Shown one piece after another: positions 1 through 34,145 of a stretch of DNA of 34,145 nucleotides. Positions within the stretch are counted from its first letter, which is position 1. Every line of letters begins with the position of its first letter. The DNA lies in assembly GCA_029262315.1 (NCBI GenBank), contig JAJCZP010000101.1:1-34145 (forward strand), given 5' to 3'. A program made the translations under genes and the position numbers. Below the pieces are notes generated by a model, which worked only from the letters and a program-made list of their open reading frames with translations, searched no databases and was not told where the DNA came from. Source of the DNA: Deltaproteobacteria bacterium (GTDB taxonomy: Bacteria; Desulfobacterota; Binatia; UTPRO1).

Positions 1-986
1 AGCTTGAGTTGATGCATGGGGTGCGCGCGCACGATGACGTCGGTCGGGCGGAACGTTCCCAGCAGGAGAAGCCGCGCCGGGGTGCGGCGGCGGGCGAGAT
101 AGGAGATGAGATCAAGCGTCGAGTGATCGGACCAATGCAGATCCTCGAGCGCGAGGACGAGCGGGCGCTTGGTGGTTGCGATCTCGAGCGCATCGGCCAT
201 CTCGCGGAGCATCCGCTCCGGGGTCGCTACGGGGACGGCTTCGTCGGTGTCCGTCGGTGTCGCGCCATCGAATGCCGGGAGCTGGGCGATCCAGGTCGGT
301 GCATGGCGGCGGAGAATACGGAGCACATCGCCGGTTCTGTCTTCGGCAGCGAGGCGGCCGAGCGCCTCGAGGATGGGGAGATACGGTTCGCCCTCGCCGT
401 ATTGCTCGAGGCACTGTCCGTGGGCGATCCAGGCCGCGCCGGTCCTGCGGATGTCGGCGAGTAGATGCTCGAGCAGCGTGGTCTTGCCGATGCCAGGCTC
501 GCCGGTCAGGAAGACGACCTGGCGGCTTCCGTCGATCGCACGTCGGAGCCATTCGCGAAGATCGGCGCGGGCGTCGTTCCTGCCGACCATGGCCGGGCGG
601 GGCTCGTCAGGTCGCGGTGCGGTCGCCCGGCGCTTCTCGGCGTTGGCGGTCGCGGCGGCGCGTTCCTCCGTGCTCAGTCCGCCGATGAATCGATAGCCCC
701 TCCGCCCAACGGTCTCGACGTACTCGGGCGCCTCGGCATTGTCGCCGAGCGCCTCCCGGATCGCCCGCACGGCGACCTTCAGTACGGCCTTCGAAACGTG
801 GGTATCTGCCCAGACGGTCGCCAGGATCTCGTCGCGTCCGACGACCTCTCCTGGGCGCTCGGCGAGGTGTTGCAGCACCGCCAGGGGCCGGGGTTGGAGC
901 GCGACGGGATCCTCGCCGCGGAGGAGGCTCCCCCTCGCATCGATCCGGAAAGGCCCAAACACGATTTCTTGCTGTTCCTGTGTCAT
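1..986 (-). CDS. Winged-helix DNA-binding / AAA ATPase transcriptional regulator, 3'-truncated by window edge
   Basis: The frame opens at an ATG at 984-986, with a GAGG Shine-Dalgarno six bases upstream, and stays open to the left edge, giving 328 visible residues. Residues 8-103 look like an OmpR/CadC-type winged helix, ending in the characteristic ETVGRRGYRF wing. A linker rich in Ala, Arg and Pro (105-132) leads to an AAA/NACHT-like ATPase with Walker A GEPGIGKT (162-169) and Walker B LVLALEDLHWSD (276-287). Known proteins of this layout usually continue with TPR-like repeats and act as one-component regulators whose ATPase part senses a signal. That C-terminal part lies outside the window. 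The gene is divergent from the small gene at 1124. Direct repeats lie between them, so autoregulation is possible. The family call is firm; the target and signal are unknown. Confidence 0.88.
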   Translation of the reverse strand, partial: MTQEQQEIVFGPFRIDARGSLLRGEDPVALQPRPLAVLQHLAERPGEVVGRDEILATVWADTHVSKAVLKVAVRAIREALGDNAEAPEYVETVGRRGYRFIGGLSTEERAAATANAEKRRATAPRPDEPRPAMVGRNDARADLREWLRRAIDGSRQVVFLTGEPGIGKTTLLEHLLADIRRTGAAWIAHGQCLEQYGEGEPYLPILEALGRLAAEDRTGDVLRILRRHAPTWIAQLPAFDGATPTDTDEAVPVATPERMLREMADALEIATTKRPLVLALEDLHWSDHSTLDLISYLARRRTPARLLLLGTFRPTDVIVRAHPMHQLK

Positions 987-1040
987 CCCCGTCCTCACGA
1001 AGCCGGCGCGGCGCGCTGCGCCACCCTAGTACAGCCCCAT

Positions 1041-1081
1041 TCCTTACCGGAATCCTTACCCGCGAGTCCTCCCCCTTTACC
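1041..1081. promoter_or_regulatory. Direct repeats TCCTTACC in a divergent promoter region
   Basis: TCCTTACC occurs at 1041-1048 and again at 1053-1060 (12-base period), with a degenerate third copy CCTTTACC at 1074-1081 (21 bases on). ATTCC-TTACC-GGAAT also forms a small inverted repeat at 1040-1054. Winged-helix regulators of the OmpR class typically bind direct repeats about one helical turn apart, and such a regulator is encoded immediately to the left. The operator role is inferred. Confidence 0.35.
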
Positions 1082-1123
1082 GTCCGGGTTTCTACGATGG
1101 GGTCTCTAGAGAGGGAGGACCCA

Positions 1124-1348
1124 ATGACGGATCAACGCCATCAGTTGCGGACGGCCCGGCCTCGCCGGGAGCGCCCGACCTTTTTGCCGCCCGACCGTGC
1201 GTTCGTGCTCCAGTTGCGTGCCGAGGCCAGTGTCGCGGCGAATCGTCTCATTGGCCGCGTCGAGCGTGTGGCCACGGGCGAAGCGGCGCAATTTTCGTCG
1301 CTCACCGAGCTCATGCGCTTCCTCGCGCGTGCGCTCGACGAGTCGTAG
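1124..1348 (+). CDS. Small hypothetical protein, 74 aa
   Basis: An ATG at 1124 follows a strong GGGAGG ribosome-binding site (1113-1118) at five bases, which makes this start far better than the in-frame upstream ones. The protein is basic at its N-terminus (RTARPRRERP, about residues 9-18) and then forms a predicted helical segment ending in SLTELMRFLARALDES. There is no signal peptide, membrane segment or cysteine. I do not recognise a named family. It is divergent from the ATPase regulator at 986 and convergent, with five bases between stops, with the coiled-coil gene at 1354-1758. It could be a partner or target of the divergent regulator, but nothing in the sequence proves it. Confidence 0.72.
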   Translation: MTDQRHQLRTARPRRERPTFLPPDRAFVLQLRAEASVAANRLIGRVERVATGEAAQFSSLTELMRFLARALDES

Positions 1349-1353
1349 CGGCG

Positions 1354-1758
1354 CTATTTCCGGAAAATCCGCTGTTCCAGCTTCTCGCGCCCGCGGGCGT
1401 TGCTGGCGGTGCGTGCCGCCAGTGCCTCGGTCTCGCTCGTGAGGTGTGTCATGTGCTGTTCGAGGAACGCGAGGCGCCCTTCGGAGGTGATCAGACGGTC
1501 GCTCAGATCGGGGGCGTGCTGGCCGCAGATCTCGGCGTTGGCGGCGATGGCGGTCTCGAGCCGGACGAGCGTCGTCGCTTGTTGTCGCTGGATCTCGCCG
1601 AGCGCCCGGAGATCCTCGCCAAGGTCCGCTCGTTCACTGCGCGCCGAGACCAGGACTTCGCCGACCGTACCGAGATCGCCCCGGTACTTATAGAAGAACC
1701 CTGTCAGCGCTCCGAGCCAGAGAAACGCCAGGACCACCACGAATCGTCTCCGCGACAT
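1354..1758 (-). CDS. Membrane-anchored coiled-coil protein of unknown function, 134 aa
   Basis: The ATG at 1756-1758 is preceded by GAGG at six bases. MSRRR is followed by one hydrophobic segment (about residues 6-23, VVVLAFLWLGALTGFF). The rest (about 30-130) is rich in Glu, Arg, Leu and Ala with heptad-like spacing, so it is probably a coiled coil projecting from a single N-terminal membrane anchor, most likely into the periplasm. A single Cys lies in the middle (EICGQHAPD). No catalytic motif is visible and I do not recognise the family. The gene stands alone downstream of rapA on the same strand, separated by 153 bases without a recognisable gene. That gap holds a small inverted repeat, CTACTG-N7-CAGTAG, at 1822-1840. 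Confidence 0.7.
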   Translation of the reverse strand: MSRRRFVVVLAFLWLGALTGFFYKYRGDLGTVGEVLVSARSERADLGEDLRALGEIQRQQATTLVRLETAIAANAEICGQHAPDLSDRLITSEGRLAFLEQHMTHLTSETEALAARTASNARGREKLEQRIFRK

Positions 1759-1911
1759 CCCCTCACCTCGTCCCCTCCATAGTGTGCCAGGGGGTGTCGC
1801 GATTAGCGAGCACCGTCGGGCCTACTGCTCGACCCAGTAGATCCGGCGTGTCGTGAGACTGCGGTCCTGATTGTCCGCGCCGTTCCAGAAGTTCCTGGCC
1901 GCGGCCCGACG

Positions 1912-4842
1912 TTAGCGCGGGCGCAGGACGGGCTCGCCATCGCGGTGTGGGCCGCACCAGATCAGGCGCAACGCATCGGGGCGCAGGCGGGCGTTCGCAA
2001 TGTGATCGGCGAGATCGGCGCGCTCGCGTTGGGCGGCGGCGATTTCGGCGGGGCGAATGTGCGCGTTGACCTTCGCAAGCGCGCGCAGTCTCCGGATCTC
2101 GCCGTCGAGCGATGTGGCCAGCAACGCGGCGGCTTCCGCGCGGAACGTTGCGGCCTGCGCCTCGGCGAGATCGGCGCATCGATCGCTCATGCCCGCGAGG
2201 AGGGGCGTCAGGGTTTCTCGTCGCGCGGCAAGCCACGGGCCTTGCCCCGCGACGAGCGCGCCGAGCGATGCCGCGGTGCGATCCGCGAGCGCTTGATCGA
2301 CAACGACGCGGACGGGCGTTGGCGGCAGAAAGCGGTCGATGTGCAAGCGTGGTGGGGCAACCGACTCGAGTACGAACACCGCCTCCAGCCACAGGCCCGG
2401 CGCGCCCTCCGCGTCCGTCAGCGCAAAGCTTCCGTTGCCGGACTCGGATGCGAGCAGCAGCTCCATGGCATCGTTCGGGAGGGGGTGATCGGTGGTGACG
2501 AACTTCAGATCCTCCCGGACCAGTGCCGTGTCGCGGGCGAAGGTGATGGCGGTCTCGCCCTGGCTGAGGGCGGGGAACTCCTCGCTTCGCACACCGTCGG
2601 GATTCAGGAGGTACGATCGCGGGCCGATCTCCTCCGCGTGGACATGGAAGTGATCGAGAACCTGGAGGAAGAGGTCCTCGGCCGTGAGATCGTGATCGCG
2701 CTGCGCAATCTCCTCGATCAGCGCCTGCGCGGCTTCGGGCCGGAGCGACGCCATCTCGAGCAGTCGGTCGCGACCCTGTTCGACCCGGGCGGCGAGCTCG
2801 CCGGCCGCGTGTGCCGTGTCGGCCACGAGCGTGTCCACGGCGGTCGCGTCGTGCGTGCCCCCATCGGCGACGAGGGTACGGACGCGACCGCCGAAGTGCT
2901 CGAGGAGTGGCCGCGCGGTGAGCGTTGGGCGCGCAAACGCATCGATGCCTTCGTGGTGCCAGCGGGCCAGCGTTTCCTGACCGGTGGCGCCGACGTACGG
3001 GATCTGGATGTGTACGGTGCCGCGCTGCCCGATGCGGTCGAGGCGTCCGATGCGCTGCTCGACCAGATCGGGATCGAGTGGCAGGTCGAACATGAGCAGG
3101 ACGTGCGCGTGTTGGAAGTTCCGACCCTCGCTGCCGATCTCCGAAGCGACGAGCAGACGGGCGCCGTGCGCGTCCGCGAACCACGCCGCGCTCCGGTCGC
3201 GCTGCAGGAGCGTCATCTTCTCGTGAAAGAGCGCGGTCTTCACGTTCATGCGGGCGTCGAGCGCCGTTTTGATCGCGACGGCCTTGGCGGCGCTCCGGCA
3301 CAAGACGAGGAGCTTCGCCGGTTCCGGTGCCGCCAGAATGCCGAGGAGATGCTCGATCCGCGGATCGTTCGCGAGATCGGGCTTCCGACTGCTCTTCGTC
3401 GTCGGGGCGTCGGCACCGGTCTCGAGTGGCTGTGGCTCCGGCTCCGGCTGGACGTCCGCCGCGACCTCGCGTGCCAGGCGCACGGCGCATTTCCGATCGG
3501 GGGGATCCAGCGCGAGGCGCTGCATCGCGACGCGCCGTTCGGGGAAGCTCGTCATGGCGGCTCGCGTATTGCGGAACATGACACGCCCTGGGCCGTGACG
3601 ATCGATGAGCTCGTCGAGCAGCTGCCGTGCGTCGGTTGACGCGAGTCTGCGCTTGGTCTCGGCTTGCGAGAGCTGGAGGGCCGCGGCGAGACGCGCGATC
3701 TCGTCGCGCCGCAGCGCTGCGACGGTGTCGCCGCCGGGCTCGAGTATCGCGATCAGCCGCTCGCCGAGTGCAACGATGTCCCGGTAGCCTTCGGCCTCAC
3801 TCTGCCAACGTTCGAAGTCATCGTAGCGATCCGGATCGAGCAGGCGCAGGCGGGCGAAGTGCCCCTCCTCCCCGAGACGTTCGGGCGTCGCGCTCAAGAG
3901 CAGCAATCCTGGCGCTCGCGCCGCGATGGCCTCCACAGCCTCGTATGCCGGGCTCGCGCTCGTGCGGGTCCACGACAAGTGATGCGCCTCATCGACGACG
4001 ACGATGTCCCAGCCCGCGGCGGCGGCTTCCTGGCCCCATGGGGCGGATGCCGTCACGAGTCCGAGCCCCGCCAGTACCAACTGCTCGCTCAGAAACGGGT
4101 TGGCCTCGGGCTCGTCCTCCGCGAGACCAGCGCAGCGCTCGGCGTCGAAGACGGCGAACGGCAAGTTGAAGCGCCGTCGGAGCTCGACGAGCCATTGATG
4201 CACGAGCGCGTCGGGCACGAGGATCAGGACGCGGGCCGCACGTCCCGCGAGCAGCAGTCGGTTTACGATCAGGCACGCCTCGATCGTCTTGCCGAGTCCG
4301 GTCTCGTCGGCCAGGAGGACGCGTGGGGCGTGACGCTGGGTGACTTCCGAGGCGATGTAAAACTGATGCGGGAGCAGCTCGAGGCGCGGGCCGACGAACC
4401 CACGGACGGGCGAACGGCGCGCGCGGTGGAGGTGGTGCAGCACGGCAAGCCGTAGGTCGAAGCGTGACGGGGCATCGACCCGTCCGGCGAGCAGGCGTTC
4501 GCGCGGCCCGCTGAGCGCGATCCGATCCGAAAGCTCCTCCTCGGACACCTCACGCGTACCGCACTGATACACGAGCAGGCCAGCGCGTTCCTCGACCGCT
4601 TCAACCCGGACGTCGGCACCATCGCTCGTGTGCAGTGCGTCGCCAGGGGCGAAACGTACCCGCCGCAGCGGGGCGGTTCGCACGGCGTAACGGCGGGTTT
4701 CGTCGGCACTGGCGAAGGTGAGGACGACGCTTCGTGCGTCTGTCTCGACGACGAGGCCGAGGCCCAGCTCCGGCTCGGCCTCGCTCATCCAACGCTGCCC
4801 AGGTCGCATCGGTCCCGTCGGATCTGACGTATCTGCACTCAC
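1912..4842 (-). CDS. rapA: RNA polymerase-associated helicase RapA/HepA
   Basis: This 976-residue protein aligns by eye over its whole length with Escherichia coli RapA (968 aa). The N-terminal [15 protein letters not shown] matches the Tudor-like region. It is followed by [19 protein letters not shown] with Walker A around 178-186, DEAHH at 284-288, SATPERLG, the helicase C-terminal block [11 protein letters not shown] and [20 protein letters not shown]-type spacer sequence and the terminal RPDALRLI. RapA is a SWI2/SNF2 translocase that binds RNA polymerase and promotes recycling after termination. The listed start is a GTG with AGGG nine bases upstream. An in-frame ATG at 4807-4809 (MRPGQRW) fits the E. 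coli N-terminus better and may be the true start. A TATAGG hexamer at 4853-4858 would place transcription only a few bases before the GTG, which also favours the internal ATG. The gene is divergent from fumarase with an 81-base spacer. Confidence 0.95.
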
Positions 4843-4923
4843 GAGCGCGCACCCTATACACCATTGCGGCGATCCTCGCGCATGGCGACTTTCGACCCGG
4901 TGCGATCTGGGTTAGGAAAACCC

Positions 4924-6537
<1,614 letters not shown>

Positions 6538-6620
6538 CGCCTGGCGCCGGTGGGCTATTGGCGTCCGGCCAGGTGTCGGAATGCCGCGGCATAGACTTTG
6601 AGTGTGGGGGAAAGCTGCCG

Positions 6621-7289
6621 ATGCGCGCGGCCAGGGGTATCGAGAACGTCGACGGTTGGAGGGTCGTCGCTGGGATCCTTGGGCTGCTCGTCACGCTGAC
6701 GCTCGGTGCCGGTCTCGGCGCCCGTGCCGATCTCGGTCCTGACACCATCCCGGTACTCCCCATCGTGGTCGATGCCGTATGGCATCGTTGGGATCTTCGC
6801 CGTCCCGAGGGACTGCTCGGTGCGTTCGAAGACGATGCCGACGACCGGGCTCGCAATCACGAGAGCGCGCACGCGGCGCCCGTGCTGCAGCTGCGGGTCA
6901 AGCTGATGAACATCACGCAGGATCCGGCTGGTGGAACCGTCGTGCTGCGTGTGTCGCTGCGTGGAGGCGGACTCGAGCAGGACTACCTCGAGGCGACGAC
7001 CCGGTTGTATGGGGCGCAGGCGCTCGAGAAGACGCTCGCCGAGCGACGCCACCAGAGTCCGCGCAGCCGCGCGATCCTGCACTATCTCGAGCGCGGTCGC
7101 GATCTTCCTGAGGGGAAGACCTACGAGCCTGTCGAGGGCGTCCGGAAGCGATACCTCATTCGGCTGGAGACCACCGTGCGCCTGCGTCCCGGCGACACCA
7201 TCGAGTATCACTACGAGGGGGTCGTGCCGCACGATCAGGGGGGTTATCGGGTGGAAGTCGACGTTCAGGCCATCGAGGTCGGGGCGTAG
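6621..7289 (+). CDS. Predicted exported or membrane-anchored protein of unknown function, 222 aa
   Basis: The ATG at 6621 is preceded by GGGGGAAAG (6606-6614). Residues 1-13 are polar and basic, and about 14-36 form a hydrophobic stretch (VVAGILGLLVTLTLGAGLGARA) that could be a signal peptide or a single anchor. The mature part has beta-strand-like segments (LQLRVKLMNITQDP, VVLRVSLRGGG, YRVEVDVQAIEV) and a charged middle (LEKTLAERRHQSPRSR). It contains no Cys, no catalytic motif and no recognised domain. Its strands resemble an Ig-like or beta-sandwich fold, but this is only an impression. It follows fumarase by 83 bases on the same strand and may be co-transcribed. A GC-rich stem-loop lies downstream before the convergent small gene. 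Confidence 0.72.
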   Translation: MRAARGIENVDGWRVVAGILGLLVTLTLGAGLGARADLGPDTIPVLPIVVDAVWHRWDLRRPEGLLGAFEDDADDRARNHESAHAAPVLQLRVKLMNITQDPAGGTVVLRVSLRGGGLEQDYLEATTRLYGAQALEKTLAERRHQSPRSRAILHYLERGRDLPEGKTYEPVEGVRKRYLIRLETTVRLRPGDTIEYHYEGVVPHDQGGYRVEVDVQAIEVGA

Positions 7290-7361
7290 TCGTGTCTGAA
7301 GGTTCGCGTTCATGTGCAAGTCCATCTGACTGATCTCCTCGGGCGGGGATGTACGGTGGGT

Positions 7362-7390
7362 GGGGCAGCCGCCCCCATGGCGGCCGCCCC
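7362..7390 (-). terminator. GC-rich stem-loop between convergent genes
   Basis: The arms GGGGCAGCCGCC (7362-7373) and GGCGGCCGCCCC (7379-7390) pair over 12 positions with a five-base loop. Read on the minus strand the only irregular pair is a G-U wobble; on the plus strand it is an A-C mismatch, so the structure is stronger in minus-strand RNA. It lies between the stops of the genes ending at 7289 (+) and 7402 (-). No run of T follows on either strand, so intrinsic termination is doubtful; it could instead block RNA decay. The direct repeat GTACGGT flanks the stem at 7351-7357 and 7391-7397. Confidence 0.35.
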
Positions 7391-7401
7391 GTACGGTCCG
7401 G

Positions 7402-7668
7402 TCACCGCCCTCCGACCCGGCTGAGGTTCGCCGGGAAGCCAAGCGCGTCGTGGGGGTTGAAGGGGTGGTACGTTCTGGTGTCGTGTCCGACACCCGTCGC
7501 GGTCGTGCCGTGTTGCTGGGCCCCGTTGCGGAGCACGACCGCGGCGGGCGCGGATCCTCGCGCCGAGTGGGCCACGAGGGCCTCGGTGGCCGCGGCGGAA
7601 AACAGGAGCAGGCCAACGACGAGAAACGCAAAGAACCGGGTGAGGAAGTTCGTCGAGTGTCTGGACAT
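7402..7668 (-). CDS. Small exported protein of unknown function, 88 aa
   Basis: The ATG at 7666-7668 has a purine-rich AAAGGGG ribosome-binding site about eight bases upstream. The first 36 residues look like a Sec signal peptide: basic N-region MSRHSTNFLTR, hydrophobic core FFAFLVVGLLLFSAAA and a probable cleavage after an Ala-rich segment near VAHSA. The mature part is only about 50 residues, contains no Cys and is rich in Gly, His, Thr and Asn (QQHGTTATGVGHDTRTYHP). No family is recognised. The gene is divergent from the FHA protein at 7868. The 199-base intergenic region holds two tandem palindromes, which suggests a specifically regulated secreted peptide. Confidence 0.6.
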   Translation of the reverse strand: MSRHSTNFLTRFFAFLVVGLLLFSAAATEALVAHSARGSAPAAVVLRNGAQQHGTTATGVGHDTRTYHPFNPHDALGFPANLSRVGGR

Positions 7669-7727
7669 CGGTCAGCCCCTTTCTCCGCGCAGCCGGTCGA
7701 GTGCTTGCTGCGCTGCTACTAGTCAGG

Positions 7728-7766
7728 CGTTACAGAGCCTGTAACGGCGTTACGTCACGCGTAACG
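7728..7766. promoter_or_regulatory. Two tandem palindromes CGTTAC-N-GTAACG, candidate double operator
   Basis: Site 1 is CGTTACA-GAGCC-TGTAACG (7728-7746). Site 2 is CGTTACG-TCACG-CGTAACG (7748-7766). Both are perfect seven-base inverted repeats with five-base spacers. They share the half-site CGTTAC and their centres lie exactly 20 bases apart, about two helical turns. A further half-site GTTACG lies at 7814-7819, just before a TTGACA hexamer (7826-7831). The block lies in the 199-base spacer between the divergent genes at 7668 (-) and 7868 (+). This is the usual geometry for cooperative binding of two repressor or activator dimers. The identity of the binding protein is unknown. Confidence 0.6.
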
Positions 7767-7867
7767 GCATGTGGTTTGCGCAGGGCGATCGAAGAACGCC
7801 GCTTCTTCGCGTAGTTACGGATGCGTTGACATGAGGCGCCCGGCGGGGCTTTGTTCTCGGTCGAAGC

Positions 7868-8935
7868 ATGGGAGATGAGACGACACAGGTATTGCCGATC
7901 CGGCCGCGCGCGCCCGAGACGCGCCTGCGCCTGCGGTACAAACGCAAGCAGGCCATCATCGGTGACCAGGGGGGGGGCCGTCGGCAGGCGGTTCGGTTCG
8001 GGCGTGCCGAGGACAACGATCTGCAGATCGACGACTCGACCGTGTCGCGGCATCACGGGGAGATCGTCGCCAAGGACGACAAGTTCTATCTGAACGACGA
8101 CAGCAGCAACGGCACACTGATCGTGCGTGAGCGGTGGCGGAGTCTGTCGGTCCATCATCAGTCCGTGCTGCTCGAGGGCGAGGGGAGCCTATGCATCGGC
8201 CAGCCCGGGGGGCCGGAAATCCGGTTTGTCGTCGAGGTGCGCTCCGCCGACGGACGGAGCTGGGAGCCCGAGGGGGATGCCGATCCCGCTCCGGTACCGA
8301 CGTCCGAGGGCGCGAATGTCTTTCGCCAGGAAGGCGAGTACTGGACGCTGGCGTACGAGGGATCGGTATTGCGGATCCGCGACCTCAAGGGACTGCACTA
8401 CCTGGCGCATCTGCTCCGCCATCCCGGCGAGCCGTTCCATGCGCTGGATCTGGCGGTCGTTGGTACCGCAACCAACACGACGTCCCCGCCCGCATCCGAG
8501 TTGGCGCCGGGACCCGCGGCGCCAACGGCATGGGACGCCGCCGATGGCTTGCATCGCGATCAGGGGAGCGGCGCTGGTCCCGTCCTCGATGCCACGGCCA
8601 AGAGTGCCTATCGTCAACGCATTGCCGAACTCCGGGAGGAACTCGAGGAGGCCGAGGGCAACAACGACCTCGGGCGCGTCGATCGGGTGCAGGAGGAGCT
8701 GGAGTTTCTTGCCACGCAGCTCGCCGGCGCGATCGGCCTCGGTGGTCGCGATCGCGATACCGCGTCGAACGCCGAGCGGGCGCGCATCACCGTGACGGTG
8801 CGGATGAAGGAAGTCGTGAAGCGCCTGCGTCGCCACCATCCCGCGCTCGGCGATCACCTCGCGAGTCGGGTGAAGACCGGACGGATCTGCACGTACGTCG
8901 CCGACCCGTCACGCCCGGTGGACTGGGAATTCTGA
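7868..8935 (+). CDS. FHA-domain protein with C-terminal regulator-associated domain, 355 aa
   Basis: Residues about 20-125 form a forkhead-associated domain, which binds phosphothreonine peptides. The signatures are VRFGRAEDNDL (42-52), TVSRHHGEI (58-66) and SSNGTLIV (79-86). After an acidic/proline linker, residues about 155-200 (FRQEGEYWTLAYEG, LKGLHYLAHLLRHPG, FHALDL) and a charged helical segment ending near 300 form a second region. From memory, this resembles the C-terminal part of large bacterial AAA/TPR regulators and cyclase-like proteins. The end (RMKEVVKRLRRHHPALGDH) is basic and helical. No kinase, phosphatase or secretion genes accompany it here. The ATG at 7868 has only a weak ribosome-binding site. 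The stop is four bases from that of the convergent DUF937 gene. It is probably a cytoplasmic signalling adaptor; the FHA call is firm and the second domain less so. Confidence 0.85.
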   Translation: MGDETTQVLPIRPRAPETRLRLRYKRKQAIIGDQGGGRRQAVRFGRAEDNDLQIDDSTVSRHHGEIVAKDDKFYLNDDSSNGTLIVRERWRSLSVHHQSVLLEGEGSLCIGQPGGPEIRFVVEVRSADGRSWEPEGDADPAPVPTSEGANVFRQEGEYWTLAYEGSVLRIRDLKGLHYLAHLLRHPGEPFHALDLAVVGTATNTTSPPASELAPGPAAPTAWDAADGLHRDQGSGAGPVLDATAKSAYRQRIAELREELEEAEGNNDLGRVDRVQEELEFLATQLAGAIGLGGRDRDTASNAERARITVTVRMKEVVKRLRRHHPALGDHLASRVKTGRICTYVADPSRPVDWEF

Positions 8936-8939
8936 CGCG

Positions 8940-9500
8940 CTAGAAGAACTTCTGGGCCAGGTTCAGGAGATCGTCGGCGATCGAGCCGTCACGGTCGGCG
9001 TCGAGGAACGTACCGAGTGCATCGGCGAGTCCCGGCTCGCGCGCCCCGGCTGCTCCGCGTGCTCCGAAGGCCTGTCCGCCCGCCTGTCCGCCTGCCGACT
9101 GCTTGCTCAAGGCGGCCATTGCCGCGCTCGCAAGCATGGGCAGCATCTTCTTCAAGAGACCCGAGTCGAGGCCGGTTTCCCGGGCGGCGCGCCCGGCGAC
9201 GTTCCGGCTCACGTCCTTGCTGCCAAGGATGTGGCCGAGAATAGCGTTGCCGTCGAGCGTTGCGTCGGTATTCCCCAGGTCGGCGGGGCGATCGAGATAG
9301 CGGCCATGGTTGCCTTTGGCGAGGGCGCCAAGGAGGGCATCGAGGCCGCCTTGTTGGTGGGTATTGCGCTGGATGCCACGGGTCAGTGCCGGCATCATCT
9401 GCTCCATCGCGCTGGCGGTCTCACGTTCGCCGAGGCCGAGGCTGCCCGCCATCTGGCGAATGACGTCCTGATTCTTCACGAGGGTGTCGAGTAAGCTCAC
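8940..9500 (-). CDS. DUF937 / YidB-like protein, 186 aa
   Basis: Translation starts at a GTG (9498-9500) with a perfect AGGAGG six bases upstream. The N-terminal 130 residues match the DUF937/YidB pattern: SLLDTLVKNQDVIRQMAGSLGL, the SAMEQMMPALTRGIQRN helix, LDALLGALAKGNHG, and a repeat of the helical unit ending LLKKMLPMLASAAMAALSKQ. A Gly/Ala-rich linker (about 132-153) leads to DADRDGSIADD near the C-terminus. That segment resembles an EF-hand-type calcium loop, as often seen at the end of these proteins. The family's biochemical function is not established. It is convergent with the FHA gene with a four-base gap and tandem with, but 56 bases from, the AarF gene. There is no signal peptide, so it is probably cytoplasmic. 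Confidence 0.85.
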   Translation of the reverse strand: MSLLDTLVKNQDVIRQMAGSLGLGERETASAMEQMMPALTRGIQRNTHQQGGLDALLGALAKGNHGRYLDRPADLGNTDATLDGNAILGHILGSKDVSRNVAGRAARETGLDSGLLKKMLPMLASAAMAALSKQSAGGQAGGQAFGARGAAGAREPGLADALGTFLDADRDGSIADDLLNLAQKFF

Positions 9501-9556
9501 GAAAATCCTCCTGTCGGCTACGATGCGACGAGCAAGCGGTAGGCGTCAACCGCGGC

Positions 9557-10885
9557 TCAGGGGGTGTCGATGAACGGTTGCAGGATTCGGCGCGAATCCA
9601 CGCAGGCGCGGAGTCGGGCACAGAGATGAAAGGTCCCCCCGAGCTTGCGGTGGACGAACAGCAATTCGGGCGCTGGAGGGCGGCGGAGTCCCCGACGGAA
9701 GGCCAGGTCGAAGCCGGCGGTGCCCGCACGGTCGGGGAGATTGCTCGCGCCGTAGTCGTAGATGCCCTCGGCCCGCAATGGTTCCGAGGCGAGTAGGATG
9801 AGATCGATCAGGCCGGCCGCGCGCTCGCCGACGTCGTCCTTGCCGAGCCATTTGAACTCGCGGGCGATCGTTTCTACTCGCGCGCGATCATCGTCGATGA
9901 TCGCCGCGAGCAGCCGTCCGTAACGTTCTGACGTTGGTCGTGCAATGCTGACGGTCGAGCCGAAGTCGAGCAGCACCAGTCGATGCTCGTCGGTGATGAA
10001 GAAGTTCGCGAAGTTCGGATCGGACTGCATGACCCCGAAGGAAAAGAGCTCGCGGGCCACCAATCGTTGCGCGAGGATGGCCAGCCGGTTGCGGACGGCT
10101 TGTGGCGAGTGCTGTTCCCACAGCGTGCTGATCGGTTTTCCGGGAACGAAATCCATGGCGAGAATGCGTGTCGTCGTCAGGTCGGCGTGGGGCGCCGGCA
10201 CCAGGACATCGGGCTCGTCTGCCAGCAGCGCGCGGAAGCGGGCGAGGCTGGCAGCCTCCGCGAGATAGTCGGTCTCGCGGCGGAGTTGGTCTTTCACGGC
10301 GCGGACGAACGGCGTGACGTCGAGATCCTCGGGGAGGATCCGCGCCATCTTGAGCAGCATGGCCAGATTGTCGACGTCGCTGCTGATGCTCTTGGCGACG
10401 CCCGGGAACTGAATCTTCAACGCCAGCTCGCGGCCGTCGGCCGCCACGACGCGGTGTACTTGGCCGATCGAGGCCGCGGCGACAGGCTCTTCGTCGAAGT
10501 GTTGGAAGCGAGCCTGCCAGCCGCGTCCGTACTCACGTCCGAGAATGCGATGGAGCTGCGCTGGGGTCATCGTATCGCCGCCGGCGCGGAGCATGCCGAG
10601 CGCGTCAGTGAACGCGGGTGGCAAGATGGCGCTCGCCTCCAGCGACAGCAGCTGTCCGAGTTTCATCGCGGCGCCGCGCATGCGGCCGAGATGCGCGACG
10701 AGTTGCTCGGCGGTGGCGTTGGAAGTCGCGAGATCGCCCAGTTCGGCTCGATCCCCGCTCAGCCAGCGGCGTGCGCCGTCGAACGCGACGTTTGCTGCGA
10801 TACCGCCGGCCATCGCGCCGAAGCGGAGGACGCGCTCGATGCGCCCTGCGGGGACGCGGGTGGCTGGCTTTCGGGGGGTCACCAT
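9557..10885 (-). CDS. AarF/ABC1 (UbiB-like) atypical kinase
   Basis: A 442-residue member of the ABC1/AarF/UbiB family of atypical kinases and ATPases. Visible motifs are the family-specific KxGQ (AAMKLGQLLS, K75), the Ala-rich nucleotide loop EPVAAASIGQVHR (133-145) in place of a Gly-rich loop, the lysine of LALKIQ (K157), QSDPNFANFF with catalytic-loop D289 and metal-binding N294, and LLDFGS (305-310). The start is the ATG at 10883-10885 with GGAG close upstream. A longer frame to 11068 would overlap the MerR gene and starts in unlike sequence. UbiB proteins support ubiquinone synthesis in other bacteria. Here the neighbour is a full menaquinone operon, with only a MerR gene and a shared 130-base promoter region between. 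The C-terminal hydrophobic helices typical of membrane-bound UbiB are not evident. A role in menaquinone synthesis or trafficking is inferred. Confidence 0.9.
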   Translation of the reverse strand: MVTPRKPATRVPAGRIERVLRFGAMAGGIAANVAFDGARRWLSGDRAELGDLATSNATAEQLVAHLGRMRGAAMKLGQLLSLEASAILPPAFTDALGMLRAGGDTMTPAQLHRILGREYGRGWQARFQHFDEEPVAAASIGQVHRVVAADGRELALKIQFPGVAKSISSDVDNLAMLLKMARILPEDLDVTPFVRAVKDQLRRETDYLAEAASLARFRALLADEPDVLVPAPHADLTTTRILAMDFVPGKPISTLWEQHSPQAVRNRLAILAQRLVARELFSFGVMQSDPNFANFFITDEHRLVLLDFGSTVSIARPTSERYGRLLAAIIDDDRARVETIAREFKWLGKDDVGERAAGLIDLILLASEPLRAEGIYDYGASNLPDRAGTAGFDLAFRRGLRRPPAPELLFVHRKLGGTFHLCARLRACVDSRRILQPFIDTP

Positions 10886-10990
10886 CGCTCTCCGGACATT
10901 TGTCGCATGCCTCGGGGGTCGACGCGAGTTTCTCGCCGTGGCGGGTCCCAGGTTCGGTGCGATCGGCTCGCGGGACCGGGTTGACGCTAC

Positions 10991-11009
10991 GAGTAAATAC
11001 TCTAAGAGT
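10991..11009. promoter_or_regulatory. Overlapping palindromes upstream of merR-men operon, candidate MerR operator
   Basis: GAGTA-AA-TACTC (10991-11002) and ACTCT-A-AGAGT (10999-11009) are two perfect inverted repeats sharing four bases. Together they give three alternating GAGT/ACTC half-sites directly upstream of the MerR ATG at 11016. A TTGACG hexamer (10981-10986) precedes them. MerR-type proteins normally bind between or over promoter elements and often control their own gene, so this is a reasonable operator for the encoded MerR protein. It would affect the men operon and possibly the divergent kinase. I could not fix a convincing -10 box. Confidence 0.5.
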
Positions 11010-11015
11010 GAGCGC

Positions 11016-11774
11016 ATGGAGTACGACGTTGGCTCGCTCGCCGAGGCCTCCGGCCTCTCCGTCGACACGATTCGATACTACCAAACGCTCGGGGTGCTCG
11101 AGGCTCCTCGTCGCCGGGGCCGCCACGCCGTCTACGACGATTCACATCGCGAGCGTCTGGCGCGCGTACGCGAGCTCTCGGAGCGCGGCTTCTCCCTGAA
11201 GTCCATGCGCGAGTTGCTCGCGCCGACCGATGGCGCCGAAGGGGATGAAGCGCTCCGCGCCGCACTCGAGCAAGGGCGTGCGGACCCTACGTACACACCG
11301 CGTGGCTTCGCGGCGGCGCTCGGCGTGCCGCTTTCGTTGTTGCGCGCGGTGGAGCGGACCGGCATTGCCGAGCCGCAACCGAGTGCGGGGGGCGAGGCGC
11401 GGTACACGGAGTCCGACCTGACGGCGGCGCGCGGAGCGCTCAAACTGCTCGAGCGCGGCATGCCGTTGACGCGGCTGCTCGAGCTCGCCGTGTCGCATCA
11501 TCGCGCGACGACACGCACGGTCGATCGCGCCGTCGATCTCTTCGACGACTACGTGCGGAAGGCCGCCACCACCGACGGCACCGAGGATCTCGACGCCGTC
11601 GCCGAGGTCTACCGCGATCTGATGCCAGTCGTGACGGGACTCGTGGCGCACCACTTCGAGCGCGTCCTCGTGACGCGCGCGCTGCAGCGTCTGGAGCGGA
11701 GTGGAGAGAAGCGCTCGTGGCGGCGCGCGTTGAAGGCGATCGCTCGTGCCCGGTTGAGGCTCAAGTGGAGGTAA
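11016..11774 (+). CDS. MerR-family transcriptional regulator with two MerR-type modules, 252 aa
   Basis: Residues 1-70 are a standard MerR winged helix: VGSLAEASGLSVDTIRYYQTLG, then APRRRGRHAVYDDSHRERL and an ELSERGFSLKSMREL helix. A second, diverged copy of the same fold occupies about 88-155 (YTPRGFAAALGVPLSLLRAV, ARYTESDLTAARGALKLLERGMPL). The C-terminal 95 residues are helical with no Cys or His cluster, so metal sensing is unlikely. The start at 11016 is set by homology; the ribosome-binding site (AAGAG) is weak and a longer frame upstream is not MerR-like. The stop overlaps the menG start by ten bases, so this regulator heads the menaquinone operon and is translationally coupled to it. 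Such coupling suggests control of quinone supply, possibly with a ligand bound in the C-terminal part; this is inference. Confidence 0.88.
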   Translation: MEYDVGSLAEASGLSVDTIRYYQTLGVLEAPRRRGRHAVYDDSHRERLARVRELSERGFSLKSMRELLAPTDGAEGDEALRAALEQGRADPTYTPRGFAAALGVPLSLLRAVERTGIAEPQPSAGGEARYTESDLTAARGALKLLERGMPLTRLLELAVSHHRATTRTVDRAVDLFDDYVRKAATTDGTEDLDAVAEVYRDLMPVVTGLVAHHFERVLVTRALQRLERSGEKRSWRRALKAIARARLRLKWR

Positions 11775-12469
11775 CCCTTCCAACGCAGGCCGAGAAGCGG
11801 CGGGTCGTGGAGGCGATGTTCGATCGGATCGCGCCGCGCTACGACCGCATGAACGCGCTGATCAGCTTCGGAGCGCACCGGCGCTGGAAACGCGCGGCCG
11901 TCGCCGGGTTGGCGGTGACCCCGGGGGCCGTGATCGTCGATCTTGCGTGTGGCACGGGTGACCTCTCCGAAGAGATCACACGCGTGGGCGGGCGCGCGCT
12001 CGGCGTGGACGTTTCGGCGGGGATGCTCCGCGAGGCCCGGCTCCGCACTCCCGCGATGGAGCTCGCGCGTGGCGACGGCGCGGCGCTGCCGTTCGGGTCC
12101 GACACGGTCGACGGTATCGCCTGCGGTTTTGCGCTCCGGAACTTCGTCCAGATCGGGCCGGTATTTCGGGAGATGGCGCGCGTCCTTCGACCCGGGGGGC
12201 GGATCGCACTCGTGGAGGTCGATCGCCCCGCCAACGCGCTGGTGCGGCGAGCGCACGGTCTCTACTTCGAGCGCTTCGTGCCGTGGCTCGGCGGGATGTT
12301 GAGCGATCGATGGGCGTATTCCTATCTGCCGTCGTCGGCCGCGTATCTGCCGGACGCGGTGACGATGCGAGCGCTCCTGGTGGATGCGGGCTTCGAGGGA
12401 ATCGTCAAGCGTCGGCTCATGGCCGGCGCGGCGCAACTGCTGACGGCGCGGAAGGGACCGGGGGGATGA
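11765..12469 (+). CDS. menG: Demethylmenaquinone methyltransferase (MenG/UbiE)
   Basis: A class I SAM-dependent methyltransferase, 234 aa from the GTG at 11765, which has GAGG five bases upstream (11756-11759). A GTG 48 bases earlier is also in frame but lies deep inside merR. UbiE signatures are present: EAMFDRIAPRYDRMNALIS near the N-terminus, motif I IVDLACGTGDLS, motif II GVDVSAGMLREAR, then ALPFGSDTVDGIACGFALRNF and VLRPGGRIALVEVDRP. It converts demethylmenaquinone to menaquinone, the last step of the pathway. Because the operon makes only menaquinone precursors, menG fits better than a ubiquinone role. It overlaps merR by ten bases and shares an ATGA with menF. Confidence 0.94.
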   Translation: MEVTLPTQAEKRRVVEAMFDRIAPRYDRMNALISFGAHRRWKRAAVAGLAVTPGAVIVDLACGTGDLSEEITRVGGRALGVDVSAGMLREARLRTPAMELARGDGAALPFGSDTVDGIACGFALRNFVQIGPVFREMARVLRPGGRIALVEVDRPANALVRRAHGLYFERFVPWLGGMLSDRWAYSYLPSSAAYLPDAVTMRALLVDAGFEGIVKRRLMAGAAQLLTARKGPGG

Positions 12470-13791
12470 TGACCCCGACGAGTCCGGGCGCGCTCGTTTG
12501 CGAGCGTAGCCTCCTGCCGCGCGACCTGCCGTCCGACCTGCTCGATTGCCTCCCCGATGGGTGTGCGACCTCTGTGTATTTCGCCCACCCTGCAAGTGAG
12601 ATCGAGATCGTGGGGGAGGGGGTCGCGGCGGAGATTCGTGCCGATGGCCCCGACCGGTTCGCGCACGCGGCGGCGTCGGCGCGGGCGCTATTCGGTGAGC
12701 TCGCGCTCAGCGGATCGGGGCCCGCACCGCTCCTCGTTGGCGGCTTCGGCTTTGCCGACGACCGACCGACCGATCCCCGATGGGAGGGCATGCCGGCGCT
12801 TCGCTTCGTGCTTCCCGAGCGGCTGTGGATTCGCACAGGCGGTGAGACGTGGTTGGTGCGGACGCGCGTGTCCGAGCCCGCCCGAGCCGACGAGTTTCGG
12901 GCGCCGCCGGGTGATGATGTCGCAGCAGGTCGAGCGCGCCGGCCGTTGGCGGGCTCGGGCGCGGCGTCGTCGGCGCGGGTGGCGTGGATCGATGGCGTGC
13001 GCGGGGCGATTGCCGCGATCGCCTCGGGACCGTTGCGGAAGATCGTGCTCGCCCGTTCATGCGAGTCCGCGACGACCGCCACGGCGCGAAGCACCGTACG
13101 CCGACTTCGCGATGGTCGCGCCGAATGTGTGAGCTTTTGGGTGCAGCATGGCGGTGCGAGCTTCGTTGGCTCGTCCCCCGAGGTGTTGGCGCGTGTCACC
13201 GACGGCGCCATCGAGGCGACGGCCCTTGCCGGTTCAGCGCCCCGCGGGCGCCGAGCCGCGAACGACGAGGCGCGGGCGCGGCAGCTCCTGGTCTGTCCGA
13301 AGAACCGGGGGGAGCACGCCTTCGTCGCCGACGACGTCCGTCGGGCGCTCGGGAGTGTGTGCGACGAGGTGGACGAGCGCCCGATCGAGGTTCGGAGTTA
13401 TCCGGAAGCATTTCATCTCGCGACGCCGTTTCGGGGTACCCTTCTCGCTGGCCTCGGTCTGCTCGATGCCGCGCGCGCGTTGCATCCGACGTCGGCTGTG
13501 TGTGGGGCCCCTCGCGAGGAGGCCAGGAGCATGATCGCCGCCGTGGAGCCCGAGCGTGGTTGGTACGCGGGTGGCGTCGGATGGATGGACGCGTCTGGTC
13601 AGGGAACCCTGGCGGTGGCGCTTCGTTGCGGGCTGTTCCGGCGGGGGGCGGTGACGCTCTGGGCGGGCGCCGGGATCGTCCACGATTCCGATCCGGCGAC
13701 CGAGTACGACGAGACCGAGATCAAGATGCAGGCCATGCGCCGGGCGCTCGCGGAGCCCGAACCGTCCGAGAACGCCGCGCATGCGGTCTGA
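12466..13791 (+). CDS. menF: Isochorismate synthase (MenF)
   Basis: A 441-residue chorismate-utilising enzyme that makes isochorismate, the first committed step of menaquinone synthesis. Family blocks: LRKIVLARS with the likely general base K192, SFVGSSPEVL with the likely general acid E239, ALAGSAPRG, CPKNRGEHAFV, HLATPFRGTLL, LHPTSAVCGAPR and the C-terminal VTLWAGAGIV followed by EYDETEIKMQAM, which supply Mg-binding glutamates. The E. coli TEALAGT block reads TALAGS here, as in EntC-like enzymes, so a salicylate or siderophore role would be possible on sequence alone. The men context makes MenF clearly preferable. The start is the ATG at 12466 in an ATGATGA overlap with menG, preceded by a G-rich tract. 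Confidence 0.94.
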   Translation: MMTPTSPGALVCERSLLPRDLPSDLLDCLPDGCATSVYFAHPASEIEIVGEGVAAEIRADGPDRFAHAAASARALFGELALSGSGPAPLLVGGFGFADDRPTDPRWEGMPALRFVLPERLWIRTGGETWLVRTRVSEPARADEFRAPPGDDVAAGRARRPLAGSGAASSARVAWIDGVRGAIAAIASGPLRKIVLARSCESATTATARSTVRRLRDGRAECVSFWVQHGGASFVGSSPEVLARVTDGAIEATALAGSAPRGRRAANDEARARQLLVCPKNRGEHAFVADDVRRALGSVCDEVDERPIEVRSYPEAFHLATPFRGTLLAGLGLLDAARALHPTSAVCGAPREEARSMIAAVEPERGWYAGGVGWMDASGQGTLAVALRCGLFRRGAVTLWAGAGIVHDSDPATEYDETEIKMQAMRRALAEPEPSENAAHAV

Positions 13792-15568
13792 CGACCGCTC
13801 GACGCCGGCGCTTGCCGCCGCCACCGCAATGGTCGAGGAGCTGGCGCGCGCCGGGGTGCGTCACGTGTGCATTGCCCCTGGCGCACGCTCCGGCCCCCTG
13901 ACGCTCGCGACGGCGCTGCATCCGACGCTTCGCGACTGGATGGTCGTCGACGAGCGGAGCGCCGGTTTCTTTGCCCTCGGGATGGCGCGTCAGCTCGGCG
14001 CGCCCGTCGCAGTGTTGTGTACCTCGGGGACGGCCGCGGCCAATCTGTTGCCGGCGGTCGTCGAAGCCTCGCTTTCTGAGGTGCCCTTGATCGTGCTCAC
14101 GGCGGATCGTCCACCGGAGCTTCGCGATTGCGCCGCGCCACAGACGATCGATCAGGTGCGGATATACGGATCGCATGTGCGGTGGGCGACCGATCTCCCG
14201 GCGCCGAGCGCCGACGTCGACCTGGACGCGTACTACCGGAGAATCGTGTGTCGCGCGGTGGCAACGGCAATGGAGTCCCGGCGTGGTCCCGTGCACGTCA
14301 ACGTCCCGTTTCGCGAGCCGCTGCTTCCCGAGGGCGGCATGCCGGTACGCGCATCGGAGGTGTCGGAGGTGCCGCCAGCGATGGTCGTGCCGTCCGCCGT
14401 GCCGCAGCTGGACGAACGCACCGCGCACGCGCTCGCGGCGGCGCTCGGCCGCGAGGAACGCGGGTTGGTGCTCTGCGGGCCGCGCGCCGGCCTCGAGGGG
14501 CAGGGCGCGCTCGTGCGAGACTTGGCAGCGCGGCTTGGCTGGCCGATTCTCGCCGATCCCTTGTCCGGTGTCCGATTCGGCGGATGCGATGCGGTACCCC
14601 AGATCGATACCTACGACGTTCTGCTCCGCGATCGGCGCTTTTGCGACGAGCACGTGCCACGCGCGGTCCTGCAGCTCGGCGCGCCACCGGTGTCGAAGGC
14701 GCTCGGCCAATACCTCGCGGCGCATTCGTTGTCCGCGCACGTGGTCGTTGCCTCGCCGGGCACCTGGCCCGATCCGACGCACGCCGCGACCACGCTCGTG
14801 CACGCGGAAGGGGTGGCGACGGTCCGAGCGTTGTGTGCGGGGCTGCCGCCTTCCGTGATGGAGACGGAGTGGGCGCACGCCTGGCAGAACGCCGGCCACC
14901 ATGCCCGGACGGTTCTCGACGAGCGGTTGGCAGCCGAGTCGACGCTGTTCGAAGGGAAGATCGCCGCCGAGGTCGTGGCGCGCCTTCCGGCGGACGCCGT
15001 GCTTCATGTGGGAAACAGCATGCCGGTGCGTGATCTCGACATGTTCGGACGCGCCCGCCCGGCAGAGCTCCGCGTCGATGGCAATCGTGGGGCGAACGGA
15101 ATTGATGGCGTGCTCTCGAGCGCCCTCGGAGCCGCCGCGGTGAGCGGTCGTCCGACGCTTCTCGTCGTCGGTGATCTCAGCTTCTTGCACGACCTCGGGG
15201 GACTACAGATCGCCGCACGCCATGCGCTGAACGCGGTCGTCATCGTCGTCAACAACGATGGCGGGGGTGTGTTCTCGTTCTTACCGTTCGCCGACGACAG
15301 CGATGTCTTCGAGCGCTGCTTTGCGACGCCGCACGGGCTCGATCTCGCGTCTGCGGTGACGCTCGGTCGCGGGCGTCATCACCGTGTGCGCGATTGGCGG
15401 TCGTTCGGCGAGGTCGTTGACGGCGCCCTCGTCACGCCCGGGTTGGACGTCATCGAAGTGCCGTCGGACCGCGACGTGAATGCTCGTCTGCATCGAGAGT
15501 ATGTCGCGGCGGTCCATGCCGGTCTCCCCGGTCTCAATGGGGTGCCCACGCGGAGCGACGTCGCGTGA
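13781..15568 (+). CDS. menD: SEPHCHC synthase (MenD), ThDP-dependent
   Basis: A 595-residue thiamine diphosphate enzyme of normal MenD length. It adds the succinyl semialdehyde unit of 2-oxoglutarate to isochorismate. Signatures: [14 protein letters not shown] (the family's SPGSRS block, here APGARS), [12 protein letters not shown] with the cofactor-activating E58, [14 protein letters not shown], and [15 protein letters not shown]. The ThDP/Mg site [17 protein letters not shown] is followed by [13 protein letters not shown]. The substrate-contacting [12 protein letters not shown] and [10 protein letters not shown] are also present. It overlaps menF by 11 bases and shares GTGA with menH. No disrupted motif is seen and the assignment is firm. 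Confidence 0.96.
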
Positions 15569-16419
15569 ACCGGGAGGTGGTCGTACCCGATGGCGTGGTG
15601 GCCGTTGCCGATCACGCTCCATCTATCGAGGAGCGCGCGCCGGTGCTCTTGCTGCACGGATTCACGGGCGACAAGACCAGCTTCGATGGGCAGGACGGGT
15701 TGGTTGCGGTCTTGGGGCGAACGCGACGGGTGCTCGTGCCCGATCTGCCGGGGCACGGGACGACCGCGATCGCGGGCGCTCCGTGTACCCTCGCCCGGAC
15801 GGCGGATCTCCTGCGGAGCATGCTCGAGACGCAGGGTGTCGCGCGCGCCACCGTCGTTGGCTATTCGATGGGCGGTCGATTGGCACTCCAGCTGGCCTTG
15901 CGTTCGGCCGCGGTCGTCGAGCGCTTGGCGCTCGTCAGTGCATCGGCCGGCCTGCCGAGCGAGGACGAACGATCTGCGCGTCGGCAACAAGACGAAGAAC
16001 TCGCCCGATTCATCGAAGACCATTCGATCGAGGAGTTCGTTGCTCGCTGGGAGGCGCTCCCGCTGTTTGCCACCGAGCGCGTGTTGAGCAGCGAGGTGCG
16101 GGCGGCGCGCCGGCGGCAGCGACTGCGGTCGCGGCCGTCGGGTCTCGCGGCGAGTTTGCGTGCGATGGGTACCGGGGCGCAGGCCTGGCTCGGACCCAGG
16201 CTCGGAGAGCTTTCGATGCCGGTGCTCGTCGTGGCCGGGATGCTCGATCAAAAATTCGCGGCGATTGCGCGCGGGCTGGCACCAGGCGTGCGGGGCGGTG
16301 CGCTCGCGCTCGTGGACGGCGCGGGCCATGCGGTACATCTCGAGCAGCCAGCGTCGGTGGCGGCGTTGCTGCGGGAGTTTCTCGACGGAAAGGAAGAGCC
16401 ATGTCGATCGAATGGGTGA
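15565..16419 (+). CDS. menH: SHCHC synthase (MenH), alpha/beta hydrolase fold
   Basis: A 284-residue alpha/beta hydrolase starting at the GTG of the GTGA overlap with menD. The oxyanion segment [13 protein letters not shown], nucleophile elbow GYSMGGR (S101), acid in AGMLDQKF (D228) and base in [12 protein letters not shown] (H255) give a complete triad. MenH eliminates pyruvate from SEPHCHC to form SHCHC. The cap region has the Arg-rich helices ([10 protein letters not shown]) typical of the family. Many alpha/beta hydrolases look alike, but the position between menD and menB decides the call. The last 19 bases overlap menB. Confidence 0.93.
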
Positions 16420-17219
16420 CGGCGAAGGAGTACGAGGACATCCTCTACGGCAGGGCCGATGGCATCGCCAGGATCGCGATCAATCGTCCCGAAGTGCGAA
16501 ACGCTTTTCGGCCGCAGACCATCATGGAGTTGCTCGACGCGTTCGCGCATGCCCGCGAAGATCCCTCCACCGGCGTGGTGATTCTCACCGGGGTTGGCGA
16601 CAAGGCGTTCTGCAGCGGCGGTGATCAGCGTGTCCGCGGCGACAAGGGCTACGTCGGTGGTGATGGGGTGCCGCGACTGAACGTGCTCGATCTGCAGAAG
16701 TTGATTCGTTCGATGGCGAAGCCGGTCATCGCCATGGTCGCGGGCTACGCGATCGGTGGCGGGCACGTCCTGCATGTAGTGTGCGATCTCACGATCGCCG
16801 CCGAGAACGCCGTCTTTGGGCAGACCGGCCCGAAGGTGGGGAGTTTCGACGGCGGCTTCGGCGCGTCCTATCTGGCGCGGATGATTGGGCCGAAGCGGGC
16901 CAAGGAGATTTGGTTTCTCTGCGAGCAGTACACGGCGACCGAAGCGTACGACATGGGCATGGTCAACAAGGTCGTGCCACTCGCCGACCTCGAGGCAACG
17001 ACCGTCGATTGGTGCCGGAAGATTTTGCGGCAGAGCCCACTGGCGATTCGCTGCCTGAAGTCCGCCTTCAACGCCGAGACCGATGGCATGGCGGGGTTGC
17101 AGGAACTGGCCGGCAACGCCACGTTGCTGTTCTACATGACCGAAGAAGGGCAGGAGGGGCGCAACGCCTATCTCGAGAAGCGTCCCCCCGACTTTACGAA
17201 GTTCGGCCGCGTGCCGTGA
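16401..17219 (+). CDS. menB: 1,4-dihydroxy-2-naphthoyl-CoA synthase (MenB)
   Basis: A crotonase-family protein of 272 aa that cyclises o-succinylbenzoyl-CoA to DHNA-CoA. The match to E. coli MenB is strong: [33 protein letters not shown] (oxyanion hole), [20 protein letters not shown] with the catalytic D150, and [20 protein letters not shown]. The Gly of QTGPK (G143) marks the bicarbonate-dependent type known from E. coli. The ATG at 16401 follows AAGGAAGAG closely; the same frame extends much further upstream but only as a shadow of menH. It overlaps menH by 19 bases and shares GTGA with menA. Confidence 0.97.
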
Positions 17220-18067
17220 CCGGAAGTGCGGGCTTCTGGCTGTCGGCGAGCCGGCCGCGGACGCTCGTGGCCGCCGTCGTGCCGGTGGCGGTCGGACTCG
17301 CCGTCGCACGTCGTGGAGGCGCACTCGATCTTTCCGTCGCCGTGGCGACGCTTGGCGCGGCGCTCTTGATTCAGATCGCGACCAACTTTGCGAACGACTA
17401 CTTCGACTTCCAGAAGGGAGCGGACGGTCCGGAGCGACTCGGGCCGCGTCGCGTGAGCGGCGAGCCCGGTGCCGCTGACGCCATCAAACGCGGGACGATG
17501 GTCGTCGTCGTGCTGGCGGCATTGGTCGGGCTCTATCTCGTGCAGCACGGCGGCTGGCCGATTCTTCTGATCGGGATCACGTCGCTCGCGGCGGCGATCG
17601 CGTATACCGGGGGGCCCTATCCGCTCGCGTATCATGGCCTGGGCGATATTTTCGTCTTCGTGTTCTTCGGGCCGGTGGCAGTCGGAGGGACGTATCTCCT
17701 GCAACGCGGCGTGCTCGACCCGGCGGTGCTGCTTGCCGCGGTGCCCGTTGGGTGCCTCGCGGTGGCGATTCTGGTCGTCAACAACCTCCGGGACATCGTG
17801 GGCGATCGACGGGTCGGCAAGCGAACGCTGGCGGTCCGGATCGGCACGCTCGCGACACGGTGGCAGTACGCGGCGCTGATTGGAGGGGCCTTCCTTGCGA
17901 CGGTGCTCGTGGGTGTCTGGTTGCCACTCGTGGTGTTGCCGCTCGCATGCCGCGAGGTCGTGTTGGTTTGGCGTCGGGCGGGAGCCGAGCTGAATGCGAG
18001 TCTGGCCGGCACTGCGCGTCTCCATCTTCTTTTCGGTCTGTTGCTCACGATCGGGCTTTCGTGGTGA
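17216..18067 (+). CDS. menA: 1,4-dihydroxy-2-naphthoate polyprenyltransferase (MenA)
   Basis: A 283-residue UbiA-superfamily integral membrane prenyltransferase, starting at the GTG in the GTGA overlap with men[19 protein letters not shown] opens the protein. The first Asp-rich motif is [14 protein letters not shown] (57-70) and the second is [18 protein letters not shown]. Eight or so hydrophobic helices follow in the UbiA pattern. MenA transfers a polyprenyl chain to DHNA with loss of CO2, giving demethylmenaquinone at the inner membrane. No polyprenyl diphosphate synthase is encoded in the window, so the side chain must come from elsewhere in the genome. It shares GTGA with menC. Confidence 0.95.
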
Positions 18068-19149
18068 CGATCGCGCGCGCCACGGTGCGTCCCTTCGCCG
18101 TTTCGTTTCGCCGACCGCTCGTGACCGGGGCCGGTACGGTGGCACGGCGGGCGGGGTTCATCGTCGAGATCGAGGATGGGCAAGGCCGCGTTGGTCGAGG
18201 CGAGGCCAGCCCGGCCCATTGGCTCGGCGAGGAAGACGTGGCAACGACGGCGCGGGTGCTGGACGCGGCTCCGACCTTGGTGGGGCAAGACAGCGGTGAT
18301 TTGGCCGCGATCGTCGATGCCTGGCGCGCGCGCTCACCAGCGGCGGCGTGTGCGCTCGATACGGCCGGTGTCGACCTTGCGGCCCGCGCGGCCGGGGTCT
18401 CCGTCGCGCGATGGCTGTGCGACGTGGACGCGTCGCCATGGTCACGGGTGCATCGGGTTCCCGACCGGGTTCCGGTGGCCGCCCTGCTTGCCACGGACGG
18501 ATTGCAACCGCTCGAGCAGGAAGTGCGCGACCTCGTGAGCGAGGGGTATCGCACCCTCAAGCTGAAGGTGGGTGGCCGGACGTTGGCCGAGGATGTGGCG
18601 CGGGTGGCGGTCGTCCGTACCGTGGGCGGACCGGAGATGCGGATACGGTTGGACGCCAATCGGGCGTGGGCGCTCGACGAGGCGCGCGCCGCGCTCGTTG
18701 CGCTGGCGCCGTTCGGGCCGGACTTCATCGAGGAGCCGCTGCGAGATAGCGCGCCCGATGCGTGGGGGCGCGTGCGCGGCCTCGGCATCGCGCTGGCACG
18801 CGACGAGAGTATCGCGAGCGAGGCGGACTACCAGCGGGTCGCCTGCGGCGGCGATGTCCTCGTCGTGAAGGCTGCCCGACTCGGCGGTCCGACCGCGACC
18901 CTGGCGCTTGGTCGGCGCGCGCGAGCCGACGGCTGCCGTGTCGTCGTGACCGACGCGATCGAGACGACGACGGGCTGTGCGCTGGCGACGCAGCTCGCCG
19001 CGCTCTTGCACCATCCCGATGAGGCCGTGGGCTTGGGCGGTGCCCGTCTGCTCGACGAGTCGAGCGCGCATGCCGTGCCCGCACATCCGTGGAGCGAGGT
19101 CGGATCGCCCGGCCTTGGCGACCGAGACCGTGGATCCCTGGCTTCGTAG
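18064..19149 (+). CDS. menC: o-Succinylbenzoate synthase (MenC), enolase superfamily
   Basis: A 361-residue enolase-superfamily protein that dehydrates SHCHC to o-succinylbenzoate. The acid/base and metal residues are all present: the KxK pair in TLKLKVGG (K166, K168), metal ligands in RLDANRAW (D197), DFIEEPL (E223) and LARDES (D247), and the second lysine in LVVKAARLGG (K269). The start is one of two adjacent GTG codons (18061 or 18064); the second makes a GTGA overlap with the menA stop and is preferred. Relatives include N-succinylamino acid racemases and dipeptide epimerases, but the context fixes MenC. The 3' end overlaps menE by 20 bases. Confidence 0.94.
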   Translation: MTIARATVRPFAVSFRRPLVTGAGTVARRAGFIVEIEDGQGRVGRGEASPAHWLGEEDVATTARVLDAAPTLVGQDSGDLAAIVDAWRARSPAAACALDTAGVDLAARAAGVSVARWLCDVDASPWSRVHRVPDRVPVAALLATDGLQPLEQEVRDLVSEGYRTLKLKVGGRTLAEDVARVAVVRTVGGPEMRIRLDANRAWALDEARAALVALAPFGPDFIEEPLRDSAPDAWGRVRGLGIALARDESIASEADYQRVACGGDVLVVKAARLGGPTATLALGRRARADGCRVVVTDAIETTTGCALATQLAALLHHPDEAVGLGGARLLDESSAHAVPAHPWSEVGSPGLGDRDRGSLAS

Positions 19150-20569
19150 CCGCGCGCGGCGCACGCCCGACGCGCCGGCGCTCCTGCACGACGGCGGCAT
19201 TGCCTCGTTTGCGATGCTCGATACCGCCGCCGAGCGGATGGCGCGCGCCCTTGCCGCACGGGGTGTCACCGCTGACGATCGCGTCGGACTCCTCGCCGGG
19301 CCGACGCCGTGCGCGCTCCAGGCCATCCACGCGCTCCAGTATCTCGGTGCCACGCTCGTTCCCTTCAACCCCCGATCTCCGGCGAAGGAAGTGCGTGCGC
19401 TCGTCGACATCATCCGCCCGGCAGCGGTCGTCCATGATCGGACGACCGCTCCGCTCGTCGCGCAACTGGCCCCGGGCCTCACGATCGCCCTCGATGAACT
19501 CGGCGCGCCAGCGGCGGCGCTACCCTCCCCCGCTTTCCCGTCTTCAGCCCAGCTGTCCGCGGACGCGATTCACTCGATGCTCTTTACTTCCGGGACGACC
19601 GGTCGGCCGAAGGTTGCGTGTTTGACGCACGCGAACCACGAGGCCAGCGCGCGCGCGTCGGCGCAGCATCTCGCGATCGACGCGCAGGATCGCTGGCTCC
19701 TCTGCATGCCGCCGTGTCACGTCGGCGGTCTGGCGATTCTTCTGCGGAGCGCGATCATGGGGTTCACGGTCGTGTTACACGAGCGCTTCGATCCCGACGC
19801 GGTCAATCGCGCCATCGTCGATGACGCCGTCAGCATCGTGTCGGTGGTGCCGACGATGCTCGTGCGCATGCTGGATGCGCTCGGAACCCGCGCGTATCCG
19901 GAGACGCTACGTATCGTCCTGACCGGGGGCGGTCCGCTTCCGCCCCCGCTCGTCGCGCGTGCCCGCGCGGCGGGGGTGCCCATCGTTCCGACGTACGGTC
20001 TGACCGAGGCGGCATCGCAGGTCGCGACCGGACGTCCGATCGACCCGACATCGGCCACCGCTCTTCCCGGCACCGACCTCCGCATCCGCGATCCCGACGC
20101 CGCTGGCGTCGGCGAGATACTGGTGCGGGGCGCGACGGTGATGCATGGCTATTTCGAGGACGCGGTCGCCTCCCGCGCGGCGCTTCGTCAGGGCTGGCTG
20201 CATACCGGCGATGCCGGCCGCCTCGATGGCGGGGCGCTCACGGTGGTGGGTCGGCGGTCCGACTTGATCGTGAGCGGTGGTGAGAACGTCTATCCGGCGG
20301 AGGTCGAGCGTGTGCTGGCCGAGCACCCAAACGTGGAGGAGGCCGCCGTGTATGGAGTGCCGGACGACGAGTGGGGAGAGTGCGTCGTGGCCGCGATCGT
20401 GCCGGTGGCGGAACCCTTCGACGCCGAGGCCGTTCGCGCGTGGAGCGCTTCCCGCCTCGCCCGCTACAAGATTCCGCGTCTGATTCGCGTGGTCACGACG
20501 CTGCCGCGGACCGCATCCGGCAAGCTGCGGCGTGCGGAGTTGCGGTCGGCGCGCGCATCAGCCGTGTGA
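19130..20569 (+). CDS. menE: o-Succinylbenzoate-CoA ligase (MenE)
   Basis: A 479-residue ANL-superfamily adenylating enzyme that activates o-succinylbenzoate to its CoA thioester. Core motifs in order: SMLFTSGTTGRPKVA (phosphate loop), PPCHVGGLAILLRS, PTYGLTEAASQ, WLHTGDAGRL, GRRSDLIVSGGENVYPAEVE (hinge) and LPRTASGKLRRAEL with the catalytic C-terminal lysine. The GTG at 19130 (VDPWLRSRARRTPD) fits family N-termini. A TTG about 15 bases upstream is an alternative, and neither has a strong ribosome-binding site, in keeping with translational coupling to menC. It ends the operon, and its last 12 bases overlap the convergent hydrolase gene, leaving no room for a separate terminator. Confidence 0.95.
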   Translation: MDPWLRSRARRTPDAPALLHDGGIASFAMLDTAAERMARALAARGVTADDRVGLLAGPTPCALQAIHALQYLGATLVPFNPRSPAKEVRALVDIIRPAAVVHDRTTAPLVAQLAPGLTIALDELGAPAAALPSPAFPSSAQLSADAIHSMLFTSGTTGRPKVACLTHANHEASARASAQHLAIDAQDRWLLCMPPCHVGGLAILLRSAIMGFTVVLHERFDPDAVNRAIVDDAVSIVSVVPTMLVRMLDALGTRAYPETLRIVLTGGGPLPPPLVARARAAGVPIVPTYGLTEAASQVATGRPIDPTSATALPGTDLRIRDPDAAGVGEILVRGATVMHGYFEDAVASRAALRQGWLHTGDAGRLDGGALTVVGRRSDLIVSGGENVYPAEVERVLAEHPNVEEAAVYGVPDDEWGECVVAAIVPVAEPFDAEAVRAWSASRLARYKIPRLIRVVTTLPRTASGKLRRAELRSARASAV

Positions 20570-21916
20570 GTCGCCGACGGCGCGACTGAGCGTCCTCTCG
20601 CCCTCGTGGGCATTGCGTTCGGTGTCCACAGGGGCGGCGGGGGTCGCCCGCCCGTTCGCCGCGCCCAGGGCGGCGCCACTGATCCGGATCGTGCGCGAGT
20701 CACCGAAGGGCGTCCCAAGCCCGCTGTTGACGATGAAGCCGACGGCGAGTTCCCGCTTGGGATCGGCCCAGGCGCCTGAACCTCCGAATCCGAAGTGCCC
20801 GAAGCCGCAGCGCGGGATACCGCGTGTGGTGAAGACGCCATGGTAGCCGAGGCGCCAGCGCATATCGAAGGGAATGACCAGGCGTGCGCCGCTGGTCGGC
20901 GCTTGCAGTTCGGTGGCACGGCGCAGAGTCTCCGGTGACAGGAATTGGACGCCGTCCAGGCTCCCGCCGCCGGCGAGGGCGGCGTACATCTTGGCGAGTG
21001 AGCGCGCGGTGAACAGTCCGTTTGCGGCTGGGATCGCAGCCTGCAGCGTCTCGTCGGCGCTGAAGTCGAACGCCGTGATGCCGCGCGGCGCGAGGGCATC
21101 TAGCATGCTTGGCAAGTCGAGGCGGATACCGATGCCGCCGAGCATGCGTTGGGTCTGACGTGCGGCGCCATCGATCGTCTCGCCGATCTCGCCGCTGGCG
21201 CCGCGGCCCAGACCGAGCCGCAACAGATCGAAGATGTTGCGCTTCGCCATGAACAGCCGCGCCGCCCGGTGCAGCTGATCGGCGGGCGCGCCGATGTACA
21301 TTCCGTCGAGGTTCAGTGGCCCGGCGATTTCGTCGCGGACGAGTTCAGGGAACGAACGCCCGGTCACGCGTTGCGCGATCTCGCCAACGAGATACCCGTA
21401 GGTCAAACCATGATATCCGGTGCGCGTCCCGGGATCGTGGGCCGGCCTGGTCTGCTCGATAGTGCGGATCATGAATTCCCAGTCGAGCATTCGGTCGGCG
21501 CGGTCGATCATCCGGCGGATGTGGTACAGGCCGGATTGATGAGCCAAGACCTGGCGTACGGTAATGGCCGCTTTCCCCTCCTGGGCGAACTCGGGCCAGT
21601 AGTGGGCGACTGGTGTGTCGTATTCGACGAGTCCGCGATCGACCAGGCGGTGGAGTAGTGTCGACGCGACGCCTTTGGTGGTCGAGAAGCTCGGGGCCAT
21701 CGTCGATCGGGTCCATGGGGTGCCCTGATCGTCGCGGTAGCCGCCCCAGAGATCAGCGACGCAGCGACCTCGATGATAGACGCACACGGCGGCGCCGCCG
21801 GGATGGCTGGACAGCAGGCGGCGCAGGGTGGTGGCCACCGACAGGAACTCCGGATGGACGAAGCCGTCCATCGGTACGGCGCGAAACCAGCCTGACAAAC
21901 CGAACGGCAGCGTCAT
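20558..21916 (-). CDS. Serine hydrolase, beta-lactamase-related (family VIII esterase type)
   Basis: A 452-residue protein of the class C beta-lactamase/penicillin-binding fold. The nucleophile motif is FSTTKG with S78 and K81, the tyrosine motif GYHGLTYGYL (Y168) has the YHx form common in family VIII esterases, and HFGFGGSGAW near the C-terminus replaces the KTG triad. The CVADLWGGYRD block before the active site also points to this esterase-like group rather than true beta-lactamases. The ATG at 21914-21916 is chosen because GGGAGG lies six bases upstream; an ATG six bases earlier directly abuts that site. No signal peptide is visible, so it is probably cytoplasmic. The substrate cannot be told from sequence. 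Its end overlaps menE tail to tail. Confidence 0.9.
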   Translation of the reverse strand: MTLPFGLSGWFRAVPMDGFVHPEFLSVATTLRRLLSSHPGGAAVCVYHRGRCVADLWGGYRDDQGTPWTRSTMAPSFSTTKGVASTLLHRLVDRGLVEYDTPVAHYWPEFAQEGKAAITVRQVLAHQSGLYHIRRMIDRADRMLDWEFMIRTIEQTRPAHDPGTRTGYHGLTYGYLVGEIAQRVTGRSFPELVRDEIAGPLNLDGMYIGAPADQLHRAARLFMAKRNIFDLLRLGLGRGASGEIGETIDGAARQTQRMLGGIGIRLDLPSMLDALAPRGITAFDFSADETLQAAIPAANGLFTARSLAKMYAALAGGGSLDGVQFLSPETLRRATELQAPTSGARLVIPFDMRWRLGYHGVFTTRGIPRCGFGHFGFGGSGAWADPKRELAVGFIVNSGLGTPFGDSRTIRISGAALGAANGRATPAAPVDTERNAHEGERTLSRAVGDSHG

Positions 21917-21984
21917 CGGCATCCTCCCACAGAAGCGCGAGGATTCTAGCCGAGCCAGGCAAAAGATAGTAGCTGCCGGGACCG

Positions 21985-22028
21985 CCCCTGGGGGTGCCAG
22001 GGGCTCCCACGGCACAGCTCTTGTGCCA
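21985..22028 (-). terminator. Two adjacent stem-loops downstream of small orphan gene
   Basis: GCCCCTGG-GGGTG-CCAGGGGC (21985-22005, eight-base stem) and GGCACA-GCTCT-TGTGCC (22012-22028, six-base stem) sit side by side in the 146-base gap between two minus-strand genes. They follow the stop at 22063 in the minus-strand transcript. Neither is followed directly by a T run; CTTTT appears on the minus strand about 20 bases further. They are terminator- or attenuator-like at best. Confidence 0.35.
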
Positions 22029-22062
22029 CTGGTGGCGCACGAGTGTGCCTATGGAGTGCGCC

Positions 22063-22359
22063 CTAGTGGCCGATCTCCACCTGTTGTCCGGCGAAGTTTC
22101 CGCACAGGACGACCGAGCCACTTCGAAGCATGTGCGTGATCACCCGGACGACTTCGTCGTCGGAATCGGCGAAATCCTGCACAGCAACGACGAGTTCCAG
22201 CAATGTGGCACGTCTGGCGGGTCGGCCACGTGTGGGCCGGCGGTCGCTATGGCGTTCGAGGGTACGTTCGATCAGTCTGAGATCCTGCTTGGCGTCCTCC
22301 TCTGTCCACTCGACTAGTGAGCATGGAGCGTGCCACCGAGAACCGGAGACCTGGCGCAC
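22063..22359 (-). CDS. Conserved small hypothetical protein, 98 aa
   Basis: The frame SLVEWTEEDAKQDLRLIERT, then RRATLLELVVAVQDFADSDD, then VVRVITHMLRSGSVVLCGNF, is highly protein-like. I recall the same pattern (a helix, then TLLELV, then MLRSGSVRLCGNF) in orphan proteins of deltaproteobacteria-like genomes, without a known function. The GTG at 22357-22359 is the only good start. AGGAGG lies 11 bases upstream, inside a short CCTCC/GGAGG hairpin (22374-22385), and next to a perfect 12-base palindrome GCCCCGCGGGGC (22385-22396). The protein is soluble and mostly helical with no catalytic motif. It lies 62 bases downstream of another small orphan on the same strand. The opposite-strand ORF over the same stretch shows no such pattern. 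Confidence 0.7.
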   Translation of the reverse strand: MRQVSGSRWHAPCSLVEWTEEDAKQDLRLIERTLERHSDRRPTRGRPARRATLLELVVAVQDFADSDDEVVRVITHMLRSGSVVLCGNFAGQQVEIGH

Positions 22360-22421
22360 CCCCCACGGAACCTCCTCCGGGGAGGCCCCGCGGGGCGTGT
22401 GCCTGACCTTACCCCCGCAAT

Positions 22422-22871
22422 TCAGGCCGACTTTTTGTAGTACTCCCTTGGCCCCGTGATGCGGTGGCGGCGGCCATTGACGCGTCGGACCGGCGAGCGA
22501 TAGAGCGACGGACCCCCGTGGCGGGTGCGCTGGAGCTCATTCGCCTTCCACTGCATCAGCCCCTTGCGGATGTATTCGGGGTCGATATCGAGCGAGGCGC
22601 AGACGATCTCGAACGAGAACGAGTCCTCACTCTTTGCGCCTGCCATCCAGGTCTCGACGTCCTCGACGAGGCGTTTACCGCGCCGGGATTCATCGCTTGC
22701 GTGGCGCTGAAACGTCGTGATGGCGTCCTCTAAGATTGCGAGTACCAGCCGCTTCTCTGGCTGGTTGCCAGCATCGGATCCGACGCGATCGAAATACTGC
22801 GAAGGAACGACGGTCTCTGGCTCGAGCAGGCTGGGAGTAGAATCTTCACGGACTAGGCTCTGATTGGTCAT
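22422..22871 (-). CDS. Conserved small hypothetical protein, possibly DNA-binding, 149 aa
   Basis: From the ATG at 22869-22871 the protein reads MTNQSLVREDSTPSLLEPE, then PEKRLVLAILEDAITTFQRH, then FSFEIVCASLDIDPEYIRKG, ending in RRVNGRRHRITGPREYYKK. I recall this arrangement from deltaproteobacterial orphan proteins. The SFEIVCASLDIDPEYIRKGL segment (about 92-112) resembles a helix-turn-helix and the C-terminal tail is strongly basic, so nucleic acid binding is plausible but unproven. GGAGG lies 12 bases before the ATG and nine before an adjacent in-frame GTG (22872-22874), which may be the true start. It is divergent from the sigma54-type activator; the AT-richer spacer carries repeated TTACWGTAA motifs. 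Confidence 0.72.
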   Translation of the reverse strand: MTNQSLVREDSTPSLLEPETVVPSQYFDRVGSDAGNQPEKRLVLAILEDAITTFQRHASDESRRGKRLVEDVETWMAGAKSEDSFSFEIVCASLDIDPEYIRKGLMQWKANELQRTRHGGPSLYRSPVRRVNGRRHRITGPREYYKKSA

Positions 22872-22948
22872 CACAACATTGCACCTCCACTGAGCTAGCA
22901 AGCAAGTGTGGTGCCAAGGCACGAGACCTCGCATGGAGTTTGTACAAG

Positions 22949-23055
22949 TTACTGTAAGAGCAGGGTAAAGCAGACTGCCAAGGGAAGATGCACAGCTCGC
23001 TGCGGTGTATAGTTTAGTTTACACTGATAGCTTTTCGTTACAGTAATGTGTAAAC
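22949..23055. promoter_or_regulatory. Divergent control region with repeated TTACWGTAA and an 8-base inverted repeat
   Basis: TTACTGTAA (22949-22957) and TTACAGTAA (23039-23047) are the same near-palindrome in opposite orientation, with centres 90 bases apart. The right copy lies inside the inverted repeat GTTTACAC (23017-23024) / GTGTAAAC (23048-23055). A TATAGT hexamer lies at 23008-23013 and a TTTACA at 23018-23023. The region is visibly richer in A and T than its surroundings and separates the gene at 22871 (-) from the activator at 23081 (+). I found no sigma54 -24/-12 element by eye. Confidence 0.5.
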
Positions 23056-23080
23056 CGTTGGTGACACTGGCGCACTCGAT

Positions 23081-24664
23081 ATGATGGGTACGGAACAGAC
23101 CGGCAGACTCAAGCTTCTCTATGATCTCGGGTGTGCGTTCGCGGCCCGGACCGAGATCGAGCGCCTGATACCCTTCGTCGTGGAGCGCTGTCGGGAGGTG
23201 CTCGATGCCGAGGGTGCGTCGGTGCAGCTCTACGATCCGGACACCAACGAGCTCCATTTCCCCTATGTGGCGGTGGACGATACGGCGGTCGCGGCACGGC
23301 TCGTCGGTCTCCGGTTTCCGGCCGACCGCGGCGTGGCGGGGCACGTGCTTCAGACTGGCGAGCCCGTTCGGGTGGACGATGTCACCAACGATCCGCGCTT
23401 TTACCGCGGCATCGATCATCGAACCGGAGCGACGACGCGGAACATGATCGCCGCGCCGCTGACCTCGCACCAGGGAAGGATCGGCGTCATTCAGGTCATC
23501 AACCGCCGGGGCGGCCGCGGCTTCACCGACGACGACTTGGCCTTCCTCGATGCGTTGGCCGGGAGCATCGCGGTCGCCATTGAGAACGCCCGCCTGTATT
23601 CCGATCTCAAGACCTCGCAAGAGCACTTGCACGCCCAGGTCGGGGCGTTGCGGCGCGATCTCGCCCGCCCGGACCGCTTTCCCGAGTTTGTCGGTACCGG
23701 TGAGCTCATGGCTGAGGTTTTTCAGCTGATGGAGAGCGCCGCGGCCTCACCGATCGCGGTGCTCATCGAGGGGGAGACCGGCACGGGGAAGGAACTTGCC
23801 GCTCGGATGATTCACCGCGCGGGCGCACGTGCCGACTATCCGTTCCTCGCCGTCAATTGCGCCGCGCTCCCCGAGACGCTGCTCGAGAACGAGCTCTTCG
23901 GGCACAGTCGTGGTGCGTTCACTGGCGCCGCACAGGACCACAAGGGACTGTTCGAGGCGGCGTCGGGGGGCACCGTGTTCCTCGACGAGATCGGTGAGAC
24001 GCCAGCCGGGATGCAGGCCAAGCTGCTGCGCGTGTTGCAAGAAGGAGAGATCACCCGTCTCGGGGATACCAGACCCCGCAAAGTCGATGTCCGCGTGATC
24101 TCGGCGACGAATCGGGAACTTGCCGCCGGAGTCGCCGACGGTCGTTTCCGAGCCGACCTCTTCTATCGCTTGGGTGCCTTTCCCATTCGTCTTCCGCCGC
24201 TCCGCGAGCGTCACGAGGACGTGCCGCTGTTGGCGGATCGGTTCCTGATCGCGGCGGCGGCGCGGCATCGCAAGCGCGTGTCGGGTATCGATCCACGTGC
24301 GATGACGCTGTTGGCCAAGTTTCCCTGGCCTGGGAACGTGCGCGAATTGCAGAATGAGATCGAGCGCGCCGTCGCGCTGGCAGGTGAAGGCGAGGTCGTT
24401 GGGACGGGGCAACTCTCGCCGAAGTTGCTTTCAGTCGTGCCACTGGCGAGTGCCGCCGCCAGCGTGGCGCCCGGTACGCTGCCCATCGAGTTGCCACTGG
24501 CCGCGTCCGCGCTGCCGCTCCGCGAAGCGCGGGCGGCGTTTGAGCGTCAGTACATTGGCGCGTCCCTCGAGGAGCACGGCGGCAACATGTCGCGCGCTGC
24601 GAAGGCGCTCGGTGTGTCGCGCGTGGCGTTGCATCGGAAGGTGAAGGACTTCGGCCTCCGTTGA
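23081..24664 (+). CDS. GAF-domain sigma54-dependent transcriptional activator (bEBP), 527 aa
   Basis: The layout is GAF (about 8-172), short coiled coil (172-195), AAA+ sigma54-interaction domain (about 203-430) and a Fis-type helix-turn-helix (about 490-527). Key motifs are Walker A GETGTGKE (231-238), the sigma54-contacting GAFTGA loop (278-283), Walker B GGTVFLDEIG (296-305), FRADLFYRL and WPGNVRELQNEIERA. The tail NMSRAAKALGVSRVALHRKV is the DNA-binding helix pair. Such proteins hydrolyse ATP to open sigma54 promoters when the GAF domain binds a small molecule or redox cofactor; there is no receiver domain. The ATG at 23081 or 23084 could be used, and the ribosome-binding site is weak. 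The lactonase-like gene 33 bases downstream may be a partner. Confidence 0.94.
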   Translation: MMGTEQTGRLKLLYDLGCAFAARTEIERLIPFVVERCREVLDAEGASVQLYDPDTNELHFPYVAVDDTAVAARLVGLRFPADRGVAGHVLQTGEPVRVDDVTNDPRFYRGIDHRTGATTRNMIAAPLTSHQGRIGVIQVINRRGGRGFTDDDLAFLDALAGSIAVAIENARLYSDLKTSQEHLHAQVGALRRDLARPDRFPEFVGTGELMAEVFQLMESAAASPIAVLIEGETGTGKELAARMIHRAGARADYPFLAVNCAALPETLLENELFGHSRGAFTGAAQDHKGLFEAASGGTVFLDEIGETPAGMQAKLLRVLQEGEITRLGDTRPRKVDVRVISATNRELAAGVADGRFRADLFYRLGAFPIRLPPLRERHEDVPLLADRFLIAAAARHRKRVSGIDPRAMTLLAKFPWPGNVRELQNEIERAVALAGEGEVVGTGQLSPKLLSVVPLASAAASVAPGTLPIELPLAASALPLREARAAFERQYIGASLEEHGGNMSRAAKALGVSRVALHRKVKDFGLR

Positions 24665-24697
24665 CTCGCGCCCCGGTCCTCGACTACCCGGGGTTAG

Positions 24698-25459
24698 GTG
24701 TCCGTTCGTCTTTTCGCCATGACCTGCGGCTGGCTGACCGGCCCGCTGCGCAACTTTCTGCGTGGTGAGACGGGCCACCTTCGGGTGCCCGTCCCATCGT
24801 TTCTGATCGATCACCCGCGCGGGAAGGTCGTTTTCGATACCGGCTTGCATGTCGACACGCAGACCGATCCTGCCCGACGTCTGGGAGCCGTCGCCAAGGT
24901 CTACACCGTCCATTTCCAGCCGGGCGAAGAACTCGGCGCGCGTCTTGCCGCGATCGCCGTCGACCCCGCGGCCGTCCGCTTCCTGGTGAATTCGCATCTC
25001 CACTTCGATCACACCGGGGGCAATGCGCAGCTTCCGAACGCCACCCTCGTCGTGCAGCGCCCGGAGTGGGAGGCCGGGCGTGATCCCGACCTCGCTGCGG
25101 CGAACGGCTTCGATCCGCGCGACTACGATCTCGGACACGTGGTCCATGCCGTCGACGGTGAGCACGATCTCTTCGGGGACGGCACGGTCGTGTGCCTACC
25201 GACGTACGGCCATACGCCGGGACATCAGGTGCTGCGGGTCAGGCTGGCGACGGGTGATATCATCCTTGCCGCGGATGCCTGTTATCTTCGCCGCACGCTC
25301 GACGAACTTCTTCTGCCGAGAATTCTCCACGACCGCGAGGCGATGCTGGCGTCGTTGCATCGCTTGCGGCAGCTCCGCGACGCCGGGGCGCGGATTTTCT
25401 TCGGCCACGATCCCGAGTTCTGGGCCGGCGTGCCGCAGGCCCCCGTACCGGTGACCTAA
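24698..25459 (+). CDS. Metallo-beta-lactamase-fold hydrolase, N-acyl homoserine lactonase-like
   Basis: A 253-residue MBL-fold enzyme with a full dinuclear metal site: SHLHFDHTGG (H100, H102, D104, H105), GHTPGH (H172), AADACYL (D193) and FFGHDPEFW (H237). The N-terminal MSVRLFAMTCGWLTGP and the overall spacing resemble the AhlB/AttM branch of quorum-quenching lactonases, although other lactones or esters are possible substrates. The GTG at 24698 follows a GGGG tract (24690-24693) that is part of a small hairpin, CCCCGG (24671-24676) / CCGGGG (24688-24693). That hairpin could limit ribosome access. There is no signal peptide, so it is probably cytoplasmic. It probably shares a transcript with the GAF-sigma54 activator. 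Confidence 0.86.
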   Translation: MSVRLFAMTCGWLTGPLRNFLRGETGHLRVPVPSFLIDHPRGKVVFDTGLHVDTQTDPARRLGAVAKVYTVHFQPGEELGARLAAIAVDPAAVRFLVNSHLHFDHTGGNAQLPNATLVVQRPEWEAGRDPDLAAANGFDPRDYDLGHVVHAVDGEHDLFGDGTVVCLPTYGHTPGHQVLRVRLATGDIILAADACYLRRTLDELLLPRILHDREAMLASLHRLRQLRDAGARIFFGHDPEFWAGVPQAPVPVT

Positions 25460-25552
25460 GGGCTGTTGGAGGCCGAAGCCGCGCAGACCTGGGGTGGTCG
25501 GGAGCCCATCCGGCGGCTGGATTTGTGATTGCTCGACAACCCTAGGATCGCG

Positions 25553-25990
25553 CTATCCCATCTTGCTGTAGTCGACACTCCACCAGCGCTCGGGCTTGAC
25601 CACGACGAGGATCGTATCGTCGACGTTCCCGCCGGGGTGCTGCATGGCCAGATAGGCGGCGCCCATTTCCGCCCCGAGATAGCGCACCGCCATCTCGCGA
25701 ATGTCACGCTCGTAGTCGACCGCGCCCATCGTGGCGGGGCCTTCGACGCTCACGTACGAGTAGGGTGCCGTCTCCGTCTGGACGCACACGCTGATCCGGG
25801 ACGCCGTCGCGAGTAGCGCGGCTTTCCGGGAAGATCGGCCGGTGGCGAAGCGGACTTCTCCCCCGGGTTGGTAGTGATACCAGACAGGAACCGTGAGCGG
25901 GCCGCGTCCGGCCTCCTCGATGCTCACGATGCCGATTCGTGTTGCGGCGAGAAAACCCTCGCGCGCCTCCTTCGTCATGGCCAGCGACAT
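25553..25990 (-). CDS. PPOX/pyridoxamine 5'-phosphate oxidase-family flavin or F420 protein
   Basis: A 145-residue split-barrel protein. LAATRIGIVSIEEAGRGPLTVPVWYHY is the typical first hairpin, shown here only as a family resemblance. It is followed by VRFATGRSSRKAALLATAS (cofactor phosphate region) and VSVCVQTE-like ISVCVQTETAPYSYVSVEG. Members bind FMN, F420 or haem and act as small oxidoreductases; the cofactor cannot be chosen from sequence. The ATG at 25988-25990 is selected because GAGGAGG lies nine bases upstream; the longer frame to 26119 adds unlike sequence. It is convergent with the lactonase-like gene (93-base gap with nothing recognisable) and divergent from the GST gene. Confidence 0.85.
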   Translation of the reverse strand: MSLAMTKEAREGFLAATRIGIVSIEEAGRGPLTVPVWYHYQPGGEVRFATGRSSRKAALLATASRISVCVQTETAPYSYVSVEGPATMGAVDYERDIREMAVRYLGAEMGAAYLAMQHPGGNVDDTILVVVKPERWWSVDYSKMG

Positions 25991-26095
25991 GGTGCCGATC
26001 CTCCTCTCGTGGGGCCGGAGGGCCCCCCCTCTAGCATCGCCCAACGTCAGCGCTGTATATCCGGCCTGTCCACTGCTCCGGTCAAGACCTGCCAC

Positions 26096-26130
26096 ATTCA
26101 CGTCGTGAATACTCGACATTGTCGTGATGA
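26096..26130. promoter_or_regulatory. Palindrome ATTCACG-T-CGTGAAT with a following partial repeat
   Basis: A perfect seven-base inverted repeat with a one-base centre lies at 26096-26110, in the middle of the 223-base spacer between the divergent PPOX and GST genes. Its right half, GTCGTGAAT (26102-26110), recurs as GTCGTGATG at 26121-26129, 19 bases on. It is a candidate operator serving one or both genes; the binding protein is unknown. The rest of the spacer shows no convincing promoter. Confidence 0.4.
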
Positions 26131-26213
26131 GTTTGGGTCATCTTTGCGCGCCGCATAGGGTGCGGCGCGCGGCGGTACTCAACGATCACTCTTTCGGAAA
26201 AGGAGATTCACTC

Positions 26214-26873
26214 ATGCCCAAACTTCACGGTGTCGGCCTCTCACCCTTCGTTCGCAAGACGCGTATCGCGCTTGCGGAGAAAGGCATTGCCTACGACTTG
26301 GACCCGGTGCTGCCGATCGGGGTCAGCGAGGAGTACAAGAAGATCAGCCCACTCGGGAAGATCCCGTGCTACACGCCGAAAGAGGGGGTGAACATTCCGG
26401 ATTCGTCGGTCATCATCGCCTACCTCGAGCGCACACAGTCGGATCCGCCACTCTATCCGTCGAATCCCGAGGATTTCGCCCGAGCGCTCTTCCTCGAGGA
26501 GTACGGCGATTCGGCGCTCGTCGCCGCGGTGGGTACGGTGTTCTTCCAGCGCATGGTGGGCCCGCGGTTCATGAACCAGCCGACCGACGAGGCAGTGGTG
26601 AAGACCGCCCTCACCGAAACGCTGCCGCCGTTGTTCGCCTGGCTCGACAATGAGATCAAGGGCAAAGAGTACTTCGTCGGCGGCCAGTTCACGGTGGCCG
26701 ACATCGCCCTGACGTCGCCCTTCGTCAATCTGATGCACGCTGGCGAGACCGTCGAGAGCGTGACGCCAGGCAAGAACACGAACCTGGCCAAGTACGTGAA
26801 GACAATGATGGCCCGACCAACGATCGCCGCCCTGATCGAGGAAGAGAAAGCCTTCTTCCAAGAAGCGGCCTGA
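26214..26873 (+). CDS. Glutathione S-transferase family protein, 219 aa
   Basis: The N-terminal thioredoxin-like domain (about 1-80) includes LSPFVRKTRIALAEKGIAY with a likely catalytic Ser10. It continues with SPLGKIPCYTP (cis-Pro loop) and IPDSSVIIAYLERT, where the DSS pair binds the glutathione gamma-glutamyl group. The helical C-terminal domain (about 90-219) carries the EYFVGGQFTVADIALTSPFV N-capping motif. GSTs conjugate or reduce electrophiles using glutathione. The ATG at 26214 has AAAAGGAG about eight bases upstream; a longer frame from 26124 has no support. It is a single-gene transcript ended by a strong intrinsic terminator, and its function (detoxification, stringent-starvation-like or other) is open. 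Confidence 0.92.
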   Translation: MPKLHGVGLSPFVRKTRIALAEKGIAYDLDPVLPIGVSEEYKKISPLGKIPCYTPKEGVNIPDSSVIIAYLERTQSDPPLYPSNPEDFARALFLEEYGDSALVAAVGTVFFQRMVGPRFMNQPTDEAVVKTALTETLPPLFAWLDNEIKGKEYFVGGQFTVADIALTSPFVNLMHAGETVESVTPGKNTNLAKYVKTMMARPTIAALIEEEKAFFQEAA

Positions 26874-26878
26874 TTGAT

Positions 26879-26924
26879 TCGGAGCGTGCGGGTGGTGTCG
26901 GAGGCGCCCGCACGCTCCGATTTT
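26879..26924 (+). terminator. Intrinsic terminator after GST gene
   Basis: TCGGAGCGTGCGGG (26879-26892) and CCCGCACGCTCCGA (26907-26920) form a perfect 14-base stem with a 14-base loop, followed at once by TTTT (26921-26924). It begins six bases after the GST stop codon. On the minus strand no T run follows, so it is oriented for the GST transcript only. Confidence 0.9.
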
Positions 26925-26963
26925 CCTCGGACGGCGTGCCTCCCCGGCGCGCTCGCCCGCGCG

Positions 26964-27869
26964 TTACAACTCTTTGGCCAGCTCGGTAAGCATCCCCCGG
27001 AACCAGCGGTGCGGGGGATCGTCGGCCGTGCGACTGTGCCAGACGATGCCGAGCGAGAAGCCCGGAACATCGATCGGCGGTTTGAAGATCTCGAGCGGCA
27101 GAAAGCTCGCGAACGCCCGAGCGACGCGCTCGGCGAGTGTCACGATGAGGTCGGAATGCACGACCAGGATCGGCGCGACCAGGAAGTGCGGCGTCGTCAC
27201 CACGACGCGTCGCTCGAGGCCGCGCTCGGCCAGGACGCGATCGACGACGCCCCCCGGATGGCCGTGTGGGGTGACGAGTGCGTGGCCGAGCTCGGTGAAG
27301 AGTTTCAACGTCAGTCGTCTGCCGATCTTGGGATGCCCCTTGCGGGCCGCGCAGACGAGGTTCTCGCGCATGAGGGTCTCGGATCGGAAGGGCTCGTCAA
27401 CCTCGATGAAGTTGCCGATCGCGAGATCGAGGCGTCCGGTGCGGAGCTCCTCGACGGGCAGGCCCCCCTGTAGTTGAGACACTTCGAGGTTGATTCCTGG
27501 CGCCTCCTCGGCCAACCGCGTCAACACGCGGGGTAGCAGGAGAAACTCGATGACGTCGGCTGTCCCAATGCGGAAGGTATGCTGGGACGTGCGCGGGTCG
27601 AACCCTCGGTCGCTCGTCAGCGCCCGATCGAGCTGCGCCAGCGCTTCGTGGATCGGATCGACCAACTCGAGGGCCCGCTGTGTTGGGGCCATGCCGTCGC
27701 GGGTGCGGACGAGCACGGGGTCGTTCAGGAGGCTACGCAGTCGGCGAAGCGCGTTGCTCATCGCCGGCTGACTGAGTCCTACGCGCTCCGCCGCGCGGGT
27801 GACGCTCCGTTCCGCGAGGAGCGCATCGAAGGTGACGAGGAGATTCAGATCGGCGTCGGCTAGATCCAT
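26964..27869 (-). CDS. LysR-family transcriptional regulator, 301 aa
   Basis: Residues 1-65 are a LysR winged helix (DLNLLVTFDALLAERSVTRA, RVGLSQPAMSNALRRLRSLL, DPVLVRTRDGMAPT). Residues about 92-295 form the periplasmic-binding-protein-like effector domain. The N-terminus and FRIGTADVIEFLLLPRVLTRL resemble the NodD/SyrM/NahR branch, which responds to aromatic or similar ligands. The ATG at 27867-27869 has no Shine-Dalgarno sequence, and promoter-like hexamers lie directly upstream, so the mRNA may be leaderless. It follows the FixJ-like gene by 47 bases on the same strand and is convergent with GST, with the intrinsic terminator between. Its targets are not evident. Confidence 0.93.
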   Translation of the reverse strand: MDLADADLNLLVTFDALLAERSVTRAAERVGLSQPAMSNALRRLRSLLNDPVLVRTRDGMAPTQRALELVDPIHEALAQLDRALTSDRGFDPRTSQHTFRIGTADVIEFLLLPRVLTRLAEEAPGINLEVSQLQGGLPVEELRTGRLDLAIGNFIEVDEPFRSETLMRENLVCAARKGHPKIGRRLTLKLFTELGHALVTPHGHPGGVVDRVLAERGLERRVVVTTPHFLVAPILVVHSDLIVTLAERVARAFASFLPLEIFKPPIDVPGFSLGIVWHSRTADDPPHRWFRGMLTELAKEL

Positions 27870-27878
27870 GCAGCGAAT

Positions 27879-27930
27879 AGTCTAAACCAACAAAATCGAG
27901 AGTGTAAATGGCGAGGCTAGGAGGCCTCGC
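27879..27930 (-). promoter_or_regulatory. Hairpin at regulator stop and possible leaderless LysR promoter
   Basis: GCGAGGC-TAGGAG-GCCTCGC (27911-27930) is a perfect seven-base stem overlapping the stop codon of the FixJ-like gene. On the minus strand a TTTACA hexamer (27903-27908) and TAGACT (27879-27884) follow, 18 bases apart, ending nine bases before the LysR ATG. If used, transcription would start on or next to the start codon. The sites are weak matches and the call is tentative. Confidence 0.35.
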
Positions 27931-28537
27931 GTTGCGAAAGCAGCACGACGCGGACGAGGCTGGCCGCTGAGGGGACCTGCATCTTCCGCAACACCTCGGC
28001 GCGGTGCGCTTCCACCGTGCGCACGCTCAGCCCGAGCGCGTCCGCGATTTTGCGATTGGCGTGTCCCTCGATCAGCTGTCCCATGATCTCGCGTTCGCGT
28101 GGTGTGAGACTGGCGAGCCGCGCATCGATGCCGCCGCATTCCACGGCAATCGCGCGGCGTCGCCGGTCGACCGCGAGGGCCCGATCGATACAGTCCACCA
28201 GCGCTTTTCGGGAGAAGGGCTTCTCCAAGAAATCGACGGCGCCTTCCTTTAGGGCATCCACGGCGGTCGGGACATCGCCGTACCCTGTGACGATGATGAT
28301 GGGAATCTCGATGCCCGTGCGCTCGAGCTCTTTCTGGAGCTCGAGGCCCGTCATGCCCGGCATCCGAACGTCGAGGATGAGGCAGCCGGGCTTTTCGGGA
28401 TCGTAGGACTTCAGGAACTCTTCTGCGTTGGCATGGCCCGCGAAGCGGCGGCCCATCGATTTCAGGAGGGCTCGCAGGGACTGGCGGACGGCGGGGTCGT
28501 CGTCGACGACATGGACTGTGGGGCTGCTAGTATTCAC
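27917..28537 (-). CDS. FixJ/NarL-type response regulator, 206 aa
   Basis: The receiver domain (about 6-122) has the acidic pair in VVDDDP, phospho-acceptor D56 in LILDVRMPG, T84 in IIVTGYGD and K107 in FLEKPFS. A LuxR-type helix-turn-helix follows (about 143-205: LTPREREIMGQLIEGHANRK, LGLSVRTVEAHRAEVLRKM). The linker and the TPREREIM start place it in the FixJ/TtrR group. Start: the GTG at 28535-28537 with AGGAG seven bases upstream. The upstream ATG of the same frame lies inside the kinase gene in shadow sequence. The gene overlaps the kinase stop by 11 bases, so the two form a coupled two-component pair. Divergent respiratory genes make them candidate targets. Confidence 0.94.
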   Translation of the reverse strand: MNTSSPTVHVVDDDPAVRQSLRALLKSMGRRFAGHANAEEFLKSYDPEKPGCLILDVRMPGMTGLELQKELERTGIEIPIIIVTGYGDVPTAVDALKEGAVDFLEKPFSRKALVDCIDRALAVDRRRRAIAVECGGIDARLASLTPREREIMGQLIEGHANRKIADALGLSVRTVEAHRAEVLRKMQVPSAASLVRVVLLSQREAS

Positions 28538-30536
28538 GAGAAGTCTCCTGACGCATTGTTGGCAGTGCGAGGCAAAACGTCGCGCCCTCGTCCGGCGCAT
28601 CGCGTGCCACGAGTGATCCTCCATGAGCTTCGGCGATGGACCGGCTGATGGAGAGCCCGAATCCCATTCCAGTGGGCTTTGTCGAATAGAAAGGTTCGAA
28701 GGCCCGCCGTAGTTCCTCGCCCGACAAGCCCGGGCCGGTATCCGATACGCGTACCTCGACGATGCTCCCGTCCGTTGGGGCGCTCGTCTCGATGCGCACG
28801 CGCCGATTGTTCTCGTCGTTGTCGCGGGTGGCTTCGACGGCGTTCTTGACCAGGTTGACGATGATTTGCTGCAGCTGAATGCGATCACCAAGGACGGTTG
28901 GCGGGTCGTTGGCCAGGGCGAACTCGAGCGCGACCCCGTGGTGCTTGGCTTCCGCTTTCAGCAGCGGCGCAGTTTGCTCGATGACGCTCTTCATCGTCAG
29001 CGGGCCCCGCTCGGGCTCTTTCTTCTCGATGAACCCGCGCAACCGACGAATGATCTCCCCCGCCCGAAGGGTCTGGCTGCTGATCTGGTCGAGGTACGAG
29101 AGCAACTTCGTACCGCGTGCGCCGCCGGCGGACGCCAGCTCGGTGCACGCGCCAGAATAGTTGACGACCGCCGCCAACGGTTGGTGGAGTTCGTGGGCGA
29201 TCGCCACCGCCATTTCACCCATCGTACTCATCCGGAGGGCATGCGCCAGTTCGCTCTCGATCTCACGCAGTCTCCGCTCGGCTTGCTCTTGCGCACCGAT
29301 GTCGCGGGCATTGACGACAGCGCTCTGCACGTGCTCGTCGAGAATCACGGGTGAGATGTCGAAGACAAAGAGCGTCCCCTTCTCCGCCGTGCCGTTGCCA
29401 GTTACCCGGGCTTCGTATCGGTCGGCGACTCCCTCTTCGAATACGCGGCGGAGCGCGGTATCGAGACGCGGGTGCGCCTCCTCCTCCACCCACGCGTACA
29501 TGCTGGTGTTCAGCACATCGTCTACATCCCCATGCAGCCGGCGATTGAGGAAGGAGATGCGACCGTCGCGGTCGGTCTGAAAGATGAAGTCCGGGGAGTT
29601 CCGCATGACGGATTCGAGCCGGCTGGCCGCGTCCTTCCGTTCGGCGATCTCGGAGCGTAGCTCACGGACGGAGGCGCTCAGCTCGGCCGTGCGGCGTACG
29701 ACGCGTCCTTCGAGTGCTTCATTGGTCTGGCGGAGCTTCTCCTCGGCCCGACGGCGGTCGGTGATGTCGATCGAGCAGCCGACGAATCCGGCGAACTCGC
29801 CTTTGGTGTCAGTGCGGGGAACGGACGTGCCGTAGATCCATCGATACGTGCCGTCGGCGGAGCGGAGTCGGTGATCCATCTTGAACTCGACGTGCCGTTC
29901 GATTGCGTCGAGGTATTCCGGCAACCGTAGCTTGTGGTCGTCAGGATGAATGAGGTTCGCCCACGCATCGCCCAGCAGCGCGTCGGCGGTCAACCCCGTG
30001 AAATCGAGCCATGCCTGATTCACATACGTGCACTTGTAGTGGATATCGGACATCCATACCAAAATGGGTGCCGCGTCAGCGAGGTCGCGGAAACGTCGTT
30101 CGCTTTCCCCGAGCGCCAGCTCTGTTTGTTTCCGGGCAGTGATGTCCTGCCCGATCGCGATCATACCGGTCGCCGTGCCCTCGTCGTCGCGCAGCCGCGT
30201 GCCATTCCATGAAATGATGCGTGTCTGACCATCGGCTGTGTGGATCGAGATCTCCAGATCGTGTCCGATGTCTCGGGCCGCGATCTTCCGCATCTCGCTT
30301 CGAAGGGAGTTCCGGGTTTCCTTCGGCACGAACAGGCCCATGTACCGCTTCCCGACGACGTCCTGGCGTGAACAGCCGTGGAGGCGCTCGGCGGCCGGGT
30401 TGAACTCGCGAATGCGTCCATCGAGATCGAAGACGATGATGGCGGTCCCCGCCATGTCGAAGATGGCCTTGAACGTCGTCTCACCGAGACGGGGGAGGTC
30501 CTGGACAACTTGCTCGTGGGCGTGGGCTTTCCGCAT
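28527..30536 (-). CDS. Multi-PAS sensor histidine kinase (FixL-like), 669 aa
   Basis: There are three PAS domains (about 18-138, 146-263, 305-416), the first two followed by their PAC ends (GQDITARK, SIDITDRRRAE), with a coiled-coil linker at 264-303. The dimerisation/phosphotransfer domain has H448 in AIAHELHQPLAAVVNYSGAC. The ATP-binding domain has N565 in NLVKNAVEA, D599 in VSDTGPGLSGEE and the G2 box MGFGLSISRSIA. No membrane segment is visible, so this is a soluble kinase. PAS domains may hold haem, flavin or nothing; the sequence does not decide. The H-box and PAS arrangement resemble FixL and TtrS-like kinases. The ATG at 30534-30536 has AGGA eight bases upstream. Its partner is the FixJ-like regulator. 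The 191-base spacer toward the succinate dehydrogenase operon contains a hairpin. Confidence 0.93.
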   Translation of the reverse strand: MRKAHAHEQVVQDLPRLGETTFKAIFDMAGTAIIVFDLDGRIREFNPAAERLHGCSRQDVVGKRYMGLFVPKETRNSLRSEMRKIAARDIGHDLEISIHTADGQTRIISWNGTRLRDDEGTATGMIAIGQDITARKQTELALGESERRFRDLADAAPILVWMSDIHYKCTYVNQAWLDFTGLTADALLGDAWANLIHPDDHKLRLPEYLDAIERHVEFKMDHRLRSADGTYRWIYGTSVPRTDTKGEFAGFVGCSIDITDRRRAEEKLRQTNEALEGRVVRRTAELSASVRELRSEIAERKDAASRLESVMRNSPDFIFQTDRDGRISFLNRRLHGDVDDVLNTSMYAWVEEEAHPRLDTALRRVFEEGVADRYEARVTGNGTAEKGTLFVFDISPVILDEHVQSAVVNARDIGAQEQAERRLREIESELAHALRMSTMGEMAVAIAHELHQPLAAVVNYSGACTELASAGGARGTKLLSYLDQISSQTLRAGEIIRRLRGFIEKKEPERGPLTMKSVIEQTAPLLKAEAKHHGVALEFALANDPPTVLGDRIQLQQIIVNLVKNAVEATRDNDENNRRVRIETSAPTDGSIVEVRVSDTGPGLSGEELRRAFEPFYSTKPTGMGFGLSISRSIAEAHGGSLVARDAPDEGATFCLALPTMRQETSREY

Positions 30537-30589
30537 CCGCGGGTCCTACATCAGCGTACTCAATAGCCCACTGCAGCTGCGGTTCTCAA

Positions 30590-30614
30590 GCACCCCCTGA
30601 GGCTAGGGGGGTGC
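30590..30614. other. Stem-loop in kinase / succinate dehydrogenase spacer
   Basis: GCACCCCC (30590-30597) pairs with GGGGGTGC (30607-30614) over eight bases with a nine-base loop. It lies between the divergent kinase start at 30536 and the succinate dehydrogenase start at 30728. It could be part of an untranslated leader or a protein-binding site; no T tract follows. No other convincing promoter element was found in this spacer. Confidence 0.35.
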
Positions 30615-30727
30615 CCGGCGATCCGTGCCATTAGGCGGAGTTCACTCTTGTAGTAGCCAGGCTCGGACTGGAAAGTTTCAGGTGCTCCGCTATGGTGTGC
30701 AACCTTTCTCGGACAGGGAGCATCAGT

Positions 30728-31534
30728 ATGAGCAATGGAGCATTTGCCTTGAAACGTGCCGGCTTCGGCGTGACTGCCCGCCGCGACGCGTGGTGGATAC
30801 AGCCCCTGGTGACATTCGCTGTGTTCTCTGCGTTCATCGTGTACTCGACCTGGGCGGGTATGCAGGGCGAGTACTACCATTTCGGTCCCTACCTCTCGCC
30901 GTTCTACTCACCGGAGCTGTTCGGCGAGTCGCCGCATCGGTGGATCGACGCCGTCAAGCCCACGTGGTGGCCGGCGTGGATGCTTTGGTCGCCGGCGTTC
31001 TTCGTCGTTCCCTTCCCGATCGGCTTCCGGCTGACCTGCTACTACTATCGTGGCGCGTACTACAAAGCGTTCTGGGCGGATCCGCCGAACTGCGCTGTCG
31101 GGGAGCCCCGGAAAGGCTATCTGGGCGAGAACGCTTTCCCGCTCATACTGCAGAACCTCCATAGATACTTTCTCATTCCCGCGCTCGCGCTGATCGCGAT
31201 CCTGGCCTACGACGCCTGGGTGGCGCTTTGGTTCAAGAATGCGACGACGGGTGTGTACGAGTTCGGCTTGGGCGTGGGCAGCATCGTGCTGGCACTGAAC
31301 GCGTTCCTTCTGGGCGGCTACACCCTCGGCTGCCATTCGCTGCGCCACCTCGTGGGCGGCGGTCTCGATCGTATGTCGGAGTCCCCGGCTCGCATGGTCT
31401 CGTGGCGGTGCGTGTCGTGTCTCAACAACCGTCATATGCGGTGGGCATGGTTCAGCCTGGTCTGGGTCGGTTTTACGGATCTCTACGTCCGGCTCTGCGC
31501 CATGGGCATCTGGACTGATTGGCGGATTATCTGA
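30728..31534 (+). CDS. Succinate dehydrogenase / fumarate reductase membrane subunit (five-helix type)
   Basis: A 268-residue polytopic membrane protein that I recognise as the anchor found with menaquinone-linked succinate dehydrogenases in actinobacteria and some other phyla. Shared blocks are DAWWIQPLVTFAVFSAFIVYS (about 20-40), SPFYSPELFG, FRLTCYYYRGAYYKAFW (100-116), FPLILQNLHRYF (137-148) and YTLGCHSLRH (198-207). About five hydrophobic helices are visible. H145 and H203 are in positions that could ligate haem, which is inference. A pair of cysteines in SWRCVSCLNNRHMRW (226-240) is unlike the relatives I remember. The ATG at 30728 has AGGGAG seven bases upstream; the longer frame has none. 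Its stop shares TGATG with the flavoprotein start. It would hold the quinone site in the cytoplasmic membrane. Confidence 0.85.
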   Translation: MSNGAFALKRAGFGVTARRDAWWIQPLVTFAVFSAFIVYSTWAGMQGEYYHFGPYLSPFYSPELFGESPHRWIDAVKPTWWPAWMLWSPAFFVVPFPIGFRLTCYYYRGAYYKAFWADPPNCAVGEPRKGYLGENAFPLILQNLHRYFLIPALALIAILAYDAWVALWFKNATTGVYEFGLGVGSIVLALNAFLLGGYTLGCHSLRHLVGGGLDRMSESPARMVSWRCVSCLNNRHMRWAWFSLVWVGFTDLYVRLCAMGIWTDWRII

Positions 31535-33351
31535 TGGCGGAATATCAAACCCAGGAGCACGACGTTGTCGTGATCGGTGCCGGCGGGGCCGGCTTGCGGG
31601 CGGCAATCGAGGCCGCATCGGCTGGTTGCTCGGTTGCGCTCGTGTGCAAGTCGCTGCTCGGGAAGGCGCACACCGTCATGGCCGAAGGCGGGGTCGCCGC
31701 GTCGCTCGCGAACGTCGACGAGCGCGACAACTGGCGCGTGCACTTCTCGGATACGATGCGCGGCGGGCAGTACCTCAACAACTGGCGCATGGCCGAGTTG
31801 CACGCGCAGCAGGCGCCCGATCGTGTGCGCGAGCTCGAGAAGTGGGGTGCGTTGTTCGATCGCACCAAGGAAGGCGCAATTCTCCAGCGGAACTTCGGCG
31901 GCCACCGCTACCCACGCCTCGCGCATGTGGGCGACCGAACCGGGCTCGAGATGATTCGCACCTTGCAGGATCACGGGATTCATCAGGGCATCGATGTTTT
32001 CATGGAGTTCACCGTCGTCACGCTCCTGAAGAGCGGAGATCGTGTCGTCGGCGCGCTCGCCTACGACCGCGAGCGTGGTTACTTTCACGCGTTTCGTGCC
32101 AAGTCCGTGATCATGGCAACGGGCGGCATCGGCAAGGCGTTTCGGATCACCAGCAACAGCTGGGAGTATACGGGCGATGGCCACGCGCTGGCCTACGACG
32201 CTGGTGCGGATCTCGTCGACATGGAGTTCGTCCAGTTTCACCCGACGGGCATGGTGTGGCCGCCCAGTGTGCGAGGCATTCTCGTGACCGAAGGCGTGCG
32301 TGGTGACGGCGGCGTGCTCCGCAACAGCGAGGGGCGTCGGTTCATGTTCGACGACATCCCCGATCTCTATAAGGAGCAGACGGCCGACTCCCCGGAGGAG
32401 GGGTGGCGCTACGTGCAGGGTGACAAGGCCGCGCGCCGGCCTCCCGAGCTGCTCACCCGCGATCATGTTGCCCGGTGCATCATGCGCGAGGTGAAGGAGG
32501 GGCGTGGCAGCCCGCACGGTGGCGTGTTTCTCGACATCGCGTGGATCAAGGAAAAGATCTCGAATGCCGAGGAGCACATCAAGAAGAAGCTCCCGAGCAT
32601 GTACCATCAGTTCAAGAAGCTGGCCGACATCGACATCACGAAAACGCCGATGGAGGTCGGGCCGACGACGCACTACGTGATGGGGGGCGTGCGGGTCGAT
32701 GCCGACACCCAGATGTCGACCGTGCCGGGCCTCTTTGCCGCTGGCGAGTGCGCCGGCGGTCTGCACGGTGCGAATCGTCTCGGCGGCAACTCGTTGTCCG
32801 ATCTGCTGGTCTTCGGGAAGCTTGCCGGCGAGCACGCCGCCGCATTCGCGAAGGAGCACGGGGCGGCCGATGCGCCGGCCGAGCAGATCGATGCCGCTAT
32901 CGCGGCCGCGCTGGTTCCGTTCGAGGTGAGTGATGCCAACGCGGAGGCGGCGTACGCCGTGCAGCACGATTTGCAGGACACCATGCAAGACCTCGTCGGG
33001 ATCGTGCGGGTCGAGAACGAGCTCAAGGAGGCCATCGACCGGCTTGCGAAGCTGCGGGACCGTGCACGCAAGGTGCGCGTCGACGGACACCGCCAGTACA
33101 ATCCCGGGTGGCACGGTGCACTGGATCTCGAGAACATGCTGGTCATTTCCGAAGCCGTGGCTCGGTCGGCGCTCGATCGCACCGAGAGCCGTGGCGCGCA
33201 CACGCGGAACGATTTTCCCGGCAAGAACGAGGCGTGCGGCAAAGTGAATACCGTCGTCCGCAAGGGCGCTGACGGCGCGATGGAGGTCCAGCAGCATCCG
33301 ATCGCCGAGATGCGTCCCGATCTTCAGGCGATCATCGAGGAGATGAAGTAA
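31534..33351 (+). CDS. sdhA: Succinate dehydrogenase / fumarate reductase flavoprotein subunit
   Basis: A 605-residue flavoprotein catalysing the succinate-fumarate reaction. Visible: dinucleotide fold VVIGAGGAGLRAAIEA (12-27), AHTVMAEGGVAAS with the covalent FAD histidine H46, EFVQFHPTGM, VTEGVRGDGGVLRNSEG (active-site Arg of the capping domain), THYVMGGVRVD and AGECAGGLHGANRLGGNSL (C-terminal FAD contact). HTRNDFPGKNEA near the end is also conserved. The ATG at 31534 overlaps the membrane-subunit stop; a TTG at 31519 is possible but less likely. Direction (succinate oxidation or fumarate reduction) cannot be told from this subunit. Menaquinone dependence follows from the men operon and the anchor type. 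It overlaps sdhB by one base (TAATG). Confidence 0.95.
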   Translation: MAEYQTQEHDVVVIGAGGAGLRAAIEAASAGCSVALVCKSLLGKAHTVMAEGGVAASLANVDERDNWRVHFSDTMRGGQYLNNWRMAELHAQQAPDRVRELEKWGALFDRTKEGAILQRNFGGHRYPRLAHVGDRTGLEMIRTLQDHGIHQGIDVFMEFTVVTLLKSGDRVVGALAYDRERGYFHAFRAKSVIMATGGIGKAFRITSNSWEYTGDGHALAYDAGADLVDMEFVQFHPTGMVWPPSVRGILVTEGVRGDGGVLRNSEGRRFMFDDIPDLYKEQTADSPEEGWRYVQGDKAARRPPELLTRDHVARCIMREVKEGRGSPHGGVFLDIAWIKEKISNAEEHIKKKLPSMYHQFKKLADIDITKTPMEVGPTTHYVMGGVRVDADTQMSTVPGLFAAGECAGGLHGANRLGGNSLSDLLVFGKLAGEHAAAFAKEHGAADAPAEQIDAAIAAALVPFEVSDANAEAAYAVQHDLQDTMQDLVGIVRVENELKEAIDRLAKLRDRARKVRVDGHRQYNPGWHGALDLENMLVISEAVARSALDRTESRGAHTRNDFPGKNEACGKVNTVVRKGADGAMEVQQHPIAEMRPDLQAIIEEMK

Positions 33352-34094
33352 TGGCCACGGCGACGTTCAAGATCTGGCGCGGCGATACGGAGGGTGGCGA
33401 GTACGGTGAGTACCAGACCGAGGTGTCCGAAGGCATGGTCGTGCTCGACGCCGTACATCAGATCCAGGCGGAACGGGCGCACGATTTGGCCGTCCGCTGG
33501 AACTGCAAAGCGGGGAAGTGCGGGTCGTGTTCGGCCGAGGTGAATGGCATGCCGAAGCTCATGTGCATGACGCGCTTGAGCGACATCAATCTCAACGAGC
33601 CGGTGACGATCCAGCCCGTGAAGGCTTTCCCCATCATAAGAGATCTCGTCTGCGACGTGTCGTGGAACTTTCGGGCCAAGAAGAAGATCAAGCCCTTCAA
33701 GCCGCGGGAGGCCGACGCCGCCGATGGGACCTGGCGGATGGCGCAAGAGGATGTCGACCGTGTGCAAGAGTTCCGCAAGTGCATCGAGTGCTTCCTCTGT
33801 CAGGACGTCTGCCACGTATTGCGTGACCACGATCTGCACGAGCAGTTCATCGGTCCGCGGCTGTTCGTCTACACCGCCGCGCTCGAGATGCATCCCCTCG
33901 ACGAAGAGGACCGCACGGGCGACCTGGCGGCAGAGTTTGGCGTCGGCTACTGCAACATCACGAAGTGCTGCACGAAGGTCTGTCCGGAAGACATCACGAT
34001 CACAGACAACGCGATCATTCCGTTGAAGGAACGCGTGGTCGACACGCACTACGACCCGATCCGGATGCTGGTGCGGAAGCTGCGGGGCGGGTGA
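33351..34094 (+). CDS. sdhB: Succinate dehydrogenase / fumarate reductase iron-sulfur subunit
   Basis: A 247-residue three-cluster protein. The N-terminal ferredoxin domain has the [2Fe-2S] ligands C52, C57, C60 and C72 (WNCKAGKCGSCSAEV, LMCM). The C-terminal domain holds CIECFLCQDVC (C144, C147, C150, C154) and CNITKCCTKVC (C201, C206, C207, C211). By comparison with E. coli SdhB, the [4Fe-4S] ligands are C144, C147, C150 and C211, and the [3Fe-4S] ligands are C154, C201 and C207. The spacing is complete, so it should be functional. It passes electrons from the flavoprotein to the quinone site. It starts at the ATG of TAATG, coupled to sdhA. Its stop overlaps a possible further start (GTGA at 34091). 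Confidence 0.95.
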   Translation: MATATFKIWRGDTEGGEYGEYQTEVSEGMVVLDAVHQIQAERAHDLAVRWNCKAGKCGSCSAEVNGMPKLMCMTRLSDINLNEPVTIQPVKAFPIIRDLVCDVSWNFRAKKKIKPFKPREADAADGTWRMAQEDVDRVQEFRKCIECFLCQDVCHVLRDHDLHEQFIGPRLFVYTAALEMHPLDEEDRTGDLAAEFGVGYCNITKCCTKVCPEDITITDNAIIPLKERVVDTHYDPIRMLVRKLRGG

Positions 34095-34145
34095 GCGTCT
34101 CGCCTTTGGACGCGCGACTGGAGCGGCCGAAGGCAACGTGGCAGT
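34091..34145 (+). CDS. Possible start of a further gene in the sdh operon, truncated by window edge
   Basis: A GTG at 34091 overlaps the sdhB stop in the same GTGA arrangement used repeatedly in this window. The frame stays open to the edge, reading VSVSPLDARLERPKATWQ. Eighteen codons are too few to identify a product. GCGGGGCGG just upstream is purine-rich but not a clear ribosome-binding site. It could be a fourth operon gene or chance. Confidence 0.3.
   Translation, partial: MSVSPLDARLERPKATWQ

Follow-up and report, generated by a model that had tools for sequence, protein, structure and literature searches.

A polar array of four GTNAC half-sites beside an FHA protein gene is a candidate operator for a small regulon of exported-looking proteins

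What purpose might be served by two perfect inverted repeats that lie side by side between a gene for a small, exported-looking protein and a divergent gene for a protein carrying an FHA domain, and which protein would read them? The locus lies in a stretch of 34,145 nucleotides (hereafter the window), which is contig C101 of a 5.92-Mb genome in 298 contigs. Our preferred answer, to which we assign a probability of roughly two in three, is that the tandem dyad serves as an operator for the FHA protein encoded beside it, which would bind there and govern a small regulon. The features that define the locus are as follows:

7402-7668, minus strand: gene for an 88-aa exported-looking protein (P0002), the likely controlled gene, whose ATG is 60 bp from the array
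7728-7746, no strand: first perfect dyad, CGTTACA-GAGCC-TGTAACG, with 7-bp arms and a 5-base spacer
7748-7766, no strand: second perfect dyad, CGTTACG-TCACG-CGTAACG, with 7-bp arms and a 5-base spacer
7814-7819, plus strand: lone GTTACG half-site of doubtful role
7826-7831, plus strand: TTGACA hexamer, a possible -35 element of the FHA gene, for which no -10 partner was found
7868-8935, plus strand: gene for a 355-aa FHA protein (P0001), the proposed binder of the array (PF00498, E 3.4e-13, residues 42-100)

Upstream of the locus are genes for a RapA-type RNA polymerase recycling helicase (1912-4842, minus strand) and a fumarase (4864-6537, plus strand). Elsewhere in the window (12283-17219, plus strand) is a run of genes for chorismate-binding, TPP-enzyme and enoyl-CoA hydratase proteins that looks like menaquinone synthesis (MenF, MenD and MenB, the names being inferred).

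The first-pass annotation had described two perfect dyads with identical five-base spacers, and we find them exactly so, each 19 bp long and centred on 7737 and 7757, that is, 20 bp apart. Its judgement that such a matched pair would hardly arise by chance is borne out by shuffling, given that CGTTAC-N4..8-GTAACG matches twice in the window and not once in 100 dinucleotide shuffles. Scattering of the motif, which the annotation had named as evidence against an operator, was looked for and not seen, there being three exact places in 5.9 Mb. CGTTAC-N7-GTAACG occurs at three places in the genome, two in the window and one at C173:6594, as against none for the reversed control. At C173:6574 a partner dyad with one mismatch stands in the same 20-bp register and completes a second full tandem. 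With up to three mismatches allowed, the tandem was found at these two places in its own genome (the window and C173:6574-6612) and in none of the 57 other relatives. The single dyad, by comparison, is no commoner than its reversed control in the 58 genomes, and in the window's own genome it gives 179 matches with up to two mismatches vs 229 control matches. Thus only the tandem is special, and the strict CGTTAC dyad was rejected as the unit.

The lone GTTACG does lie before TTGACA, where it had been placed as a third half-site, but we give it no weight in that role, because finding a single GTNAC within 50 bp is nothing unusual and because its distance from the tandem is not conserved (about 38 bp at C173 vs 48 bp in the window). 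No sigma-70-type promoter was found in 7290-7900. A literature search for a CGTTAC/GTAACG operator or palindrome did not bring this operator to light. Just upstream of the second tandem is a pair of genes that by eye resembles a VapBC toxin-antitoxin system (G000:C173; L004:5717-6381).

Judged from sequence comparison, the unit is a polar array, GTNAC-N7-GTNAC-N3/4-GTNAC-N7-GTNAC, usually followed by GCCT and, in the window, pointing at the exported-protein gene:

7725-7765, minus strand: array GTTAC-N7-GTAAC-N3-GTTAC-N7-GTAAC followed by GCCT, read towards the exported-protein gene, with 0 mismatches to GTNACN7GTNACN3GTNACN7GTNACNCCT

The same side of both the C101 and C173 tandems carries GCCTnACT. 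A further array in the same genome, on contig C19 (GTCAC-N7-GTGAC-N3-GTCAC-N7-GTTAC), lies 39 bp after the stop codon of a paralogous FHA protein gene, whose product is 59% identical to the window protein in its C-terminal module. In the relative G030, another array lies 79 bp after the stop codon of a gene for the same module. The C19 and G030 arrays came into view through a scan of fetched homologue loci that fixed only the geometry and accepted any half-site, and an array with N4 between its pairs was seen on contig G009:C102 by reading the sequence after a homologue. When four GT.AC half-sites with free spacing were sought in 60 homologue loci together with the window and the C173 stretch, 62 loci in all, the six occurrences were spaced only 7-3-7 or 7-4-7, and the same loci contained no instance of seven other comparable quasi-palindromes.

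Across the 58 genomes scanned, the exact N3 array occurs at three places (C19, C101 and C173), all in the window's own genome; it was found in 0 of the 57 relatives and 0 of 394 other genomes drawn from the phylum. The whole-genome scan placed the N4 array at three sites only, all on G009:C102, where the three arrays are near-identical. The arrays on C19 and C101 and two of the three on C102 lie within 370 bp of a module gene, and the third C102 array is about 4.5 kb from one on the same contig. On the reverse strand of that locus (L095, 4256-4600), a gene for a 68-aa protein with its own GTNAC array is followed by an array preceding a 705-aa frame. Allowing up to two mismatches while demanding NCCT adds C235 (own genome) and G030, with control matches as frequent (3 in 58 genomes), so that these two arrays are identified by position only. 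In total, the looser N3 search yielded five distinct places vs the 3 control matches, and the looser N4 search returned the three known G009 places and one chance-level match in G042 vs control matches in three genomes.

The GTNAC form was generalised from loci picked for carrying the module, which makes the whole-genome association of arrays with module genes partly circular. A search with the window's own GTTAC tandem pattern is not. This pattern, GTTAC-N7-GTAAC-N3-GTTAC-N7-GTAAC, was sought in 84,980 species genomes and recovered 8 stretches on 7 contigs. On two of the seven, the tandem lies just after a gene whose product has a homologous C-terminus: in a deltaproteobacterial MAG (L042; module E 1e-29) the stop codon is 176 bp before the tandem, and in a Phycisphaerae MAG (L047; module E 1e-14) it is 1 bp before. 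A linkage of 2 in 7 corresponds to p ~1e-4, on a rough base rate from the relatives and assumed gene counts. The other five contigs, among them an archaeal MAG (L043) and an Alcaligenaceae contig (L044), gave no significant module match in the stretches scanned (L043, L044, L045, L046/L048 and L049), and neither did four viral contigs. The annotation's statement that no regulator adjoins and that the binder acts in trans is therefore probably wrong, since the FHA protein starts 102 bp from the dyads and relatives of its C-terminal module adjoin arrays elsewhere.

Several of these loci show additional features. A further GTAACGCCT...GTTAC pair is found a short way upstream of the L042 tandem (L042:7208-7267). 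About 50 bp after the L047 tandem, a hairpin that looks by eye like a terminator is followed by eight T (L047:5658-5790), so this tandem may direct synthesis of a short RNA or form part of the 3' end of the gene. In an Aminicenantes MAG, the tandem (L045:2302-2338) is about 270 bp before a gene for an exported-looking 246-aa protein, with no module match in the 8 kb scanned.

Most module genes have no array nearby, and the module thus need not always read GTNAC. Among the 60 stretches fetched around module matches, arrays occur at only a few; none has the exact GTTAC-N7-GTAAC, and no GTNAC array was found at three Streptomyces/Nonomuraea plasmid loci. The array-linked members do not cluster in a tree of the family (5 changes, with 182 of 500 shuffles as low), in which most forks are poorly resolved.

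The FHA domain of P0001 scores well above its gathering threshold (PF00498, 50.2 bits; cut-off 20.7), and that of the paralogue scores 38.6 bits. The C-terminal part of the protein is shared with array-linked genes elsewhere:

8300-8932, plus strand: C-terminal output module of P0001, residues 145-355, of a family common to array-linked genes elsewhere

This module has no convincing match in Pfam, NCBIfam or PDB sequences. Trans_reg_C of Pfam matched none of P0001, P0004, P0005 or their modules, and was absent from the 25 families listed for 30 family members and from ten longer fusions. Nevertheless, the module, about 200 C-terminal residues, is present in 27 of the 58 genomes examined (E up to 0.001), and was seen in this class, in a deltaproteobacterial MAG, in a planctomycete MAG and in Streptomyces, Embleya and Nonomuraea replicons. 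Plasmids contributed four records, phages gave no match, and none was confirmed in viral contigs among 115 pattern stretches. In ten relatives scanned, the module lies behind FHA, receiver, receiver plus cyclase, hydrolase and AAA_16/TPR domains (one with GerE), and this placement behind varied signalling domains is the behaviour of an output domain. Two of the module-bearing proteins are FHA fusions, and one relative has the module in front of AAA_16. Among the papers listed by a literature search on an FHA/winged-helix or coiled-coil-split OmpR-like family there was nothing on the module, which does not in itself prove it unpublished.

AlphaFold models of the modules from the window and L042 (P0006 and P0007) agree in architecture, with strands, two short helices, a disordered loop, a coiled-coil hairpin, a long helix and a hairpin in that order, although confidence is modest (pLDDT 69.7 and 69.2, each model from only three sequences). 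The best structural matches of the two models, to OmpR/PhoB-type domains, have Z 8.3, rmsd 2.9 and 92 aligned residues, and Z 8.0, rmsd 2.7 and 87 aligned residues, respectively, a Z of about 8 being a level that the comparison tool rates as common. Sorted by title, 43 of 50 and 39 of 50 of the matches listed are OmpR/PhoB/ToxR-type DNA-binding domains, and the remainder are coiled coils or other helical proteins. Foldseek E-values are weak (best 0.23, an OmpR domain), and hhalign comparison with four E. coli OmpR-type domains gave no clear match, the probability being 1.2% (E 0.043) for the whole module alignment and 4.4% (E 0.0092) for its N-terminal block alone. As modelled, the module would resemble an OmpR/PhoB winged helix split by a coiled-coil hairpin before the recognition helix. 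That no other fold leads the structure lists does not make the fold a new one. Given that GlnR and MtrA, members of the OmpR family, read GTnAC, the predicted fold and the half-site agree independently.

We consider the odds to be even that this widespread, unannotated module is a new output domain that binds DNA, built as an OmpR-like winged helix interrupted by a coiled-coil hairpin for dimerisation, with the GTNAC array as its first identified operator. If so, many proteins at present annotated as ‘AAA family ATPase’ or ‘hypothetical’ would be transcription factors, and a function, a target sequence and a direct means of assay would be available for a module that has no name in any library used here. 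One common output would link signalling proteins of the FHA, receiver and ATPase types to gene control, and it would become apparent how small secreted proteins of this bacterial group are switched. The operator itself is ordinary in kind; it is its probable reader that goes unrecognised in the libraries used.

The genes that follow the arrays fit the annotation's expectation of an operator with a small regulon, the unit being the polar array of four GTNAC half-sites and not the strict dyad it had proposed. At each of four sites in the genome, three exact arrays and one with mismatches, an ATG follows at 60-65 bp and opens a frame for a protein that by eye looks exported: 60 bp on C101 (88 aa), 65 bp on C173 (814 aa), 65 bp on C19 (352 aa) and 62 bp on C235 (83 aa). 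P0002 has an N-terminus that is hydrophobic by eye, no Pfam match and a nearest other match in its own genome at E = 0.01. Of the three G009 arrays, one lies 37 bp ahead of a 68-aa protein, one 42 bp ahead of a 705-aa frame and one 154 bp ahead of a 115-aa exported-looking protein. An exported-looking protein also comes after the G030 array; the L047 array is followed by a 212-aa frame in which no signal peptide is evident, and the L042 array by no clear gene. An exported-looking product thus follows 6 of 10 arrays, including all four in the genome of the window. Pfam gave no match for eight controlled proteins, three of which were represented by N-terminal parts only. As a rule the regulator gene comes first, then the array and then the target (C19, G009, G030, L042 and L047), unlike the window, where the FHA and exported-protein genes are divergent. 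Since two of the G009 start codons are very close to their arrays, the promoter would have to abut or overlap the array there, as SARP-type promoters do with their repeats (PMC10936776).

The most durable of the competing explanations, which we nonetheless consider unlikely, is that an ordinary OmpR-family response regulator encoded elsewhere, similar to MtrA or GlnR, binds the array, the FHA protein being only a neighbour or co-target. Contigs C173 and C235 carry an array but no module gene, which would suit such a regulator. OmpR-type regulators are common in bacteria, and the absence of the N3 array from all 57 relatives therefore counts against an ordinary member of that family. Arrays also recur beside module genes in other genomes. 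GlnR and MtrA are known for GTnAC half-sites (PMC10704036, PMC13189361), but the published boxes are direct repeats, GTnAC-n6-GTnAC and GTnAcC-n5-GTnAcn, and this n5/6 spacing appears in none of the arrays counted here, all of which are 7-3-7 or 7-4-7.

It is less probable still that the dyads are a plain operator for another helix-turn-helix regulator, nearby or unlinked. Dyads of 19 bp are typical of many regulators, a gene that by eye is IclR-like adjoins the GTTAC tandem at L044, and a MerR-family gene lies about 3 kb from the dyads (10545-11774, plus strand; MerR_1 E 6.9e-24, from residue 160 of the frame). However, both the FHA gene and an ABC1-kinase gene lie between the MerR gene and the dyads, and in the array neighbourhoods examined (C19, G009, G030, L042 and L047) the module gene is the only regulator seen repeatedly.

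A role for the dyads as RNA or DNA hairpins, in an attenuator, terminator or processing site, appears quite improbable, even though the window has perfect 7-bp stems with 5-nt loops and the hairpin after the L047 array has already been mentioned. No terminator was found in 7290-7900. At C173 the innermost facing positions are not Watson-Crick pairs (A-C and G-T), while the base after CGTTAC (or GGTTAC) is a purine in all eight half-sites of the C101 and C173 tandems, a combination that, from the sequences, would suit protein half-sites better than hairpins. Furthermore, the second half-site pair of the C19, C235 and three G009 arrays is non-complementary at its centre (GTCAC/GTTAC or GTGAC/GTTAC), so that what is kept is half-site identity and not pairing.

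Least credible of all is a mobile or repeat element of which the arrays would be copies: dispersed hairpins of a different repeat family (GTGCCGGTGTTACGGTTTCGGTAAC, several copies, with GTTACGG) do match the pattern on the gammaproteobacterial contig JADZBS010000004.1 (L046 and L048), but a 231-bp stretch of the window has no second copy in its genome (next best E 1.19) and the C101 and C173 flanks have little in common apart from the array, GCCTnACT and the region of the start codon.

Under our preferred reading, with the FHA protein as the regulator, P0001 would act in the style of a one-component transcription factor, its N-terminal FHA domain reading a phosphothreonine signal and its C-terminal module binding GTNAC half-sites. 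Two dimers, paired through their coiled coils, might occupy the four half-sites on the same face of the helix with centres 20 bp apart, roughly covering the -35 region and adjoining the GCCTnnCT stretch. Binding would activate, or less likely repress, the divergent gene that encodes the 88-aa exported protein, and two or three other genes would come under the same control. The FHA protein may also act in trans on the exported-protein genes of C173 and C235, and the C19 paralogue could do likewise for the exported protein encoded after its own array. The input might be a phosphothreonine partner, to which the protein would respond as EmbR does.

Operators with two dyads about two helical turns apart, occupied by two dimers, are familiar from restriction-modification C-proteins and phage repressors. 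The present array differs from these in sequence, regulator type and gene context, and no methylase, endonuclease or phage gene was found among ten window frames scanned. The GlnR and MtrA boxes of Actinomycetes are alike in having GTnAC half-sites, read there by an OmpR-type regulator and here, by prediction, by an OmpR-like module, and unlike in that they are n6 and n5 direct repeats, whereas here there are four half-sites, with N7 within and N3/N4 between pairs, and GCCT. With regard to the EmbR/SARP regulators, P0001 has no BTAD match and does not follow their order of an N-terminal OmpR-type domain, BTAD and a C-terminal FHA domain; its FHA domain is N-terminal, its putative DNA-binding unit C-terminal and, by prediction, split by a coiled coil, and the GTNAC half-sites are set at 12-8-12 steps in place of 11- or 22-bp direct repeats. 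Nevertheless, both systems join an FHA domain to a DNA-binding unit that is OmpR-like, here by prediction (PMC10936776, PMC4601284), both have ATPase/TPR relatives (AfsR there, AAA_16 plus TPR here), the repeats abut the promoter there and would do so here, and EmbR responds to a phosphothreonine partner (PMC4601284).
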